DNA of 64,000 bases from a virus. The DNA is taken from IMG/VR virus record IMGVR_UViG_3300037155_000072, positions 1-64,000 of that record. One strand, written 5' to 3'. A model generated the notes under the pieces. It was not told the origin of the DNA, did no database searches, and worked only from the letters and a program-made list of their open reading frames with translations. Both the position numbers and the translations under genes were made by a program. Below, piece after piece: positions 1 through 64,000 of the stretch; positions within the stretch are counted from its first letter, which is position 1, and each line of letters opens with the position of its first letter.

Positions 1-102
1 TTTCCAAAGATAACGGGGGCGCTTGTTCACTATGGATACCCCATGAAGGCGGCCGGGCACTGGCCCAAGTGGGAAAATATAGAGGCCATTAGGCCCTTCT
101 GA
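1..102 (+). CDS. C-terminal end of an upstream protein (partial)
   Basis: Frame 1 is open from the window edge to a TGA at 100-102, leaving 33 residues with no recognisable domain. It lies on the same strand and directly before the surface-protein paralogs, so it is probably another virion gene. Too little is visible to name it. Confidence 0.5.
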   Translation, partial: FPKITGALVHYGYPMKAAGHWPKWENIEAIRPF

Positions 103-123
103 CGGTAACCACTGGAGTAGACC

Positions 124-615
124 ATGCCACTCTCAGGAAACAGCGGAACTCGCTCCGGCCAATTTTCAAAGTCGGCCCGGGTCATCCTCCCGATTACGAC
201 CGTCGCGTATGCCAGCGGACAAGTCATGGGCGGCCTGATTCTTTTCCCGCAAGGGGTTCGGCTGGTTGGAGAGGGTGCGAGCATCACGAAGATGTTCGTG
301 ATTGACCGGTCCAGCCAGAAAGCTCGTTTTCACGTTTTATTCTTTGACGCACTCCCGACTCTCGCCACGCTCACGGACCACTCGCCTTTTTCGTTTTCTG
401 GTGACGACGTGAAATGCGCCGCGCGCGTTTCTGTCTACGCGGCGGATTGGGTTACGACTAGCCTAGACGGACTGTCCGCATCTTCTGATTGTGATGCGTA
501 TATCAGGAATAATGAGAATTCCTTATTCCTCTACGCGGTGGTGATTGCGGCGGCTCCGGCGCACTACGCCTCGGCGTCCGATTTGACTTTTGTCTTCTCT
601 TTTGCCCAAGACTAA
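124..615 (+). CDS. Virion surface-type paralog 1
   Basis: 163 residues; first of four related proteins (124, 620, 1283, 4137) around the capsid gene. Shared features with the others are an AYxxGxxxGG segment, an IDRS-like turn, a TDHxxFxF segment, a K-A-R/ADW segment and a C-terminal FxFxQD-like ending. The family is beta-rich with no enzyme motif. Placement beside the capsid gene suggests a head decoration, head fibre or other exposed virion part (inference). This is the shortest copy and lacks the N-terminal GDxDNN-type segment of paralogs 2 and 4. The ATG at 124 follows TGGAG, one of the few Shine-Dalgarno-like sequences here. Confidence 0.7.
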   Translation: MPLSGNSGTRSGQFSKSARVILPITTVAYASGQVMGGLILFPQGVRLVGEGASITKMFVIDRSSQKARFHVLFFDALPTLATLTDHSPFSFSGDDVKCAARVSVYAADWVTTSLDGLSASSDCDAYIRNNENSLFLYAVVIAAAPAHYASASDLTFVFSFAQD

Positions 616-619
616 CCCT

Positions 620-1237
620 ATGTTGAACGATACAAACTATCAGGTTGGCGACACGGACAACAATCTGTTGAGAAAAATACTTCAGACACTCCAGGGTTCG
701 GGCGATAATGGACTGGTGCTTCAGGAGCTACAGGCGATTCATTCGTCCCTACTCTTCCCCGGACCGAACGGGAGCATCCCACAAAGCTTCGGCGCGCGCA
801 CGTTGGTTTCTGTTTCGAATCCGACAATCAGCACGTTGGCATACTCCTCGGGAATGGTTGTCGGAGGCACTCAGGTCGTTCCCCTTCTCATCCCCACTGG
901 GTTAGGTGTTTTGGACTCCCTTTCCCTTATTGATAGGTCGGCCCAGAAGGCCCCAAATGACCTATTGATTTTCTCTTCTAGGCCCACGACCGCGACGACC
1001 GGCGACCGGCAAACTTTTGCGTTCGGGGAAGATGCCAATAAGCTTCTGCTCGTTTTGTCCAGCGTATCCAGCGACTGGATTTCTGTCGCTGGCCAAGCGG
1101 TAGTGACTCACTTGGCTATGGGTGCGGCGATTCAGTCGAACGATGGAAATTTATATATAGTGATGATTAACTACGGAACCCCCACCTACTCAGGGACTCA
1201 CGATTTGCAGTTTACTTGGGGCGCGATGCAGGGTTGA
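620..1237 (+). CDS. Virion surface-type paralog 2
   Basis: About 205 residues from the ATG at 620, just after the stop of the preceding gene; an upstream in-frame start at 590 would overlap that gene. The N-terminus carries GDTDNNLLRKIL, nearly the same as in the paralog at 4137 (GDNDNNILRKLL), and looks like an alpha-helical attachment segment. The C-terminal two thirds share the family pattern NPTISTLAYxxGxVVGG, LDSLxLIDRS and LQFTWGxMQ. Two-part architecture (short N-terminal anchor, beta-rich C-terminal module) fits a capsid-attached fibre or decoration protein, but this is inference. Confidence 0.7.
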   Translation: MLNDTNYQVGDTDNNLLRKILQTLQGSGDNGLVLQELQAIHSSLLFPGPNGSIPQSFGARTLVSVSNPTISTLAYSSGMVVGGTQVVPLLIPTGLGVLDSLSLIDRSAQKAPNDLLIFSSRPTTATTGDRQTFAFGEDANKLLLVLSSVSSDWISVAGQAVVTHLAMGAAIQSNDGNLYIVMINYGTPTYSGTHDLQFTWGAMQG

Positions 1238-1282
1238 CGGTGGAGAATTGGGGGGCGACTCTTGGGTAACTAAAGGAAATTT

Positions 1283-2029
1283 ATGGCACTAGACGTAACT
1301 TACACTCAGGGCGAATCGGAACTTTCGATTCTCAGCAAGCTTTTACTCGGGTTCGACCAAGGCGGCTTCGGCGCGCTCGGCACCCAGGCCCTCATGGTTG
1401 ACGGCAGCGCCGTGATTCAACCGATTTCTGGCAGTGTTGGAATCCTCGGCACCGTTCCAATCTCCGGTAGCGTCAGCGTCATTGGGGAGACTTTCGTGGC
1501 TGGCGCGCTGAAGGTGGACGGTAGTGCCGTCACACAGCCCGTCTCGATTGCAGGGACCGTCACAGTGACTGGGGTTGAGAACATTCATCCAGTCATTCAG
1601 ACGAATCCTACCATCAGCACCTCGGCCTATTCGATTGGATTTTCCATCGGCGGTATCCAGATTTTGGCGAATGCTGTCGGCGTCAAGGGCACTGGGATTT
1701 TGGACTCCCTCTCCATTTTCGACAACTCCAACCAGGGTAAGAAAATGGATGTCTACATTTTCAACGCCAGTCCCGCGGTTGCCGCGACGACTGACCACGC
1801 CGCATTTCTGTTCAACACTGACGGGTTCAAGTGCATCGGTCGCATCCCGATTGCCCTGGCGGACTGGGGCTCTTTGGACGCTACCAAAACCATGTGCCTG
1901 AAAACCGGCCTGGGCATCACCGTGAAGGCGGCCGCCGGGACTTCTCTTTTCGCCGTGGCAGTTTTGGGAGCCACCGCAACGTATGCGGCCCTGGCGCTGC
2001 AATTCACTTACGGATTCGAGCAAGATTAA
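1283..2029 (+). CDS. Virion surface-type paralog 3
   Basis: 248 residues. N-terminal segment GESELSILSKLLLGF corresponds to the helical segment of paralogs 2 and 4. A middle linker repeats VDGSAVxQP and ISGSV/IAGTV units (residues about 35-95). The C-terminal module has NPTISTSAYSIGFSIGG, GTGILDSLSIFD, MDVYIFNASP and LQFTYGFEQD. GTAACTA and AAAGGA precede the ATG. Its stop overlaps by four bases the end of the convergent endonuclease gene, which separates it from the capsid gene. Confidence 0.72.
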   Translation: MALDVTYTQGESELSILSKLLLGFDQGGFGALGTQALMVDGSAVIQPISGSVGILGTVPISGSVSVIGETFVAGALKVDGSAVTQPVSIAGTVTVTGVENIHPVIQTNPTISTSAYSIGFSIGGIQILANAVGVKGTGILDSLSIFDNSNQGKKMDVYIFNASPAVAATTDHAAFLFNTDGFKCIGRIPIALADWGSLDATKTMCLKTGLGITVKAAAGTSLFAVAVLGATATYAALALQFTYGFEQD

Positions 2030-2493
2030 GCCGGGCGAGACCGGAGATACTCCGCCGCTTTCTGACAGTTCTCGGGGGAGTCTTGGAAAAGCCCAACCCC
2101 CCGGTTGCAATTACAGCATAGAAGCCCCCGAATCACGAGGGGCTGGCTTCCGTGAATGGGGTCAACCGCCAATCGCATTCCCGACACGCACGGTTTACGG
2201 CAAATCGCGCACACTCCACCCTGTTTGACGAGGAGAGCTTCATATCCTTCGGGGGTCAATCCATATTTGCAATTCAGTTCGGACTTCCGAACAGTGGCCC
2301 GCTGTTTCCCAGGATTCTCCTGGGTCCGGGACCTTTGCGCAGCGTTAAGCTCCGCGTGGTGGGCCGCCCGGTAGTTTGCCCAATACACCTTGCCGCACGT
2401 TTTGCAATAACTCCTGTGGCCGTCCAATTCCGCACGGTCTAGGTTGAACGCCGTAATGTCTTTTTCCACCCTACATCTTGAACACGCTTTCAT
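2026..2493 (-). CDS. Recombination endonuclease VII-like HNH nuclease
   Basis: 155 residues from the ATG at 2493. An N-terminal CSRC ... CKTC zinc pair, a basic middle, then CAICRKPC, a D-P-I-H-G segment and CCNC match the endonuclease VII family of zinc-containing DNA nucleases, which act on branched DNA or as free-standing homing enzymes. A related protein is encoded at 59417. It lies on the opposite strand inside the virion operon, between a surface paralog and the capsid gene, which suggests insertion as a mobile gene. The start is set by a promoter whose -10 lies 7 bases upstream (2501-2528), making the mRNA leaderless; an upstream in-frame codon at 2586 is rejected for that reason. Confidence 0.85.
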   Translation of the reverse strand: MKACSRCRVEKDITAFNLDRAELDGHRSYCKTCGKVYWANYRAAHHAELNAAQRSRTQENPGKQRATVRKSELNCKYGLTPEGYEALLVKQGGVCAICRKPCVSGMRLAVDPIHGSQPLVIRGLLCCNCNRGVGLFQDSPENCQKAAEYLRSRPA

Positions 2494-2500
2494 ATCAGTC

Positions 2501-2528
2501 ACCGTAACACATACAGGCGGTTTCACAA
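2501..2528 (-). promoter_or_regulatory. Leaderless-type promoter of the endonuclease VII-like gene
   Basis: Reading the minus strand: TTGTGA (2523-2528), 16 bp, TACGGT (2501-2506), then 7 bases to the ATG at 2493. Transcription starting about 7 bases after the -10 would begin at the start codon. Confidence 0.6.
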
Positions 2529-2574
2529 CTGTTTTATTTGGGTTGACGCGTCTTCGAACCACCGCGACTCCTCT

Positions 2575-2608
2575 CTGACATCTCAAGCAATTCTCCGCCT
2601 GATGTCAG
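2575..2608. repeat. 8-bp inverted repeat upstream of the capsid gene
   Basis: CTGACATC (2575-2582) and GATGTCAG (2601-2608) are perfect complements separated by 18 bases, in the 235-bp non-coding gap between the divergent endonuclease gene and the capsid gene. It could be an operator or an RNA hairpin. A second, weaker pair (TTGCG/CGCAA) lies further downstream. No clear promoter for the capsid gene was recognised. Confidence 0.4.
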
Positions 2609-2728
2609 GAGAAACGGCCTAACTATTTTGGTGGATGGCCCCCACTGAAACCTGCGGTTGCGCAGAATTTCGCAACGACCCGAGAACTGGGTTAATAAGT
2701 TCAAGTTAGTTGTTTCTCTTTTAATATT

Positions 2729-4045
2729 ATGGCATTTTTCTGTGATAGTCCCGGCGCAATCTCCGATATTGCTTCTAAAGATACCAATAGAATAGTTGGG
2801 GTAATAGCCAAGGCACTCGCTGCCAACGCCCCTTATATGAACGTCATCGGCGGCGGAGTTTTTCCGTCCGGAACCAGTGACTCGATCCGGTCGATCGTGC
2901 AGATGCAAGCTGCTCCAGGAGACCATCTTGCGATTCCTACGTTCGTCTGCGATACCGATATTTGCGGGCAGACCGGCGCGCAGGATTTGACGGATACCGT
3001 CGAGTTTACCCTCCGCCTGGAAAGCTTCCGCGGTAAGGGTCCCAACATCTGCGTTAAGAAAGGCTACGCCGCTTTCAAAGGCAGCTACGTCATGGCTGAA
3101 GACAGCTTGAAGAAGCTCATCGTTCAGTATGTGAACGCCGACATCCGCGCCCAGTTGTATCTGCGCTCGGCCTCGAAGTTCACCGCGAACGCCAATTATG
3201 ATTTCAACTCGCTGTTTACCGGCGGGCTGGAGACTGACCTCGGCGTCAAGTTCGCTCCACTTTTGCCCACGGGTCCCATGACCTTCAAGGCTCTGCACTA
3301 CATCGCCCGCTACATGCGCGAGGTGTTGTTTGCCGAATGGTATAGCCAGGACGGTGCGATGCCGCACTTCCGGTTCATCGGCGGCGCTGACCAAATCGAG
3401 TATTTTCGTTCCGAGGTTGGCGTGCAGAACGTCATGGCCGCGCTGACTACTGGCGGCTACAAGCTCGGCGAGACCTCGCTGACCGCTTACAGCTTCGAAC
3501 AGAGCCCCGCCTATCGCGGCCTCGCGTTCGGTGTTGACCAACGGCCTTTACGTTCCACCGGCTTTGCGGCTGACGGCACGCTCATCCTGATTGACCCCGT
3601 CACCATCGTCAGCAATCCGTCGCGCGGCGTCGCCTTCGCGAAGCCCAATCCTACGTGGCTCGGTGCCCCGTATGAAGTCGGTGTGCTCATCGCAGACGGC
3701 ACGTTCGAACGCCTCGTTCCCGAGAAGTATGTCGGGGAAGGCTCGTTCAAGTTCGCGCCCCAGTTGCACATGGGCGAGCTCGAATGGCACTACATCATCG
3801 ACAACCAATGTAACCAGTGGGGTGATTTTGGTTGGCACAAATACCAGATTACTCGCGCCTACCGGCCTTTGCGTCCGCAGCACATCGTGCCCATCCTGTA
3901 TAGCCGATGCCCAGCCGACCTCGGCTTGGTCGCGTGTGTGAATACCAACTCGTCCAGCTTCTCTGGCGCGTTCAGCTACACCAATATTGGGGTGTGCGGT
4001 GATAACGAGGCTCCAGTCATTGGACCCGGTTACCCGACCCTCTGA
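2729..4045 (+). CDS. Probable major capsid protein
   Basis: 438 residues, single soluble protein without signal peptide or membrane segment. Size, position among the surface paralogs and long alpha/beta composition fit a HK97-fold capsid protein, but no short diagnostic motif exists, so the call rests on context. A conserved-looking C-terminal part has two cysteine-containing stretches (RCPADLGLVACVN, VCGDNEAP). Two of only three GATC sites in the window fall in this gene (2884 and 2893). The ATG follows an AT-rich leader with no Shine-Dalgarno. Alternatives such as another abundant structural protein cannot be excluded. Confidence 0.65.
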   Translation: MAFFCDSPGAISDIASKDTNRIVGVIAKALAANAPYMNVIGGGVFPSGTSDSIRSIVQMQAAPGDHLAIPTFVCDTDICGQTGAQDLTDTVEFTLRLESFRGKGPNICVKKGYAAFKGSYVMAEDSLKKLIVQYVNADIRAQLYLRSASKFTANANYDFNSLFTGGLETDLGVKFAPLLPTGPMTFKALHYIARYMREVLFAEWYSQDGAMPHFRFIGGADQIEYFRSEVGVQNVMAALTTGGYKLGETSLTAYSFEQSPAYRGLAFGVDQRPLRSTGFAADGTLILIDPVTIVSNPSRGVAFAKPNPTWLGAPYEVGVLIADGTFERLVPEKYVGEGSFKFAPQLHMGELEWHYIIDNQCNQWGDFGWHKYQITRAYRPLRPQHIVPILYSRCPADLGLVACVNTNSSSFSGAFSYTNIGVCGDNEAPVIGPGYPTL

Positions 4046-4136
4046 GTCTTTCCCCGTAGGGTGAGGGAATAACGCGGGGCGGCAGTCTTGCTCGGGCTGC
4101 CGCCCCAACACAATAGAGCACCAATTTTTTTTTCTT

Positions 4137-4850
4137 ATGGCCGCCGACGAGACAGTCTACAAAATCGGAGATAACGACAACAACATCCTCCGGAAACTTC
4201 TTGAGGGGTTTGCCACTGGTAAGTTCAGTATCGGCGGAGGTGGGGGCGGAGGCGGAGGCAGTTCTAGCGTCACGGTGACGGGTGGGACCATCTCTACCAT
4301 CACGAACCCCGTCACAGTAGCCGGGGCAGTCACTTCGATTGTCTCCCAGGCGACGGCCGCGAATCTTAACGCGACGGTGACGGGAAACGTGGGCGGATTC
4401 ACTTTTTCACTCCAGGTCAACCCAGCTATCTCTACCTCAGCATACGTGGCGGGGAATGTAGTCGGCGGAATTCAGATTCTTACCGGCGCGATGCGGACAG
4501 TCGGCGGCACGGGAATTCTGGAGTCTCTAGTCATCCTCGACCGCACTCCCGCGAGCGCACCGATGGACATTTTCATTTTCAGTTCGAACCCGGCCGCAGC
4601 GACGACTACCGACCACACAACTTTTGTGTGGTCTACGGATGCCCTCAAAGTGATTGCCAGGATTTCTATTCTGACTACCGACTACGTGACCGTAGCGGCC
4701 GAAGCCGTCGCAGTGAAATCAGGTCTCGGCATCGCGGTGAAATCAGTCGGCACCGCGAATCTATACGCGGTGGCGATTACCTCGGCGACTCCGACCTATG
4801 GCGCGCCTCCTAACTCGCTTCAGTTCACTTGGGGAATTCTTCAGGACTAA
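4137..4850 (+). CDS. Virion surface-type paralog 4
   Basis: 237 residues, located after the capsid gene. N-terminal KIGDNDNNILRKLLEGF is the helical segment shared with paralogs 2 and 3; then a glycine run (residues about 38-48), a VTGGTIST/TNPVTVAG linker, and the shared module NPAISTSAYVAGNVVGG, GTGILESLVILDR, MDIFIFSSNP and LQFTWGILQD. The glycine run looks like a flexible hinge between an anchor and an exposed domain. The stop overlaps the next ATG by one base (TAATG). Confidence 0.7.
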   Translation: MAADETVYKIGDNDNNILRKLLEGFATGKFSIGGGGGGGGGSSSVTVTGGTISTITNPVTVAGAVTSIVSQATAANLNATVTGNVGGFTFSLQVNPAISTSAYVAGNVVGGIQILTGAMRTVGGTGILESLVILDRTPASAPMDIFIFSSNPAAATTTDHTTFVWSTDALKVIARISILTTDYVTVAAEAVAVKSGLGIAVKSVGTANLYAVAITSATPTYGAPPNSLQFTWGILQD

Positions 4851-6433
4851 TGCCTAACCCAGTCATAGTTCGACGGCTGGGAAGCGGCGGACAAGCGGCC
4901 TCTTTGGCTGCGTCCCTGGGAGCCTACTGGACGCTGGACGCCAACGTCGCCGGTCAAGTGTTGGATGCCACGACCAATGGGCTCAACCTGAATATCAACG
5001 GCGGATTCACGGGGACCTTTCCCGTCGCCTTGATTAACCGCGGCTTCGAGGCCGGTAGTTTTTTCGACGGGATTACTTTAACCGAAGGAACGAAGCTCGT
5101 AGCCGGTGCGGGGAAGTCATTTACGTTTCAGGTTTGGTCATTTTACAACGACAGCACAAACGGGCAACCTCTTGGTGGCCGGGCCAGCACTGGCGGCGGC
5201 GCGTATGATTTTCTACTAAGCACCAACGACGGAGCTATTAATGCCCGTCTTTTTCGATTCGATACTTCTAATGCGGTGGGCCTTACTACTGGGGTTACTT
5301 TTACCGGTGTTACAATCACGAACGGCGTATGGTATCACGTTGTTTGCGGGTATGACTTCAGTTTGCAACAGATTTGGATTCAAGTCAATGGGGGAACCCG
5401 GCTGACCCTCGGTCCCGTGACCGACGTAGCGAATCTACTCCCTACATTTTCACTGGGAAACTTCGCAGACTTATCGAATGCTTCGAGCACTACTTTGGAT
5501 GAATGTGCCTTTTGGAACCGTTCCCTTGGTTCGGCAGAAGTCATTGCCCTCTACAACGGCGGCGCTGGACAACCATTTAGTAAACTCAACGCTCTTTTCA
5601 GCAACACTAATGGTTCCCCCAGTAGAACGAGAGGGCAAGTTTGGTCTACGGTAGTGGTCTCCAAAGGAGGCGCGGCCCCTAGTGTGGGCACAGTTTCTGC
5701 CCTGGATACGTTTTATTCTGGCCTTATCTCAAATAGTTTAACATCGTCAGTGGTAGCCTTCAACGCAGTCGTTCCGGACAACCTAGTTGCGGCTCTTACC
5801 CCCTTCATTCAAGGCCCGGGGCTCGCTCTTTGGACGAACAACAATTTTGTTTTGGGGGATTTGACGGTTAACGGATTGGCGGGCGACGGAGTGACAAAAT
5901 ATTTGGACACGGGAATTCGCCCCGCCGCACCCCTCACCTCAACTTCAGCGGGCCTTGTTTGCTACGTCTTCGATAACTCTTCTATTGCCTCTAGCTGGCT
6001 TTTTGGGGTGCACGACTCCGCTCCAGCTAACAACTCAATCGCGTTCCTCCCTTCTCAGGCCGGACCCATTACGACGGCCGAGTTGTGGAGTTTTGCAGGC
6101 GCAACTAATTTTGCCAGTGCGGCTAAACCAGCCTCGGGCGGTTACTTTTCGATGCAGCGCACGAGTGCCAGCATATTAAATCTTTACTTTGCCAACTCTG
6201 GCAATGTGCATTCATCCCTGGCCGCAACTGGTTCGGCACAAACGGGGGCAATATCTTCGGGAGGGCAATCCATATATGCTTTTGCTCTGAATAATGTCGG
6301 GAGTGCGTTTGGTTTCTCTACTTGTCGGGTATCGAGTTTTGCCGTCACTACTGGTCTATCCAGTGCCCAGGATAATATCTTATCCGGTCTGGTGCAGCAA
6401 CTCCGGACATCTCTCGGTGGAGGATTTATCTAA
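4850..6433 (+). CDS. LamG / concanavalin A-like lectin-domain virion protein
   Basis: 527 residues from the ATG that shares the last base of the upstream stop. Residues about 20-235 have the pattern of a LamG-type beta-sandwich: AYWTLDAN start, SFTFQVWSFYND strand, GVWYHVVCGYD, IWIQVNGG, and the typical ending TTLDECAFWNRSLGSAEV. Such domains bind carbohydrate or other surfaces in phage fibres. The C-terminal half (about 240-527) is serine/glycine/alanine-rich with no recognised fold. Probably a host-binding or decoration protein. It is followed with stop-start overlap by the lysis-type genes. Confidence 0.65.
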   Translation: MPNPVIVRRLGSGGQAASLAASLGAYWTLDANVAGQVLDATTNGLNLNINGGFTGTFPVALINRGFEAGSFFDGITLTEGTKLVAGAGKSFTFQVWSFYNDSTNGQPLGGRASTGGGAYDFLLSTNDGAINARLFRFDTSNAVGLTTGVTFTGVTITNGVWYHVVCGYDFSLQQIWIQVNGGTRLTLGPVTDVANLLPTFSLGNFADLSNASSTTLDECAFWNRSLGSAEVIALYNGGAGQPFSKLNALFSNTNGSPSRTRGQVWSTVVVSKGGAAPSVGTVSALDTFYSGLISNSLTSSVVAFNAVVPDNLVAALTPFIQGPGLALWTNNNFVLGDLTVNGLAGDGVTKYLDTGIRPAAPLTSTSAGLVCYVFDNSSIASSWLFGVHDSAPANNSIAFLPSQAGPITTAELWSFAGATNFASAAKPASGGYFSMQRTSASILNLYFANSGNVHSSLAATGSAQTGAISSGGQSIYAFALNNVGSAFGFSTCRVSSFAVTTGLSSAQDNILSGLVQQLRTSLGGGFI

Positions 6434-6681
6434 TGAAACAACTCATCGAAGGCGAGTTTCCTCTCGGCACTCTGACAGTGGCAAACATTTCGTTGGTGGC
6501 GGTCAGTTCGTTCTTGCACCGGATTAAGCCCGAGCTCGATGCGGCCTTGACTGTTGTTCAAATTGTGGTTGGTATTATAACCGTAATCCACGTCGTCAAG
6601 AAGTGGGTTCAAACTCGAAGAGCAAAAAATGAAAAAACTCCGCTCCCTCCTAGCTCTACTGTTCCTGGTGCTCCTATGTAA
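6433..6681 (+). CDS. Small membrane protein, holin candidate
   Basis: 82 residues. One long hydrophobic segment (about 36-56, ALTVVQIVVGIITVIHVV) and a weaker N-terminal one (about 12-28), followed by a basic tail with KKWVQTRRAK. Its ATG overlaps the upstream stop (TAATGA) and its last 53 bases overlap the spanin-like gene. Size, membrane topology and neighbour fit a holin, but holins have no diagnostic motif. Confidence 0.5.
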   Translation: MKQLIEGEFPLGTLTVANISLVAVSSFLHRIKPELDAALTVVQIVVGIITVIHVVKKWVQTRRAKNEKTPLPPSSTVPGAPM

Positions 6682-7285
6682 CGGCTGCGCGCTTATTCCT
6701 AAGCCCGTCGAGCTGTTCCAGAAAAAAGTCCATGCCTTCCCCGAAGCTTCTGCCAAGCTGGTAGAGGTGCAGAAGGAAACCGCGCAGCGGGCGAAGGAAG
6801 CCGCCCGCACTACTTTCGAAACCGCCCTTCAACAGGACGTGAGTCCGGAGCTCCGGGCCGACGCTCGGGATACCGTCGTTTTGACGGACGCCGTCGCTAC
6901 TTCTATCGGCCCACCGGCCAAGCCTTCAGGTGTCTCGGCCGACCTCCTTGCCAAGGAACTTCGCGCGGAGATTGCCCGGCTAAATCAGAAAATAGACGCT
7001 TTTCAGGAGCAGAACGAAAAGGTTGCTGGCAAAAAAATCGAGGGCACTGGATGGCTCCAAATTCCCTACTTCGTTTACTTAGCCGTTGTCATTTTTGTCC
7101 TGATTATCGGATGGCACCTGTTGCACACTGTGGTAACGGGCCTGCAAGTGGCCGGTGTGGCCAACCCGGCCCTGGGGGTGGCGGGTTCAGTCGGCTCGGC
7201 CGCGATGTCAGAGATTGAGACGATGATGAAAAAAGTCATGGCGGGCGCGCAGAAAGTCGCCAGTGAGGTAACTACTAAGATATGA
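6629..7285 (+). CDS. Lipoprotein with internal membrane segment, u-spanin-like
   Basis: 218 residues. Residues 1-20 form a lipoprotein-like signal (MKKLRSLLALLFL... LCNGC with the lipidation cysteine at about 20). A charged, coiled-coil-like stretch follows (about 30-135), then a membrane segment (about 147-168, FVYLAVVIFVLIIGWHLL) and a 50-residue tail. A lipidated N-terminus plus a distal transmembrane segment in one chain is the layout of unimolecular spanins such as T1 gp11, which join inner and outer membranes in the last step of lysis. The long tail after the membrane segment is unusual for that family. Overlap with the holin candidate supports a lysis role. Confidence 0.55.
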   Translation: MKKLRSLLALLFLVLLCNGCALIPKPVELFQKKVHAFPEASAKLVEVQKETAQRAKEAARTTFETALQQDVSPELRADARDTVVLTDAVATSIGPPAKPSGVSADLLAKELRAEIARLNQKIDAFQEQNEKVAGKKIEGTGWLQIPYFVYLAVVIFVLIIGWHLLHTVVTGLQVAGVANPALGVAGSVGSAAMSEIETMMKKVMAGAQKVASEVTTKI

Positions 7286-8439
7286 GTTGCGGATGCCCCG
7301 ATAATAAACCCAACGGCGAACACCACGAGCACGAACGCGAGGAGTGCGAAAATCCTTGCCGAGTGGGCCGGAGCAACACGCCCACGTGCGAATCGCTTCC
7401 TAGCCAAATATCGAATTTTTCCGCGCAATTCTTCGGACCCCTCGTTAAGGCCGTTGACGGCCTCGGAAACGTGGTTTGGCAGCTCCCGTGCGGGCTCGGG
7501 GTAGGCATCCCGGCGACTCCTCGGGCGGCCGGTGAGGGTTTAGCTTGCTATTTCCTCCGGCTGTTCCAGGACGGTATCACCGCCGCGCAAGGCCCCAAGG
7601 GAGACCCTGGGACTCCAGGCACCAACGGGTTCAACGCCTACGGGGTGACAATCCAGCCCTTTGCGCAGCCAACCCTGGCCAACCCCGTCATTCAGGTGGC
7701 GCTCGGGTTCAATCCGTCGATTCTGCCAGGGCAGTTCGTTTTCATTGACACGTCCGGGTGGTATCAGGTCATTAGCACCGACCCTTCGGGGATTGACGTT
7801 CTGACGCTCGTGGCAGCCCTTCCTGGCGCGCCAGTGAACCATCCCGGAGAGATTGTCCCGCCGGGCATCGTGGCGGCTGGCAGGCTAGTGGTGCCGTCCG
7901 GGGCACCTGGGCCGAAGGGAAACACCGGCCCGCAAGGAATTCAGGGGCTGACGGGCGGGATAGGTGCTCCAGGCGCTACCGGTGCGGTAGGGCCGCAGGG
8001 ATTAACCGGGAATTCCCCAACTCTTTCGTCCGCGCAGTATATTGACGGTTCTGGAGCGACCTACGCGCTAACCACCTCGTTTGCGTGGGTTGATTCGGGA
8101 GGCAACGGCCCGCAGATTACCCTGGCAGTCGCGGGGACTTATCTAATCCTGATGCTGGTATCCTTCCAGTCCGTGGGCGGAGCAGCTTCATGGCTGGCGC
8201 AGTATGAACTTTTCGACGCGAATACCCTGGCGGTTCTTTCCGGCCCGTGGCCGACGAGCGGCGGAGGAACGGTCTCAGGAGTGCCCTTGATTACCCGCTC
8301 TCCCCTCGAAGTTTTCATAACCACGGCTGGCCCGGGGCACGTGATTAAACTCTACGCAAAGGAGACAACTCTCGTCCCGGTCAGCGATGTAACCGTTGCT
8401 TTTGCTCAGGTCCAATTCGTGGCCCTAAAGATTTCTTAA
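7282..8439 (+). CDS. Collagen-like repeat virion protein 1
   Basis: 385 residues. The N-terminus is rich in Cys/His (MSCGCPDN...HHEHERE). Gly-X-Y stretches occur near residue 95 (GPKGDPGTPGTNG) and about 210-247 (GAPGPKGNTGPQG onward), typical of collagen-like triple helices in phage fibres. Between them is a conserved beta module (NPSILPGQFVFIDTSGWY), and the C-terminal 120 residues look like a globular head. The next gene is a clear paralog with the same order of parts. GTAACTAC lies 7-14 bases before the ATG. Probably a trimeric tail or head fibre. Confidence 0.7.
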   Translation: MSCGCPDNKPNGEHHEHEREECENPCRVGRSNTPTCESLPSQISNFSAQFFGPLVKAVDGLGNVVWQLPCGLGVGIPATPRAAGEGLACYFLRLFQDGITAAQGPKGDPGTPGTNGFNAYGVTIQPFAQPTLANPVIQVALGFNPSILPGQFVFIDTSGWYQVISTDPSGIDVLTLVAALPGAPVNHPGEIVPPGIVAAGRLVVPSGAPGPKGNTGPQGIQGLTGGIGAPGATGAVGPQGLTGNSPTLSSAQYIDGSGATYALTTSFAWVDSGGNGPQITLAVAGTYLILMLVSFQSVGGAASWLAQYELFDANTLAVLSGPWPTSGGGTVSGVPLITRSPLEVFITTAGPGHVIKLYAKETTLVPVSDVTVAFAQVQFVALKIS

Positions 8440-9527
8440 TGCACCGGCACCACCATAATCCGTGCAGCGAAAAGCCGCCCGTGAATACGGCGGCCTGCGA
8501 AGTCCTGTCTAGTCAAGTCGAGAATTTTACCCTGAATTTTTTCGGAGAGATTTTCAAGACGGAGGTAAATGGTGCAGTTCAGTGGTCCCTCCCATGTCGT
8601 CTCGATGTCGGGCTTACCGGGAACCCCCGAGGCTCTACTGAGCCGCTCGGGTGCTATTTTCTACGGTTGTTTCGGGACGGAATAGTCGGAGCGAAAGGCG
8701 CGAAGGGCGACCCGGGCCTGATTGGGTGTAACGGTAGCACGCCCTATGTGCAGGTGTTGATTGCGTTCACTCAGCCCGCGTTCGATGTGGTGTTTCCAAT
8801 CCTTGTGACCCGCAACCCCTCTATCCTTCCGGGCATGGACGTGTTTATCGACGGCTCCGGCTGGTATGAGATTATCACCTCGGACGGCTTAGGCCACATT
8901 ACGGTGGCGCTTCGAGTCGCGGTTGTCAATCCTCAAGGTCTGATTACAGTTGGGACCGTGCTTCTTCCTTCGGGGAAAGTCGGGATTCCGGGCGACCAGG
9001 GCGTCCAAGGCATCGTGGGGAATAACGGCCCGAAGGGGTTAACTGGCGCGACCGGTGCGCAAGGACCTCTGGGTAATCCAGGGGATTTAAGTCACGCAAA
9101 CCTGCCGCTCACCGTTGCCGTCCTGCCGCCGCTCAACGTCACCCCATTTCCTCCGTCTTTCGACGCGCAAACGCACGGCTGGGAAGGTGGCTTTACTCCC
9201 TCGGGGTTCGTCAATATCATTCTTTTCCCTGGGGCACTCCCCGCTTCGGTAAGTCTCCCGACCGCCGGAACCTATCTGATTATGGCGCGTGTCGTGGCCG
9301 CCGATGTCACTGCCACGGGAGCGTTCAGTATTATTGATTTTCGGTTGAAGAATATTTCGACGAATTCTGTCGTGCCGCAATCGACTATCCGAATATTGCG
9401 CTCTGGGAGAATTACGACTTTCGTTTCAACCTTGGCGGCGAACAACACGGTTCAGCTTCAGGCGCAGTCCCTGGTTGGTTCGGGCACCGTGTCCGTGAAC
9501 TACCTTTGGGCGTTCAAAATTGCATGA
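8439..9527 (+). CDS. Collagen-like repeat virion protein 2 (paralog)
   Basis: 362 residues, starting on the last base of the preceding stop. Same layout as its neighbour: a His-rich start (MHRHHHNPC), a shared NxFGE/VNGAVQWSLPC module, GAKGAKGDPGLIG, the NPSILPGMDVFIDGSGWYE module, a longer Gly-X-Y run (about 183-212, GIPGDQGVQGIVGNNGPKG onward) and a different C-terminal globular part (SVSLPTAGTYLIMARVV). This pattern suggests tandem duplication followed by divergence of the receptor-binding ends. Confidence 0.7.
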   Translation: MHRHHHNPCSEKPPVNTAACEVLSSQVENFTLNFFGEIFKTEVNGAVQWSLPCRLDVGLTGNPRGSTEPLGCYFLRLFRDGIVGAKGAKGDPGLIGCNGSTPYVQVLIAFTQPAFDVVFPILVTRNPSILPGMDVFIDGSGWYEIITSDGLGHITVALRVAVVNPQGLITVGTVLLPSGKVGIPGDQGVQGIVGNNGPKGLTGATGAQGPLGNPGDLSHANLPLTVAVLPPLNVTPFPPSFDAQTHGWEGGFTPSGFVNIILFPGALPASVSLPTAGTYLIMARVVAADVTATGAFSIIDFRLKNISTNSVVPQSTIRILRSGRITTFVSTLAANNTVQLQAQSLVGSGTVSVNYLWAFKIA

Positions 9528-9673
9528 AAAAGTCTTGCGCCATACCCATAATCCGGGACCGCGAGAAGGCTTTGACTGGCCGGTGCAAGAAAGAAAGGGG
9601 CGGCGATATGACCGTGAAACCCCCTGCCTACGTTTTGATTGTGACGAATCCCGCCCCTTCCGTAACTACTTAG
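9524..9673 (+). CDS. Small basic protein (49 aa)
   Basis: ATG at 9524 overlaps the upstream stop as ATGA and runs to TAG at 9671-9673. The product is basic and Lys/Arg-rich, with a hydrophobic segment YVLIVTNPA near the end. No family recognised. An alternative is the TTG-started extension of the next gene in another frame, which would cover the same bases; the ATGA coupling favours this small gene. Confidence 0.4.
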   Translation: MKKSCAIPIIRDREKALTGRCKKERGGDMTVKPPAYVLIVTNPAPSVTT

Positions 9674-9684
9674 ATAATGATACC

Positions 9685-10062
9685 ATGAAACAGCTTAACC
9701 TTGACCTCGGCCAGACCCACGAAGAACGCTACGGTTCCGGACTTTCGATGCCGGACAAGGATGAGGAACACTACCCCTCGTTCACCTATAGCGGCGAGGA
9801 CGAACTCGAATTGCCCGAGTGTGGCAAGATGGTAATTGAGTTTGAGGAGGGGGGCAGCTCGAAGGCCAAACGAGACGGCGAGGACTACTACACCTGCACG
9901 ATTAAGGTGCGAAAAATTCTCGGCGTAGAGGCCGAGAAGAAGGACAATAAAGAAGCCAAGGCGGGCGAGGCCCTCGACGCAATCAAGGAAGCCCTAGAGT
10001 CCGCCGATGAAGACGACGAAGGTGCAGACGACGAAGGTGAAGACGACGAAGGTGAAGAATAA
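9685..10062 (+). CDS. Acidic-tailed hypothetical protein
   Basis: About 125 residues from the ATG at 9685; the in-frame TTG at 9520 would add 55 residues that overlap the small gene. The C-terminus is extremely acidic (repeated DDEGEDDEG). A GTAACTACTTAG motif lies 16 bases before the ATG. Acidic tails of this kind occur on scaffolding-type or DNA-mimicking proteins, but no family is recognised. Confidence 0.55.
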   Translation: MKQLNLDLGQTHEERYGSGLSMPDKDEEHYPSFTYSGEDELELPECGKMVIEFEEGGSSKAKRDGEDYYTCTIKVRKILGVEAEKKDNKEAKAGEALDAIKEALESADEDDEGADDEGEDDEGEE

Positions 10063-10065
10063 TTT

Positions 10066-11070
10066 ATGTTCAGGGTTGATGACGTCTTCGACGAGGCAAA
10101 AAAAATCTTTGGCGCTTGCGACGATGGCCAGCTTTTTAAGTGGCTGGGCGATGCTGTTTCCCTTATCTGCAACAAGGCGGACCTGGAGGGGTGGAAGGGC
10201 TACCTCGATATTTGCACCACCGGCTGCCATTGTGAGGGAAGCAGCCCCTGCAACTCGCCAAGGGGCTGTGGCCGACTGTGCGTTACACTTCCCCGAGAGG
10301 TTCAGACTGTCATCGGGGTCAACATTGCTGGGCGGCCTGCTTTGGGATTTGACCAGCTCTTCGAATTCCATTTAAACGGTCCCGGTAGCAAAGACCACAA
10401 AACTTGCGACTGGACTTGGGCGGACCAGGGACATTTTCACAGCACCTACCGCGATTTAGTTTTCCCGGCGAAGCTCATTTCGTATCTTCAGCTCCCCGAC
10501 GACAACGGGAAGCGGTTCATCGTTTACGGGTTCGACACTGCCGGGCAAGTCCTGCGACGGTTCGAAAACGGCCAGTGGCTGAACGGCTACCTCGTGCCGA
10601 CAATCTACGGCTATGCAATTCCCGAGGCTTCAGCCCCCCTAATCGCTCGAATTACCGGCGTTTTCAAGGAGCGTTCGGCCGGGTCTATGCGGCTCTCGAC
10701 GGTTGACGACTCTGGAACTACTGGGACCCTCCTGGGAGTTTACGAGCCGGATGAAACCCTCCCCCAGTATCGCCGAATCAAACTCAACCGCGCGTGTAAC
10801 TGGGTCAGGATTGCTTACCTGAAAAACAATCCCATTTTCACCAGCCGCTACGACCACATCGAACTTTCTAGCCGGATTGGTTTTCTTTTGGCGATGCAGG
10901 CAAGAAAAATGTATAAGGATTTGCGCACGGACGAGGCCCACTCTTTTGAAGCGGATGCGGCGCGACTGGAGCAAGAAGCTCAGTGGAAGATGGACCCCCC
11001 GACCTACATGCCCCCGCAGGTTAACGACATGAATAACATCCGGGACAAGGCCGATTACGACATTCGATGA
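10066..11070 (+). CDS. Virion structural protein, possible tail adaptor
   Basis: 334 residues, no signal or membrane segment. N-terminal helical part (FDEAKKIFGACDDGQLFKWLGDAV), a Cys-rich stretch (about 50-70: CTTGCHCEGSSPC), then a beta-rich middle and a helical C-terminus (RKMYKDLRTDEAHSFEADA). The gene overlaps by ATGA the nozzle-like gene, the arrangement of the tail tubular A / B pair of short-tailed phages. The adaptor role is inferred from that order. Confidence 0.5.
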   Translation: MFRVDDVFDEAKKIFGACDDGQLFKWLGDAVSLICNKADLEGWKGYLDICTTGCHCEGSSPCNSPRGCGRLCVTLPREVQTVIGVNIAGRPALGFDQLFEFHLNGPGSKDHKTCDWTWADQGHFHSTYRDLVFPAKLISYLQLPDDNGKRFIVYGFDTAGQVLRRFENGQWLNGYLVPTIYGYAIPEASAPLIARITGVFKERSAGSMRLSTVDDSGTTGTLLGVYEPDETLPQYRRIKLNRACNWVRIAYLKNNPIFTSRYDHIELSSRIGFLLAMQARKMYKDLRTDEAHSFEADAARLEQEAQWKMDPPTYMPPQVNDMNNIRDKADYDIR

Positions 11071-13076
11071 ACGCGGCCCAGATACAAATTGACTGGGACA
11101 TGACATTCTTCCGAGGTGCGAAGTCGGACCAGGACCCTTCTTCTCTCCCGCAGGGATATTATTTCACCGGGCTGAATATGCTCAACGTGGGCGGCGTTCT
11201 CTCGACCCGGCCCGGGTATAACTGCGTCGTGAAGCTAGCGGACGGGCGACTCCAGGGCGCGGCATTGTTCCGGCCTATCTTGGGACTTGAGCAGATTCTC
11301 GTAGCAATCCAGGGGCAGGTTTTCGTTTCTACATTCCCCTTCGAGACTTTTGCGCTCGTGCCCAACATAACACTTTCCCCCAGCGCCAAGCAGGTTTTTT
11401 GGGCTCAGTGTTTGCAAGCGGCGATGCGAACCTCGCCAGGGCTTGTCTCTGCAATCACTCTGATTCCCCCCAAAGCAATCATGTTCATCACGGACGGGGC
11501 CGAGTCGGCTCCCGCGTGGTATGACGGTGCGAACGCCGGTCAGGTCAGTGGGAATTCCCTGGACACTCCCGGCGGCGGCCCGATGGCTTGGGTTGGAGAC
11601 CGGCTATGGATTGGGCGGGACAACCAAGTATTTGCGTCCGACATTGCCAACCCATTTAGCTTCCGCGAGAGAGTATATCTCGGCGGAAGTGAATCGTTTT
11701 ACTTCAACGGAGAAGTCACCGCCTTAGTTCCTACTCCGTCTGTTGAGTCTCCCCAGCTTTTCGTATTCACCGCGCAGAACGGCTCAATCATCCAGGCGAA
11801 TATCCGAGACCGGACTCAGTGGCCGATTACCCCGGATTTCCAAAGCGAGGTTATTCAAGTGGGCTGCCGCGCGCCACGTTCGGCAAAGTCCCACTACGGT
11901 CATTTGATTTGGTTTTCGCAGTCGGGCGTTGCAATTTACGACCCGGCCACTTCTGGAAAACTGACAGCGCGCTTGCCCGTCCGAGACAATGAAATGCTGG
12001 CCAGCAAAGCGTATATCGACAACGATGTCAGCCTAGTCGCCGGAGGGACGTTCGGACAGTTTTTCATGATGAGTGTCCCGAGTGAAGATATTTTCAACAA
12101 GCACACCTGGGTCATGAACAACGCTAGCTTCGCAACTCTGAACGATGATTCAGGCCCCTCGTGGGCCGGGCTATGGACGGGAACGCGGCCGGTAGAGTGG
12201 GTGTGCGGGGAGATTGCCGGGGTAGAACGCGCGTTCTATGTTTCGGTGGACGTAGACGGTCACAACCGTCTTTGGGAAGCTTTTCAACCGAACCGCCTAG
12301 ACAATGGTTGCCCGATTACGTGGGCAGTTGAAACCCGTTCGCACTTCGGTATTACCTCCTCGAATCCCCAGAAGCCCCCGGGCTCCCGATGCCGCCTGAC
12401 CTGGATGGACGTTGCTTTGGCCGGGGTTCCTGAAGACCTGGACATTGCTGTATTTTTCGCTGGCGGACCTCGGGGTGCATATCGCCCCATGCTCACGAAG
12501 CAGCTCTCGATTCAGCGCGGCAGCCTGGACTCCGGCCAAGAAATCACAATGGCGTCCTCGCTCTTTGCTTTCAAGCCTCAATCTCGGGTGGTTCGGACTG
12601 AGGACGCAAATAACCAAGCGGCCGACCCGCTTGCGGGCTCGTGCGGAGTCGAGAGAATCGACAACGACAACGTAGATGAGAGCTTTCAATTTCTGATTGT
12701 AGGGCATGGCCCGGCGACCATTCGCTGGATTCGCTCCTTCGCTTATCCGGTGCCCGAAGACACGGCTGGCGATGGGCTGGCGTGTTCTGATGAAACGCGT
12801 TTAAACGCCGTGCGGTTCGATGGCGTTGCCGCAGCGGCGGATGACATAGGGTCCCTAATCGCCGAGCTCAGCACCGCGACAACCCAGGGTTTCTTTTCGA
12901 ATCAGACACAGGTTTTGCGCAACGGTGATTTTAGTGCGGTGGGCGTGGGCTCCGCAGAGAGCATCGTCTCGCAAAAGGCGGCCGACAGGGTTGCCACGAT
13001 TGTAGCTACACAACAGGCTCAGGCGGAGCTTGACTCCGTGGTGCCGCCCGTTTTATCGGTTGGGCTTGGATTATGA
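11067..13076 (+). CDS. Tail nozzle-like protein (tail tubular protein B type)
   Basis: 669 residues. Repeated blade-like segments (FRPILGLEQILVAI, AWVGDRLWIGRDNQVFASD, SPQLFVFTAQNGSI, GHLIWFSQSGVAIYDP) resemble the beta-propeller of the distal tail nozzle in short-tailed phages. The N-terminal STRPGYN turn and later VDGHNRLWEAF segment are also common in that group. Coupled by ATGA to the genes on both sides. This is one of the main reasons for calling the phage podovirus-like. Confidence 0.6.
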   Translation: MNAAQIQIDWDMTFFRGAKSDQDPSSLPQGYYFTGLNMLNVGGVLSTRPGYNCVVKLADGRLQGAALFRPILGLEQILVAIQGQVFVSTFPFETFALVPNITLSPSAKQVFWAQCLQAAMRTSPGLVSAITLIPPKAIMFITDGAESAPAWYDGANAGQVSGNSLDTPGGGPMAWVGDRLWIGRDNQVFASDIANPFSFRERVYLGGSESFYFNGEVTALVPTPSVESPQLFVFTAQNGSIIQANIRDRTQWPITPDFQSEVIQVGCRAPRSAKSHYGHLIWFSQSGVAIYDPATSGKLTARLPVRDNEMLASKAYIDNDVSLVAGGTFGQFFMMSVPSEDIFNKHTWVMNNASFATLNDDSGPSWAGLWTGTRPVEWVCGEIAGVERAFYVSVDVDGHNRLWEAFQPNRLDNGCPITWAVETRSHFGITSSNPQKPPGSRCRLTWMDVALAGVPEDLDIAVFFAGGPRGAYRPMLTKQLSIQRGSLDSGQEITMASSLFAFKPQSRVVRTEDANNQAADPLAGSCGVERIDNDNVDESFQFLIVGHGPATIRWIRSFAYPVPEDTAGDGLACSDETRLNAVRFDGVAAAADDIGSLIAELSTATTQGFFSNQTQVLRNGDFSAVGVGSAESIVSQKAADRVATIVATQQAQAELDSVVPPVLSVGLGL

Positions 13077-14158
13077 ACACAATCCTGGAAATGCTTTTTC
13101 TCCGTCGCCCGCGCATTGAATACGTGTCGTCGCCGGTTTGTCCAATTCACTTCAGTGCCAGCGGAACCGCTTTTTTTGACCAATGCTTCAACGACTTGGC
13201 CTTCTGCTCCGGAGTGAATATTAACGGCAATTTTCTAAACTTCCAGGAACCTTCAGATGGGCTTGCCTACAACGTCTACGTTTCTACGCAACCGTCCGGG
13301 CAGCCATTTCAGATTATGAATGACGGTCTGCTCCCCGGGCAGGCCGTGGTTTTCACAGACGGAATTTACTGGTTCACGATTAACACCCCCGCCGGGGAGT
13401 CACTACCATTCCCTTCTACGGCTGCTCCGGGAGGAGTGTATGTTATCCTTCAAATTCCAAAAACTTCTGATGCCGGGAGTTGGAATCTTTACCGCAGTGG
13501 AGTGAAGTTGATTTCTTCGTTTACCGGCACTGTCGTAGAATGTTCAGTTGAGGGCTGGTATCAGGCGACGAAAATTACCGTAGACGGAGAAACCCCCTTG
13601 TCTGGGTGTCATCCGATTTTATTGGGCGTTCCGGCTCCGCCTCCTCCGCCCCCACCTCCCGGTCCCAACTGGGATGTAGCTACTGAAATTGCGGCTTGGC
13701 AGGTCTACACGGGAGATTTTGGCGGGACGTTTCCTCCAGTCGTTTCCTACGGCATGACAGGCCCCGGGTTTAACAAGGCGGGATTTTCCACCATTACGGC
13801 GGGTCTTAATTTTAACTACGCGTGCTATTCCTGGCAGGGGTCTCTCTTCTATACCGGTCCGGATGCACACTGTCGGCTGACGCTGGCAGTCACGACGGAT
13901 TCTCTAAGTGGTATTGTCTTCTGGGTTGGGCCGTTTCTAGGGACCGGGCTCGCCTCCTACATCTCAACTGTCGGACAGGGCGGTGCTGCAATAATCCCGA
14001 ACGCCCCGTCCGGGGTTTACGTTCAGGATTTCTTCGTCCCCTCCGGACCGTTTACTTTGTTCTTTAATCTAAGCGGATGCACTGGACCTAAACCCGGTCC
14101 CGGGCCGGGGTTCAGCTCCTCACTAAACGTATCCCTAATGTTCGAAAACATTCCCTAA
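13073..14158 (+). CDS. Virion protein with proline hinge
   Basis: 361 residues, coupled by ATGA. Beta-rich N-terminal half (about 1-185), a polyproline linker (about 186-200, PAPPPPPPPPGP) and a second beta-rich domain (about 200-361). No family recognised. A polyproline hinge between two domains suggests a surface-exposed appendage protein. Confidence 0.55.
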   Translation: MNTILEMLFLRRPRIEYVSSPVCPIHFSASGTAFFDQCFNDLAFCSGVNINGNFLNFQEPSDGLAYNVYVSTQPSGQPFQIMNDGLLPGQAVVFTDGIYWFTINTPAGESLPFPSTAAPGGVYVILQIPKTSDAGSWNLYRSGVKLISSFTGTVVECSVEGWYQATKITVDGETPLSGCHPILLGVPAPPPPPPPPGPNWDVATEIAAWQVYTGDFGGTFPPVVSYGMTGPGFNKAGFSTITAGLNFNYACYSWQGSLFYTGPDAHCRLTLAVTTDSLSGIVFWVGPFLGTGLASYISTVGQGGAAIIPNAPSGVYVQDFFVPSGPFTLFFNLSGCTGPKPGPGPGFSSSLNVSLMFENIP

Positions 14159-14161
14159 TTT

Positions 14162-14992
14162 ATGTCATTAGTCTCAACTAACTTGTTCATTCAGATGGCG
14201 CAGTTGCCCGTCACATTCAAAGGCAGCCCACAGGACCTCTCCGTGGAGATGGTGAAGCGCATGCGAATCGTGTCGCCCAACGGAGTGAACTTCATTTTCA
14301 TTGGCGACGTTGCGCCCACATCGAATGTCGGCCCCTGGCTTAGGGGCGGAACGCAGTGGTGGGTCTGGGATACCGCGACCAACCAATACGTGCCCCTGGA
14401 CTTAAGCGCGTCGTTCACTACGCCTTTTGCAATCGGGAACAGCACTCCTTCGGCGACCAATCCTCCGGTGTGGTTGCGGACTACCCAGGACCGGTCAGAC
14501 GTAAATCCTACCGCTGTCGGGGAGCCGCTCGGCTGGTTTGTTTTCGACGGCGTTTCTTGGGTGCCGTTCAACAGTCTTGTGAATTCTGGCGGCACCGCTG
14601 GCAGACCCTCGAATCCGGTTAATTTGCAGCAGTATTTCGATTCAGACATCGGAACCCTTATATGGTTCGAAGGCGGGAACTGGAAAACGGTGGACGGTGT
14701 GCGAGGGGATTTGAAGTTCGTTACGGCGGCGACCGCGGCCGCTGCCCTACTGCCTAACCCGGGGTGGGCGATTGCTGTGAGTCAGTTTCCCCAGTTCGCG
14801 GGATTAGCTCCCGTGACGGCTACGAGCGACCCCGGTTTAGCGCCAGCTTTCACAATCGCACCGTCCGCCGGGGCCGCCGCGCAACCACAGGGTGCGGTTG
14901 TCGGAACCGGTCCGCAACTCTTGCAAATTAACCCCCTCTCGGCCTTGGCCTACACGCCAACTATTGCCCTCCACCTTCTAGTCAAGCTGTAA
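14162..14992 (+). CDS. Virion protein of unknown function
   Basis: 276 residues in the tail operon, 3 bases after the preceding stop. Contains two similar segments (WLRGGTQWWVWDTATNQY and GWFVFDGVSWVPF), suggesting an internal repeat of a small beta domain, and an Ala/Pro-rich C-terminal region. No known family recognised; likely structural by position. Confidence 0.55.
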   Translation: MSLVSTNLFIQMAQLPVTFKGSPQDLSVEMVKRMRIVSPNGVNFIFIGDVAPTSNVGPWLRGGTQWWVWDTATNQYVPLDLSASFTTPFAIGNSTPSATNPPVWLRTTQDRSDVNPTAVGEPLGWFVFDGVSWVPFNSLVNSGGTAGRPSNPVNLQQYFDSDIGTLIWFEGGNWKTVDGVRGDLKFVTAATAAAALLPNPGWAIAVSQFPQFAGLAPVTATSDPGLAPAFTIAPSAGAAAQPQGAVVGTGPQLLQINPLSALAYTPTIALHLLVKL

Positions 14993-15029
14993 GCTACGGG
15001 CTGGAGATGCGAGGTAACTACTTGAGTGA

Positions 15030-15470
15030 ATGGTCTATCGTCTGCCCGCGAATCTAGTCAAGCAAGCCGTCCTGGATGTCGGCACGCGGATGATGCCCGA
15101 TTTGAAGTATTGGGCTCCGGTGAATCTGGAATTTTTGGGAAACGCCTGGGAGAAAATGTGCGCGCACGATTCGTGTCGCGCTTACGGTTTGGATATGGGC
15201 GGAGCGACAGTTGGGTTGCTCCTCGGGATGATGATGCCGGACCTGAACTCGGGCTGCCTCCAGGGCATCGAGTTTTTCTGGGGAGTGGAAAAGAAATTTC
15301 GGTCGCGGGCGGTCGGGCTTCTTCGCAGGTTCGAAAAGGACTGCAAAGAAGCGGGGTGTTTGGTGGTGGTTGCCGGGGCAATTCAGAGCATGAACCCTGA
15401 AAAGATGTTCAAGCTCTATGACCGATTGGGTTACCACTTGCACACGGAAGAATATTTGAAGAGATTATGA
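15030..15470 (+). CDS. GNAT-type acetyltransferase-like protein
   Basis: 146 residues. The C-terminal pattern matches the GNAT fold: beta strand IEFFWGVEKKFRSRAVG (acetyl-CoA loop region, about 80-96), helix LLRRFEKDCKEAGC, strand LVVVAGAIQS, and the ending MFKLYDRLGYHLHTEEYLKRL. GNAT-like proteins occur among internal virion or early ejected proteins of short-tailed phages (T7 gp13 is often compared with them). GTAACTACTT precedes the ATG by 9 bases. Target unknown. Confidence 0.65.
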   Translation: MVYRLPANLVKQAVLDVGTRMMPDLKYWAPVNLEFLGNAWEKMCAHDSCRAYGLDMGGATVGLLLGMMMPDLNSGCLQGIEFFWGVEKKFRSRAVGLLRRFEKDCKEAGCLVVVAGAIQSMNPEKMFKLYDRLGYHLHTEEYLKRL

Positions 15471-15793
15471 GCACTTTTATACCGGATTACGGGTTTTTGA
15501 ACGGCGCCCCTAAAGGATGCAACCGTTGCGGAAGGGTGCTGCCCGCAACCCGAGAGTATTTTCGGGTTGATAACGCCATAAAGTGCGGGATTGCGCCGCT
15601 GTGCCTACGCTGTCAAGTGGACAAGACCGCTTCTGACGCTGCTCGGGACCCGAATGCTGGGAGTGCGCGGGTGAGGCGATGGGCGGTGTTCGAGTTGAAA
15701 CACTCGGAAGAGCAGGAAATCGCTTTTCATTGGTCCAATCAACGTCCCTTGTCCGGAGTCGAAAACCGGGCGAAGAGGGATAAAATAATTTAA
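15467..15793 (+). CDS. Zinc-ribbon small protein
   Basis: 108 residues, coupled by ATGA to the GNAT-like gene. Cysteine pairs CNRC (about 18-21) and CLRC (about 46-49) form a likely zinc ribbon similar to the N-terminal part of the endonuclease VII-like proteins of this phage, but no HNH residues follow. It may be a remnant or a DNA/RNA-binding adaptor. Confidence 0.55.
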   Translation: MSTFIPDYGFLNGAPKGCNRCGRVLPATREYFRVDNAIKCGIAPLCLRCQVDKTASDAARDPNAGSARVRRWAVFELKHSEEQEIAFHWSNQRPLSGVENRAKRDKII

Positions 15794-15805
15794 CGTAACG
15801 CATTT

Positions 15806-16816
15806 ATGGGTAGTATCATAGGGGCTGGGGGGGCTATCATGGCAGGCGCGGTGCAGGCTGACGCGGTAAAAGGCGCAGCGGCCGCGCAACAGGCGTCTCT
15901 AACTCAGGAGTTGAATAACATCAACCTGGGGATGGACCCGGCGACAGTCACCGCGATTGCAAACACCGCAGGCCAGAACCAAGCGGTGAATCAGCTCGCG
16001 CTTCAGAAGCTCGTTGACCCATCTCTTGCGGCGGTTCGCACTGGTGCCAGCGCGGATATAAACAGCAGCGTCAACGCAATTAATGACCCGAATTCTCAGT
16101 CGAATCAGATTGCGACTGCGGCAGTTCAAAACGCTACCACTGGCAGCGCGGGACTTGACCAGGGAAAGTCGGCATTGATTTCAGCGGCGCTTGACCAGCT
16201 CAAAGCCGGGGCCACGTTGCCTCCGGATGTCGAGGCACAGATGATGCAGGCCGGTCTCTCCCAGGGCGGCTCAGCTACCGGCTCAGCGACCGGCACGGGT
16301 ATGGGCGGCAACATTCTCCGCACTGTCCTCGGCACCGCAGGACTTAATCTCCAGCAGCAACGGCAGTCCCAGGCGGCCGGACTTCTCCAGCAGGCCGGTG
16401 TGCTCCAGCAGCAAAAGCAGAACACGCTGCAAACACTTTTTCCGTCGCTGGCCCAGACACAGCTTAGCAACCTCAGCGGCACTCAGGGTGCCCTAGCTCA
16501 ATCAAATTCTTTAATGCCGAATACCGGCCTCTCCGCTACGCAGACCGCCAATCTTTGGCTACAACGTGTCGGCGCGCAGAATCAGGTCTACACCGGTCAG
16601 GGTGGCGTGAAGGCACAGGGTATTATGGGCCAGGGCCAAGCTTGGTCCCAGGCTATCGGCACCGCGTCGAGCGACATCGGCTCCGGCGTCAATAGTATGG
16701 GCATGGGCGGCATGGGCGGCGGCATGGGCGGAGGCGGAGGCGGCGGCGGCGGCGGCGGTGGCAACATCGCGGGTCCTGGCGGCGGCGGCTCTTTTAACTC
16801 CTTCAACTACGTTTAA
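15806..16816 (+). CDS. Internal virion protein candidate (Ala/Gln-rich)
   Basis: 336 residues. N-terminus has a hydrophobic GSIIGAGGAIMAGAVQ helix, then long Ala/Gln/Asn-rich helices and a C-terminal Gly-rich tail with a run of about a dozen glycines (around 307-318). Glycine-rich hydrophobic N-termini with Gln/Ala-rich helices are typical of proteins ejected with DNA in short-tailed phages (P22 gp7 / T7 gp14 type). Identity is inferred from composition and position. Confidence 0.5.
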   Translation: MGSIIGAGGAIMAGAVQADAVKGAAAAQQASLTQELNNINLGMDPATVTAIANTAGQNQAVNQLALQKLVDPSLAAVRTGASADINSSVNAINDPNSQSNQIATAAVQNATTGSAGLDQGKSALISAALDQLKAGATLPPDVEAQMMQAGLSQGGSATGSATGTGMGGNILRTVLGTAGLNLQQQRQSQAAGLLQQAGVLQQQKQNTLQTLFPSLAQTQLSNLSGTQGALAQSNSLMPNTGLSATQTANLWLQRVGAQNQVYTGQGGVKAQGIMGQGQAWSQAIGTASSDIGSGVNSMGMGGMGGGMGGGGGGGGGGGGNIAGPGGGGSFNSFNYV

Positions 16817-16818
16817 AC

Positions 16819-18348
16819 ATGGCCTTTGGAAATCAGACGGAACAACCTTTAGTCGCGGGGCTTTCTTCGCAACCGGCCGTGACGGGACCGGCGAACGTCA
16901 TCACACCAGACGCTGTAACGGCGCTTGTCGATTCGTTCGGCAAGGGCGTGATAACGGGAGACGATATTAACGCGCATTCGGGATTCATGGCGCACTTGCG
17001 AGACCGCGCGGAAGCGCAGCGGCTTCAGGAGTCTACCAATCCCCAGTCGGTAGCGGCTCGGCAGGCCGCCCTGGAGTCCCAGACCGCAAACGCGAATCTC
17101 GTCACCGCCCAAGCTGGCGCACAGCAGGCGCAAATCCCCGCGAAGTCCGCCCTAGTCACCGCGCAGAATCAGAAAGCGCAGTCAGAAGTCTGGAATAAGC
17201 GCGCGACGGACGCCTACCTCGAATACAACCCCACGCTCTACAAAGAGGATGGGAGCACCCCAGACGTTGGAGGCATGGCAGAAGCCGGGCGGCACTATCT
17301 CCGCGCGCAGGACGCCTTGACGTATGCGGGCCAGGGTATGGCCAGCACTCCCTCGAAAGAGACTGACCCAACCACGAACCAGCCGATTGTGGTGCAGCGA
17401 AACTCTATGGGCGAGGACGTTACTCCCCGAGAAGATAATCCGGCCTACACCCACTACCGGGACCTACGCCAAAAAGCGATTGAAACCCTTTTCGCTCCGA
17501 CTAAGCCGCACGCGTCCCGTGATACGGGAACTGAGGTTCCGATTTCAGACGAGCCGCCTTCGGGGATGATTACCGCCCCTGGCGGCGCTCCTGCGCCTAC
17601 GGCAGATTTAGTGTCTCCCGTCACTCCTACGGCTCCCCCATACCCCTCCGTGGGTGCCCCAGCTCCGGTTTATCAGTCCGGCCAAGGGCGGCCGGTGGGA
17701 CCTATTCCTGGAACGACAGAACCGGAGACGCGCGCGGAGCTCGCGAAGATGCCCGCCTACGAACAATGGGCGCAGAAGGTAGGTAGTATTAACTCTTTTC
17801 AATCCGCCGCGCAGAAAAGTATGGCCGATTCTTCGGATACTACTCTCGGGGTGCCGGTTCGAAATCAATCGGACATCGCCCTGATTAATGCGGTGAAGCA
17901 ACTAGCTTCGCCCGTGGTATCAGCGAGCACTGGCGGACGGGCGAGTCCAGACCTTCAGGCGAAGGCTTTGGAGGAGAATATGCCTTCCTGGGAGAGGGCC
18001 CAGGATTGGAAGCAGACTTTGCTCCACCAGGGTATTCTGACCGATGGCACGCGCCGCCGGTTAATCGACATGGGCAACCAATATATCCGGGACAAGGAAA
18101 CTACGGTCAAGCCGAGTCTGCAATGGGCCGCGAAGAACGCCGGAAGCACTCCCGAAAAGCTTTGGGGAGATACCTCTTTTGAGGCTCGGCTCCTGCGAGG
18201 CGAGAGCTTAGCTTCTGCTCCGGCTGCCCCAGGTGCCGCCGCTCCTGGCGCTGCCCCGGCCGCCGCCAATTCAGGGGTTGTGATTCTAAAGACGGGGCCG
18301 TATGCTGGTTGGAAATATGACGCCCGGACCGGCACCGTTTCTCAATGA
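16819..18348 (+). CDS. Internal virion protein candidate
   Basis: 509 residues, starting two bases after the preceding stop, with the palindrome GTTTAAAC forming the spacer (16811-16818). The N-terminal 130 residues are helical and Gln/Ala-rich; the middle is proline-rich (about 245-300, PAPTADLVSPVTPTAPPYPS); the C-terminus ends with a small TGPYAGWKYDARTGTVSQ module. No enzyme motif. By position between two ejection-type proteins it is likely an internal protein. Confidence 0.5.
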   Translation: MAFGNQTEQPLVAGLSSQPAVTGPANVITPDAVTALVDSFGKGVITGDDINAHSGFMAHLRDRAEAQRLQESTNPQSVAARQAALESQTANANLVTAQAGAQQAQIPAKSALVTAQNQKAQSEVWNKRATDAYLEYNPTLYKEDGSTPDVGGMAEAGRHYLRAQDALTYAGQGMASTPSKETDPTTNQPIVVQRNSMGEDVTPREDNPAYTHYRDLRQKAIETLFAPTKPHASRDTGTEVPISDEPPSGMITAPGGAPAPTADLVSPVTPTAPPYPSVGAPAPVYQSGQGRPVGPIPGTTEPETRAELAKMPAYEQWAQKVGSINSFQSAAQKSMADSSDTTLGVPVRNQSDIALINAVKQLASPVVSASTGGRASPDLQAKALEENMPSWERAQDWKQTLLHQGILTDGTRRRLIDMGNQYIRDKETTVKPSLQWAAKNAGSTPEKLWGDTSFEARLLRGESLASAPAAPGAAAPGAAPAAANSGVVILKTGPYAGWKYDARTGTVSQ

Positions 18349-18355
18349 GAATATG

Positions 18356-18751
18356 TCACACTCTTTGGTTCGCCAACGCTGCATTTTGGACAAGTTCGTC
18401 TGCGTCCTCCGTGTCCTGACCTTCGCCAAGGAAGTGGCAGCGCAGGAAAAATTTAATTTCACACGGGGAGAATCCGGCATCATCCAGGGAACTCCAAAGC
18501 CAGCTATCATGTTGGCTCGAACCGGGCTGGCAACTATCAATCGCGGCGTGACTGCACCCCTCCATAATATTGAAAGCCAGGGTATGGCGGGCAGCCGCCT
18601 CATCTCCCTTTCGCTCCTGTTTAGCAAGCTGCGCCTGGGGGGAAGGACGCTTTTCAAACTCGGCCAAAACCCGGTCAATGCGCTTGTTCCGGCGATTGTA
18701 GCCCCAGACATAGCAGAATATTATGACGGCCCAAAATGCGGTTACATGCAT
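18356..18751 (-). CDS. Membrane-anchored protein on opposite strand (moron-like)
   Basis: 131 residues. An N-terminal membrane segment (about 4-19, TAFWAVIIFCYVWGY) is followed by a basic stop-transfer (NRRNKR) and a charged cytoplasmic tail. It lies opposite to the surrounding virion operon and has its own near-perfect promoter 6 bases before the start codon. That layout is typical of independently expressed accessory genes (morons), many of which alter host defence or superinfection; the function here is unknown. A + strand open frame over the same bases (18302-18757) is rejected because it lacks protein-like features and a signal. Confidence 0.7.
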   Translation of the reverse strand: MHVTAFWAVIIFCYVWGYNRRNKRIDRVLAEFEKRPSPQAQLAKQERKGDEAAARHTLAFNIMEGCSHAAIDSCQPGSSQHDSWLWSSLDDAGFSPCEIKFFLRCHFLGEGQDTEDADELVQNAALANQRV

Positions 18752-18757
18752 GCCTAA

Positions 18758-18786
18758 AAACTACCTGAGTTGCCGGAATATGTCAA
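18758..18786 (-). promoter_or_regulatory. Strong leaderless-type promoter of the moron-like gene
   Basis: Minus strand: TTGACA (18781-18786), exactly 17 bp, TAGTTT (18758-18763), 6 bases, ATG at 18751. A consensus -35, ideal spacing and a start codon where transcription should begin. Confidence 0.75.
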
Positions 18787-18817
18787 CCCCAATCTTACGA
18801 TTTCAGGAATCCTAATA

Positions 18818-21800
18818 ATGCCTAACGACGTTCCTAATGTGCCGATTTCGACGCCCCCAGCGCCCGCTCCGGACATTACCCAGGGCATGTTTTCTGCCGC
18901 CCAGCTCCAGGCACCCCTCCCCGAGACGCCCGCCCCCGCCGCGCCGGTAAAATATACCCCGACGGCCCAGGAACTCGCCTCGGCCGCTCCGGTTGCCCCG
19001 GCCGCGCCCGTGAAGTATTCTCCGACTGCCGCAGAGCTCTCCAGCGCCACTCCGGTTGCCCCGCCCAGCGCCCTCGAAGTGATGACGCCGGAGCAACTCG
19101 TTGCTGAGGCAAAAGCAAACCCCAAAAAATTTGACCCAATCTCCGCATTCCAGGCGTTGCCAGCCCAGAAGCAGACCGAGCTTTTCGATAAGGCCGCTGA
19201 GACATATTACCAGCTTCTACAGGCCGGGCACTTCACGCCAAGCCTGGTGGACATGCTTACGAACGTAGGAAAAGGAATTAAGGACCTTGCGTTGACTGGC
19301 GCGACTCTCGCAAATATCGGTTTGGGTGCTGCGGTATCAGCCGGAGCAGAACCGGACCCTTCCACTTTTCGCGGTGCTCTCTCTTTACAGACTCAACAGC
19401 AATCCGGAGAATTCCTGGCGGGCCAAAAGGTTGCGGCGCTCGGGATTGGGCAGATGCTCACCAAGGGAGCAGCTTGGGCTGCACGCGGGCTGCACCTTAC
19501 TAAGGGCCTTCAGGACTACACTCCGGAGGATAAGTGGAACGCTTTTGCGACGGAGCTTGCGACGCGAAACGGAATGGCCAACGTCGTGAAGCAGGGCATC
19601 AGCCCAGAAGCCGCTGCGAACCTCGCGAAACAAGGATACCCACTTCGCCCGGAAAAAGTGGAAGAAGCCGCCTCCGGCTCGCCCTTTGCCTGGGAATTTG
19701 CGGGAAAGCTTTTCGGTGGTGCTACCGGAATGGTCGCGGACTCCGCCACTCCCCTACTCGCGACGCTCGCGGGAGATACATCTGAAGCGGGCCTTGCGAG
19801 TGCCCGGGCGGCAATTCATTCTATTCCCTCGATTGCGTCCGAAGCCTCGACAAAAGTCGTGGGCGGAGCACTCAAAGCTGCCGGGAAAGCGGGCGAATTT
19901 ACGGCAGAGAAAATCGAACCTCTCGTTACGCCCATCGCGAAAGTGGCGGGTATGGCAGGCGGTGCTTTTGCAGGTCATCACATCGGCGGACCCTGGACTA
20001 TTCCGTTGGGTATCGCGGAAGGTCTGGAAAAGGGCGGAAAGCTCGGGGAGAAAATTTCGACGGGCGTAGCGAAGGCGGGTGGGAAGCTGGCCGACCTAGC
20101 GGACATGGGAAAACAGATTGCAACCGGCGAAGGCGTGTCATCCAACACCGCGCAGTTCGTTAGAGACGTAGCACAGGCCGCACCGGGTGCCCTGGCGCAC
20201 GTAGGCGCAGGTGTGGCGATGGACGTAGGTCTCGGGGCAGCAACCACCGAAACACCCGGTGAACGCGCCAACATTACCCCGTTCGGGACAGTTCTCGGCG
20301 GTGTCGGTGCCGCGAAAGGCGTTGCGGGTCGGGCGATTAGCGGCCACATTATCGCGCCTCGGGCTTGGGGAAGTGAGGGAGTCCCACAACGTCCGGATAC
20401 CTTTACGCAGAATTTTCCCGCGCTCAACGCGGAGCATACAGACGCCATGGCGAATGCTCCTGTTGGAGTGCAGCAACGCTTCAACGCGGTTCAGAAGTTT
20501 GTGGACGGCGCTGCCCCGGGCACCCAGATAGTTTATGCGCCGAGGCCGGAAGTCGGACACGAGGACACGTTGCCCGCCGCGCTTCAGCAGTCGGGAATAA
20601 ACCCGAAATTCGCGGCCCGGGATGGCTTTTCAACCAAGGTGCAAGGCACCGATGGCAAAACCCACAATATTGTTGTAGTTCGTGATATGGAAGCCGCGCC
20701 ACACGAGGCTCGGCACGCGATGGACGACGTTATAGGAGCTGGAGCGACCGCCGATTTAAATGCCACCGCGAAGCAAGAATTCGCTGACAAGTGGGATGCG
20801 TTTAAACAAAGGTATGCGGACCGGCTCACGCCCACCGGACTTCCGACCTCAGACCCGAACGGGACAATCCTACGAGAGTCCGGATACGGAGACGCAGCCG
20901 CAAAAGAGAAAATTATCTCACAAGCGCGAGACGCGTTAGGCCCTAATGCTACCGAAGCGCAGGTGCATGCCGAAGCGGGGAAAGCAATTACCGACTTACG
21001 GGGGCAGGCGCAAGCTGCCGGACAGGAATTGTGGCAGCACGTGCTCACTCCTGACGAGCAGTCGAATCAGGTGGACCAATATGTAGGCAGCGAAGTCCGC
21101 GCGGAGCATCACGATGCTTGGTTCAAGGCCGGGCAGCCCGGCACGATGCGGGGCAAGATGGGAATGTTGGGCGGCCGCGTGTTATCGGCGCTCGGGATTA
21201 ACCCCGTCGAAGGCCGTTCCTCTACCTATGGCACGCCGCTCGAAGGCTCTCTCGTTTCCCAGGCACAAAAGACTGCGCCTAAAGGGGTGATGGCTCCCGA
21301 GGCACCTGCCCCGGAAGGCAGTGACGCCGCCCATCAGAAAGGTGTAGTGAACGCCCAGAAGGCCGCCGCCGAAGCCTCGGGGCAACCCGTCGCGGGAGCG
21401 GTCAAATCCCAAAAGGAAGTTCTCGGAATTGTGGCCGAAGCAATCGCGCGCAAGCAAGGCGTTAAGCTGACCAAGCTCTCCGCCCCCGAAGAGCCCGCCG
21501 CTTCTCTGACCTCCGACCGCGAGACCCGCAGGCAGATGATTGAGACATATCGCACGATGCCCGATGCGGCGAAAAAGCTTTGGGGCAAACTCTTTTTCCC
21601 GACTGATGTCCCGGTGCCGGGGCGCGGGGGGAATCTACAAATTTTCGGTTATAGCCCCGAAGTATTCGCCGCCAACGCGCACAAGACTGCCGAGGCAATG
21701 AACACCCTCGCCGACAAAGGCTCGAACCTTTCGCCCTACGAATTGGACCCGGCGACAAAATCATTCACGGAGTCAGGCTGGCGGGAGCTCTACGACGACG

Positions 21801-24800
21801 TTCAAAAATATGTTCAGAACCAAGCGGCCGGGCGAACCGGTTCGGGGACTCCTCTCTCAGTCCCGGCGGCAGTCACGGCTGCTGGTGGGCATGCGCCGCC
21901 GTTACGGGGAGAAGCTGCGCCGCTGACCCAGGACCGCGCGGATTTTATCAGCGCAATGTTTCACGCGAAACTGCCCGATACCGGGATTGCTCGCCAGGGG
22001 GCAATCAACATGCCTCTGAACAAGGCGGGGCAGTTGGTCAGTGCCGCCACAATTCCGGGCCGCGTTGCGCCGCCGGTTGAACCTCGTGGATCTTTTCGCG
22101 GAGCGGTAGCGGTTCGCCAAGGAGTCAAGGGCGAGCCGATTATGGAAGTAAACCCCTTCCGTAATAAATTCGAGTCCGCGTTGAAACAGGCGGGCGTCGA
22201 GAAGCCCTCCCTGATTGAGGCCAATCAACGTCTTAATCTCAAGGATTTGAAGGACGCGGAGCTCGCCCCAGAACAGGGAAAATTCGGCGCAAACTCACTC
22301 GCGTTGCAGGCCGGTTTTCAACCGCGACAACTCATCAATCCCGAAATCGAATCCCGATTGAAGGACAGCAAAGTCCGATTCGAGGACGGAACTCTCAAAC
22401 CCGTTTTCCACTCGACCGTTTTCCAATTTCCCACGAAGGAGATTAGGACCGAAGGATTTCAAGCGCACTTCGGAACCCCAGACCAAGCCGCTGCCCGGTC
22501 TATCGGACCTACAGGCAACCGCAACGCTTCGGCTCTGCAATCTGCCACAGGGGCTCGAACCATACCAGCGTTTCTCGACATGAAAAACCCACTACGAGTG
22601 GATGATGTTGGAAATTGGGCCAACGCGCAAGATGTCGCGACGGGGCTGGAGAAGGCGGGAGTGTCTCTACCAAAAGAATTGTCGAGCCGAATGATTAACG
22701 CGGCCGTCGAGACCGCGCAGGATAAGTTGCCCAGCACACAGAGCAATCAGGATGAGGAGGATTCCTGGGGCCAAGCGAATCAGGCGGTAAACTCTAGGCT
22801 GCAAAACCATCTCCGGGGGAAAGGTTACGACGGGATTGTTTACGCAAACCACTACGAGGACTCCGCCCCGAAGCTGAACTATGGCGGCCGTCAAGAAGAA
22901 CACACATACCGGGGTCAGGAGGAATACAACCCGAGTCTTTACCCGGATAGCTTCATCCCCTTTGACGCAAAGCAGATTCACAACGCCGTTGACACGAAAG
23001 TCCAGTATCAACCATCCGCGCCGAAGAACGCGCACGAGCTCACCGACTTCCTTGACAAGTCCAGCCCGGAGGAGTATAAAACGGCGGTGAACAGCTACAA
23101 AGGCAAATACGGCGGCGGCCAAACGGGCATGAGCTTCGACACTGGCGCACAGGTTTCCACGGCTGATGAACTCGCCAAGCTCCACACCGCACATCAGAAG
23201 TTCCAGCAGATGAGCCGGGACGCGATGGCGCACAAGGATTTCAATACCGCCATGGACATGGCTAGCCGCTCTCAGGCCGCCCGCGAAGCTTACGAAGCCG
23301 CAGAGAATGGCCCTTCGGCCGCGTTCATCCGGGACCACTACGACAAGAATTTTCAGGGCAGCCCATTGCATAAGGGGACCTCGCTGAATTCGGAGCATGT
23401 GAACTTCATGCCGAAGGGCGACCCGCGCGCGATTCGTGCAGCCGCAGTTCAGGACGCAGACAACGGTAAGATTTTCGAGGGGCCGATGCACTTCTACGCG
23501 CATAGCCAAATGATTGCGGCCGGATACAACCACAATGATTTGTTTCGGCACCCCCAGGGGTTCGTCACCAACACGCCGGGAGAATTCTTAGACCGTCAGC
23601 AGGCGTTTAAACGGGCAGAAGAGTTGAACCAACTCAAGGGGTATAAAGAGGGGGACCCGGACATCATGCACCCAACGGGAGGGTTAGCTGCCGACAATTT
23701 GGGCCTAGTTGCGGAACATACGCAGATGCAGCCTCCAAAAAAAGACAAAGAAATCGAGCTGACGCACTACTCGCACACCCCTGGTATCAAGATTCTAGAC
23801 CCCGCTTTTCACGGCACCGGTTTATCTGGGGATGAACGCGCGCGCCAGCGGGACTACCCGGAAATTTATCATCCTCGAACTTATTTCGGCACCAAGGACT
23901 ACAACAAGGAGCCGAACCTGGGGAACGAACAATACCGTGCGATGGTTCAATCCAAAAAGCTGTATCCGTTCCAGGAAGACCCCAAGGACTTATTCCCAGG
24001 TCCGCAGCAAGTGGAAGACGCTGGCTACGCCCCGATGGACAGCAAAGCGGCAAACACGCTCTATGAGCACAAAATATCGCAGGCCGGTTACGAGGGATAT
24101 ATCCACCGCGACTCCGCCGTCGCCGCGAAGTTCACGAAGACCCCGGTTGAACAAACCGGCGGCGCTAATTTTCAACCGCCAAAACTACCCGCTCCCGCCC
24201 CAGAAGAATTCGCGCACGAGGACACAATCGGCACCGCACTCGCGAAGCCGAATTGGGCAATCCTAACCGGCACTCAGGAAGCCCTGGGACCCGCAACCAA
24301 CGAAGCCAACGCTGCGAACAACGAGCGGCTCTACCGTGCGCTGGCCAAAGCGGGCCACACTCCGATTGAAGTCTCAGGTTCTTATAAAGGCGTAGACCAG
24401 GGACGCAATTTTTTGGTAACTGGGATGTCCCCCGAGGAGGCCCGCGATTGGGGCAAAGAATACAAACAGGATTCGGTGCTGACTCCGCACGGGTTACTCT
24501 ATTCGGACGGCAGCATTCAACCGCCGGACGCGTCCCTAACGAAAATCGGCAAGGCGGCCGAGAAGGAAGATTTTTACTCCAAAGTAGACAAAGGCCCCGC
24601 CTTTTCGATGGGATTCGACAAGCGGGAGATGCCAGCCGCAGGCGAGAGCATGCTCGGCGATTTAGGCGCATCGAAGACGCCACTGTCGAGCAAGCAAGTC
24701 GGGGACATGACAAAGAACCAGCTCGCGGCGCATTACCCCGAGTCTGTTATTCCAAAAGCCAAGGATGATGAGATTCATTCCGACATCGTAAACTCGCCCC

Positions 24801-25753
24801 TGGCAAAAGAAGCCGGTAGCCGAGAGAACGCAGTAAAAGTGTTCGGAAAAAAGCTTGCTGAAATGGGGCGCGCCCTGGAGAAGTCCAGCGGGTATCAATC
24901 CGGGCTGAAGTGGTATTCTGAATTCGTGCCGAAGCTGAAAAAGGTCTACGGAAAGCACGCGCAGATGATGGGGGAACTTCTTGCGGCCACGAGTCCAAAC
25001 AATAACCCAACGACGAATTTTGGATTTGCGAACGACGCAATGGAGGGGTTCATCTCGGGGCGGTTCGACAAACAGCTCAAGAAATTCAAAGAGGGCTGGA
25101 ACAAAGTTGAAGATGGGTCCTGGAAAAAATGGCTTGATAAAGAGCTAAAAGCTGGGAATGTCAATAATCCTCCGGAGACTCCCTCGGATGCTACCTTCCT
25201 GGACCACTGGATTACCAAGCACGACTTGAATCCCAGGCAGAGCAACGGCGCACTCTACTCGATGCACTCGGTCGCGGTGCTGAAAGTTTTGGCAAGGCAA
25301 TGGCTGGAGCAAACCCCGGGGCCGAAGACTCAAAACTTCGTAAAGAACTTATTGGGCACCGGCCATGAGGCTACAATCGACGTGTGGGCGGACCGGACAA
25401 TGCGCCGACTCGGCTACGCGGACCACCAAGCGCGGTGGAGAATTCTGCCAAAGAACGGCACCGGAGTTTCGGATGCGGACTTCGCGTTTTCGCAAGAAGC
25501 GTTTCGGCATGCGGCCGACGAGTTGGGCGTGAAGCCTGACGCGTTGCAAGGCGGACTGTGGTTCGCTGAAAAACAGAAGTGGGCTGACGAGGGTTGGGGC
25601 CGACTGGATTTGGGCGATTATCGAAAAGAGCTCGCCAAGGTGGAGATGTTGAACGCCGGAATTACCCAACGGCTAGCGATTCAAAAAGCCAAAGCAAAAG
25701 CGGTGCAAATGGAGCAACCCGATTTGATGTCCCTAGTCACCCCACGACCATGA
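18818..25753 (+). CDS. Giant polyvalent virion protein with ART-like and zincin-like domains
   Basis: About 2,311 residues from the ATG at 18818 (an in-frame TTG at 18770 overlaps the neighbouring promoter). N-terminal Pro/Ala repeats with two PVKYxPTA units are followed by glycine-rich hydrophobic stretches near residues 310-460 that could be membrane-active. HEARH at about 629-633 is a zincin-type HExxH motif. Two regions look like ADP-ribosyltransferase-type polyvalent domains: one beginning KPVFHSTVFQFPTKE (about 1190) and one beginning LTHYSHTPGIKILDP (about 1648) and ending in GYEGYIHRDSAVAAKF. The C-terminal 350 residues resemble large-polyvalent-protein-associated regions (HEATIDVWADRTMRRLGYA). 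Probably ejected into the host with the DNA. All domain calls come from motif reading. Confidence 0.65.
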   Translation: MPNDVPNVPISTPPAPAPDITQGMFSAAQLQAPLPETPAPAAPVKYTPTAQELASAAPVAPAAPVKYSPTAAELSSATPVAPPSALEVMTPEQLVAEAKANPKKFDPISAFQALPAQKQTELFDKAAETYYQLLQAGHFTPSLVDMLTNVGKGIKDLALTGATLANIGLGAAVSAGAEPDPSTFRGALSLQTQQQSGEFLAGQKVAALGIGQMLTKGAAWAARGLHLTKGLQDYTPEDKWNAFATELATRNGMANVVKQGISPEAAANLAKQGYPLRPEKVEEAASGSPFAWEFAGKLFGGATGMVADSATPLLATLAGDTSEAGLASARAAIHSIPSIASEASTKVVGGALKAAGKAGEFTAEKIEPLVTPIAKVAGMAGGAFAGHHIGGPWTIPLGIAEGLEKGGKLGEKISTGVAKAGGKLADLADMGKQIATGEGVSSNTAQFVRDVAQAAPGALAHVGAGVAMDVGLGAATTETPGERANITPFGTVLGGVGAAKGVAGRAISGHIIAPRAWGSEGVPQRPDTFTQNFPALNAEHTDAMANAPVGVQQRFNAVQKFVDGAAPGTQIVYAPRPEVGHEDTLPAALQQSGINPKFAARDGFSTKVQGTDGKTHNIVVVRDMEAAPHEARHAMDDVIGAGATADLNATAKQEFADKWDAFKQRYADRLTPTGLPTSDPNGTILRESGYGDAAAKEKIISQARDALGPNATEAQVHAEAGKAITDLRGQAQAAGQELWQHVLTPDEQSNQVDQYVGSEVRAEHHDAWFKAGQPGTMRGKMGMLGGRVLSALGINPVEGRSSTYGTPLEGSLVSQAQKTAPKGVMAPEAPAPEGSDAAHQKGVVNAQKAAAEASGQPVAGAVKSQKEVLGIVAEAIARKQGVKLTKLSAPEEPAASLTSDRETRRQMIETYRTMPDAAKKLWGKLFFPTDVPVPGRGGNLQIFGYSPEVFAANAHKTAEAMNTLADKGSNLSPYELDPATKSFTESGWRELYDDVQKYVQNQAAGRTGSGTPLSVPAAVTAAGGHAPPLRGEAAPLTQDRADFISAMFHAKLPDTGIARQGAINMPLNKAGQLVSAATIPGRVAPPVEPRGSFRGAVAVRQGVKGEPIMEVNPFRNKFESALKQAGVEKPSLIEANQRLNLKDLKDAELAPEQGKFGANSLALQAGFQPRQLINPEIESRLKDSKVRFEDGTLKPVFHSTVFQFPTKEIRTEGFQAHFGTPDQAAARSIGPTGNRNASALQSATGARTIPAFLDMKNPLRVDDVGNWANAQDVATGLEKAGVSLPKELSSRMINAAVETAQDKLPSTQSNQDEEDSWGQANQAVNSRLQNHLRGKGYDGIVYANHYEDSAPKLNYGGRQEEHTYRGQEEYNPSLYPDSFIPFDAKQIHNAVDTKVQYQPSAPKNAHELTDFLDKSSPEEYKTAVNSYKGKYGGGQTGMSFDTGAQVSTADELAKLHTAHQKFQQMSRDAMAHKDFNTAMDMASRSQAAREAYEAAENGPSAAFIRDHYDKNFQGSPLHKGTSLNSEHVNFMPKGDPRAIRAAAVQDADNGKIFEGPMHFYAHSQMIAAGYNHNDLFRHPQGFVTNTPGEFLDRQQAFKRAEELNQLKGYKEGDPDIMHPTGGLAADNLGLVAEHTQMQPPKKDKEIELTHYSHTPGIKILDPAFHGTGLSGDERARQRDYPEIYHPRTYFGTKDYNKEPNLGNEQYRAMVQSKKLYPFQEDPKDLFPGPQQVEDAGYAPMDSKAANTLYEHKISQAGYEGYIHRDSAVAAKFTKTPVEQTGGANFQPPKLPAPAPEEFAHEDTIGTALAKPNWAILTGTQEALGPATNEANAANNERLYRALAKAGHTPIEVSGSYKGVDQGRNFLVTGMSPEEARDWGKEYKQDSVLTPHGLLYSDGSIQPPDASLTKIGKAAEKEDFYSKVDKGPAFSMGFDKREMPAAGESMLGDLGASKTPLSSKQVGDMTKNQLAAHYPESVIPKAKDDEIHSDIVNSPLAKEAGSRENAVKVFGKKLAEMGRALEKSSGYQSGLKWYSEFVPKLKKVYGKHAQMMGELLAATSPNNNPTTNFGFANDAMEGFISGRFDKQLKKFKEGWNKVEDGSWKKWLDKELKAGNVNNPPETPSDATFLDHWITKHDLNPRQSNGALYSMHSVAVLKVLARQWLEQTPGPKTQNFVKNLLGTGHEATIDVWADRTMRRLGYADHQARWRILPKNGTGVSDADFAFSQEAFRHAADELGVKPDALQGGLWFAEKQKWADEGWGRLDLGDYRKELAKVEMLNAGITQRLAIQKAKAKAVQMEQPDLMSLVTPRP

Positions 25754-25932
25754 AAACAAAATCAGCTCCACTAGGCTACGACGAAGCCGCCCAACATGCC
25801 GCTAGGACGGCTGCCGCCCCTGGCGACTCCCGCTGGGATACGTTGTGGGCGGAAGTCCACAAGCTCCAGGACACCCGGCAAGCCCGGGATGCCGACTTGG
25901 TATCCAAGCGACCAACCCGAGACGACGCGTAA
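25750..25932 (+). CDS. Small hypothetical protein
   Basis: 60 residues, ATG overlapping the giant gene's stop as ATGA. Alpha-helical and charged (DEAAQHAARTAAAP, LWAEVHKLQDTRQARD). The coupling and lack of gap support a real gene; function unknown. Confidence 0.55.
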   Translation: MKTKSAPLGYDEAAQHAARTAAAPGDSRWDTLWAEVHKLQDTRQARDADLVSKRPTRDDA

Positions 25933-25946
25933 CTACTTACCAGAAT

Positions 25947-26618
25947 ATGCCAAACCTCGTTTCTGCCGCCGCCCCTCAAGCCCCCGACGTTACCCCGCAA
26001 GCTCCAGCGCCCGCACCTGATGCCGATGCTGCCGCTCCTGCTCCCGCTGCGCCCTCCCTGCCGCCCTCGCTGACAAAGATACCAGCGATTCAGGGACTCA
26101 TGGCCGGTGCGCCCGTTGCCTTTTCGGCCAGGATTTCCGAATTTAAAGATACCCCCGTGGGTAAGGACATCATTAAGCACGCCGAAACATTGAAGGCGGC
26201 CGGGTTTGGATTCTACCGCAGTGTGCAGGGAGATTTGGCCGTCCTCTATAACCGCTTTCATGTGCATGGCAGTGATTTGCAACAAGCCGACAAGGCCGGA
26301 AAGCTCCAAGTCCTCGCGCCGCCATTTGAGCAGGTTGACCACGCTTTGAGTAAAATGGGCGGAAAGCACATGCTCGGGAAGACCGTTCCCCAAGGATTTG
26401 CGGCTCCAAGCCCCCAGGCGGCCCCCCAGGCGGGCGCTCAAGACGCCGGACCTCAGCCACCAGCCCAGGCGACTACGAACGCAGGTGGGGCCAGCGCCGC
26501 GCTCCAGAAGCGCCTTATGGCAGCTCGTCTCTCGAATATGGCTCCGGGTGCCCCTACCTCCGGACCGGCTCCCGGCGGCGGCCGGTTACTCCAGTCGATT
26601 CTTAAGCCCGTAATTTGA
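25947..26618 (+). CDS. Ala/Pro-rich virion protein, last gene of the late operon
   Basis: About 223 residues from the ATG at 25947, 11 bases after a GTAACTAC motif. Pro/Ala-rich ends flank a compact middle (about 45-150) with the segment GFGFYRSVQGDLAVLYNRFHVHG. No family recognised. Its last 33 bases overlap the end of the convergent helicase gene, so the two operons meet tail to tail with no intergenic terminator. Confidence 0.55.
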   Translation: MPNLVSAAAPQAPDVTPQAPAPAPDADAAAPAPAAPSLPPSLTKIPAIQGLMAGAPVAFSARISEFKDTPVGKDIIKHAETLKAAGFGFYRSVQGDLAVLYNRFHVHGSDLQQADKAGKLQVLAPPFEQVDHALSKMGGKHMLGKTVPQGFAAPSPQAAPQAGAQDAGPQPPAQATTNAGGASAALQKRLMAARLSNMAPGAPTSGPAPGGGRLLQSILKPVI

Positions 26619-28340
26619 CCCTTTTGAGAGATTCTCCTCGACGTAGGTCAACCGTTTTTTTGCTCGGGTTGCCGCAACGTAAGATAAATTTTCCTCTTCA
26701 CCCCCGCGCTCGGGACGGAAGGTTCGGGCAATAAGGAAAACTCTATCTGCCTCCAGGCCCTTGAATTTATGGACAGAGCTCAGTATAACGCACGGACGTT
26801 GAAAGCCTTCCTTGTCCACGAAAATGTCCGCGATGCAAACAAAAATCGACTCGACATTCACGCAGCCCTCGGCCAGCGCGGTCAAACAACCTACTTGGTC
26901 CTGAATCATTTCGATTTTCGATTCTGCGTGCGGACCGGCCACTACTCGGGCGGTGAGGCGTTTGCCCCAGGCGTGCGCGCGCTCAATGAAATGCGGCACG
27001 GACTTAGCCTTGAGCTTCTTGGCGATACCGGCGAGCTGAGCGCCCACGTCCCGGCCCCGGATGCGCGCCGGGGTGCCCTTACGGAGGAGTGCGAGGCAAA
27101 CCGGCATCAGCGGAGCGTTTGAGCGGCTAAGCACCGCGTCGCCCACCTGGAGAGCGTCTACGAGGGCAGCCCCGCCGATATGCAGCAACTCCCCCTTCGG
27201 GGCGTCCGGGGCGGCCTTGTAATCCGGCACCCACTGCGCGGCGTGCTCCACGACCACCTGAGGGCACCGGCGAGTCACTGTCAGCCCGAGCTCGACCGCG
27301 TTCAACTTGACTTTCATCAGGTCCAGGCCATTCTGCGCGGCACCCCGGAAGGCGTAAATCGCCTGCCGGTCGTCTCCTACGACCGCAATCCGGCCGCCCA
27401 CCCTCACCGAGCGTTGCGCCATTATCAACTGGGGCAGGCTCATATCCTGAGCCTCGTCCACAACCACTAAATCGTAGCACGGGGTCACCCAGTTCATTAC
27501 CACGGGCAGCCAGACCATATCGTTGCCACTAACGCGATGCTGGGGGTCGCGCACCATTGCCGCCCTCATGGCGCGAATCGCAATCTCCGCCAGGGCGTTG
27601 GCAGAAAAATCTTCACTCTCAACCTGGACGTTTCGGGCGTCAGCAAGGTCCAGCATTTCAGCGAGAGTCGGGACGGTCGCGAAGCAGTTTTTCGCAAACC
27701 CGACCAGCTTGACCACGGCCGCCAGGACATCCACCGGAGTATTGCGAGGGGCGGAAGCGACCGCGCGGTCCATTTCCACGTCCCCGGCCTTGTCGAACTT
27801 AGAGCCGGACCAAACGGAATTGATGCAGCGCAGGCCCCGGGAGTGCAAAGTCATCACATCGACATTGGGGTCGGCGATTTTGGCTTCCGCTTCAAGCTTA
27901 TTCTCGGTGCCGAAAACGAAATACGCCTTGAGTTTCTCGGGCGCGCGAGAAATTGCATAGACGATGGTGAATGTCTTGCCAGTGCCAGCCCGCGCGCGAA
28001 CCACGAGGTTGCGCCCGAACTGGCCGGTTGCGAACCACTCCACAATCAAAAGCTGCTCAGCAGAGAGGATGACGCCCTCGGGAAGCGGGGGCGGCACGAA
28101 GGAGGAGACCGGGGCAGCCGGGGCGGTATAGGTGGTGTAGAACACGTGCCACTGGCCGCCGAACGGCCGGACTCGAATTCCGGCGGCCTTCAGGGCTTCC
28201 TTGTCAGTCTTCCACTCGGCCCAGAACAGCGGGCACCGGCCTACAGCCCGGCGGACGAAGAAGCCATTTTCCATTACGGCTTCAGACCACTCAGCGAGAG
28301 ATTCGATATTCACGCTCTTAACACGAGACGTAAAACCCAT
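26586..28340 (-). CDS. UvrD/Rep-type superfamily 1 DNA helicase
   Basis: About 584 residues from the ATG at 28340; an upstream in-frame ATG at 28397 would add 19 residues. Walker A ARAGTGKT, motif II VVVDEAQDM, motif III VGDDRQAIYAFRGA, and late motifs VHKFKGLEADRVFL and LSYVAATRAKKRLTYV place it in superfamily 1A, 3'-5' helicases that unwind DNA with ATP. The family's full-length members are longer, so this is a compact version; an N-terminal extension (1-90) precedes the motor. Last gene of the replication operon as transcribed. Confidence 0.9.
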   Translation of the reverse strand: MGFTSRVKSVNIESLAEWSEAVMENGFFVRRAVGRCPLFWAEWKTDKEALKAAGIRVRPFGGQWHVFYTTYTAPAAPVSSFVPPPLPEGVILSAEQLLIVEWFATGQFGRNLVVRARAGTGKTFTIVYAISRAPEKLKAYFVFGTENKLEAEAKIADPNVDVMTLHSRGLRCINSVWSGSKFDKAGDVEMDRAVASAPRNTPVDVLAAVVKLVGFAKNCFATVPTLAEMLDLADARNVQVESEDFSANALAEIAIRAMRAAMVRDPQHRVSGNDMVWLPVVMNWVTPCYDLVVVDEAQDMSLPQLIMAQRSVRVGGRIAVVGDDRQAIYAFRGAAQNGLDLMKVKLNAVELGLTVTRRCPQVVVEHAAQWVPDYKAAPDAPKGELLHIGGAALVDALQVGDAVLSRSNAPLMPVCLALLRKGTPARIRGRDVGAQLAGIAKKLKAKSVPHFIERAHAWGKRLTARVVAGPHAESKIEMIQDQVGCLTALAEGCVNVESIFVCIADIFVDKEGFQRPCVILSSVHKFKGLEADRVFLIARTFRPERGGEEENLSYVAATRAKKRLTYVEENLSKGSNYGLKNRLE

Positions 28341-28436
28341 CCCCCGTATCGTGTTTCGACCAGGGGTGGATGAGTAGGGACGAATCCTCGGAATCAAGTC
28401 GGACCCTCTCCCCAGACGGCAGCATCAGATTAACAA

Positions 28437-29729
28437 TCATGGAGTGACTGAAAAGGTCCCAACATTGCCGTGTTCGGGATGCCACACAAATGCCTCAGCA
28501 GCGCGAAGTCCGTCGTAGCCCTTCATTTTATGCCAAGCATCCGCCGGACAGAGACTAGGAATAATTCGAACCCGAATTCCATTACTTTCACCCACGGGCT
28601 GAAAGTGAATCTCCTTCTTATGGTGCCAGTGCCCGAGGTGAATCTCGCGGAACTTCGAAGCGGCCCAAAGCGACGGCACTTCCGTTGCCATAATTAGTGG
28701 AAGATTTTTATGGGGTTCGTTGTGCCCGTGGGTATATCCAATCAGACACTTTCCGAAGGCATAATATTTTCGCTGTGTGGGCGAGTTGTTCACAGTGACC
28801 CCGGGAGTTTTTGACAACCAGCCTTCGAGGGCGTCCCCGAGGTAGAAAATACGTTCGGTATCATGATTTCCCGAAACCATAACCACGTCCACCGGAGCAA
28901 TCTCCCGGAGGCGCAGAATTGCGTCCACCATCAGCTTCCGACCGGCGACAAAAGATTTTTGGTAGCGACCGTCTTCATCTTGGGGTGTCCCGGCCGTAGT
29001 GGTCTGCGCCGCGTTGTCCACATTGAAAAAATCGTTTCCAACTGGGAACACTATGCGAGAGACCTGAAAACCCTCCGCACGGGCGATGAGGGTTTCGAGA
29101 GCTGACCCGAAGGTCTCTTTCGAAATTTTGGCGTCATAGTGTTCGCCGCACTCCGGACCCCAGCAGAGCTTGCCCAGATGCAAGTCAAAAATCGAAATCT
29201 CCAACAGATGCCCATCCATTTTCAGCGAGCGGTATTGAAATACCGGCGGTCGCTTCGGGGCTTCTGTGCGAAACTGCTCCAGCATCTCCTTTATAAGGCT
29301 CCGCGTCTTGTTTACCAGCATTCGCTTCTTCAGCCACGCCTTGACTTGAAAAAGCGGCTTCGTGTTTGCCTCGCCGTCGCCGTCCACATATCCCATTTCC
29401 CACTTGTTTACGAGATACCGCTCGACTTCCCAAACAGCCAAATCAACTTTTGAAAAGGTGAGTAACTCTTCTAAGCTCGTTATCGTGGGACTCACCGACG
29501 ACGTGAACCCGGTATTCCCGGAGTCCTCGAAAGTTGTTCCCTCTTGCGGAGGGCTTTTTTGCTCAGTCGCGGGCGTCCCTCCCTTGCGTTTCAGGTGCAC
29601 CCGGACCGCAGTTTCTGAGCGGTCAACTACGTCACCGATTTCCGCCCAGGTTTTGCCTTGCTTACGCAGGATTTGCGCGTGAACCGTCTCCAGGTTTGTC
29701 CAATTCGGTGTCGTCATTGTTTTTTTCAT
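28437..29729 (-). CDS. Calcineurin-like metallophosphoesterase with N-terminal HTH
   Basis: 430 residues. Residues 1-50 form a helix-turn-helix (KQGKTWAEIGDVVDRSETAVRVHL). The metallophosphoesterase core shows ISIFDLHLGKL, GNDFFN, VMVSGNHD, a YTHGHNE segment and the closing GHWHH, i.e. the metal-binding set of calcineurin-like enzymes. Phage members are usually nucleases of the SbcD/Mre11 type or phosphatases. The N-terminal DNA-binding part and helicase neighbour suggest DNA processing. Start could also be the second methionine at 29717. Confidence 0.8.
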   Translation of the reverse strand: MKKTMTTPNWTNLETVHAQILRKQGKTWAEIGDVVDRSETAVRVHLKRKGGTPATEQKSPPQEGTTFEDSGNTGFTSSVSPTITSLEELLTFSKVDLAVWEVERYLVNKWEMGYVDGDGEANTKPLFQVKAWLKKRMLVNKTRSLIKEMLEQFRTEAPKRPPVFQYRSLKMDGHLLEISIFDLHLGKLCWGPECGEHYDAKISKETFGSALETLIARAEGFQVSRIVFPVGNDFFNVDNAAQTTTAGTPQDEDGRYQKSFVAGRKLMVDAILRLREIAPVDVVMVSGNHDTERIFYLGDALEGWLSKTPGVTVNNSPTQRKYYAFGKCLIGYTHGHNEPHKNLPLIMATEVPSLWAASKFREIHLGHWHHKKEIHFQPVGESNGIRVRIIPSLCPADAWHKMKGYDGLRAAEAFVWHPEHGNVGTFSVTP

Positions 29730-30369
29730 GAGTTTGTTCTTTGTTCGGAAAAGGCTTCAGTGTGCGTTTTGATTCAAAATCTTGCTCGCGGCCCTGGCAC
29801 CATTCAGCTACGTTCTTCGGAATGCCTTGGCGAAAAACGCAGTCAAATTCTTCCAAAGCCCGTTGGGCAGAATCCCCAATACCATAAACGGCAAACTCAA
29901 GTCGCTTAACATCCCCCAACACCGCCATCCAGTTTCCGTCTTGAAGCCGGTGAAGGGCCGGATGATAACGAAAATGTGGGCTGGTGACTTCCTCGGCCGC
30001 CGCGCGCTGTTTTTCGATTGCATCCATCTGTAGCTTGTGCAGTTCGTCATAGTCCTTCTCTACCTTCGTCTGGAAAGAACTATCCCACCGGGTATCATCC
30101 CCGAGAATTTTCTCCATCCGGTCACAGGCCGCCCACAGAGTCTTCTCCAGGGCAATCTGGCCCTCGGTCATTTTGAACGGCGGCGGGTCTTTGGGCGTGC
30201 CCCCGTTATCAACATCGAAGAGATTCATCGGGCGAAACTGGTATTGGCTCAGCGCCCCGGCCAAGTTCCCAATGACATGAAGCACGTGGGTAACCTGCGC
30301 GGCAGTTTCGACAGTCCGGTTTGAGAGCGCGAGTTGTGGTATTTGCTTCTCTTGATATTTCTTACTCAC
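29662..30369 (-). CDS. Helical hypothetical protein with GTG start
   Basis: 235 residues, mainly helical, with a charged C-terminus (KEQTHEKNNDDTELDKPGDG) that overlaps the next gene by 68 bases. The GTG start overlaps the stop of the RuvC-like gene (GTGA) and also lies exactly 6 bases after a promoter -10, so it can be expressed both from the operon and from its own leaderless transcript. No family recognised. Confidence 0.65.
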   Translation of the reverse strand: MSKKYQEKQIPQLALSNRTVETAAQVTHVLHVIGNLAGALSQYQFRPMNLFDVDNGGTPKDPPPFKMTEGQIALEKTLWAACDRMEKILGDDTRWDSSFQTKVEKDYDELHKLQMDAIEKQRAAAEEVTSPHFRYHPALHRLQDGNWMAVLGDVKRLEFAVYGIGDSAQRALEEFDCVFRQGIPKNVAEWCQGREQDFESKRTLKPFPNKEQTHEKNNDDTELDKPGDGSRANPA

Positions 30370-30863
30370 GATTTTAGTCTAGCAAAGGTTTTCTCAGCCC
30401 ACAACCACAAAAATAAGGCGTCAACGGCGTCGTCATTCAGCCCTCGGCCCTTCCACTCGGGATACTGACGAAAGAGAGCTGCTTCCATCATAGCCTTGTC
30501 CGCCCCTCCGTTTCCTGTCGCGAATTTTTTCAAGGTTCCAACGGGAACACACTCCAGCAAACAGGATTTGCCAAACGCCAACCATACCGTTGTTCTGTAG
30601 CTCGACCATAGCTGCACTTGGGAGGTATAAGATGAAAAATTTACATCCTCCCACACGACGGCATCCGGCGCGGGCAACGACTTTAAAAATGCAGCGAACC
30701 GATGAATACGCTCGTCGTTTCTTCGGGTTAGTCTTTGCTTTCCCCACGAGGTTATTTCTTTCGCCGTCGCTAACTTCAGGGTGTGCGCTTCCAGGGAGCC
30801 GTTCAGATTGTGGGCAACCCCCGTGTCGGTCCCCAGGTCCAGGGCTAGAATTTTCAGTGGCAC
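30366..30863 (-). CDS. RuvC-like Holliday junction resolvase
   Basis: 165 residues. LALDLGTDTGVA with catalytic Asp 9, VVWEDV with Glu 72, and the terminal NDDAVDALFLW with Asp 144/145/148 form the RNase H-fold carboxylate set of RuvC-type enzymes, which cut four-way junctions during recombination or before packaging. Length is typical. It lies just downstream of the sigma factor gene and is coupled by GTGA to the next gene. Confidence 0.85.
   Translation of the reverse strand: MPLKILALDLGTDTGVAHNLNGSLEAHTLKLATAKEITSWGKQRLTRRNDERIHRFAAFLKSLPAPDAVVWEDVNFSSYTSQVQLWSSYRTTVWLAFGKSCLLECVPVGTLKKFATGNGGADKAMMEAALFRQYPEWKGRGLNDDAVDALFLWLWAEKTFARLKS
30376..30404 (-). promoter_or_regulatory. Leaderless-type promoter with GTG start
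   Basis: Minus strand: TTGTGG (30399-30404), 17 bp, TAGACT (30376-30381), 6 bases, GTG at 30369. The -35 is embedded in GTGGTTGTGGG, the form shared with several others. It overlaps the end of the RuvC-like gene. Confidence 0.65.
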
Positions 30864-30874
30864 TCATAGAACAG

Positions 30875-31561
30875 TCACGTGAAGAGCTGCTTGCGGCGCG
30901 TAAGTTCAGTGCGTAGCTTTTTAACGGCGCGCCAGTGAGTCCTCTGAATCGCGGAGCGAGTAACCCCGAGCAGGTCGCCCTGCTCTTGGAAATTCAAACC
31001 GGATTCATAAGTCAATGTCAATACCATTTTCTCCTGCTCGCTGCACTTCTGCGCTACTATCGGCTTTACTAATTCCCAGCGGTCCCTGGTAAAAATCCCT
31101 TCCATATCGGACTCGATTACGTTCTCCGGGGACACCTGTTCGTAGTCCTGCATAGCCTCCAGGGGGCTGACTATCGCCGGGTCGCGATGCACGTGCGTTC
31201 TTTCGCCCACTGGTTTGCATTGCACACCTTTTGCAGGATGCCCAGCCTTCGCTTTATTGTAGTTGCGATAAATCGCTCCTCGAAGCCCCGCTTTGGCGAA
31301 CGCGAAGAAGCGTTGCCGGGCGGGGTCAAAGCGTTTCGCGTTTCGCATTAGAGCCTCATAGCACACGCTGATAAGCGCGCCCTCGTCCAGGCTCCGGGCC
31401 ATTCCCCGGGTGTAAAGAAACGCCTCACGCATGTTGCGCATAACCAACTCATTCAAGTCTCCCTCGTTCCCCTTGGCGATGCCCTTCGCCAGAATGGCCT
31501 CTAGGCCGCTCCGACAGTTCCTATCGTGAGGCAGCGGCAAGGATTCAAATAGGGCGCTCAT
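30875..31561 (-). CDS. RNA polymerase sigma-70-like factor
   Basis: 228 residues. Region 2: LNELVMRNMREAFLYTRGMA and ISVCYEALMRNAKRFDPARQRFFAFAKAGLRGAIYR (about 38-98). Region 4: EKMVLTLTYESGLNFQEQGDLLGVTRSAIQRTHWRAVKKLR (in two parts, about 179-220). Region 3 appears shortened and region 1 absent, as in small alternative sigma factors. A phage sigma factor would redirect host RNA polymerase, possibly to the promoters with the TTGTRG -35 element found throughout this window or to late genes (inference). The start overlaps the stop of the prim-pol gene (ATGA). Confidence 0.85.
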   Translation of the reverse strand: MSALFESLPLPHDRNCRSGLEAILAKGIAKGNEGDLNELVMRNMREAFLYTRGMARSLDEGALISVCYEALMRNAKRFDPARQRFFAFAKAGLRGAIYRNYNKAKAGHPAKGVQCKPVGERTHVHRDPAIVSPLEAMQDYEQVSPENVIESDMEGIFTRDRWELVKPIVAQKCSEQEKMVLTLTYESGLNFQEQGDLLGVTRSAIQRTHWRAVKKLRTELTRRKQLFT

Positions 31562-33783
31562 GTGGTGGGCGGAAGTTGGAATTTATTAACCTCGTCGCTC
31601 GGGGCAGTCGGAGTGGGTGCCGAAGCTTTCGGCATAAAGTTCTTGAAGCGGAACATCCGTAGGTTGTGCTTCTCACTCGTGAAGACAGTAACCTCTAGGC
31701 TGTTTTCTTTGAGCATCGCATCCATGCTGCGATTCACGGTATCGACGTTGGCCTTGAGTATGTCTCCGGTCTCAAGCTTCATCATCTGGAGAATCTCGAC
31801 GGCGGTGCCCTCGAAATGCTCTGCCCCGGGTGTCTCCAGGAAATAGCGGGTCAGGGTTTTAATCAGACACTCCTTGAACCCGGCAGCCCGGCTGGTTTGG
31901 TATCCCTGGTCAAGCAAGCTTTGCTCGTGATGAGCTTCGTAACCAAATCGCTCGTCAACCTTAACGTAGTCTGGAACCTTGAAGTGAGTTATGCCCCATT
32001 TTAGCAGACACGGAAGCTGAGCCGCGACTATCTTCGCCCAGGTTAGACGGTCAGGAAATTTAAAATTCACGTCTGGGGAGCACTTGAACAGATGGGTCTT
32101 GTCCAGGGAATTGTTATCCATTCCGGACAGCGCGCGCGAGGAAATGAAATCCAGGTTAGCAGTGATGATGATGCGGCCGCCCCAGTGAAGCATTGACGAC
32201 GTGAGAAATTTTTCATTGTAGAGGAAATCGCTGTTGGCCGCGAACTTCTTCAGGAGAGTCATGAACCTCTGTAATGAGGCATCGGTGTTACTAGGCGTCT
32301 CATCATCTACGCACCAAACGACGTGTTTAAACAGGTGGGCGTTGAAGGTGCTGTCTTTAATTAGAAAGTCGGATGCGTCAGCGAATCCTCCCACGGAGCC
32401 ACCGACAAACATTCGGGACAACATGGTTTTTCCTCTTCCCGGCTTTCCGAATAAAAACACATTCTGTCCCGAGAGGGGTTCGAAGTTCAGGCACGCTTTG
32501 TATAGATACATCCACCATGCGAACCAGTGCCAAAGCTGCTCGGGCGAACTAAAGAAACCATCGAGGAACCGGGATAGGTCGGGGAATGTCCCTTTCGGCC
32601 CCCAGTAATGTTCGTCTCCCTCGGCGGGTTGAATGCACTGGGCGTTGTATATATTAAGCACTCGGTCTCCATTGTAGCGCATTGGTCCCGGCCGGTGAAA
32701 CGCGAAGGGCAGCGCGGCCTTGACTCGGTTACGTTTCTGAATGTGGTTCAGGGCAACCTTATATTGCGAGGGCGTGCCTCCAGGGCCGGGCTTTATGGAA
32801 AGGCGGCACTCCACTTCGAGGTGCGTTGCCAGCTCCGTTGCTTCCATGGGCTGATACGCGTTTCCACTCTCCGGGTCTTCGAACTTCATCCAGAATTTTC
32901 TGCTGTCAAAAAATATCCCAGTCGTCGCTGCCGTGATTGACTCGTTTTTAAAATTCTTGCAAAACTCTACCCCCAAAAGAAGGGGAGAATCCCAGGGTGT
33001 GAAGGGCTTTCCTGCGTGGGCCGCAAAGGAGAACATGCCGCCGGGCTTCACTAGGGCAGAGTTTGAAGACGTGCTTCCCTCGGCCCAGAATGAAGGTCCC
33101 TTGGTATCCACCGAAAAGTCAGAGGGCCAGCTCATGGCTGGATACTTCTTGAGTAGCTCGGCGTAAACTATGTCCAGGGGAATTGTGGTCTCTTCCTTCT
33201 CCGGCCAATGGAATTTTTTGGCGGAGTCCACGAGAAAAGATTGAGTCAGCGTATGCGCCACCGGCTTGTGCCCCGTAGCCTTCCACACTCCGCCATTGCA
33301 ATATAGCCTAGTGGGCGATTTGAACGCGGGCTCGTCCAGTCCCGGGAGTAGGTCCAGACTGAGAAATTTTATCGCCCGCTCATAGAGGAAGGCGCAAAAC
33401 TCGTAGCTGTCCAGGCGTATAGGCGACGCGAGAATCCACACCAACCGGAGATTTCCCCCCAGGGACCTCTCAGTGTAGGTCGGTTTAATCGGCATCGTCT
33501 TAATCACCTCGGCGGCACGCTCATCCGTAATCGGAAGGTCAAAGTCCGCGACGAACGCGTTGACAAACAGCGGGGGATTATTTTCTCGATTAACTCGGAG
33601 GTTGGGATTCAGCGGCTCAACCCCCGTATAAAATTGATGCACTGTGCTGACTGACGTGGCCCAATTTTGACGGTCTTCCTTATTCCCACGAATCTGCATC
33701 GAAATCTCGGTCTCTATTTTGAAGTCCCAAGGGACGCAGGGAGATAATGAGTTGGAGACGAGATTCGTAACAGCAAAAAACAT
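31558..33783 (-). CDS. Prim-pol / superfamily 3-like helicase
   Basis: About 741 residues from ATG 33783, chosen because it lies 7 bases after a promoter -10; the longer reading from a TTG at 33819 would start inside the -35. The N-terminal region has NAFVADFDLPI (DFD at 80-82) and later LVWILASPI and SPTRLYCNGGVW, typical of archaeo-eukaryotic-type prim-pol domains. The C-terminal helicase has Walker A FLFGKPGRGKT and Walker B HVVWCVDDET plus IIITANLDF, as in D5/superfamily 3 helicases. It likely primes and unwinds DNA for the polymerase encoded just upstream. Confidence 0.85.
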   Translation of the reverse strand: MFFAVTNLVSNSLSPCVPWDFKIETEISMQIRGNKEDRQNWATSVSTVHQFYTGVEPLNPNLRVNRENNPPLFVNAFVADFDLPITDERAAEVIKTMPIKPTYTERSLGGNLRLVWILASPIRLDSYEFCAFLYERAIKFLSLDLLPGLDEPAFKSPTRLYCNGGVWKATGHKPVAHTLTQSFLVDSAKKFHWPEKEETTIPLDIVYAELLKKYPAMSWPSDFSVDTKGPSFWAEGSTSSNSALVKPGGMFSFAAHAGKPFTPWDSPLLLGVEFCKNFKNESITAATTGIFFDSRKFWMKFEDPESGNAYQPMEATELATHLEVECRLSIKPGPGGTPSQYKVALNHIQKRNRVKAALPFAFHRPGPMRYNGDRVLNIYNAQCIQPAEGDEHYWGPKGTFPDLSRFLDGFFSSPEQLWHWFAWWMYLYKACLNFEPLSGQNVFLFGKPGRGKTMLSRMFVGGSVGGFADASDFLIKDSTFNAHLFKHVVWCVDDETPSNTDASLQRFMTLLKKFAANSDFLYNEKFLTSSMLHWGGRIIITANLDFISSRALSGMDNNSLDKTHLFKCSPDVNFKFPDRLTWAKIVAAQLPCLLKWGITHFKVPDYVKVDERFGYEAHHEQSLLDQGYQTSRAAGFKECLIKTLTRYFLETPGAEHFEGTAVEILQMMKLETGDILKANVDTVNRSMDAMLKENSLEVTVFTSEKHNLRMFRFKNFMPKASAPTPTAPSDEVNKFQLPPTT

Positions 33784-33790
33784 TGAGCTC

Positions 33791-33819
33791 ATACTATGCG
33801 AACCAGCCCCGACCCACAA
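33791..33819 (-). promoter_or_regulatory. Leaderless-type promoter of the prim-pol gene
   Basis: Minus strand: TTGTGG (33814-33819), 17 bp, TAGTAT (33791-33796), 7 bases, ATG at 33783. -35 in context AAGGTTGTGGG. Located at the junction with the polymerase gene. Confidence 0.7.
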
Positions 33820-33821
33820 CC

Positions 33822-35783
33822 TTACTTTTTATAGTGTGCGACCTCTTCGGCTTCCGCTGAAATGGGGCAGCCCGGGAGCCACTCGGGGCAAACGCTCATG
33901 GCCGCCTGCACGTCCTTGGCGGTGACAGAAGGGTCCACCTCCAGGATAGCCTCATCATGCGACGAGAATAGGTTGCGCCAGCCTCGGTCCTCCATGGCGA
34001 CCACGTGGGTAGCAAAGACATCTCGGGCGATTGCTTGGGTGATATTCTCCGTGAGCTTCCCACCGTAGAATTTTTTTCGCTTCCCACCGATGTCGGCCGT
34101 GTAGGCTTCCTCGCGCTTCGGTTTGCCAGTCACCGGGTCTTTGACAATAGTAACGGACACCTTGACGTGGCCGTAGGTCATCTTCCTTCCGGAAGGCAAT
34201 GTCATCACGAAATCCTCCCCGATGCTCCGCCTGAACCCCTCGTCGAGTTGCTTCCACAGATTGGTGATACAGGGATTTTCCGCACGAAACTTTTTGACAA
34301 TCGCCTTGCTGGTTGTGCCATAGCCGGGCACTTGCTTCTCCACCTTAGTGAACGGATGAACCTCGGTGATAAACTCCGGGTCGTCCTTGCACAAGTCTAT
34401 TCCGTAGCCCGACGCAATGGTGATAAACTTCTCCCAGCCCGCGCCATACCCCAGGCCCAGAACCTGAACCTTTGTCATCTTATAAGGGTCTTGTTTCTTC
34501 TCCGCCTTGGAAAAAGCTCGCCCAGAAAAAGCCTCATAAACTGATAGTCCCTCGCGAATCAGGGCGAGCATCTTGTGGTTCTTACCCAGCCATGCCAGGA
34601 CGCGAGGTTCAATCGCGGCCAAGTCGCAGACAATCATTTTCTTGCCGGGGCGCGCGATAAAGATTGCTCGGAAGTCGATTGCGTAGCGCACCCAGTCCGG
34701 CCACTTTTTATTCTCCTCGCGGTAGTCCGTGGCGTCGTTTATCCGCTTGCCGTCGGTCTCCATAAGTCCCTCCTGGTTGCAGAACAGTGGGACCTTGCGC
34801 ATGTTTTGGAAGTTGATTTTCTCGGCTCCAGCCCACCGGCCAGTGTGCGCACCGAAATACTTCAAGCCAAAAGGAAGAGTGCCGTCTGAGCGCAATCTTT
34901 CCTTGACGGTGCAGAAAGTTTTGTAGAGTTTGTTGATAGCTCTCCAGGCTTCGACTGCCCGAATCCACGGGTTTTTTGGTGCGTGTTGTTCTACCCATAA
35001 TTCGTAAGCTTCCTCATCGTCCGCCTTCGTAGGCGGGCATGGCAGCCCTGTCTTTCTACACTGTTGAGCAATGCACTTCGTGCTCGTGGGTTTGGTCTTA
35101 AAGTCGTCCCACTCTTCCTCTTCGGCGTCACGAATCCATGGGATGATGTTTTCCACCGTGCAGCGCATTTCATGACAAGCCATGATGTAGGTATCCAAAA
35201 GATTCCGGTCAACCTGGACGCCCCTCATCCCTTGCGCAATCGTTATGTTCGAGACCTTGCGCTCCATTTCAGGCCACTGACTTGAGAATTTGTCCCACAA
35301 TAACCAACACAAATGACTATCAACTTTCCCCGCATCCACTACCTGCTTCATCTGCTCCGGTGTGTAATCTCGCGGCCAACTACGACCGTCCGAAGTCTCC
35401 CTGTAGCTTTTATCCACCTTAAGGCCGGGGAAAAGGTGCTCTGTAGACTCCTGAAGAGAGCGGCGATTGCAAAGAAACGAGGTAAGGTTCGCCGTGCAGT
35501 GGTAGTTTTCAAACTGCATTCTCGGGGCGAGTTTACGATGAACTAGCTCTTCATAGACACTCGCGTCAAAATATTTATTGTGGCTAAGCAGGGTCTGCCC
35601 GCTTAAGGCCGACCAGTTAAAATCTCGCGGGTGCCCCGCCCACGTCTGCCCCCCATCGCTTACCGCGATTTGGTAACAATCGAATAATTCGTGTTTACAG
35701 TATCCCTCCGCTATATACTGCCGAAGGCCGTATTTGAGTTTCTTGGAATAGAAACATTCATAATCTACGCTAATGGTGCTCAT
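33822..35783 (-). CDS. Family A DNA polymerase with 3'-5' exonuclease
   Basis: 653 residues. Exonuclease motifs appear intact: SVDYEC (Asp 7/Glu 9), SHNKYFD (about 67-73) and DSHLCW (Asp 155). The polymerase part has HTGRWAG (about 313-319), motif A VCDLAAIEPRVLAWL (Asp 387), motif B DPYKMTKVQVLGLGYGAGW (about 432-450) and motif C SSHDEAILEV. These are the catalytic residues of replicative family A polymerases of phages. It lies between an HNH-AP2 gene (ATGA overlap) and the prim-pol gene, forming the replisome core. Confidence 0.92.
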   Translation of the reverse strand: MSTISVDYECFYSKKLKYGLRQYIAEGYCKHELFDCYQIAVSDGGQTWAGHPRDFNWSALSGQTLLSHNKYFDASVYEELVHRKLAPRMQFENYHCTANLTSFLCNRRSLQESTEHLFPGLKVDKSYRETSDGRSWPRDYTPEQMKQVVDAGKVDSHLCWLLWDKFSSQWPEMERKVSNITIAQGMRGVQVDRNLLDTYIMACHEMRCTVENIIPWIRDAEEEEWDDFKTKPTSTKCIAQQCRKTGLPCPPTKADDEEAYELWVEQHAPKNPWIRAVEAWRAINKLYKTFCTVKERLRSDGTLPFGLKYFGAHTGRWAGAEKINFQNMRKVPLFCNQEGLMETDGKRINDATDYREENKKWPDWVRYAIDFRAIFIARPGKKMIVCDLAAIEPRVLAWLGKNHKMLALIREGLSVYEAFSGRAFSKAEKKQDPYKMTKVQVLGLGYGAGWEKFITIASGYGIDLCKDDPEFITEVHPFTKVEKQVPGYGTTSKAIVKKFRAENPCITNLWKQLDEGFRRSIGEDFVMTLPSGRKMTYGHVKVSVTIVKDPVTGKPKREEAYTADIGGKRKKFYGGKLTENITQAIARDVFATHVVAMEDRGWRNLFSSHDEAILEVDPSVTAKDVQAAMSVCPEWLPGCPISAEAEEVAHYKK

Positions 35784-36316
35784 GTAGGAAAATTAAGTCT
35801 CGCGAACTCCCCGAAATATTGACTAGCCGCTGCATCGTAGGCTTTTGCCGCCTCTTCCGGAGAAAAAAATTCCCCTAGAAAAAGTTGGCGTCCTTCGACT
35901 CTTATTCTTGCACGCCACTTATGTGTGCAGCGGCTTTGTAAACTGACTCCCTTAAATCCGGAGATGTTATTTTTCTGGACAGAACGGTTCCATTGATTTT
36001 GGAGAGTAGTGGCCGGGCGGAGATTTTGTCTTCGATTATTCAAACCGTCGCCGTCACGGTGGTCCACGGGCTTTACGCCTAAAATCTGATTGTGCATCCG
36101 AATCGAGTGGCTTTTTTCATTTCGACGACCATTCCGAACCGCATACCACAATCCGTGCACATACTTTGCATACCATAGAAATTGGGACAGCGCCGGGTAG
36201 TCGGCGCTATCCACTGTGGTTACCTTCCCGAGTGTAAGCGGAATTTCTACCGCGTCCGGGACAGCGTGCAACCCACTGAAGGTTGCTTCTGGGTTTTGTT
36301 CTGAATGAGTCGGCAT
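35780..36316 (-). CDS. HNH-AP2 homing-type endonuclease 1
   Basis: 178 residues. HNH core KPVDHRDGDGLNNRRQNLRP, then an AP2 DNA-binding domain: SGFKGVSLQS, WRARIRVEGRQLFLGEFFSPEEAAKAYDAAA and the ending [10 protein letters not shown]. Two close relatives lie at 40057 and 42623. It overlaps the polymerase gene by four bases, as if inserted at the gene boundary without breaking coupling. Such genes are usually mobile and target-specific. Confidence 0.9.
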   Translation of the reverse strand: MPTHSEQNPEATFSGLHAVPDAVEIPLTLGKVTTVDSADYPALSQFLWYAKYVHGLWYAVRNGRRNEKSHSIRMHNQILGVKPVDHRDGDGLNNRRQNLRPATTLQNQWNRSVQKNNISGFKGVSLQSRCTHKWRARIRVEGRQLFLGEFFSPEEAAKAYDAAASQYFGEFARLNFPT

Positions 36317-36591
36317 ATTGCTCGGTTAAGTTCAGCTTCTACCTTATCACATAATGCCCCAGCTACAACTCGATTCTGTCCAGGCTCCAGAGACGCGTGC
36401 AGGGTAGGATATTTATTCCGAAGCTCCCGGACCAGTGCCTCAACATCGGCTTTGACTTCATCCAGGAATTCCTGGCCGACCCTGGTGAATTTTCCGGCCC
36501 GATACGCGCGACTACAGGCGAGTGCGTGATTACGAACGGCGGTCTCGTTTAGAAAGCGCCCGGAGGAGATGTCAATATTTTCTTCTTGCAT
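36247..36591 (-). CDS. Helical hypothetical protein
   Basis: 114 residues, mostly charged helices (FLDEVKADVEALVRELRNKY, DKVEAELNRAICRLIQN). It overlaps the following HNH gene by 70 bases and the preceding small gene. A possible promoter for the HNH gene (TTGTAG, 16 bp, TAAGGT) lies inside it near 36341-36368. Function unknown. Confidence 0.55.
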   Translation of the reverse strand: MQEENIDISSGRFLNETAVRNHALACSRAYRAGKFTRVGQEFLDEVKADVEALVRELRNKYPTLHASLEPGQNRVVAGALCDKVEAELNRAICRLIQNKTQKQPSVGCTLSRTR

Positions 36592-36794
36592 AGGATTACT
36601 CGGTTAACCGAAACGAATTTTGCGTGCCCCCGAAGCTCCAGGGCCGCGATTGTGTGAACACTGGCGAACGTATCGCCCAATTCATACCACCGGGGCACCC
36701 AATAACCCCCGGGCCGCCGATAGAGCGTCCGGGAGCGCCCCGCGATACGAAAAGCATGCAGCATCGCGGGTGAGAATTTTACCGCGCTAGGCAT
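36549..36794 (-). CDS. Small basic hypothetical protein
   Basis: About 81 residues from the ATG at 36794; the longer upstream frame overlaps other genes. Basic and aromatic (HAFRIAGRSRTLYRRPGGYWVPRWYELGDTF), a single compact domain by appearance. Overlaps neighbours on both sides, as is common in this operon. No family recognised. Confidence 0.45.
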   Translation of the reverse strand: MPSAVKFSPAMLHAFRIAGRSRTLYRRPGGYWVPRWYELGDTFASVHTIAALELRGHAKFVSVNRVILCKKKILTSPPGAF

Positions 36795-36937
36795 AGAGCG
36801 ATAAGCATGATAGTGGCTCCGATGCAGAAAATACCACCGATGATTAGCCAGTTTATGGCCGACTGCACTTCGATTTGCTGCTGAGCAAGGGTTCGGTGCC
36901 AGCGAGAAATCCACTCGCGATATTCTTGGTCGTTCAC
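36779..36937 (-). CDS. Small membrane protein (52 aa, GTG start)
   Basis: The GTG at 36935-36937 overlaps the SprT-like gene's stop as GTGA. The product has an amphipathic charged N-terminus (NDQEYREWISRWHRTLAQQQ) and one transmembrane segment (about 29-50, INWLIIGGIFCIGATIMLIA). A membrane-tethered accessory protein; no family recognised. Confidence 0.6.
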   Translation of the reverse strand: MNDQEYREWISRWHRTLAQQQIEVQSAINWLIIGGIFCIGATIMLIALCLAR

Positions 36938-37572
36938 TCCTCGTCTCCCCCTTCCAGCTCGTCCGAGATTTCGAAGTTCATAGGTTTCGAGTTGCATGGG
37001 CAGTGGGGCGCGCCGAACTCCAACCACTTCCGGGTAGTCCGGACGGTGTAGCCGCAATCCTTGCACTCGCATTTCACTGCGCGCGTGGTCTGCTTCTTCG
37101 TGGGGCGGCCGGAGGGTTTGAGCTCCGCGTGAGGATATTCCCCAATTTTGGCGACAATCGCTTTCGCCTTGGCCAGGAATAATTCGCCGCCATGGGCCCT
37201 TGTCAGTTTACCTTCCAGGCCGATGCCCCGGACACACTTGCCGAAAACCTTATTGTGGCCCTCGGGGATGCCTACGATTGCGTGGGCCAGTTCGTGGGCC
37301 AGGGTAGGGAGTATGCCGCAGGCGTCGCAGGCTTGCGCGTAACGCGGTGAAATGAATATCTGATGCAGCTTGTCGGACGCCGCTTTCGCATCCCAGCACT
37401 CGCCGATTGCAATTTTCTTGTTGCCGAGGCCCCGGGATGAAGGCCAGCCGCAGGATACCCGAACAGCAGGCACTTTGTAGCCCTGCTCGATGAAAAGCGG
37501 AGTCAGCTCCGCCGTTGCGTCTATCAGCCACTTCTCGCGATTCGAGTCAGTGGGTATTTTTGTTTTGCTCAT
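36934..37572 (-). CDS. SprT-like zinc metalloprotein
   Basis: 212 residues. HELAH at 93-97 with a further His at about 106 is the zinc site of SprT-like domains, and the C-terminal CECKDC ... CPC cysteines form the usual zinc ribbon. Eukaryotic relatives (Spartan) digest DNA-protein crosslinks; phage roles are unknown. The start overlaps the stop of a tiny upstream gene (ATGA). Confidence 0.8.
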   Translation of the reverse strand: MSKTKIPTDSNREKWLIDATAELTPLFIEQGYKVPAVRVSCGWPSSRGLGNKKIAIGECWDAKAASDKLHQIFISPRYAQACDACGILPTLAHELAHAIVGIPEGHNKVFGKCVRGIGLEGKLTRAHGGELFLAKAKAIVAKIGEYPHAELKPSGRPTKKQTTRAVKCECKDCGYTVRTTRKWLEFGAPHCPCNSKPMNFEISDELEGGDEE

Positions 37573-37694
37573 AAAACGTAGGTGGTCAGTTCGTAGCGGC
37601 CGGAGTCCAGCCGGTAAATCGACACGTGGAAAAATTTCTTGGTGGGCTTGTCGCGGAGCGCGTCCTGGTTTTGCTGTTCGAATGTTCTAATCAG
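37569..37694 (-). CDS. Tiny protein, probable CTG start (41 aa)
   Basis: A protein-like frame (IRTFEQQNQDALRDKP, FFHVSIYRLDSGRYE) ends in TGA overlapping the SprT-like ATG (ATGA). The frame has no ATG or GTG before an upstream TAA. A CTG codon lies exactly 6 bases after a good -10 box, matching the leaderless spacing used elsewhere. Start choice is inferred from that spacing. Confidence 0.5.
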   Translation of the reverse strand: MIRTFEQQNQDALRDKPTKKFFHVSIYRLDSGRYELTTYVL

Positions 37695-37700
37695 GCTTAC

Positions 37701-37728
37701 AGAATACGCCCTCCCCGTTTAAACGCAA
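37701..37728 (-). promoter_or_regulatory. Leaderless-type promoter containing GTTTAAAC
   Basis: Minus strand: TTGCGT (37723-37728), 16 bp, TATTCT (37701-37706), 6 bases to CTG at 37694. The palindrome GTTTAAAC (37717-37724) sits between the boxes and overlaps the -35, so a protein binding it could block the promoter. Confidence 0.55.
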
Positions 37729-37766
37729 GAACTATTTTCGATTATTTTTATCCGTAATCATACAGA

Positions 37767-37794
37767 GGGCCGGATAAGTTTCCCTATCCGGCCC
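37767..37794. terminator. Hairpin after the 301-aa gene, possible terminator
   Basis: GGGCCGGATA and TATCCGGCCC are a perfect 10-bp inverted repeat with an 8-base loop, between the end of the 37856 gene and the next promoter. No long T-run follows on the minus strand, so it may be an RNA-stability hairpin rather than an intrinsic terminator. Confidence 0.5.
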
Positions 37795-37855
37795 CATTAG
37801 GTGCGTTATTTGTTATTCCCTCAGTTATCCAGGTCAAACCACGCCACACCGAAAA

Positions 37856-38761
37856 CTATGCGCCAAGAACCGACTTCGCGAAGTTCAGAAACTCCGGAGA
37901 ATTTTTTTGGTTCGGCACGCAGACTGGAATCCAGCTCTGCACTCCCGCGCCCCACTTCTCCTCCCGCGAAGAAAAAGCGTAGCTCCAGGTCGTGTAGCCT
38001 CCGGAGATTGCGCCAGTAAAGGGGTCGGTTTTCTTCTTCAGGCAGCCCATTACCCGAGCCGGGAACAGCACGCGCCTGGCGGCCGCGTTGTAGAGGGACC
38101 CTTTGAAGTTCCACATGGCCAGGGCGTAGAATTTGCCTTCCACCTCGAAAGTAAAGTCGGTCTCGTTATCCTTGGCAATTTCCGGCCGCTCAATCGCGAG
38201 CATGCAATCCGCCCCGCACTCGAAGCGTTTCATGCCGTCTTTTTCCTTGAGCTTCCATTCGTTGTAGTCCAAGGTGCCCCCACTGTCGCGGACTTCCTTT
38301 TCGGTTTTCACAATCGTGCCGCGAACGCCGCCCTCGAATTTCACCTTTTCGTAGTAGAGCGTATCCTTGAAGCCGAGCACGGTCATGATAACCGGAGCAG
38401 TAGCGGGACGCTCCAGGGTCTGGGTCTGGGTGTTCACCTTGCCGGGAACGAACAGCTCCACTTGCTTGCTGTAGACGATGGTTCCGTTTTCGAAACTCTC
38501 GGTCATACCGCCGAGATTCTGCACGAGGTTGAGCCGGGGCAGAATGATGTCCTTCATTTCCGGCAGCCGGTCACCGAGAAGGAGCCCGGACGAAGTTGCG
38601 GGAAGTTGTGATGCAGCCGGAGTAGGAGCGCCCGCACCGACCTGGGAGTCGGTATTTCTGACCACTCCGGCGGGAGTCGCTACGGGGGTTACGGTTGAAG
38701 CCACGTCCAACACTGCGTTAGCAGGAGTAGCGGGAGTTTTGTCGCTGAAGTTTACTTCCAT
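37856..38761 (-). CDS. Possible ssDNA-binding or recombination-associated protein
   Basis: 301 residues. An Ala/Pro/Thr-rich N-terminal 55 residues precede a compact beta-rich domain (LPRLNLVQNLG, FENGTIVYSKQVEL, FTFEVEGKFYALAMWNFKG) and an ending SPEFLNFAKSVL. It lies next to the DUF2800-like nuclease gene, and phage proteins of this size and place are often ssDNA-binding or annealing partners. No certain family match, so the role is inference. Confidence 0.5.
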   Translation of the reverse strand: MEVNFSDKTPATPANAVLDVASTVTPVATPAGVVRNTDSQVGAGAPTPAASQLPATSSGLLLGDRLPEMKDIILPRLNLVQNLGGMTESFENGTIVYSKQVELFVPGKVNTQTQTLERPATAPVIMTVLGFKDTLYYEKVKFEGGVRGTIVKTEKEVRDSGGTLDYNEWKLKEKDGMKRFECGADCMLAIERPEIAKDNETDFTFEVEGKFYALAMWNFKGSLYNAAARRVLFPARVMGCLKKKTDPFTGAISGGYTTWSYAFSSREEKWGAGVQSWIPVCVPNQKNSPEFLNFAKSVLGA

Positions 38762-38836
38762 ATATGTGCTTTTGTGTTTTGTGTTTTTGATTTACTATTT
38801 ACCAAAGTGTATCAGGATTTTTTCGTCTCACTACCT

Positions 38837-40060
38837 TTATTTTTTATCCTTCGCCCCCGCCACTCGAAGAAAAGTGAAATTGTCTCCCGGCTTAACGGAA
38901 CCGGATGACAACAGCTCTTTCTGAAACTGGTCCACCATGGCGGTCTTTTTCCCGCGCGGGGTTTTGTTCGAAATCGTTTCCTCGATGGGCGTCAAGTGGT
39001 AGTCTGCTTCCCGAGCCAGTTCCTCGGGAGTGAGATATTTCAGCGCGACCTGTTTGAAGATTTCGAGGTTATCGATTTTCCTTCGGCCGCCGCCTTGAGC
39101 CAAGGCGTAGCCCTCCGGCATATCGCACTTGCCCTGTAGCACGCGGTCAAGATTTCTCTGACGAAAACCATCAGCCCAGATTTTCACCACCGATGAAAGC
39201 GTCATTGCTAGCGCACTTTGGTGCGCGTCAAGGATGGTGTGCGAGTCTATCGAATCGGGGAATTCCAAAGGCGCGAACTTCTTCGCAATCTTCAGCGCGT
39301 TCGTCAGATGTATTGGACACTCCGCGATGTGGCGACAGAAGTTGCAGACCGGAACATACGGCGTCGCCATAGACCAATCGCCCTTTGCCAGCAGTCCCCG
39401 CGCCTTCCTGGCGCGGGCCACGACAGTTTGCACCCGCAGGTAGAGCTCCGGAACCATGGCCCTTGTAAAAAGTGCGTCAGTCAGGGAGTCTAAGGGCGGC
39501 TGCTTAAAGAAAAATCGAACTGCCCGGAGCCAGGGGTATTTTTTGAACAGGCCCAGCGCATAAGAGATACCCTGTAGGTTTTTGTCTGCATCTTCCACCG
39601 GCCACATGCCGAATTTCCAGTCATGAAGTTCACCGTAGAAAAAGGCACGGACGAGAAAAGCGTTGTCCACATATCCGGCCGTAGTCGCTTTGCAGTCGGC
39701 GAATTCACAGTCGTCAATCGGTAGGTAGACCTCGGTCAGCTCCTGGACAATATAGTCATCGGAGAGTCCGGCCTTGTTCGTGGGACTGGCCGAGTAAGCT
39801 TTGTTTGCCGCCTCCTGCAATTCAGCCCGGCGTTTCTCTCGAAAGTCAATGCACTCGGCGGCCGCGAGCGCGTCCTCGTCCGATATGCTGTTGTTGTCTT
39901 CTCCGCTCTCCACTACTCCGTGCGCTAGCGTCCCGGCTATGCTGCGTTCATTCTGCGAGTCCCGGCCCTGGTAGCACGGACATGCTTCTGTGTTCTGGAG
40001 CGTGGAGGGTGAAAATGGGTGGTGGCTGCGCTCTGTTGCTGATTCGGTGGGTGTGGTCAT
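38837..40060 (-). CDS. PD-(D/E)XK nuclease, DUF2800-like
   Basis: 407 residues. The nuclease signature appears as GYVDNAF (Asp 132) and HDWKFG (Asp 147, Lys 149). A later cysteine group (CNFCRHIAECP, about 238-248) resembles the iron-sulphur or zinc site of Cas4/AddB-type nucleases. SPSTLQNTEACPCY near the N-terminus is typical of the family start. Likely a recombination exonuclease working with the neighbouring protein. ATGA overlap couples it to the following HNH-AP2 gene. Confidence 0.75.
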   Translation of the reverse strand: MTTPTESATERSHHPFSPSTLQNTEACPCYQGRDSQNERSIAGTLAHGVVESGEDNNSISDEDALAAAECIDFREKRRAELQEAANKAYSASPTNKAGLSDDYIVQELTEVYLPIDDCEFADCKATTAGYVDNAFLVRAFFYGELHDWKFGMWPVEDADKNLQGISYALGLFKKYPWLRAVRFFFKQPPLDSLTDALFTRAMVPELYLRVQTVVARARKARGLLAKGDWSMATPYVPVCNFCRHIAECPIHLTNALKIAKKFAPLEFPDSIDSHTILDAHQSALAMTLSSVVKIWADGFRQRNLDRVLQGKCDMPEGYALAQGGGRRKIDNLEIFKQVALKYLTPEELAREADYHLTPIEETISNKTPRGKKTAMVDQFQKELLSSGSVKPGDNFTFLRVAGAKDKK

Positions 40061-40551
40061 ATTTTATTTAAAAGGGTGAAAGGTCCAAAAAACTTTTGGG
40101 CAGCGGCATTGTAGGCCCTGGCAGCGTCTTCTTCCGTTTGAAAACAGCCGAGGTAATATCGGCGTTTCTGGTGTTGAATTTGTGCCTGAAATGGGCCGTC
40201 TTTACGGTGGACGACGCCTTTAAATTTACTTGTGGTCGCGTCCAAGTGCTTCCGTGCGTTGGCCTGATTCTGGGAAGCTGTCGCTACTCGCAGGTTCCCT
40301 CGCCGATTTCGCAGGCCGTTAGAATCCCAGTGGTCAACCTCGACGGATGGGTCCGTTATTCCCAAGACCTCTCGGTGGAACATTCGTTTCGTGTATAGTC
40401 CCGAAGCGAGTCGGACCTTTCGGACGACATACCGAAGTCTACCTCCAGGCGGTGCCCAGGTAAACCAGTTAAACCGCTCCGCTAGCGGGCGGTCCCTCTC
40501 GTCGAAGAGGAAAACATGACCGCCCGCTAGTATCCTATAGGCTCCGCTCAT
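40057..40551 (-). CDS. HNH-AP2 homing-type endonuclease 2
   Basis: 164 residues. HNH core SVEVDHWDSNGLRNRRGNLR and AP2 domain SKFKGVVHRKDGPF ... YYLGCFQTEEDAARAYNAAAQKFFGPF. Shares the order of parts with the copies at 35780 and 42623 but has diverged in the AP2 region, so it may recognise a different site. Its own promoter lies upstream inside the end of the HTH gene. Confidence 0.9.
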   Translation of the reverse strand: MSGAYRILAGGHVFLFDERDRPLAERFNWFTWAPPGGRLRYVVRKVRLASGLYTKRMFHREVLGITDPSVEVDHWDSNGLRNRRGNLRVATASQNQANARKHLDATTSKFKGVVHRKDGPFQAQIQHQKRRYYLGCFQTEEDAARAYNAAAQKFFGPFTLLNKI

Positions 40552-40558
40552 TACCCCG

Positions 40559-40783
40559 CTACTCTACCCCAGTATCGGGACAAGCTACAACCCTTTTCAG
40601 GCCGGATTGAATTTTATAGAGCGCCTGCCGCTCTATCCGGCTAACCATCTGCTGGCTAATCCCCAGCCGCCGGGCCACCTCGGTTTGCGACATTACCTGG
40701 GTCAGTTTTGAAGCTAGAGCACCGCCAATCCGGAGCTGCTCTTTGAACCCGAAACTCTTCTGCGAGTTGCTCCGCGGTTTCAT
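40559..40783 (-). CDS. Helix-turn-helix DNA-binding protein
   Basis: 74 residues. QTEVARRLGISQQMVSRIERQAL (about 33-55) is a clear helix-turn-helix of the Cro/C1 or sigma region 4 type. Small single-domain regulators like this often control early promoters. Coupled by ATGA to the preceding gene; its 3' end contains the promoter of the next gene. Confidence 0.8.
   Translation of the reverse strand: MKPRSNSQKSFGFKEQLRIGGALASKLTQVMSQTEVARRLGISQQMVSRIERQALYKIQSGLKRVVACPDTGVE
40561..40590 (-). promoter_or_regulatory. Promoter of the second HNH-AP2 gene
   Basis: Minus strand: TTGTAG (40585-40590), 18 bp, TAGAGT (40561-40566), 9 bases to ATG at 40551. Same GGTTGTAG -35 form as other promoters; the spacing to the ATG is slightly longer. 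Confidence 0.5.
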
Positions 40784-41037
40784 GGATTTAGGAGTCGTGG
40801 CGCGATGCCCAAGTGAAGACCCCGCTCCACCAGCGTCCGAATCTGCGCGTTGGCCGGCCCGACCTCCTCGCGGAGGTTGCGAATAAACAGCTTTCGGTTT
40901 TCATCCGTGATTGACTCGTCGTTTTCGAGGTGGTCAATCCTGGCCTGCGCGGCGCGGGTCAGTGTGAGGAGCTCATGAATCCGGCGCGGGATGCGGCGGA
41001 TGCGGTTAGCTATTTGATGTTTTTGTATTCCAGTCAT
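40780..41037 (-). CDS. Coiled-coil hypothetical protein
   Basis: 85 residues, highly charged helices (RRIPRRIHELLTLTRAAQARIDHLEN). ATGA overlap with the HTH gene suggests joint expression. No family recognised. Confidence 0.6.
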   Translation of the reverse strand: MTGIQKHQIANRIRRIPRRIHELLTLTRAAQARIDHLENDESITDENRKLFIRNLREEVGPANAQIRTLVERGLHLGIAPRLLNP

Positions 41038-41095
41038 TAGTTTTTATGGGGCTTAGGGTGCTGGATGCCCCGTCCAGTTTTGTGTTTACCGAAAA

Positions 41096-41266
41096 TCAAT
41101 ATTTCTTCATCACCCGCTTCTCCGTCGGCGACCAGCCGTGGTCTACCGCGTTCAGCAACCGTTTTTGCGCGGCCGCCTTCTTAGGCGTGGTGGATTTTGA
41201 TTTTATTCCGTTCGGAGTCCGGACCTGGACTCGTCCCTTACCAACCGATTTTGTAGTTATAGGCAT
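41096..41266 (-). CDS. Small basic protein (56 aa)
   Basis: Frame from ATG 41266 to TGA at 41096-41098. The product is strongly basic (KSVGKGRVQVRTP, STTPKKAAAQKRLL) with a C-terminal helix (SPTEKRVMKKY); a nucleic-acid-binding peptide is plausible. A promoter with a perfect TTGACA lies 7 bases upstream, which decides between this frame and an open frame on the + strand (41046-41285) that has no signals. Confidence 0.65.
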   Translation of the reverse strand: MPITTKSVGKGRVQVRTPNGIKSKSTTPKKAAAQKRLLNAVDHGWSPTEKRVMKKY

Positions 41267-41273
41267 ACCCAAA

Positions 41274-41300
41274 AGTCTACATTAACAACATGAATGTCAA
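41274..41300 (-). promoter_or_regulatory. Leaderless-type promoter, TTGACA form
   Basis: Minus strand: TTGACA (41295-41300), 15 bp, TAGACT (41274-41279), 7 bases, ATG at 41266. The spacer is short for a standard sigma-70 promoter, but both boxes are good. Confidence 0.55.
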
Positions 41301-41398
41301 CCAAATCCAAATGATATTCCGAAGAATAATCCGGTCAGATACGTGGGTTCTGAGATTTTTCATGAGATTAAACGCAGATTCCTATATTTTTCTCGGTT

Positions 41399-42031
41399 TT
41401 AAGGTTCAAAAAGAATCTCCCTCGCGTGGTCTAAATAGTCCGGGGTATTTAAACACTTCAGACAAGGGTTCAGCCGAGTTCCCGGGACGAGGGTCGGGGG
41501 TAGCCACCAGAATATGTGACGAAACTCTACCCCGCAATAACTCCGAATGTATTCAACGGGTTGCCCGGTGCGATAACGAAGTAGCATAGCGCCGAATTCG
41601 TTTGTCGCCACATGAACCACCAAGTCCCGTTGGCGGACGCTGATTTGCGCTGGAACTCCGGACTGTTCGCAGAATCGGACTATGAGGGCGGCAAGGAGGA
41701 GAGTTGGCTTTGGGTCCTGGCCCTCATAGACGCGCAGCGAGGTGAATTCCCGGTTGGCCCCTGGGAGTATCGGGATTCGCTGTGCGTCCGCCGATAGCCG
41801 CGTTGCGCGTTTCAACTCTTTCCCCCGGAGGAAAGAGAGCACGGGCTTGTATCGGCGGACAATAGACGGGTAGGCTTCTTTGGCGTCGCGCACCAGGAAG
41901 TGAATCGTCTCACCACAGTCCTTCTCCCAGGCTGCCCGTAGCGCCCGGTGGTAGGCCGCCGTGACGCGGCAGAGGGTATTTGAATGGCTCAGCCGGAGGA
42001 GCTGGCCGAACGTGAGATTTGCGATATTCAT
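41399..42031 (-). CDS. Hypothetical protein (210 aa)
   Basis: Soluble mixed alpha/beta protein with no motif recognised; contains LLAALIVRFCEQSG and a C-terminal CLKC pair. ATGA overlap with a 30-residue membrane peptide gene upstream. Replication-module context only. Confidence 0.6.
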   Translation of the reverse strand: MNIANLTFGQLLRLSHSNTLCRVTAAYHRALRAAWEKDCGETIHFLVRDAKEAYPSIVRRYKPVLSFLRGKELKRATRLSADAQRIPILPGANREFTSLRVYEGQDPKPTLLLAALIVRFCEQSGVPAQISVRQRDLVVHVATNEFGAMLLRYRTGQPVEYIRSYCGVEFRHIFWWLPPTLVPGTRLNPCLKCLNTPDYLDHAREILFEP

Positions 42032-42120
42032 CTTTTACGCCATAACCAAATTGCGAACGCGACCTCCGCCGCTGCGACGGGGATTAGCATAACTAGAACT
42101 AAGCAGTCGAAATAACTCAT
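42028..42120 (-). CDS. Tiny membrane peptide (30 aa)
   Basis: ATG at 42120 overlaps the upstream stop (ATGA) and its TGA overlaps the downstream ATG (ATGA). Residues 5-26 are hydrophobic (CLVLVMLIPVAAAEVAFAIW) with a basic end WRKR. Coupling at both ends supports translation. Confidence 0.55.
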   Translation of the reverse strand: MSYFDCLVLVMLIPVAAAEVAFAIWLWRKR

Positions 42121-42365
42121 TCGAAAAACCTTTCCACGAGCGTATTGCGCGCGTCCTGCGAGTTGACCGACAACCAGCGGCGCACAAAGTCGGCCGCCAG
42201 CTTGGGGCGGAGGAACACCGTGTTCCTGAACTTCGCGGAGTGCAGGACGATGCCCCGCTTAGAGTCCCCGGACCAGGAGCAGAGCCGGTCAAAGTTATTT
42301 TCGGCCTTGACCGCTTTGACGGCGGCCCTACGGTTCATTTCTACGATTTCAGCGAGTGCGAACAT
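42117..42365 (-). CDS. Hypothetical protein (82 aa)
   Basis: Helical N-terminus (LAEIVEMNRRAAVKAVKAENN) and a compact C-terminal part. No family recognised. Lies 6 bases after the preceding gene in the operon. Confidence 0.6.
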   Translation of the reverse strand: MFALAEIVEMNRRAAVKAVKAENNFDRLCSWSGDSKRGIVLHSAKFRNTVFLRPKLAADFVRRWLSVNSQDARNTLVERFFE

Positions 42366-42371
42366 AGGATT

Positions 42372-42575
42372 TTAGTTCAGGTTGAGGAATGTTTCAGCGT
42401 CGCCAATCCAGCACGAGCAGCCGGGGGCGTTGTGGGCCGGGTGATTCGAGGGGAGATACGCGTTCTTCAGGAGCCAAGCGCCCTTGTTGCAGAGCTCGTC
42501 GTGGCGTTTGACTGCCAGCGCGCGGCGAAGCAGGACTTTCGCCTGCTCCAAAAGTTCGTTTTGTTTATCGTTCAT
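42372..42575 (-). CDS. Hypothetical small protein (67 aa)
   Basis: Helical N-terminus (QNELLEQAKVLLRRALAVKRHDELC) with a CSCW segment later. Begins a transcript: the ATG is 6 bases after a -10 box. No family recognised. Confidence 0.65.
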   Translation of the reverse strand: MNDKQNELLEQAKVLLRRALAVKRHDELCNKGAWLLKNAYLPSNHPAHNAPGCSCWIGDAETFLNLN

Positions 42576-42581
42576 GCCTAC

Positions 42582-42609
42582 ACAATATCAAACCCTGGCC
42601 CGATGTCAA
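42582..42609 (-). promoter_or_regulatory. Leaderless-type promoter, TTGACA form
   Basis: Minus strand: TTGACA (42604-42609), 16 bp, TATTGT (42582-42587), 6 bases, ATG at 42575. A GGTTGTAG element lies just upstream as well, so two -35-like elements overlap. Confidence 0.7.
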
Positions 42610-42622
42610 CACTCTACAACCT

Positions 42623-43135
42623 TTATTTTACGGTTGTAGTTGAGCTTATAGGGAAGTTAAGACGGGCGAATTCTCCGAAATACTTGAGGGCGGCACGGTC
42701 ATAGGCTCGGGCGGCCTCTTCTTCGGTAGAAAAGAGGCCCAAATGAATTGCGCCCTCGCGCGGTTGTAAGAGTGCCCTCCAGGGATTCAGTTGGCTCCCT
42801 GACCGACTTACGCCCTTGAACGCACTGGCACAGAGAGAAAACTTTCTCCGATTGCCTTGGTTTTGCGTCGGAGTTGCCTCCCGCAGGTTCGCGCGTCGAT
42901 TGTCCAAACCAATTCCGTCAATGTGGTCGGCCCGATTAATCCAGCCCCATCGTTGGGCTAAGTTTTGGTGCATAAGATACTGCCGCTGTCGCCCGTCTTC
43001 CAGACGCCGCTGCCGCCCCGCATAAAAATTCCCGTTCGGACGGCGCACAGCAAACCACTCCCATTGAGTTAAATATTCAAAACTATCGTCATCCACGATT
43101 GCCACCTGAGATTGAGTAAGGAGGATTGTATTCAT
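42623..43135 (-). CDS. HNH-AP2 homing-type endonuclease 3
   Basis: About 170 residues from the ATG at 43135, which overlaps the helicase stop (ATGA); a much longer upstream frame is antisense-type noise. HNH core [21 protein letters not shown]2 domain [20 protein letters not shown] ... [31 protein letters not shown] (in parts). Closest in sequence to the copy at 35780. Another insertion exactly at a gene junction. Confidence 0.9.
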
Positions 43136-44703
43136 GTAAATTTTAGATTGTCGGGAGTTAAGTCGCCGTCTGTCAGAGCATCCAAACAGTTTAATTTTCC
43201 GACCAGACTTCGGTGCATTTTCACTTCTACCGTCCCAGCAGCAAAAATCACCCTGTAGTAGGACCGGCTCTTGCCATTTTCTCTTTGGAAGCGTCCAAAG
43301 ACTTGCTGGAGCGTCACGGCCGAGAAGCAGGGAGAAACCAACCCGACACGAGGAAAAGCCCCGTGTAGGTCGTGCAGAGAGAGGCAGACGCCCCCCGCTT
43401 CGGAGTTGACGAGGAGCGACCGGCATACGTTGTCTTGAAATAGGTCAACCGTTTTCTCACGAGTGCGAACCGACTCCGGGCTGCCGTCTATAATCCTGGC
43501 CTTCGGCAGTAATTTCTGGAGCTCTTCAATCGTTTGCCGGAAGTTCAGGAATATCGCCACTGAAAAGCCCTTATCCAGGTAATCCTGCGCGAGCTCGGTG
43601 AAAATGGGCACTTTCAGCAACTCCACCTCTTGCCGGAGCCGAAGGATTTTTGTCAGCGGATGCTCGGGGTCTTTATCCGCGTCCCGGCACTCGCGCAGGC
43701 GGCCCAGGGCCTCGGACATCTGCGAGTAGGCCCCGTTGATTTTCTCCGGGTCGTCAATGTCGTAGAGCTCGGCCTGGATGTCGCGTTCGGGGAAGCCGGG
43801 GATGTCTTCGGCGGTGACACGAACGCCGCGTTCGGGAATAATTGAGGCTCGGATTTGCGCCATCGTTTCTTGAAGCTCTGTTTGACCTCCGAAATATTTC
43901 CAACCATGCCAGCGAGGGTCGTAGCGGCAGCCAAAAGATTCGGCCCACCGTTTAAACGACGGGGAGCGAAGCTGGACGCCTAGCTTGGCCGGGCCAACCT
44001 TGTCCGCGTCTAGATTGTGCAAGTCGAGTAGGTATCCAAGCGCACGGAATTGTATCGGACTATGCGCCAACGTCGCGGAAAGCCCAAGGACTTTATGAGG
44101 GCCTCGTTTCGCTCCAATGAGCATGTCCGCATTAAGAGAATCGACGCCATTACATCGGTGTGTTTCATCGAAAATGATGGTTCCGATTGACGGATGAAAA
44201 CTAAAATGGCCGTAACGCGGAGCCCGGCGCTTGACGACGATGCAGTGTATCCCTCGTGGGTGATGCGGACACGGTTGCGGCTTAATAGGGTCAATCCGGC
44301 ACTGGCAAATCTCACAGTGCAGAAAAGTAGTCGGTTGAATATTCTCGTTGCTCCATTTTCCGAAAGGAGAACGGCCAGTCCGTAGCATCTCATAACCTAT
44401 GACACTGATTTTTTCTCCGAGGTATTCCGCTGCGCGTTCCCAGGAGGACCGAGCAATTTTCGGAGCGACCACCAAAGTAGGCAGCCCCAGACTGATTCCG
44501 ACAGCAGTGCCCACATACGTTTTGCCAGTCCCGGTCCCACTGCAATCGACGGCACTGCCTCGGGTTTGCAGCACGGCCCGCAGGTGCGAGAAGGGCGCGC
44601 GTTGGTGTGGTCTAAGTTTTTCATTCAGGTCCGAATTGCTTAGCAAGAGAATCCTCCTGGCACCATTCTGCGTGCTCGTTGGTGATTGTGCCGCAGGTAT
44701 CAC
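43132..44703 (-). CDS. Superfamily 2 (SNF2/DEAD-like) helicase
   Basis: Up to 523 residues. Motif [14 protein letters not shown], motif [11 protein letters not shown], motif [14 protein letters not shown], motif [18 protein letters not shown] and motif [11 protein letters not shown] show an ATP-dependent helicase/translocase, the type phages use for recombination-dependent replication. An internal Cys group ([19 protein letters not shown]) forms a zinc insertion. The listed ATG at 44703 overlaps the previous zinc-finger gene by 80 bases; a CTG at about 44625, overlapping its stop, may be the true start. Confidence 0.85.
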
Positions 44704-44827
44704 ATCTGGCTAGCGCCCCACACTTAGGGCATTCATATCCGTAGACGAATCGCTGAAGTCCAACGCCGATGTCTACTTCCTCGGCGCATTCTTCACAGCC
44801 CTCAAGGTTGCATCGGGGACACCTCAT
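44621..44827 (-). CDS. Double zinc-ribbon protein (68 aa)
   Basis: From ATG 44827, coupled by ATGA. Cysteine pairs CPRC, CEEC, CPKC, CDTC and a final HAEWC make two zinc-ribbon modules. Likely a nucleic-acid or protein-binding adaptor. It directly precedes the helicase gene. Confidence 0.65.
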   Translation of the reverse strand: MRCPRCNLEGCEECAEEVDIGVGLQRFVYGYECPKCGALARCDTCGTITNEHAEWCQEDSLAKQFGPE

Positions 44828-45027
44828 GGGACTCCTAAACACACGTGGGGGCCAAAGCAGTTGCACAATGGGCAGGGCTCATCGCGAAAAACGGTGGGTC
44901 CGAGAATCTTGGGCACCTTGTCGAGCTCCGGCTCGCGGTTCTCGTCTTTGAATTTATAGGTTCCTGGGGCGCGGTTGGTTTCACCGGGCGACGCGTCGTT
45001 GTTGTCGATTGCAGTTTTTTCACTCAT
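44824..45027 (-). CDS. Small acidic protein with cysteine cluster (67 aa)
   Basis: Charged N-terminus then EPCPLCNCFGPHVC near the end, a possible zinc site. ATGA overlap with the double zinc-ribbon gene. A GTGACTACTGATT sequence, related to the GTAACTAC motif of late genes, lies just before its ATG. Confidence 0.55.
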   Translation of the reverse strand: MSEKTAIDNNDASPGETNRAPGTYKFKDENREPELDKVPKILGPTVFRDEPCPLCNCFGPHVCLGVP

Positions 45028-45040
45028 AATCAGTAGTCAC

Positions 45041-45115
45041 TCAGTCAAGGTCGTGGAGCACCCCAAAGTAGAACGCGAGCAGGAAGACGAAAAGCGCGAG
45101 GTGCCAGAGGTGCAT
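45041..45115 (-). CDS. Tiny membrane peptide (24 aa)
   Basis: ATG at 45115 shares a base with the upstream stop (TGATG). Nearly the whole peptide is hydrophobic (LWHLALFVFLLAFYFGVL). Short, so uncertain, but it repeats the pattern of tiny membrane peptides in this operon. Confidence 0.35.
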   Translation of the reverse strand: MHLWHLALFVFLLAFYFGVLHDLD

Positions 45116-45339
45116 CAGTTTCTAGAAAAGTCCTGGGGTTCGCCCCAGCCAATTCGTTTCGACGCTTCCACGAACGCGTTCACGTCTTTGTGCCTCAGCT
45201 CGCGCAGCCGGACCAACCAATACTGACCAGTCTCACCGCACACCCATTGCTCGCCGGGCTTGGCGAACCTAACCACAGCGAGGAGTTGCTCTACTCCTTT
45301 GGCGTCGATGGTTGCTTTATTTTCGGGCGTCAGGTCCAT
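45115..45339 (-). CDS. Hypothetical protein (74 aa)
   Basis: Compact alpha/beta appearance (VEQLLAVVRFAKPGEQWVCG, VRLRELRHKDVNAFVEASK). ATG one base after the preceding small membrane gene. No family recognised. Confidence 0.6.
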   Translation of the reverse strand: MDLTPENKATIDAKGVEQLLAVVRFAKPGEQWVCGETGQYWLVRLRELRHKDVNAFVEASKRIGWGEPQDFSRN

Positions 45340-45340
45340 A

Positions 45341-45514
45341 TTAGTCCGGCGACTGCGAGCCTCTAAAATCCTCCCGGATTACAAACCACATCAGCACGAG
45401 AACGACCACCACGAGACTCCCCACGAAAACGGGAAAGCACTCGTAAGCGACGGCCCCTAACCCCAGTAGCGTTCCCATAACGCAAGAAGCCTTAATTCCA
45501 GGTGTAATTTTCAT
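45341..45514 (-). CDS. Small membrane protein (57 aa)
   Basis: ATG at 45514 overlaps the upstream stop (ATGA). Two hydrophobic segments (SCVMGTLLGLGAVAY and FVGSLVVVVLVLMWFVI) followed by a charged tail. No family recognised; coupling supports translation. Confidence 0.6.
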   Translation of the reverse strand: MKITPGIKASCVMGTLLGLGAVAYECFPVFVGSLVVVVLVLMWFVIREDFRGSQSPD

Positions 45515-45972
45515 GAGTGTAGTTTTGCAACAGCGCGCATGTGTTCATGAAGGGCCTCGTCGGTCAGGTTCCTCAACTGAGTCCCGTCAAGAGTTTGGTT
45601 GGGGGAGCCGGGGTCTTTCAACTTCTCGGCTTCAATTTCCTTCTGAAGCAGGGCCAGCGCGCGCCATGCCATTTTCACCGAATGGCGGACCCCGTCGGTG
45701 TCCATAGTGCCGCGTTGGAGAAAATGGCGCATCATCGTGTCCGCTTCGTCTGCTGACTTTCCACGCGCCCAGTGTAAAGGCTGCCCAGGGTTATGCTGTT
45801 CGTTCCCGCGGCGGGATAGATTCGCAATGGCACAGATTGCATCTGGGAAGTAGTCCAGGAACCCCGAGGCGACTGGGAACATCTTGCGCTCGTCAGCCTT
45901 CAACGGGAGAGTAGTGGCTCGGGTGGGCGCGCCGCCAATGCCCGTCATGGCGTAGGGTGTGCTGGCGCTCAT
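45511..45972 (-). CDS. dATP/dGTP diphosphohydrolase N-terminal-like (DUF5664-like) protein
   Basis: 153 residues. FPVASGFLDYFPDAICAIANLS, NEQHNPGQPLHWARGKS and DTDGVRHSVKMAWRALALL form the pattern I associate with DUF5664, a family linked in databases to phage dATP/dGTP diphosphohydrolases. Such enzymes adjust purine deoxynucleotide pools. Adjacent genes (2-deoxyribosyltransferase-like and P-loop kinase) also look nucleotide-related. Family recalled from memory. Confidence 0.7.
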   Translation of the reverse strand: MSASTPYAMTGIGGAPTRATTLPLKADERKMFPVASGFLDYFPDAICAIANLSRRGNEQHNPGQPLHWARGKSADEADTMMRHFLQRGTMDTDGVRHSVKMAWRALALLQKEIEAEKLKDPGSPNQTLDGTQLRNLTDEALHEHMRAVAKLHS

Positions 45973-46532
45973 ACTAAATCAATCTGGACGCGGTAGTCCT
46001 CGGAGTGTGGTAAGTCGGTGAGGTTAAAACTCCCGTCGTGGGTAGGGTGAATGAACTGAAATGGGATGCCGAATCCTCGGGCTATCTCGATTTCCGCAGC
46101 CACCCCGGTAGACTCGCGCCAGCCCGGCAACGTGAGAATAACGAACCGGCAGGAGAGTTGGATAAACTCGGTGTCTATCCGCTTCCAGAAATTCCAATCC
46201 CCTTTTACCTCGGGGTAGAGCACGTGAATGGGGTGCGAGTGGGTAATCGGACTGAGAATATTCCAGCCGCAAGTATTAATAAGATACCCCGCTGCACGAG
46301 TCACTGCCTCGAATCTAAATCGCTGCACGAGCTCAGTGATTCGTTTGTCCGGAGACTTGTAAGAGTAGGGCACCGCGAGATAGGTGAGTGGCGCGGCAAC
46401 TAATCCGTGAAAAGGTTTCTTCTTCACGCTGTCCGGCTCCGGTAGAGTGAGTTTTACGGGTAGCACGTGCCGGTAGGTTTCAATCCCACCAACTAAGGGA
46501 GGACAGGAGTTGTCTATTTCTGGATTGTTCAT
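45969..46532 (-). CDS. DUF1937 / nucleoside 2-deoxyribosyltransferase-like protein
   Basis: 187 residues. YLAVPYSYKSPDKRITELVQ, NILSPITHSHPI, FWKRIDTEFIQLS and ILTLPGWRESTGVAAEIEIA match the Rossmann-like fold of deoxyribosyltransferase relatives, with the catalytic-type Glu in the last motif. Probably acts on nucleosides or nucleotide sugars. ATGA overlap with the next gene. Confidence 0.75.
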   Translation of the reverse strand: MNNPEIDNSCPPLVGGIETYRHVLPVKLTLPEPDSVKKKPFHGLVAAPLTYLAVPYSYKSPDKRITELVQRFRFEAVTRAAGYLINTCGWNILSPITHSHPIHVLYPEVKGDWNFWKRIDTEFIQLSCRFVILTLPGWRESTGVAAEIEIARGFGIPFQFIHPTHDGSFNLTDLPHSEDYRVQIDLV

Positions 46533-46535
46533 AGT

Positions 46536-47525
46536 TTATTCGAAAGCGGAAAAGGTTTCAACCGGTGCCGCATCCAGCGACGTGAGGAATTCCTGGACGG
46601 TCCAGACGCGTGTCGAGGGAGGCGCTTCCGGCGCGTTCCAAATCACCGGCAGCCTGTCGCCTTGCCGTTGAGCAGAGACTTTTCGAATCGCGTCCTGGTC
46701 CAGCGCGGCCGCCATATGGTCGTCTACGCCCGGTTTCTTCGTCCGTTGCATATACGCCTGGGGCGAGGTCATGACGTGGAAGTGTTGGAAGCCCGCTTCT
46801 TTGAGCGCGTTGAACCCGGCCGTGGTCGTCACGTTGGTAATTGCCACGCGGGGGAAATTCACAGACCCGGCGAAAGCAACCAGCAGCTTAATCCAAAATC
46901 CTGGTGTGCCGAAGTCCGGCCATTCTTTTGCCACCGACTGAACGAACAACCAGCGCGCGGGAGTCAGCGGCACCTCTTTCGAGATAGTGCCTTCGCCCCA
47001 GGCAAACACCGTAGGGAACAGCGTGGAAAAATGTTCGGGCTTGTTCGCGAGAGGGAACACGGCTCGGGCGGCCGCTACTAACGGAGCCGAGGCATCCAGC
47101 ACCTTTGCCTTGATTTGCTGCGCCAGCCAATCCTTCCCTACCCCAGTGCGGCCGGTGAAGAAAAAGCGAGTGTTCGTCACTGGCGCGGGTTCAGTGGCGA
47201 AGGTGGATATGTCCATAGTCGGCGGAGACGCGGACAACACGAGTGGCGCGAGCGGAGCGAGCGGAGCCTCAGTCGCGGCACCGGGGAGTGTATTCTTAAC
47301 GCTAGGCCCCACCACCGTCTTCGGGGAAGGGGCGGGCGACGTAAATAAAGGGTCGTGGTCGGTGATTGTCGCTCCGTCCGTCCGTTGCGGGCCGCTGTAA
47401 TCCTTGTCCGGGATTATCTGCGTGGTCGGAGGCAAGTCCTCCCTCTGTGCTGAGGGACTCTGTGCCACCAATGCCGCCAGGGCAGACATCGGGTCCAGGT
47501 TTTGAGGTATGTTCAGTGTTTCCAT
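46536..47525 (-). CDS. P-loop kinase-like protein (possible dNMP kinase)
   Basis: 329 residues. A disordered Pro/Ala/Ser-rich N-terminal 115 residues, then FFFTGRTGVGKDWLAQ with the P-loop GRTGVGKD at 125-132; the GKD ending is common in deoxynucleotide monophosphate kinases of phages. Later segments RVAITNVTTTAGFNALKEAGF and FHVMTSPQAYMQR fit a kinase core. Neighbours are nucleotide enzymes. Confidence 0.65.
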   Translation of the reverse strand: METLNIPQNLDPMSALAALVAQSPSAQREDLPPTTQIIPDKDYSGPQRTDGATITDHDPLFTSPAPSPKTVVGPSVKNTLPGAATEAPLAPLAPLVLSASPPTMDISTFATEPAPVTNTRFFFTGRTGVGKDWLAQQIKAKVLDASAPLVAAARAVFPLANKPEHFSTLFPTVFAWGEGTISKEVPLTPARWLFVQSVAKEWPDFGTPGFWIKLLVAFAGSVNFPRVAITNVTTTAGFNALKEAGFQHFHVMTSPQAYMQRTKKPGVDDHMAAALDQDAIRKVSAQRQGDRLPVIWNAPEAPPSTRVWTVQEFLTSLDAAPVETFSAFE

Positions 47526-47628
47526 ATTTTAATTCCGTATCGGTATCTACAAAATAGTGCGGTGGAACCTGGAGCGGGACCTCATCGGCCTCGCCCTCTA
47601 TCAGATAGACTTCTATGCAACCGTTCAT
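47302..47628 (-). CDS. Short overlapping frame before the kinase gene
   Basis: ATG at 47628 begins a frame whose first ~35 residues (IEVYLIEGEADEVPLQVPPHYF) look protein-like and lie outside the kinase gene; the rest overlaps the kinase start in another frame. A promoter lies upstream. It may be a real small gene with a long overlap, or a leader frame. Low certainty. Confidence 0.3.
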   Translation of the reverse strand: MNGCIEVYLIEGEADEVPLQVPPHYFVDTDTELKYGNTEHTSKPGPDVCPGGIGGTESLSTEGGLASDHADNPGQGLQRPATDGRSDNHRPRPFIYVARPFPEDGGGA

Positions 47629-47649
47629 AATTCATCTTTCACTGTGCCG

Positions 47650-47678
47650 AGGTTAGCAGTCCCTCGGCATAGTCACAA
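47650..47678 (-). promoter_or_regulatory. Promoter for the kinase/nucleotide gene block
   Basis: Minus strand: TTGTGA (47673-47678), 17 bp, TAACCT (47650-47655). About 21 bases lead to the ATG at 47628. A second GGTTGTAG element lies just upstream (near 47685). The wider gap 47629-47813 holds no other gene; the phrase GACTATGCCG occurs twice in it. Confidence 0.5.
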
Positions 47679-47813
47679 CCTCATTCTACAACCCAAGCAA
47701 CGGCTGTCACACGCTGAGGTGTTGCATTCCCGGCATAGTCCATCTTTACGCACCAGTCCGCTGCTGCCTTAGTAAAAAAAGGCCCGGAACCGCAGACATA
47801 CCAAACCCAGATT

Positions 47814-48380
47814 TTAACCTTTCGCGGCATAGCCACAAAGCTTTCTCCGGAGAGCCTTCGCCACCGAGGGGGTAAGAGAGGACAGGGTTTTGCAAAAGTT
47901 CTGGCGGCGTTCTATTTCGTTCTCGATTGCTTCCCACAACGCGTCGAGCCCGGCCACGTGCAGCTCAATAGCGGACATCTGGCGCTCCAGAAGAACGAGA
48001 GTTGTTTTCTGCGCCGGAACTCGGGAGTCCAGCACCGTGCCGCGCCGTTGAAAAAGCTTGTAGGCGCGCTGGGCGTTCTCTCGTGTCGCACAAACCCGGT
48101 GCAAACGCCGGTCCAGTTTCTCCCAGGTCAGTGACTGGAGACGCACCGAGACTTTCTGCTCTTGGGGAATTGCAACCCGCTTGGACTCGAATACCGTAGC
48201 TCGTGCCTCGCGCCAAGTCTTTCGTTCGCTATTGGTTGAGTGTGCCAGGGGCGCACAAAGCATTTCTGTCGCGACTTCCTTGGGCAGGTGGTCTTTATCC
48301 ACGATTTTGAGTTGTTCGCCCCGGTTCCGTTGGTTGACGAATTCGGCATCCCGTCGATTTTGATTAATGTGATTATTCAT
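47814..48380 (-). CDS. Basic coiled-coil protein
   Basis: 188 residues, highly charged with long helices (REARATVFESKRVAIPQEQK, ALWEAIENEIERRQNFCKTL). Its ATG overlaps the RNA ligase stop by eight bases. No family recognised. Confidence 0.6.
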   Translation of the reverse strand: MNNHINQNRRDAEFVNQRNRGEQLKIVDKDHLPKEVATEMLCAPLAHSTNSERKTWREARATVFESKRVAIPQEQKVSVRLQSLTWEKLDRRLHRVCATRENAQRAYKLFQRRGTVLDSRVPAQKTTLVLLERQMSAIELHVAGLDALWEAIENEIERRQNFCKTLSSLTPSVAKALRRKLCGYAAKG

Positions 48381-49359
48381 TTGTATTAGTTTTGTTTGTG
48401 TCTTGTTTGTTTAAAATCTCCACCTCTTTGAAAACTGTCCAGCCCGAGGTGAGTTTGCCGAGATACCATTGCGCGAACCCTTGAACTACCCCTCGGAGAA
48501 TTCCCTGTTTAAACTCTGCGAAAAGTTCTTGCTTAATCCAATCAGACTCCTCGGCAAGTAAATCGGTTTGGAGCTCGGCGATGAGCGGACCGATGTCTTT
48601 GGCTTCCTGTTTCAAGACGCCCTGTTCGCGGAGGTGCTGCACGGCTTTCAACCACCGGGCTTCCGTTCGTAGCTTCTTGGTCAGCTTTTCACCAATCGGA
48701 CCAAATCCAGCCTCCCCCTTCGGGTGCGCTTTGAACCCCATTTTTTCTTTGAACTTGTCGCTGACTACCTTGGCCGTCATCGGATGCCCGGGGCGCTCGC
48801 CGTGGGATTTCGAATAGTTCTTGAGCACGAAGCCCTCGATTTTACAGCCTCCGAGGCTCGACTCAAGGTGTAGTAACGTCGAGGAAAAATCCGCGGTCGG
48901 TGCGGGCTGCCCATGCCACAGCCTCGCAACTACCTCCAGGCCCAAAAACATAGCGTGACGTTCCTTCTCCGCCACGTCCAGATATTCCCCGGAGGAGTCG
49001 ATAACGTCGAACAGCACCAGATTGCCCTTCGGCACCCGGCCGTATGTTAGGACGTTATGCTTCGGCTTGGCAAGGAATTCGCATTGATACGTCCAGCCCT
49101 CGCTTAGCACCGCGTCTTTAAAGCAGCGATGCGCGGATTCGACAGCGAGTTTAAACATGCCGGGATTTTCTTGGTCAATCACGGTGGACTTGCTACGGCA
49201 AATAAGCGCCATGAGTGCCCCCGTCATGGAATAGGCATCGGGCGCAACATTAAACGAAAATTGGCTGCCGTCGTATTTCTCTTCAACGACGACGGTGCCG
49301 TCGAGGATACCGGCGGTGTGCCGTTCGCCCAGGCGATATATTTTTGGTATTGTAGTCAT
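48373..49359 (-). CDS. RNA ligase (Rnl2-like nucleotidyltransferase fold)
   Basis: 328 residues from ATG 49359. Motif I VVEEKYDGSQF with nucleotidyl-lysine Lys 28 and Asp 30-Gly 31; a middle YQCEFLAKPKHNVLTYGRVP (motif III region), motif IV KIEGFVLKNYS and motif V TAKVVSDKFKEK complete the ligase set. Enzymes of this family seal RNA nicks and are often used by phages to repair tRNAs cut by host anticodon nucleases. The start was preferred over an in-frame ATG at 49383 because that codon overlaps a probable -10 box (TTGCAC, 16 bp, TAATGT at 49380-49407). Confidence 0.8.
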   Translation of the reverse strand: MTTIPKIYRLGERHTAGILDGTVVVEEKYDGSQFSFNVAPDAYSMTGALMALICRSKSTVIDQENPGMFKLAVESAHRCFKDAVLSEGWTYQCEFLAKPKHNVLTYGRVPKGNLVLFDVIDSSGEYLDVAEKERHAMFLGLEVVARLWHGQPAPTADFSSTLLHLESSLGGCKIEGFVLKNYSKSHGERPGHPMTAKVVSDKFKEKMGFKAHPKGEAGFGPIGEKLTKKLRTEARWLKAVQHLREQGVLKQEAKDIGPLIAELQTDLLAEESDWIKQELFAEFKQGILRGVVQGFAQWYLGKLTSGWTVFKEVEILNKQDTNKTNTNE

Positions 49360-49363
49360 AATC

Positions 49364-49669
49364 TCAAAGAACCGCTGACACATTATCAGACTCTACCGAA
49401 GGTGCAACCCCTATTTCACTGATTTCTACGATTTCAGTTTCGATAATAGGTTGGTTAAGTTCAGCACAGAAATCTACTGCCACCTTTACCAGCCGGTCAA
49501 ACACGAACGGGGGCACCACGTAACCGCACGGGCCGCCCGAGGATGAAATGATTATTTTCTCCGGACCGTTCCATCCATAAGAGATTTGACCGTGCTTAAA
49601 CTCCTCGCGCAAGACAGAGATTTCGTAGTAAGTCCCCGAGCATCCGAAAACATTGACTTTCCATTTCAT
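49364..49669 (-). CDS. Hypothetical protein (101 aa)
   Basis: Mixed beta/alpha (YYEISVLREEFKHGQISYGW, PFVFDRLVKVAVDFCAEL). ATGA overlap upstream; its 3' end contains the RNA ligase promoter. No family recognised. Confidence 0.6.
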   Translation of the reverse strand: MKWKVNVFGCSGTYYEISVLREEFKHGQISYGWNGPEKIIISSSGGPCGYVVPPFVFDRLVKVAVDFCAELNQPIIETEIVEISEIGVAPSVESDNVSAVL

Positions 49670-49884
49670 AATATTGGTAATTCATGGACCTGATATAGTG
49701 GCGCACCCTCAGTAGGCTCGGGGAGGTTAGCCCACACATGCGCCGGAGCTAAAGACTTCGATTGCACTCCATTCTCATCCAGGCTCGCAGTCCAGCCATA
49801 ATAGCAGACCCTAATCGCGTAATCAAACTGAGGCGTGAGCTGGCGCGGATTATCAGGCGGCGCAAGTTTAGGCGCGGTTTCCAT
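49666..49884 (-). CDS. Hypothetical protein (72 aa)
   Basis: ATG 49884 is two bases past the previous stop; an alternative in-frame ATG at 49908 overlaps it. Small beta-rich domain by appearance (FDYAIRVCYYGWTASLDENG). Coupled by ATGA to the next gene. Confidence 0.5.
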   Translation of the reverse strand: METAPKLAPPDNPRQLTPQFDYAIRVCYYGWTASLDENGVQSKSLAPAHVWANLPEPTEGAPLYQVHELPIL

Positions 49885-49886
49885 TG

Positions 49887-50132
49887 TCAAGGCTCCATAA
49901 AAGTCCAATCCTCGCCAAACACAGTCTGCTCAGCTTTGGACGGTTCGCCGTTCTTCTTAAGAATTCGACAAGTCAACCAGGGCTGACAGTCGTCGTCATC
50001 GAAGCTGTGATGTTGAAAAGCGACGACTTGTAACACGTTGCGCTTTCCTTTTGTGCGCACTCGGCAACCCACCGTCACCCCGAAGTTACGACGCCAGTGC
50101 TCTTCTCGAATACTCCTCAATGAACTTTTCAT
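49887..50132 (-). CDS. Hypothetical protein (81 aa)
   Basis: Start at ATG 50132, overlapping the previous gene by 47 bases; the longer frame upstream is low-quality. Basic N-terminus and a beta-type middle (VTVGCRVRTKGKRNVLQVVA) then an acidic DDDD run. No family recognised. Confidence 0.5.
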   Translation of the reverse strand: MKSSLRSIREEHWRRNFGVTVGCRVRTKGKRNVLQVVAFQHHSFDDDDCQPWLTCRILKKNGEPSKAEQTVFGEDWTFMEP

Positions 50133-50508
50133 TGAGGCCCAGCGCGATGAGAGCTCTGCGCTCCGACTCCGTAACCACTGCGCGACTTGCCCGAGATATT
50201 CGAGACTGCAACCTTTTAAATCGCTTTTCTCTATATCGCTCGCACTCGTCGATTTCGTCGAGGAGGTAGGGCAGGGCGTGCCGGGCGGCCACCCAGAAGT
50301 AATAGAGTCGCCAGCAGTGGATGCAATCGGTTTCTGGTCGAGGAATTTTCCGCAGTAGCACAAATCCGTCCCCGAGAAGGAAGCGGCTGATGGATTTATG
50401 TTGTGCGATTTTGTAGTGGTGTTTTTCACATTCGATACAGGTTCGGCCGTTTATTGGCGACCAGCGCAAATCAGCCCGGCGGGATTTGCGTTTGGGTTTT
50501 GTCCACAT
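50086..50508 (-). CDS. HNH-like or zinc-finger protein (140 aa)
   Basis: Basic N-terminus, then TCIECEKHH and TDCIHCWRLYY: two CxxC pairs that could bind one zinc, followed by charged helices. Resembles small phage zinc proteins; no catalytic HNH residues clearly visible. Confidence 0.55.
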   Translation of the reverse strand: MWTKPKRKSRRADLRWSPINGRTCIECEKHHYKIAQHKSISRFLLGDGFVLLRKIPRPETDCIHCWRLYYFWVAARHALPYLLDEIDECERYREKRFKRLQSRISRASRAVVTESERRALIALGLNEKFIEEYSRRALAS

Positions 50509-51046
50509 TTAGCGAGGCCCTCTCGGTCATTTCCTGCACGCTCTTCGCCGCGTCTGCGTCACTACATTCACAGCGGCGCATTAACTCAGCAACTGAAATC
50601 GACACTCCGTCGTTACCGTGCAGTAGATATTTTTCAGGGTCCGTAAGGGCTTCAACCGTCTGTTGGCCGTGCGAAACCACCCTTACCCGGTCCTGGTAAG
50701 CCGATTTGATTTTCGCACGCTGCACCAGAAAAGCGTCAATCCTGCGCTTGTATTCACGGGCCAAATTCTCCCAATGACCGGCTTCGCCTAGTTTACGAAA
50801 AGACTTACTGTCCCGTTCCGCCTTCTGAAGTTTAACGAGGTATTTTTGTGTCAGCCGCTGTGATTGGGCCAGCATACGTTCATAGCCATCTGCAAAATCC
50901 TCCGCTTTCCACTTCGCTTCGCGTTCTTCCCGATACCACCGCCCGTGAACCAGCGAAAACATATCTGGGCACTGAGTAATCAGCCCCCACATACCGAATG
51001 CGCCACACACCGCACCGACCACCATAAGAAAGAAAAGCCCCATCAT
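50471..51046 (-). CDS. Membrane-anchored coiled-coil protein
   Basis: 191 residues. N-terminal membrane segment (about 3-22, LFFLMVVGAVCGAFGMWGLI) then a long charged coiled coil (REEREAKWKAEDFADGYERM onward) facing the cytoplasm. ATGA overlap upstream. Function unknown. Confidence 0.6.
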   Translation of the reverse strand: MMGLFFLMVVGAVCGAFGMWGLITQCPDMFSLVHGRWYREEREAKWKAEDFADGYERMLAQSQRLTQKYLVKLQKAERDSKSFRKLGEAGHWENLAREYKRRIDAFLVQRAKIKSAYQDRVRVVSHGQQTVEALTDPEKYLLHGNDGVSISVAELMRRCECSDADAAKSVQEMTERASLNVDKTQTQIPPG

Positions 51047-51327
51047 TGTATCCTCCTAAAATTCTTTTCCCAAAGTTCTTTTGCTATGACTGTTGCCACC
51101 TCGGTGACAAACTCCTCGCGCAGCAAAGGCATCTCGCGATGCATTAACTCATGAATCAGTGTATCCAGATAATCTAATGGGCGCAGCCGAGGGTCTACCT
51201 CGATTGCGCCACTACTCTGATAGCATACGCCCCAGCCTGGATGCCCCTTACTATAGGGACCTTTCTTGGTCTGGTTGCGCTCGATGACCGGCGGGTAGGT
51301 CTTGCTGGTGTTGAGTTTGACTCTCAT
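51043..51327 (-). CDS. Small zincin-like metalloprotein
   Basis: 94 residues. LIHELMHRE contains the HExxH zinc motif at 59-63, preceded by DYLDT and followed by a helix with EEFVTEVATVIAKELW whose Glu may be a third ligand. Small phage proteins of this kind are predicted metallopeptidases. Coupled by ATGA on both sides. Confidence 0.75.
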   Translation of the reverse strand: MRVKLNTSKTYPPVIERNQTKKGPYSKGHPGWGVCYQSSGAIEVDPRLRPLDYLDTLIHELMHREMPLLREEFVTEVATVIAKELWEKNFRRIQ

Positions 51328-51797
51328 TTCCTGGCTCTTGGTATGAACTCTCTCACTTCGTCCCAGGTGTAACTGAAGCAGCCAGAGTAGTTACAGCGAT
51401 ACGCGTCGCCTGAACCCCCTACCCGGACCACCGTTTTCAGTCGGCGGCACAGGGGACACGTCACCCGCAACGGATTTACTGAGGTCACGGCACTCACAGC
51501 ATTCTTCGACGGCGGTGCATCCACAATTTGAACTCCGTCCAGAATCAGGTCCGCCAGTGACGCCCGTATCCGAATCTCCGGCCGGTGTTGATTTGCCTCG
51601 CAGGTCAATCCCGTCGCTAGCAGCTCCGCTTCGCTGTAGGGGGGATGGTCGTTGTATTCCGCCATCACCCTCTCGTTCTGTTTCGCACGCTCTAAAGCTG
51701 TTCGCTGGAGCGACTGGACTACCATAGCTCTTGCGGCTGCGATTGTTTCCACTGGGTTCGAAGCCAGTGGCAGGTGTGCCAAAGTTGATTTCGTCAT
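51324..51797 (-). CDS. Hypothetical protein with C-terminal zinc ribbon
   Basis: 157 residues. Helical N-terminal half (AAARAMVVQSLQRTALERAK) and a C-terminal ribbon with CPLCRR and CNYSGC. Possibly a nucleic-acid-binding adaptor. A second long frame overlaps it (see 51391-51864). Confidence 0.6.
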   Translation of the reverse strand: MTKSTLAHLPLASNPVETIAAARAMVVQSLQRTALERAKQNERVMAEYNDHPPYSEAELLATGLTCEANQHRPEIRIRASLADLILDGVQIVDAPPSKNAVSAVTSVNPLRVTCPLCRRLKTVVRVGGSGDAYRCNYSGCFSYTWDEVREFIPRARK

Positions 51798-51864
51798 AGT
51801 TGTGTCTCCATCCCGGCGACCGTTCTTTGTCGCCTTTTCCTGCGCAGTGATTTAGTTCATTCAT
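51391..51864 (-). CDS. AGKGDK-type small phage protein with overrunning frame
   Basis: The first 28 residues (NHCAGKGDKERSPGWRHNYD region) resemble a common short phage protein that normally ends soon after the NYDEI motif. Here no stop follows; the frame continues 157 codons through the next gene in another phase. The N-terminal part is probably translated; the rest is low-complexity and doubtful. Confidence 0.4.
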   Translation of the reverse strand: MNELNHCAGKGDKERSPGWRHNYDEINFGTPATGFEPSGNNRSRKSYGSPVAPANSFRACETEREGDGGIQRPSPLQRSGAASDGIDLRGKSTPAGDSDTGVTGGPDSGRSSNCGCTAVEECCECRDLSKSVAGDVSPVPPTENGGPGRGFRRRVSL

Positions 51865-51963
51865 AAGAAAAAACGTGCTGGCCTACTTTCTTTTGCCCGG
51901 ACCAACGCGGGAGTTCTGGCCTATTTTATAAACACCGGACCAGCGCGGCACAGCGAGTTAGCT

Positions 51964-52341
51964 TCAGGCCGTCTTGGCAACCTCTTCAGTGGCCTGCGCG
52001 CGGTTGGCGGCATTCTGGTAATCAATGCGGGTCAGCGCGCGCTGAAGCAGGGCAGTGAAGCCGGTAATCAGCGGCGTGTATTCCTGATTGATTGCGACCC
52101 AGCAGCCGAAAAACTCTTCAGCATGCGCCAGCAAGGCACCGTGCAGAAAATTAATTAGGCCCGCCTTCTCCGCATCATCGCGAGGGTTGGATATTGCATT
52201 TGCGTTGAGCTGCTTCAGCTTCGCATAGGCACCGATGATTTGCTGCGCTTCCGCAGGAGTCAGTGAGGTGCGCGGTGCAACAGCGGGGTTGGGTTCGCCG
52301 GTGGGTGTGGTGGGTTGTCCATTAACATTTACGATGCTCAT
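51964..52341 (-). CDS. Hypothetical helical protein (125 aa)
   Basis: Pro/Thr-rich N-terminal 25 residues then helices (TPAEAQQIIGAYAKLKQLNA, HGALLAHAEEFFGCWVAIN). Has its own promoter about 37 bases upstream. No family recognised. Confidence 0.6.
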   Translation of the reverse strand: MSIVNVNGQPTTPTGEPNPAVAPRTSLTPAEAQQIIGAYAKLKQLNANAISNPRDDAEKAGLINFLHGALLAHAEEFFGCWVAINQEYTPLITGFTALLQRALTRIDYQNAANRAQATEEVAKTA

Positions 52342-52377
52342 GTATTAGTTTGTGTTGTTTTGTTTAACTATGCGTTG

Positions 52378-52406
52378 AATCTATCATGGTGCGTCAGGCA
52401 CCACAA
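52378..52406 (-). promoter_or_regulatory. TTGTGG promoter with a normal leader
   Basis: Minus strand: TTGTGG (52401-52406), 17 bp, TAGATT (52378-52383). The start codon is at 52341, so this member of the promoter family would give a ~30-base AC-rich leader instead of a leaderless mRNA. Confidence 0.55.
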
Positions 52407-52479
52407 CCTCTAAGTGAAAGAAAAACTGGGTGCCGTCGTGTCCCCGGGCGAGTGTGGTTTTAACTGGAAAAATATCCAT
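52384..52479 (-). CDS. Tiny protein (31 aa)
   Basis: ATG 52479 to TGA 52384. Protein-like composition (MDIFPVKTTLARGHDG, QFFFHLEVVVPDAP). It overlaps the TTGTGG promoter at its 3' end. The remaining bases up to 52535 hold no certain gene. Confidence 0.35.
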   Translation of the reverse strand: MDIFPVKTTLARGHDGTQFFFHLEVVVPDAP

Positions 52480-52535
52480 TCCCAAACACCACACTAGAAT
52501 TTTCTCCAGGTCCCACTTCGATGGAAATATCCAGG

Positions 52536-53336
52536 TCATGATACCTCATCCCCGGCGATGGTGTCGGAGATACGTTTAAACGTGTCGGCACAGTCCGGTA
52601 TGGCGTTGATTGCGTTTTGGAGATTGGCAAATCTTTGAGTCGTCTCCTGATACCTAGACTCCTCCTCCCGGCAGGCACGGCTCATATCTTCCTGCTGTTG
52701 CGTGCCCATGTCTGCTAACCGGGTGAGTAGTTGAGTGAGTTGTTGTTCGAGTTGGCTAATGTGCTTGTTCATGCCCAGCAGCTCACCGCGTATCGTGAGA
52801 AAACCCTGGCGTTGCTCGTCGAGTAGCTGCTCCAGGGCGTCCCGAATCGATTCGTTAGTGCCCTTCCCTACCGCTTTCAACGCAACCTGCTCCGACAGCT
52901 CCTCCGCCGAAGGAAGGAGCTTCAGACTAATCAGGATGTTCTCGTAATCCTCCAGCAGCCCGCGATGGACTGGCTCCTCCCCCATATCTCGGGAGGCTTG
53001 GTCCAGTGAAAAATTGAACCGAGTGGGGAGTGCGCCGCCACGCTTGCGATACTTCCAAAAGAAAAGCAGCGCCATGTCCGCAATCCGAAGCGCATTTAGG
53101 TAGTCCTTTTGCGGGAGTTGGCCCACGGTGATTTGTTGGCCGCATACCAGGACACGGACCAACAGCTTAGGGTGCTTCGAGTCGGGCCGCAGGAGACTCA
53201 CGTTGCACCACTCGGCGGTCTGGAGTGCGAGGAGGGCGGCACGCGCTTCGCTGTCCGCGTGAAGCTTTGTCATGAAGCCCGTGGTGTTAATTAGCTCCTG
53301 GTGCGCCCGGAGCTGAGGGTATTTTGGTTTGTTCAT
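52536..53336 (-). CDS. Coiled-coil protein, first gene of the early operon
   Basis: 266 residues. N-terminal globular half with LLVRVLVCGQQITVGQL, and a C-terminal coiled coil (GELLGMNKHISQLEQQLTQL onward). It is the first gene leftward from the divergent region and has a leaderless promoter. First early genes often encode host-takeover proteins, but nothing specific is visible. Confidence 0.65.
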   Translation of the reverse strand: MNKPKYPQLRAHQELINTTGFMTKLHADSEARAALLALQTAEWCNVSLLRPDSKHPKLLVRVLVCGQQITVGQLPQKDYLNALRIADMALLFFWKYRKRGGALPTRFNFSLDQASRDMGEEPVHRGLLEDYENILISLKLLPSAEELSEQVALKAVGKGTNESIRDALEQLLDEQRQGFLTIRGELLGMNKHISQLEQQLTQLLTRLADMGTQQQEDMSRACREEESRYQETTQRFANLQNAINAIPDCADTFKRISDTIAGDEVS

Positions 53337-53342
53337 GCCGCC

Positions 53343-53371
53343 ACCATACCAGCCTCTACCACGAACTACAA
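53343..53371 (-). promoter_or_regulatory. Leaderless-type promoter opening the minus-strand module
   Basis: Minus strand: TTGTAG (53366-53371), 17 bp, TATGGT (53343-53348), 6 bases, ATG at 53336. It lies 25 bp from the large inverted repeat. Confidence 0.7.
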
Positions 53372-53396
53372 CCTCATTTCATTAAGTCATTACATT

Positions 53397-53556
53397 AGGT
53401 CGTCGGCATGCCTACAGGCCCCCCCAGCAGCCTCCTACTGTTTTACATCGCCCCACTACATCTTTTCTGTATATAATTTTTCATAGCATAACTATGTAAG
53501 ACCTATGTAAAACAGTAGAAGGATGCTGGGGGGGTTTGTAGGCATGCCAACGACCT
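53397..53556. repeat. 52-bp imperfect inverted repeat in the divergent region
   Basis: Left arm 53397-53448 and right arm 53505-53556 match as inverted copies with about 5 mismatches in 52. Each arm contains the palindrome GGCATGCC, a run of seven C (or G) and a TACTGTTTTACAT end. The 56-bp centre is AT-rich (TATATAATTTTTCATAG) with a small CATAG/CTATG dyad. It sits between oppositely transcribed modules, fitting a replication origin, a regulatory switch or a recombination site. The 53337-53628 region holds no convincing gene. Confidence 0.8.
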
Positions 53557-53628
53557 ATTGCAATGGATTAATAATACAGTTGATTAGTAGTTGGTTGACG
53601 CCCAGCCTCGGGTCAGCGACACCTTTTC

Positions 53629-53796
53629 GTGAACAAGCCTTCCGATGTCGCCAAACGCCTATTCGCGGGCTCCCCTCCAGGGATACGCAAGTTGGCCACC
53701 CAGTCTCGTAAAGAGCGCAGGGAGACAGCGCGGAAGGAGTTTAAACGCACCCAGCAGGAGATTGGTGCTTGGCAACAACAGAAGCCCCGAACATGA
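53629..53796 (+). CDS. Small basic protein (55 aa, GTG start)
   Basis: Frame from GTG 53629 to TGA overlapping the next ATG (ATGA). Very charged (KLATQSRKERRETARKEF, KRTQQEIGAWQQQK). First gene rightward from the divergent region. A TTGACG box lies 17 bp before a poor -10, so its promoter is uncertain. GTTTAAAC occurs inside the gene. Confidence 0.55.
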   Translation: MNKPSDVAKRLFAGSPPGIRKLATQSRKERRETARKEFKRTQQEIGAWQQQKPRT

Positions 53797-53984
53797 GCAA
53801 CCAGACCATCGAAGTAACTCGGCGCGATTTGCGCCTACTATGCACTGCGATTGAAAGTCGCAAAGACCGCATCGCCCCATCGGAGTTCCGCATAGTGGAG
53901 AACCTGAAGATTCTCGGCGCGCAGGACCACACTGGAACCGTGTTCATTCCCACTCCCCTCTACGACATTTTTCTAAGCTTATGA
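53793..53984 (+). CDS. Hypothetical protein (63 aa)
   Basis: ATG 53793 overlaps the previous stop. Compact protein (NQTIEVTRRDLRLLCTAIES, APSEFRIVENLKIL). No family recognised. Coupled to the zinc protein downstream by ATGA. Confidence 0.6.
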   Translation: MSNQTIEVTRRDLRLLCTAIESRKDRIAPSEFRIVENLKILGAQDHTGTVFIPTPLYDIFLSL

Positions 53985-54211
53985 GTAAACTAACAGGAAT
54001 GGACCGCTGCCCCAGGTGCGGCCACAAATCAGTTGATTGGGACAATCGCATGTGCGCACGCATTGAATGCCGCGCGCCATTGCTGCGCCAGGGCGATAGC
54101 GCAATCAAGCTGGACCCCGAGCAACCTTGGTATATGTGGATTGTGCGCGGTGCCAATGGGCGAACCGGCTGGTTCCGCAAGCCCTTCGTGACTCAATTCA
54201 AAAACTGGTGA
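53981..54211 (+). CDS. Zinc-ribbon protein (76 aa)
   Basis: CPRCGHKS and CARIEC form a zinc ribbon (about 10-30), followed by a beta part (QPWYMWIVRGANGRTGWF). Small nucleic-acid-binding or adaptor protein before the terminase-like gene. Confidence 0.6.
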   Translation: MSKLTGMDRCPRCGHKSVDWDNRMCARIECRAPLLRQGDSAIKLDPEQPWYMWIVRGANGRTGWFRKPFVTQFKNW

Positions 54212-54214
54212 CGT

Positions 54215-55030
54215 ATGGTCGGTGAATCAGATTTGCAGACTCTACGAATGAAGGACGCTCAGCGCCGGGCCGAGGAGGCATTACGTGAATGCAACCGTGA
54301 CGTGCCCGTGGCGCGCGGCTACACCGAGGTGCCATTTGACCGAGAGCAGGCTTTTCTACTTTACGCATCCTTCAGTGGCGACATCACACGCACTGCACAC
54401 GCCCTCGGCACCTCGGCCGAGGTGGTGATAAAGATTGTCGAGGAGGGCGACTGGCATACTCGGCTCAAGGCTGTGCTGTTGCTTCGTGGGTGTGGCCGCC
54501 CCGGTGACGTAGAGCGCAGTATAAATCGAAGCGTGAATTTTGCCCAGGCCCATCGAGCCCGGCTTTTCCTTGAGCGCCTTATCACCAAGATATACCGGCT
54601 GACTGATGATGAGCTTCAGGAGTATTGCTTCATGACCGAGACCAAGACTCGTAAGGACAAGGTGACTGGCGAGGTTGAGGAGACAACCGAGAAGAAGATT
54701 TCAACCCGGCCGTTCGCAGACCTTGCGAGCGCAATCGAGAAGATACACAACCTCACCTATGTCGCCCTGGCGGACAGCGCCGCAGAGCGTAAGGGCAGAG
54801 CAGAGCGTGAGGCATCGGAGGACACCACACCCACCTTGGACATCCATGCGGCTATCAGCGCAGCGGTAGCGGCCGCCCAAGGCGACGGCGGGCCTCGTGC
54901 TCAACTCTTCGAGGGCCAGCTTGAGCAGGTCAAGAACCTTGCGGCCGAGCACGAGATAATCAAGGACCAGAAGCTGGCCGGGACTCGTGACGACCTGACT
55001 ATTCACCCACTCCACCCACTAGCAACATGA
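54215..55030 (+). CDS. Possible small terminase subunit
   Basis: 271 residues. An N-terminal helix-turn-helix (GDITRTAHALGTSAEVVIKIV, about 47-67), then a long helical middle (ARLFLERLITKIYRLTDDEL) and a C-terminal charged part. DNA-binding N-terminus plus oligomerising helices fits small terminases, which choose the packaging site. The large terminase, however, lies 8 kb downstream, so the assignment is tentative. Confidence 0.45.
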   Translation: MVGESDLQTLRMKDAQRRAEEALRECNRDVPVARGYTEVPFDREQAFLLYASFSGDITRTAHALGTSAEVVIKIVEEGDWHTRLKAVLLLRGCGRPGDVERSINRSVNFAQAHRARLFLERLITKIYRLTDDELQEYCFMTETKTRKDKVTGEVEETTEKKISTRPFADLASAIEKIHNLTYVALADSAAERKGRAEREASEDTTPTLDIHAAISAAVAAAQGDGGPRAQLFEGQLEQVKNLAAEHEIIKDQKLAGTRDDLTIHPLHPLAT

Positions 55031-55341
55031 TTAGACCAATGACAGTTTATGGGCTCGTTGCATCTGACGCTCCCACGTGCATTCGATACGTAGGCATGAC
55101 GGGGCTCCCCTTCAATACACGAGCTCGACTACATCAGGTGTGTCCCACCAACCCCAAGATGAGGGCGTGGTTCGGCGCAGTGAAATCGAGACGAGCAAAG
55201 GTCGGCGCGGTGACATTGGGCCGCTACTCTAATCTGGCCGGGGCAGCGCGCGGGGAGCGTTGCTGGTTTGACCTTCTCTCGTGGTATTCGGAGCTGCTTA
55301 ATGGTGTGGTCCCGGGCACCAACCAGCGACTGGCAGCGTAA
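55027..55341 (+). CDS. GIY-YIG nuclease-like small protein
   Basis: 104 residues. TVYGLVAS and CIRYVGMTGLPFNTRARLHQ follow the GIY-YIG pattern (V-Y-G-L ... R-Y-V-G, with Arg at the expected place), typical of small homing or repair nucleases. The C-terminal half is short, so it may be a minimal catalytic domain. ATGA overlap with the gene before. Confidence 0.6.
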   Translation: MIRPMTVYGLVASDAPTCIRYVGMTGLPFNTRARLHQVCPTNPKMRAWFGAVKSRRAKVGAVTLGRYSNLAGAARGERCWFDLLSWYSELLNGVVPGTNQRLAA

Positions 55342-55548
55342 GCGAGTCCGAACCGAAAGTGTCCCGTGTTTGGACAGTGTGCTCGGCCTCCGCTCTATTG
55401 TAGGGCCTATACCACTACAGGTTGTGGTGTGACAAGGCTCACCACCATTAGGCCAGTGCGCCTTTCTTTAGAAAGATTTCCAATACCCCCGACCCGCACC
55501 TGGAGCCGCGCAGGGCGGCTAGCCGCGGCCGGTCGGCGGCACGAGGTG

Positions 55549-55591
55549 CCCCGGCCCTCCCAAAATCGGCCGGGGGTGTCGGGGGGTTTTT
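55549..55591 (+). terminator. Putative terminator in the 55342-55692 gap
   Basis: CCCCGGCC (55549-55556) and GGCCGGGG (55568-55575) form an 8-bp stem with an 11-base loop, followed by a G-run and TTTTT (587-591). The 350-bp gap also contains a GCGGCTAGCCGC palindrome and a TTGTGG element near 55420 without a clear -10; no gene is evident in it. Confidence 0.4.
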
Positions 55592-55656
55592 CGTGGCACG
55601 ATTCTCGCTTAGTGGCTCAAACGAGAGATGAAAAAACTGGTATCGAAAAAAAAAGG

Positions 55657-55685
55657 TTGTGGCCCCGGCCGCCCCGTGCTAAGGT
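55657..55685 (+). promoter_or_regulatory. Leaderless-type promoter on the + strand
   Basis: TTGTGG (55657-55662), 17 bp, TAAGGT (55680-55685), 7 bases, ATG at 55693. It shows that the same promoter family is used on both strands. Confidence 0.7.
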
Positions 55686-55692
55686 TTGCGCC

Positions 55693-56013
55693 ATGAGCAA
55701 TACTCCTCCGACACCGATTGAGCAGTCCCAGGCGGACTACGACCATTTCTATGCGCACCCTATGCTGACCATGGAGTCGGCGGCTCTACTCGCCAACGCA
55801 ACCGCCCTGAACCGGCAGACGGCCCTCCGCGCGGAGGCCTGGGAGAAACCTCCCGTGACCGTCCCGATTCACCCGGACCTGGACGAGCTGTCCCAGGAGC
55901 TCCTAACGACCCGGACTTACCTCGCCCGGTTGTGCAGCTTGGTTGACCACAACAGCAGCGCCCTCACCGCCGAAGTTCGAGACCTACTTTTCGAAATCAA
56001 AACAAACCTGTAA
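55693..56013 (+). CDS. Helical hypothetical protein (106 aa)
   Basis: Start set by the promoter 7 bases upstream; a longer frame to 55366 has no support. Helical (MESAALLANATALNRQTALR, LDELSQELLTTRTYLARLC). No family recognised. Followed by a second helical protein, then the RNA cluster. Confidence 0.65.
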   Translation: MSNTPPTPIEQSQADYDHFYAHPMLTMESAALLANATALNRQTALRAEAWEKPPVTVPIHPDLDELSQELLTTRTYLARLCSLVDHNSSALTAEVRDLLFEIKTNL

Positions 56014-56016
56014 AAT

Positions 56017-56367
56017 ATGAGCAACCAAATCTCCTCTGGATTAGACCCGCGCATAGTCTCCGCCTACGACGCCTCAATAACCCTCAGTGGCACCCCCGAG
56101 TGCCGCGCGCGGCTCGTGCAGGCCCACGTGCAGCTCATCACTTCCGGGGCGGTCGAGTTGGAGAAGCAAATCCAGTCTCTTCAGATGGAGGTAGTCCATT
56201 TGAGGGATGAGGTCCAGAAGTGGAAGGGCTACACCGGTAAGCTCCAGCTTTTTCTCATCGCCATAGAGCGGCACATTCTCGGCCGGGACTCGTTTGCTAT
56301 TCGGGACTTCAATCACGTGAACTTCGCCGCCGATACGAAAAAAATTCTCGAAGAAACTTCGAAATAA
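56017..56367 (+). CDS. Coiled-coil hypothetical protein (116 aa)
   Basis: Coiled coil in the middle (SGAVELEKQIQSLQMEVVHL) and a folded C-terminus (LQLFLIAIERHILGRDSF). Lies 3 bases after the preceding gene. No family recognised. Confidence 0.6.
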   Translation: MSNQISSGLDPRIVSAYDASITLSGTPECRARLVQAHVQLITSGAVELEKQIQSLQMEVVHLRDEVQKWKGYTGKLQLFLIAIERHILGRDSFAIRDFNHVNFAADTKKILEETSK

Positions 56368-56370
56368 CGG

Positions 56371-56398
56371 TTGTGGTTTTTCGGGGTTGTGGTAACGT
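56371..56398 (+). promoter_or_regulatory. Promoter of the RNA cluster
   Basis: TTGTGG (56371-56376), 16 bp, TAACGT (56393-56398), about 20 bases before the first tRNA-like gene. The leader contains GTTCTTTGTCAAT, repeated just before the tmRNA (57050), possibly a processing site. Confidence 0.55.
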
Positions 56399-56418
56399 AT
56401 GGATAGTTCTTTGTCAAT

Positions 56419-56494
56419 CGCGGGGTAGCTCAGAGAAAGAGCACCGGGGTGTATTCCCCGGAGGTCGGAGGTTCAATTCCTTCTCCCGCGACCA
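56419..56494 (+). tRNA. tRNA-like gene with abnormal anticodon loop (GUA?)
   Basis: 76 bases with encoded CCA. 7-bp acceptor (CGCGGGG / TCCCGCG), D-stem GCTC/GAGC and a canonical T-arm with loop TTCAATT. The anticodon arm is CCGGGG-TGTATT-CCCCGG: six pairs with a 6-base loop, or five pairs with 8, never the usual 7. If T is position 33 the anticodon reads GUA (Tyr), but no long variable arm is present. The D-loop lacks the usual GG. Confidence 0.6.
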
Positions 56495-56503
56495 ATTTTA
56501 AAT

Positions 56504-56580
56504 TGCGGGGTGGAGCAGCCTGATAGCTCGTCGCGCTCATAACGCGAAGGTCGGTGGTTTAAATCCACCTCCCGCAACCA
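56504..56580 (+). tRNA. Initiator-like tRNA-Met (CAU)
   Basis: 77 bases, encoded CCA. All arms are canonical; loop CTCATAA gives anticodon CAU. The D-arm GGAGCAGCCTGATAGCTCG and most of the body match bacterial initiator tRNA rather than elongator tRNA-Met or Ile2. Two initiator marks are altered: pair 1-72 is T-A instead of a mismatch, and the three G-C pairs of the anticodon stem are GCG/CGC instead of GGG/CCC. Confidence 0.85.
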
Positions 56581-56584
56581 ATTT

Positions 56585-56656
56585 GGGCGGTCGTCTAACA
56601 ATGTAGGACACCGGTCTTGACCGGAAAAGTAGGATTCTAAACCTGCCCGCCCGCCA
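56585..56656 (+). tRNA. tRNA-like gene with shortened anticodon arm
   Basis: 72 bases with GCCA end. 6-bp acceptor (GGGCGG / CCGCCC), D-stem GTC/GAC, T-stem GTAGG/CCTGC with an 8-base loop. The anticodon arm CCGG-TCTTGA-CCGG is about 3 bases shorter than normal. A Gln-type TTG is possible, but the identity cannot be fixed. It may be degenerate or deliberately unusual. Confidence 0.5.
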
Positions 56657-57050
56657 ATCTAATCGCCGGGACTTTCCTCCCTTAAGTGGAGAGAATATGC
56701 GATACCGCTCCAAGGCCCGGCAACCTGGAGCGCGCCACTCGAAGGCGTAGTTGACTGGAGCCGAAACGTAGAAGTTCGAGGACCGGCCGTCAGGGGCACG
56801 ATACGCTCCACCAATTTCCCCGTGCGGGGATGGAGTCACAAAAGCAGTGTGGCGCGAGTCGCACGCATACAAAACTCCGGCGGCCCTTATTGGCCGGAAA
56901 CGCGGCGGAAGTCTCCCTCGAAAGGGGCACAGGAAACCGCTGCGACAATTTAAGGCTAGCTGGAGCCTAAAACCGAGCCCGGCGTGTTTCAATTCTACTG
57001 AGCTCTGTCGCCGGTTTCAAGCAATCAGAGCCTGTGATTTTTCGGTTTGT
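56657..57050 (+). other. Unresolved structured RNA region
   Basis: About 390 bases inside the RNA cluster with no convincing protein. A TGGAGCG at 56731 can pair with CGCTCCA just before a CCA at 56813-56815, and GCCGGG with CCCGGC at 56665-56719, suggesting one or more tRNA-like ends joined to extra sequence. Later hairpins include CCCCGTGCGGGG (56818-56829) and CCGGCG/CGCCGG (56979-57016). Units are separated by CCA-ATTT, as for the other RNAs. The exact genes could not be resolved. Confidence 0.45.
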
Positions 57051-57063
57051 TCTTTGTCAATTT

Positions 57064-57401
57064 GGGCGTGAACTGGTTTCGACTTTGTCGGAGCCGTAGA
57101 TAGCGCATGCACAGGATGTCTCGTTGGCCTGTTTAAACACCGAGGCAAAACATAAATGCTAAAAACTCCGTAATGGAAGTGATTGACGCAGGTATGCAGT
57201 TGTTCGATATGTGTGCTCGGCCGGTCCGTGTCGCTGTTACCAACGGCGCGCGGGCAGTGAAGCAAAGCATCCGAGTCCAGTCTGGATTCGTTTCAGTGCC
57301 GTCAATGGCCTGATGGTGGAGGTAGGTAGTTCGGTAAGCATGTAAATCGTTTTCGAAAGCAGCGACAAAACACGCGAGTTCGAATCTCGCCACGTCCACC
57401 A
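57064..57401 (+). ncRNA. ssrA: tmRNA (transfer-messenger RNA)
   Basis: 338 bases. Acceptor GGGCGTG pairs with CACGTCC, including the G3-U70 pair needed for alanine charging, followed by A and CCA. The 5' end has the conserved GGTTTCGAC-type element and the 3' end a canonical T-arm (GCGAG-TTCGAAT-CTCGC). The expected tag site near 57145 reads GCA AAA CAT AAA TGC TAA, giving only Ala-Lys-His-Lys-Cys; another frame gives Gly-Lys-Thr-stop. No tag ending in the usual Ala-Leu-Ala-Ala was found. GTTTAAAC occurs inside at 57131. tmRNA releases stalled ribosomes and normally tags the product for degradation. Confidence 0.85.
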
Positions 57402-57597
57402 TTTCCCCGGGGCTGCAATCCTGGGGAGTATCGTGAGGGAAGTAATACGAGGGCCACCTACCCGGGAAAGGTAAGGTTCGTTAAAAGTCCTTCACAGCAC
57501 CGGAGTAAAGGCCATAGAGAAACGAAGCACGTGAACTTCGGTCTCGGGCTCACACGAACAGCCTATTCGACTCGTCACCTTCTCCGGTCAATTTTTT
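57402..57597 (+). other. Unresolved structured RNA region
   Basis: About 195 bases between the tmRNA and the next tRNA-like gene, no protein. ACCGGAG (57499) can pair with CTCCGGT (57582), and a TTCGACT T-loop-like sequence lies at 57566-57572, so a tRNA-like element with an insertion is possible, but no CCA end follows. The first part begins CCCCGGGG and may fold separately. Confidence 0.4.
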
Positions 57598-57680
57598 GGT
57601 CCGATAGTGTAAGAGCCTCTAAGCACAGCCAGGTGTTAACCCGGATTGGAGGGGCATTGCTCAAGCCTCACGGACCGCCA
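57598..57680 (+). tRNA. tRNA-like gene, Asn-type GUU?
   Basis: 83 bases with GCCA end. 6-bp acceptor (GGTCCG / CGGACC), D-stem GTGT/GCAC with a 12-base loop, anticodon arm CCAGG-TGTTAA-CCCGG (one mismatch, 6-base loop containing GTT), T-stem GGGGC/GCCTC with a 9-base loop ATTGCTCAA. Discriminator G fits Asn, but three of four loops have non-standard lengths. Confidence 0.5.
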
Positions 57681-57686
57681 ATTTTA

Positions 57687-57829
57687 TGGCCGACTAGTTT
57701 AATGGGATAGAGAACGCACGCGCAGGGAATAGACCACAAGTGTCCGGAGTTATATACCCGGCCGCCGGGAACCGTTTGGATGAAATCCGAATTCGCGTGA
57801 ATGCCAGTTCGACTCCGGCTCGGCCACCA
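57687..57829 (+). tRNA. tRNA-like gene with 71-nt insertion in the anticodon loop
   Basis: Acceptor TGGCCGA pairs with TCGGCCA directly before CCA; D-arm GTTT/GAAC with a GGG-containing loop; T-loop TTCGACT. The anticodon stem CACGCG/CGCGTG is intact but encloses 71 bases (57723-57793) instead of 6-7. The insert has two hairpins, CCCGG-CCG-CCGGG and TTTGGAT-GAA-ATCCGAA. It is far too short for a typical group I intron. It could be a spliced or cleaved tRNA precursor, or a tRNA-like RNA with another job. Confidence 0.6.
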
Positions 57830-57834
57830 ATTTT

Positions 57835-57963
57835 ATGACACCACAAGTTTTCACCGTCGTCGCGGGCGCGCTCATCTACCTCGCGGCAAAAACAGTTTAC
57901 TACGTTGCCGTCATCGCCGCGGGAATCGTGGTTGCCCGATTCTGCAAGTGGGGTGACTCCTAG
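57835..57963 (+). CDS. Small membrane protein (42 aa)
   Basis: ATG 57835 right after the last RNA gene. Hydrophobic through most of its length (TVVAGALIYLAAKTVYYVAV then IAAGIVVARF) with a charged end. Together with the next two genes it could belong to a lysis or membrane module. Confidence 0.5.
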   Translation: MTPQVFTVVAGALIYLAAKTVYYVAVIAAGIVVARFCKWGDS

Positions 57964-57969
57964 GTAGTG

Positions 57970-58203
57970 ATGGCCTCAACTAAACACGAGGTGATTGAGA
58001 CAATCACCCAGAAAGAATATTTCGAGCGGATTATCGAGGAACAGCAAAAAGCCCTCCGCCTCGCGGCTATTCCCGTGGACACCAAGCTCGACTATCTCAC
58101 GGTGCGGGTTGACAAAATCGAAAAGACCCAGGCCCGGGCCGTAGGTATGGCGCTGGTCGGCGGCGCGCTAACGGGCGGGATAATCGGACACTTCTGGAAA
58201 TAA
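57970..58203 (+). CDS. Coiled coil plus C-terminal membrane segment
   Basis: 77 residues. Charged helix (QKEYFERIIEEQQKALRLAA) and VRVDKIEKTQ, then a C-terminal transmembrane segment (about 57-75, AVGMALVGGALTGGIIGHFW). This layout resembles XhlA-type phage membrane proteins, but similarity is only in architecture. Confidence 0.55.
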   Translation: MASTKHEVIETITQKEYFERIIEEQQKALRLAAIPVDTKLDYLTVRVDKIEKTQARAVGMALVGGALTGGIIGHFWK

Positions 58204-58205
58204 AT

Positions 58206-58451
58206 ATGACTCTCTCGACTGCTGATTTAAATGGACTCAAGAAAGCGGCCAACCGAATGATTCAGGGCTCCGCCCTGGAGCTGCCCTTCGACGCCGACGT
58301 CGCGCAGATTCTCGGCCGCCACGCAACCGCTATCGGGTTCACCGACGGCGTTGGCACATTCGAGCAGGCTGTGAAACTCCGGCCCGTCTCCACGATGATT
58401 CTTTTCGTCGCCTTCGTTGGCGGCTCTGGCGCTGCGCTGCCACGGCCGTAA
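58206..58451 (+). CDS. Small protein related to the N-terminus of the DUF3494 protein
   Basis: 81 residues. The N-terminal part (LSTADLNGLKKAANRMIQGSALELPFDADVAQIL, in parts) parallels residues 5-45 of the next gene's product (ASDSARIQWVIDNLITGSAG), so it may be a stand-alone copy of that module. No other family recognised. Confidence 0.5.
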   Translation: MTLSTADLNGLKKAANRMIQGSALELPFDADVAQILGRHATAIGFTDGVGTFEQAVKLRPVSTMILFVAFVGGSGAALPRP

Positions 58452-58529
58452 AAATAGCAGGTTGCCAGTTTTCTTTTCGCGAGTGACCTATAGACGTAAA
58501 CTCAATACGGTAGTCACTTAGATAAAATT

Positions 58530-59420
58530 ATGGCACTTGTTCTCTCGGCATCGGACTCGGCACGCATCCAGTGGGTTATCGACAACCTCATCACCGGAAG
58601 CGCGGGTAAATTCATCGACAGCACCTCAATCGAACAGCTCGCTCTCGTCTTCGGGCAGGAATGCGGTTTTCGATGTGGTTGCCCAGGCACTTTTCAAGAA
58701 GGCATGCGGGATACACCCTTCGCTACGCTTTTAACGGCGATGCTCTGCAAGAACATCACCCCAGCCCCTAACCCCATTGTTCCCGTCGTCCAGCTTCCGT
58801 GCGTGGACCTGTTGACCGCGAAGACCTATGCGATTTTGGCCAACACCGCAGTCACGAATACCGGCGCTTCGGTAATCAACGGGGACCTCGGCATCTCTGC
58901 GGGTAGCGCAGTGACCGGTTTCGATGTAATCGACGCAGGCCCGGGCCACGTGAACGGGGCTTACCATATCACCGACGCGGCGGCTGCACAGGCCAAGCTC
59001 GACTTGACGGCCGCGTATCTCCTCGCCCAGGGGCTCACCCCCTCGACTCTCATCGCCGCCGACATCGCGGGAATGACCATCACTCCTGGAAACTACTTCG
59101 CTTCTTCAAGCTTGCAGGCCAGCACCAGTGTCACGTTCGACGGTCAGAACAACCCGGCCGCGTGTTTCGTGTTCCAGATTGAATCGAGTTGGGAACTGAT
59201 GAGCGGCGCGTCTATCAACCTGATTAACGGTGCCCTGGCGTCCCGTATTTTCTTCAAGGTCGGCAGCTCCGCGACCCTAGACACTACGTCGTCAATGCAA
59301 GGAAATATCCTGGCGCTCACTTCTATCTCTGTGCTGACCGGCGCGCAGGTTCATGGCCGGTTGCTCGCGCGCAACGGCGCGGTGACATTACAAAGTAACA
59401 CAATTTCCATTCCTGCATGA
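58530..59420 (+). CDS. DUF3494 ice-binding-type domain protein
   Basis: 296 residues. Residues about 93-296 have the pattern of DUF3494 domains: TAKTYAILANTAVTNTG, INGDLGISAGSAVTGF, GPGHVNGAYH, AQAKLDLTAAYLLAQG, MTITPGNYFASSSL, CFVFQIESSWELMSGASINL, FFKVGSSATLDT, GNILALTSISVLTGAQVHGR, LLARNGAVTLQSNTI. Characterised members fold as beta-solenoids and bind ice crystals; others may be adhesins. No signal peptide is visible; instead an N-terminal 90-residue module, shared in part with the previous gene, probably fixes it to the particle. A GTAGTCACTTAG motif precedes the ATG. Confidence 0.85.
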   Translation: MALVLSASDSARIQWVIDNLITGSAGKFIDSTSIEQLALVFGQECGFRCGCPGTFQEGMRDTPFATLLTAMLCKNITPAPNPIVPVVQLPCVDLLTAKTYAILANTAVTNTGASVINGDLGISAGSAVTGFDVIDAGPGHVNGAYHITDAAAAQAKLDLTAAYLLAQGLTPSTLIAADIAGMTITPGNYFASSSLQASTSVTFDGQNNPAACFVFQIESSWELMSGASINLINGALASRIFFKVGSSATLDTTSSMQGNILALTSISVLTGAQVHGRLLARNGAVTLQSNTISIPA

Positions 59421-59866
59421 CAAAGAAATGCTCCAGGTGCGAGGTTGAAAAGTCCCTGGATGCGTTTTACAAACGTCCTGACCGCGCTAGGTGCAAAGAG
59501 TGTGAAGCGGAGATTCAACTCTTGAGCCATAGGGCGGACCCCAAAAAAGTAAACGCTAGAAATAAATCCTGGCGGGATAGGAACCCCACGGCGGTTCGGG
59601 CCATGAACTTGAGGAGTCATTTTGGGATTTCTTTGGAGAAGTATGAGGCCCTGTTGTCGGCACAGAACGGAGTGTGTGCCATTTGCGGGAGCCTCGACAC
59701 GAGTGGGAAGCCGTTGGCCGTTGACCGCGTTCACGGCTCCAATCCCACAATCATTCGTGGGTTGCTATGCCAGCAGTGTAATACAGCGATTGGGAGTTTA
59801 CGGGATTCCCCCAGTAACTGCGCGGCCGCCGAAGCATATATTCTGAAGTTTCATCCTAAACATTAG
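59417..59866 (+). CDS. Recombination endonuclease VII-like HNH nuclease 2
   Basis: 149 residues, ATGA overlap. N-terminal CSRC ... CKEC zinc pair, then CAICGS, PLAVDRVHGSNPTIIRGLLC and CNTAIGSLRDSP follow the endonuclease VII family. Related to the protein at 2026 (shared VDxxHGS and IRGLLCxxCN segments), so one may be a copy of the other. Likely a mobile or junction-cutting nuclease. Confidence 0.85.
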   Translation: MTKKCSRCEVEKSLDAFYKRPDRARCKECEAEIQLLSHRADPKKVNARNKSWRDRNPTAVRAMNLRSHFGISLEKYEALLSAQNGVCAICGSLDTSGKPLAVDRVHGSNPTIIRGLLCQQCNTAIGSLRDSPSNCAAAEAYILKFHPKH

Positions 59867-59925
59867 GACAACTACAATCGTAAATTGGGACTCGCTTTCT
59901 CTCTGTCCGGGTGTAATCTATTGGC

Positions 59926-60102
59926 ATGAAAAGAAAAGACGACGAAACATTTCCCCACCGGCTCGCCCGGCTGAAGCGCGAAGTGGCTCAGGAGAAGAAG
60001 CTCTGCCCCACGTGCGACCGGCCGATTGACCCCGGTAAAGATTGTCCGGACTGCACAATCAGCGACGAAAAGACCGTAAAACTACTTTGGGAATATTATT
60101 GA
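59926..60102 (+). CDS. Zinc-finger protein (58 aa), leaderless start
   Basis: Frame from ATG 59926 to TGA 60102. Basic N-terminus, then CPTCDRPIDPGKDCPDC, a compact zinc knuckle. A TAATCT box (59914-59919) lies 6 bases before the ATG, matching the leaderless spacing, though no good -35 is present. The stop is one base before the recombinase ATG, so the two are probably co-expressed. Confidence 0.65.
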   Translation: MKRKDDETFPHRLARLKREVAQEKKLCPTCDRPIDPGKDCPDCTISDEKTVKLLWEYY

Positions 60103-60103
60103 T

Positions 60104-60823
60104 ATGAAACGAGCAATCGCATACATCCGCGTGTCCGGCCTCGGGCAGGCGGACAAGGACGGCGAATCCCGTCAATCAGAATCCATCCGCACCTTTTGCG
60201 TCACCAACGGGCTCCAGTATTGGGAGCAGCGGTTCGAGGTAATCTCGGGCACCGTCGAAGGGCTCGACAGGCCAGTCTTTTCGGAGGTGCTGGAGTTGAT
60301 TGCCAGTCAAGAAGATGCCCCGAACGTGGAGCACCTGGAGGCTCTTCAGAAAACCGACCGGCCGTGTATCGTGGTGGAGCGGATGGACCGATTTGCCCGC
60401 GATTTGATGGTCCAGGAACTCCTATTGCGCGAGTGTCGCGAGAGGGGTATCGAGGTTTACGCGGCCGACCAGCCGTTTATCGACATCGCCTCAGACCTGG
60501 GCGACCCTACCCGGAAGCTTTTTCGTCAGATTCTTGGGGCGCTCGCGGAGTGGGAAAAATCGGCCCTGGTGCTGAAACTCCGCAAGGCCCGCGACCGCAA
60601 GCGCGCGGAGACCGGCCGGTGCGAGGGGGTCCTTCCCTACCACCTCACGGCGGAGGGTATGGCGGTTATCAAGCGGATTGAAGCGGGCCGCGAATCAGGT
60701 GTAAGCGTTCCGGGGATTGCCCGGCGTTTAAACGAGTCGGGATTAACAACGCGAAACGGGAAGGGATGGACTAAGCGAGCCGTCCTTCGCGTTTGGCAAA
60801 AATGGAAAGGTGTTAGAACATGA
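60104..60823 (+). CDS. Serine recombinase (resolvase type)
   Basis: 239 residues. AIAYIRVSGLGQADKDGES starts a resolvase domain with catalytic Ser 11; VVERMDRFARDLMVQELLLR and FRQILGALAEWEKSALVLKL complete it. A C-terminal helix-turn-helix (SVPGIARRLNESGLTTRNGK) binds DNA. Size is that of small resolvases/invertases. It could resolve genome multimers, invert a segment or integrate the phage; no att site could be recognised here. Confidence 0.85.
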   Translation: MKRAIAYIRVSGLGQADKDGESRQSESIRTFCVTNGLQYWEQRFEVISGTVEGLDRPVFSEVLELIASQEDAPNVEHLEALQKTDRPCIVVERMDRFARDLMVQELLLRECRERGIEVYAADQPFIDIASDLGDPTRKLFRQILGALAEWEKSALVLKLRKARDRKRAETGRCEGVLPYHLTAEGMAVIKRIEAGRESGVSVPGIARRLNESGLTTRNGKGWTKRAVLRVWQKWKGVRT

Positions 60824-61080
60824 GAGGCAATTTAGGAAAGCAGACCACGTATGCCGTTGAGGCGGCCGCGCAGACTCACAAAGAGGCGTGCGAGCTCCGG
60901 CTGGCGCGGATTACCAACGGCGCGGAGCCGTCGCAGAAAAACGGGCACGAGGTTAGGCTCGTCATTACCGGACCCGGTAACGCCTGCCAGTGGCAGAGCA
61001 CCTCGGGCCGCAAGACCCAGATTTTTCGGGGTCCGGCGGGTGCCAACGATTGGCGCAGGACTCATCCGGCTTGGGACTAA
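60820..61080 (+). CDS. Hypothetical protein (86 aa)
   Basis: ATGA overlap with the recombinase. Small mixed protein (TYAVEAAAQTHKEACELRLA, EVRLVITGPGNACQWQSTSG). No family recognised; may assist the recombinase given coupling. Confidence 0.55.
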   Translation: MRGNLGKQTTYAVEAAAQTHKEACELRLARITNGAEPSQKNGHEVRLVITGPGNACQWQSTSGRKTQIFRGPAGANDWRRTHPAWD

Positions 61081-61082
61081 TT

Positions 61083-61217
61083 ATGGGAAACAAAACAAAA
61101 GAGCAGGTTAAGAGAGGGGACATGACGATTGCCATTGCCCTGAATCTGGTTGACCCAGGTTCGAAAACATACGGCTGGCTGGTTCGCAGGAGCGCAAGGC
61201 TCGGGCGGACGAAGTAG
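61083..61217 (+). CDS. Tiny basic protein (44 aa)
   Basis: ATG 61083 to TAG 61217. Basic (NKTKEQVKRGDMTIAIALNL, VRRSARLGRTK). Directly follows the preceding gene. No family recognised. Confidence 0.5.
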   Translation: MGNKTKEQVKRGDMTIAIALNLVDPGSKTYGWLVRRSARLGRTK

Positions 61218-61261
61218 CCTAGTAAGCAACAAGTCGCGTGCTGCTGGTGACTCTTCCATGA

Positions 61262-62650
61262 GTGGCCAGCAGCACATTTTTTAAACTCGACGTAGGCGCA
61301 CCCTTCACTTTGCCGGGCTTCCCGGCTAAGGAGGACGGCACTGCCGTAAACTACACCAAACTAGACGCCGTTCGCGCGAAAGATGAATTCGGCCGGGTGT
61401 GGAGCTTTTCGCCAGCCCTCGCCATTGGAGCCCAGGGCACCCAAGGACAGTCTCCAGCCGTTCCCGCTAGCACCGGAGGGGGAACCGGCACCGGCTCCGG
61501 CACCGGCTCCAGCACAGGCCCCCGAGGAGAGACGGGCGGGACGGGGGCATCCGGAGCAACCGGAGCAACCGGAGCAACCGGAGCAACCGGAGCAACCGGA
61601 GCAACCGGAGCAACGGGTCCCGGGGTAATCCCCGGAGGCCAAGCCGGGCAAGTGTTGTCGAAAATAGACGCGACAAACTTCAACACCCAGTGGTTGACTC
61701 TCCTTCCCCGGACGGGACCGCTTCAGAGAACTATTCCGGCATCAGTCGGAGACTATATCGAGCTCGGAAATTTTAACCGCTCAAATGGGAGCCACGCTTT
61801 GCGAATCTCCGTCTCCGTGTCTGACCCCGGGTATAGTGCTGCAAAGGAGTATCTCGTCATAGCTGACTACAATGCTACGGCGGGGTTTTGGCAAATCCTA
61901 GAACCTATTGCCGACACGGGACCTTTCGCCGGGTCAGATTTTGCAGTGGATATTAGAGTATCGAACACACAAGCCTTTCTTCGTATTCGAACAGTATCGG
62001 CTGGCGGCGCTGGCGGAATGGCCAACGTAATTTTGGAGGATGTGAGTTATCTGGCCGGTGGTGTTGAGGATTTATTTACCGTGCAAACGGGAACAGGGAC
62101 GGCGAGCCCCATACCCTCCGTGACTTACAATCCTGGTCCGTTAGTTCCTCCCGGAGGAACTACGGGACAAGTTCTTGCAAAGACAGACGGTGTAAATTTT
62201 CACACTCAGTGGAATACACCCGCCGCCGCACCCACCGTATATTTACTGTTCCGCGTGCTACCTGCCGCAGTGAACGACTTCATAGAAATCGGGAACCTTT
62301 TCCGAACCCACGGGGCACATAACTTCCGCCTGTCCGTAACGGTTTCCGACTCGGGCTACAGCCTTTCTAAGACCTTCATCGTAACCACGGCATACCACGT
62401 CGTTCCGACCGCTTGGCTGATTCTCACCCCAACATCCGACACGGGAAGCTTCTTTGGAAGTAATTTTGGTGTAGATATTCTAATCAACACAGCCACCACC
62501 TACCTGCGGTTACGCACCACGGCAGGCACAACCGCCAACGCCTACGTTGTGATTGAGGATGTCAGCTACCTAGCGGACGGCGGAGACCTCTTTACACCAA
62601 CCTCCGCGACAGGAACCGCCTCGCCGGTCCCCAGCGTGCCCTACCCCTAA
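61262..62650 (+). CDS. Collagen-like repeat fibre protein 3
   Basis: 462 residues, GTG start. N-terminal module (1-60: STFFKLDVGAPFTLPGFPAK, then GRVWSF) shared with the next gene. A Gly-X-Y region (about 80-120) consists of GTGSGTG runs and eight or so tandem GAT repeats, encoded by a near-perfect 9-base DNA repeat (ggagcaacc units near 61553-61615). The C-terminal part has two similar domains (YIELGNFNRSNGSHALRISV and FIEIGNLFRTHGAHNFRLSV), each ending in EDVSYLA. Probably a tail or head fibre with duplicated binding heads. Confidence 0.7.
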   Translation: MASSTFFKLDVGAPFTLPGFPAKEDGTAVNYTKLDAVRAKDEFGRVWSFSPALAIGAQGTQGQSPAVPASTGGGTGTGSGTGSSTGPRGETGGTGASGATGATGATGATGATGATGATGPGVIPGGQAGQVLSKIDATNFNTQWLTLLPRTGPLQRTIPASVGDYIELGNFNRSNGSHALRISVSVSDPGYSAAKEYLVIADYNATAGFWQILEPIADTGPFAGSDFAVDIRVSNTQAFLRIRTVSAGGAGGMANVILEDVSYLAGGVEDLFTVQTGTGTASPIPSVTYNPGPLVPPGGTTGQVLAKTDGVNFHTQWNTPAAAPTVYLLFRVLPAAVNDFIEIGNLFRTHGAHNFRLSVTVSDSGYSLSKTFIVTTAYHVVPTAWLILTPTSDTGSFFGSNFGVDILINTATTYLRLRTTAGTTANAYVVIEDVSYLADGGDLFTPTSATGTASPVPSVPYP

Positions 62651-62651
62651 A

Positions 62652-62837
62652 ATGGCCCAGCATGACACTTTTCTCCTGGTGCCGATAGGGAAGCAATTCA
62701 CGGTTGCCGACTGGCACGCGAACGCGGACGGAACTTCCATAATCCTGACCAAACTCACCTCGGACACCGCCAGCGACAGCACCGGCCGAGTGTGGAACTT
62801 CTTAGCCAGTCAAGGACTTAGGTGCTTCGAGCGGTGA
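62652..62837 (+). CDS. Truncated paralog of the fibre N-terminal module
   Basis: 61 residues (HDTFLLVPIGKQFTVADWHA, STGRVWNF) matching residues 1-55 of the preceding fibre protein position by position, but ending before any collagen part. It may be a spare anchor module or a remnant. The gap to the next gene contains a GGGGTAACTGCTTAG motif. Confidence 0.6.
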   Translation: MAQHDTFLLVPIGKQFTVADWHANADGTSIILTKLTSDTASDSTGRVWNFLASQGLRCFER

Positions 62838-62878
62838 TGCGCAACGCGGCGGAGTAGAGGGGTAACTGCTTAGTGTTA

Positions 62879-63193
62879 ATGAACGTGTTCACCCACTACA
62901 GCGAGCCGCATGCGAAAAATCTTCGCCTGTGGATGCGTAGCTGGCAACAGAATGGCTACTGCCCGCAGCTAATATCCCGCCGAGAACTAGAATCCGCGAC
63001 TATCAAGAAAGTCATCCGCCAGCGCGGGGGCGGGATTCTGGTCCGACCGGGCGCGTTCAACCTCGGGCACAAGCGAGGAAAGCCAGTGTGCAAATCGTTC
63101 GGCGCTTGCGGATGGGAGACTGCCAAGGTCGTTATTTTTTCTCCGTCCATTGCGGAGGACCTTATTTTGGAGTGTTTAAACAATGCTCCGTGA
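62879..63193 (+). CDS. Hypothetical protein (104 aa)
   Basis: ATG 62879 (a GTG two codons earlier is possible). Starts VFTHYSEPHAKNLRLWMRSW, a pattern seen in other phage proteins with glycosyltransferase-like resemblance, but too short for a full enzyme. Overlaps the terminase gene by 11 bases. GTTTAAAC lies in its last codons. Confidence 0.55.
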   Translation: MNVFTHYSEPHAKNLRLWMRSWQQNGYCPQLISRRELESATIKKVIRQRGGGILVRPGAFNLGHKRGKPVCKSFGACGWETAKVVIFSPSIAEDLILECLNNAP

Positions 63194-64000
63194 CCCTTCA
63201 CTAAAGCCCATCGCCGTCAGCGTCGCGGCGAAGCTGCACAAGCGGCTTCACTACGACGCGGCCCAGGAGGTTGCCGACTTCTGTAAAATCTCCGTGAAGT
63301 TCAGCGCCAAGACCGCACCCGAAAAATATGAACCGCTACTCCAGAATTTCCTCCATACCTTGCTCGAAAGAGGAGGAATGGCCGAAGCAGCCCAGATGCT
63401 TTGGACGCCCAACCAATTCACCTCCGAGCCCCAGTCAGTTCAAGACGTTTGGGGACTGTTCGATACCTCCGATATGGGACTCATCATGGGAGCAGCCAAA
63501 ATGGGAAAGTCTTTTTCCATGGGAGCTCGCCTTTTCCTGGAGTGGATTCGAGACCCCGAATGGACTTCCATCCGAGTCCTAGGCCCAAGTGAAAACCACT
63601 TAGAGCAAAACTTATTCTCTCACATAGTAGCATTACACTCTCATGCAACTCTACCCATGCCCGGCTCTATTGGGGACCTGTTTATCGGTCTTGACCGTCG
63701 CGACCAGCTTTCATCTATTAGAGGGGTTGTTATCCCCAAAGGAACCTCGAAGAAAGCGGGCAAACTTCAGGGTTCACACCGTAGGCCGCGACCCAACCCC
63801 CATCCTCTCTTCGGCCCTCTGTCCCGGATGTTCCTTTTCATTGACGAAATCGAGAACGTCCCCAATGGTGTTTGGCTCGACGTTGATAACGTGCTCTCAG
63901 AAATCGAAGAGCAGCGAGTCGGACAATCAGACTTGGCGAACTCCGGATTTAAAATCTTCGGAGCTTATAACCCCACGAATGCCTCTGACGAAGTTGCAAA
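63183..64000 (+). CDS. Large terminase subunit, ATPase part (cut by window end)
   Basis: 272 complete codons visible from ATG 63183. Walker A MGAAKMGKSFS (GKS at 108-110), Walker B MFLFIDEIE (about 216-224, Asp 221/Glu 222), and a coupling motif GAYNPT (about 260-265) show the packaging motor ATPase; the nuclease domain lies beyond the window. The terminase drives DNA into the prohead through the portal, whose gene presumably follows to the right. Confidence 0.85.
   Translation, partial: MLRDPSLKPIAVSVAAKLHKRLHYDAAQEVADFCKISVKFSAKTAPEKYEPLLQNFLHTLLERGGMAEAAQMLWTPNQFTSEPQSVQDVWGLFDTSDMGLIMGAAKMGKSFSMGARLFLEWIRDPEWTSIRVLGPSENHLEQNLFSHIVALHSHATLPMPGSIGDLFIGLDRRDQLSSIRGVVIPKGTSKKAGKLQGSHRRPRPNPHPLFGPLSRMFLFIDEIENVPNGVWLDVDNVLSEIEEQRVGQSDLANSGFKIFGAYNPTNASDEVA

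Follow-up and report, generated by a model that had tools for sequence, protein, structure and literature searches.

The 296-residue protein encoded at 58530-59420 joins a small helical N-terminal module (the N-module) to a complete DUF3494 domain, and we consider it on balance likely to be a virion-displayed, two-part accessory protein whose DUF3494 domain holds the particle to a surface, most likely ice. The window analysed here is a stretch of 64,000 bases, comprising positions 1-64,000 of an IMG/VR virus contig of 74,866 bases. The original observation of an ice-binding-type domain in a phage gene was confirmed and its meaning became wider, as DUF3494 was found to recur across phages on several scaffolds. 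The features of the window that bear on this finding were as follows.

54215-55030, plus strand: conserved gene at the upstream edge of a cassette that varies among relatives, a small terminase candidate on positional grounds alone (homologues with 43-45% identity in the corresponding position of L143, L158, L154, L144, L153, L141 and L145)
58206-58451, plus strand: gene of 81 aa consisting of the N-module alone (BLAST match to the N-terminus of the following gene; relatives)
58530-59420, plus strand: two-module protein, N-module plus DUF3494, 296 aa (profile match, AlphaFold2 model, full-length homologue in L155)
58530-58754, plus strand: N-module, residues 1-75, four predicted helices at moderate confidence, the candidate virion-docking part (also in 58206-58451 and in L148, L155, L156, L143, L140, L144 and L084)
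58755-58802, plus strand: short linker, residues 76-91, mostly of low confidence
58803-59417, plus strand: DUF3494 beta-solenoid domain, residues 92-296 (PF11999 profile, solved-sequence matches, AlphaFold2 model, structure superposition)
59417-59866, plus strand: endonuclease VII-type gene that shares bases with the end of the DUF3494 frame (PF02945, E 5.8e-16)
60104-60823, plus strand: resolvase, lying between cassette and terminase in relatives (PF00239, E 6.7e-21; homologues in most terminase relatives)
61262-62650, plus strand: collagen-like fibre-type gene (weak tail-fibre PHROG matches, best 1.8e-7, due to Gly-X-Y repeats)
63183-64000, plus strand: first part of the gene for the terminase large subunit, a gene that runs on beyond the window to record base 65159

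The C-terminal part of the protein was found to hold a full DUF3494 domain, as had been predicted. Residues 102-292 matched PF11999 across profile positions 1-207 of 208 (E 4.1e-55; 187 bits against a curated cut-off of 28.7), and the domain was encountered at one place in the record and at none in 14 control genomes. The frame also matched 25 distinct solved ice-binding or antifreeze sequences, of which the best was EfcIBP (6eio; E 3.5e-45), with 45-48% identity to the window domain. In the AlphaFold2 model, block pLDDT was 94-99 from residue 91 on and about 52-79 over the four helices of residues ~1-75, falling below 50 at residues 75-84. The model matched 31 solved DUF3494 chains at E<=0.001 (7bwy, TM 0.96, rmsd 0.8; 6eio, TM 0.90) and possessed the discontinuous beta-solenoid and the bracing long helix (150-168) of the family. 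The original prediction had named a model lacking the flat solenoid as an outcome that would speak against it; instead, the solenoid fold was recovered.

We then considered what the solenoid might bind. The published ice-binding residues of AnpIBP (PMC7277481) were used to map the B-face by alignment, and 75% of its 24 outward positions in the window domain were A/G/S/T, compared with 71% in AnpIBP, 88% in EfcIBP, a phage mean of 86% and a cellular mean of 82% (rest of the domain, 43-50%). The strand equivalent to S153-T156 of AnpIBP was retained as SSAT. Because this composition, together with the SSAT strand, is typical of ice-binding members, an ice-type ligand is favored, and ice binding by the window protein is plausible. 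Counting against such a ligand, the outward residues of strand b3, on the face presumed to meet ice, include Glu and Met, and Ser predominates in column 2, a pattern tied to weaker activity (PMC12337378). Given the Ser-rich column and the Glu and Met within one strand, we expect modest recrystallisation inhibition rather than hyperactivity. Since DUF3494 is also found in substrate-binding and surface-adhesion proteins (PMC12337378), ice is the likeliest rather than a proven ligand.

Those adhesive family members, and the outward Glu and Met of strand b3, would also suit a virion adhesin or receptor-binding module for a host or environmental polysaccharide or other surface, in which the DUF3494 scaffold would have no meaningful ice activity. 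The same cassette place in relatives holds other fibre-like or repeat proteins, which points in that direction as well. However, the B-face is otherwise as in ice binders, EfcIBP is close at the identity given above, and the sheath-borne DUF3494 copies described below do not sit at the usual receptor-binding place, so that we regard an adhesin of this kind as possible but rather unlikely.

The lack of a signal peptide, noted in the original prediction, held at the annotated start, and the window protein thus differs from cellular type 1 ice-binding proteins, in which a secretion signal is usual. Signal calls were made by a simple hydrophobicity rule, which is crude, and the contrast between viral and cellular proteins was large. 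Signal-like starts were recorded in 2 of 60 viral DUF3494 frames with complete 5' ends and in 51 of 61 frames from genomes of bacteria and archaea, proportions that are not prevalences because the two sets were gathered with different alignments. On inspection, both signal-like viral starts were internal methionines near the domain.

This contrast bears on the published reading of such genes. In two polar studies, PF11999 or antifreeze genes of vOTUs are interpreted as host cryoprotection (PMC11515562; antifreeze gene, PMC8407431), and by analogy the window gene could be an auxiliary gene whose product is a cryoprotectant in or on the infected host. We hold this to be very unlikely here: the protein has no signal peptide though most cellular members have one, its fusion to a phage-specific module is retained in phage L155, and DUF3494 is fused to sheath and baseplate proteins elsewhere.

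Many proteins of the record had no family match in profile and family searches. The gene at 63183-65159 matched annotated terminase large subunits (best E 2e-4), from which the record is assigned to a tailed phage, and as a query it returned 32 related viral loci. The predicted sharing of an N-terminal module with the preceding gene proved to be real; the pairwise BLAST match was weak (24% over 66 aa, E 2e-4) and was reinforced by relatives, as L148/L149 matched the N-terminus of the DUF3494 protein at 46% (E 1e-18) and L156 matched both window genes (E 2e-10 and 3e-6). BLAST values are given because our locally built profiles contain the window's own sequences and so cannot give independent E-values for it.

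Among the terminase relatives, the place upstream of terminase was occupied by the N-module alone in L143, L144/L154/L158 and L156 (partial copy in L138) and by tandem N-modules in L147-L149, L140 and, weakly, L145. L155 carries a solo N-module gene followed by an N-module-DUF3494 gene, the order seen in the window, and the latter is 35% identical to the window's over 302 aa. In L084, a relative whose terminase, portal-like and resolvase genes are of the window-phage kind, the DUF3494 gene is on a different scaffold and adjoins a solo N-module gene. The N-module therefore keeps its position upstream of resolvase and terminase in relatives, adjoining the packaging genes. Because the module is kept alone, in tandem or fused, and because the DUF3494 of L084 is on another scaffold, the outer domain reads as exchangeable cargo on a two-module layout that is kept, by these sequence comparisons, across divergent phages.

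The N-module had no significant match of known function in any database searched (Pfam-type families, PHROG and solved structures among them), and the terminase and portal-like profiles likewise had no significant match among solved structures. Outside DUF3494, the window protein showed no homology to a known virion protein, whereas other phage DUF3494 proteins did (sheath and baseplate families).

Several further features of these loci were noted. At the same cassette position, L158 (4670-5989) encodes a protein of 440 aa that begins with helices, continues with a proline-rich linker and carries leucine-rich-type repeats, an arrangement matching that of the window protein but with another kind of solenoid. 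Its helical N-terminus was considered as an N-module and rejected, as the N-module profile gave no match and the likeness is in layout only. The DUF3494 frame is overlapped by the endonuclease VII-type gene in the window and by a GIY-YIG-like frame in L084 (11067-11627, by eye); homing nucleases adjoining DUF3494 frames might aid the spread of the cassette. A second gene pair with a common N-terminal module, of about 50 residues, lies at 61262-62650 and 62652-62837, in the order collagen-like fibre-type gene and then 61-aa gene, with the same pairing in L127. The window also encodes a polyvalent protein of 2327 aa (18770-25753) with DUF7178, DUF3293 and ART-PolyVal matches. At 15465-19726 of L002 (record about 70464-74725), downstream of terminase and portal-like genes, a run of frames resembles glycosyltransferases and sugar-nucleotide epimerases/dehydratases (by eye only).

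We sought DUF3494 in other viral contigs. The window protein as a single query returned zero relatives there, and an alignment of four phage domains returned 65 viral loci; in total, 70 distinct viral DUF3494 frames were collected, the window's included. Among 58 of these that were scanned, the recognisable partner domains were tail proteins. Sheath partners belonged to phrog_279 (10 members), phrog_2839 (1) and phrog_10581 (3), giving at least 14 sheath frames, and baseplate partners to phrog_6 (3) or Baseplate_J (4), giving at least 3 baseplate frames. The L098 sheath aligned at both ends (12-182 and 727-1293) with the sheath of Agrobacterium phage Atu_ph07, and its DUF3494 (264-447) lies in the divergent central region. 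The domain was not found in the closest cultured-phage sheaths, those of Atu_ph07 (closest to L098) and Mx1 (closest to L106).

In phrog_279-type sheaths DUF3494 was circularly permuted, with profile positions 35/47-195 first and 1-50 after. This arrangement was seen in about nine sheaths, L106 (residues 161-437), L121, L107, L108, L123, L102, L124, L111 and L101, and it would fit a joining of the adjacent natural ends with new ends opened for insertion. The predicted structure of the L106 sheath fusion had a mean pLDDT of 47 and was left out of the evidence. By eye, L005 has a DUF3494 frame flanked by the two ends of a protein; the gene immediately after encodes a paralogue of this protein that lacks DUF3494, and a terminase-like gene comes next. 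A gene for the major capsid protein (phrog_2522, E 4e-35) adjoins the L006 locus, and DUF3494 occurs at four distinct places of the L006 record (116,673 bases), in frames 305-1233 aa long. DUF3494 is absent or rare in a collection of 50,697 phage records, as tblastn with four DUF3494 queries gave zero matches. A paper lists Synechococcus phage S-SKS1 as carrying a homologue, but the phage was rejected, its 208,007-base record having no PF11999 match.

In a tree of 142 DUF3494 domains, 49 phage rows formed one group (SH-aLRT 99) that covers sheath, baseplate and fibre-type proteins. The window domain fell outside this group, and its nearest relatives by tree path were bacterial. Labels changed between phage and cellular 7 times, of which well-supported branches force only 1. 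This suggests a phage-specific DUF3494 subfamily together with separate acquisitions, and thus multiple origins of the phage copies. The bacterial neighbors could also be taken to mean that a bacterial ice-binding gene was joined to phage sequence by assembly, or that the gene is a decaying, functionless acquisition. This is hardly credible: the frame is intact, and the divergent phage L155 has the same two-module layout in the same place, which largely refutes an artefact.

Taken together, the complete fold, the missing signal and its viral-cellular contrast, the conserved and swappable N-module place and the sheath and baseplate fusions elsewhere argue for display on the virion, and these viruses probably carry an ice- or surface-binding domain on the particle exterior. 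The conserved helical N-module would dock on the virus particle, and the solenoid would be a swappable, outward-facing binding domain. With its flat B-face the solenoid may grip extended surfaces, of which ice and frozen pore surfaces are the likeliest, and this hold could keep, concentrate or protect virions there. Counting against display, the cassette also has non-structural genes (endonuclease, resolvase), some neighboring frames in L158 and L084 look secreted (by eye), and the N-module lacks a match of known function. The virion attachment originally suggested is well supported for the phenomenon in general, since other phages have DUF3494 within their tail sheath and baseplate proteins; for this protein we infer it from where the gene lies, from the swapping of modules and from the lack of a secretion signal.

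The window protein would then exemplify a broader tendency of uncultured tailed phages to incorporate DUF3494 into sheath, baseplate and fibre-type proteins. More tentatively, and with somewhat less than even confidence, we propose that the particles of a group of uncultured phages have become adapted to frozen or surface-rich environments through the display of ice-binding solenoids. These would be present in many copies on the contractile sheath (permuted versions included), as well as on baseplates and, in the window phage, on a docking module of their own, and would make up a DUF3494 subfamily that is specific to phages and passed among virion proteins. If this is true, viral PF11999 genes would be reread from host cryoprotection to particle display, and there would be a testable molecular trait behind the way virus particles persist, travel or gather at ice, whether in frozen soils or in other cold places. 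Sheath-borne antifreeze solenoids would be a natural high-copy display system, and the circular permutation in sheaths a clean example of a domain re-cut to fit its host protein.

In a literature search outside which most subscription papers and preprints lay, no paper was found joining DUF3494 to phage, or tail sheath to ice binding. The polar viral contigs are alike in bearing a DUF3494 or antifreeze gene on a virus contig, but the available portions of those studies (PMC11515562, PMC8407431) describe no virion fusions or sheath insertions, unlike here. Compared with type 1 ice-binding proteins (EfcIBP, 6eio; AnpIBP, 7bwx/7bwy; FfIBP, 4nu2), the window protein is alike in whole profile, fold and B-face composition; it differs in having no signal peptide, a phage-specific N-module and a place in a phage genome, and is a putative ice binder. 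Hyperionvirus DUF3494 proteins are virus-encoded too and were the only significant structure matches among predicted viral protein structures, but they belong to a giant virus of eukaryotes with no phage tail context. The tail sheaths of Atu_ph07 and Myxococcus phage Mx1 are homologous to the DUF3494-bearing sheaths L098 and L106, while themselves being without the domain. T4 Hoc and other Ig-domain phage decorations (PMC10385173) differ in their Ig-like domains and capsid-binding C-terminal domain, and a sequence relation is not expected; even so, the window protein would work in the same way, through a conserved docking part with exchangeable outer domains.
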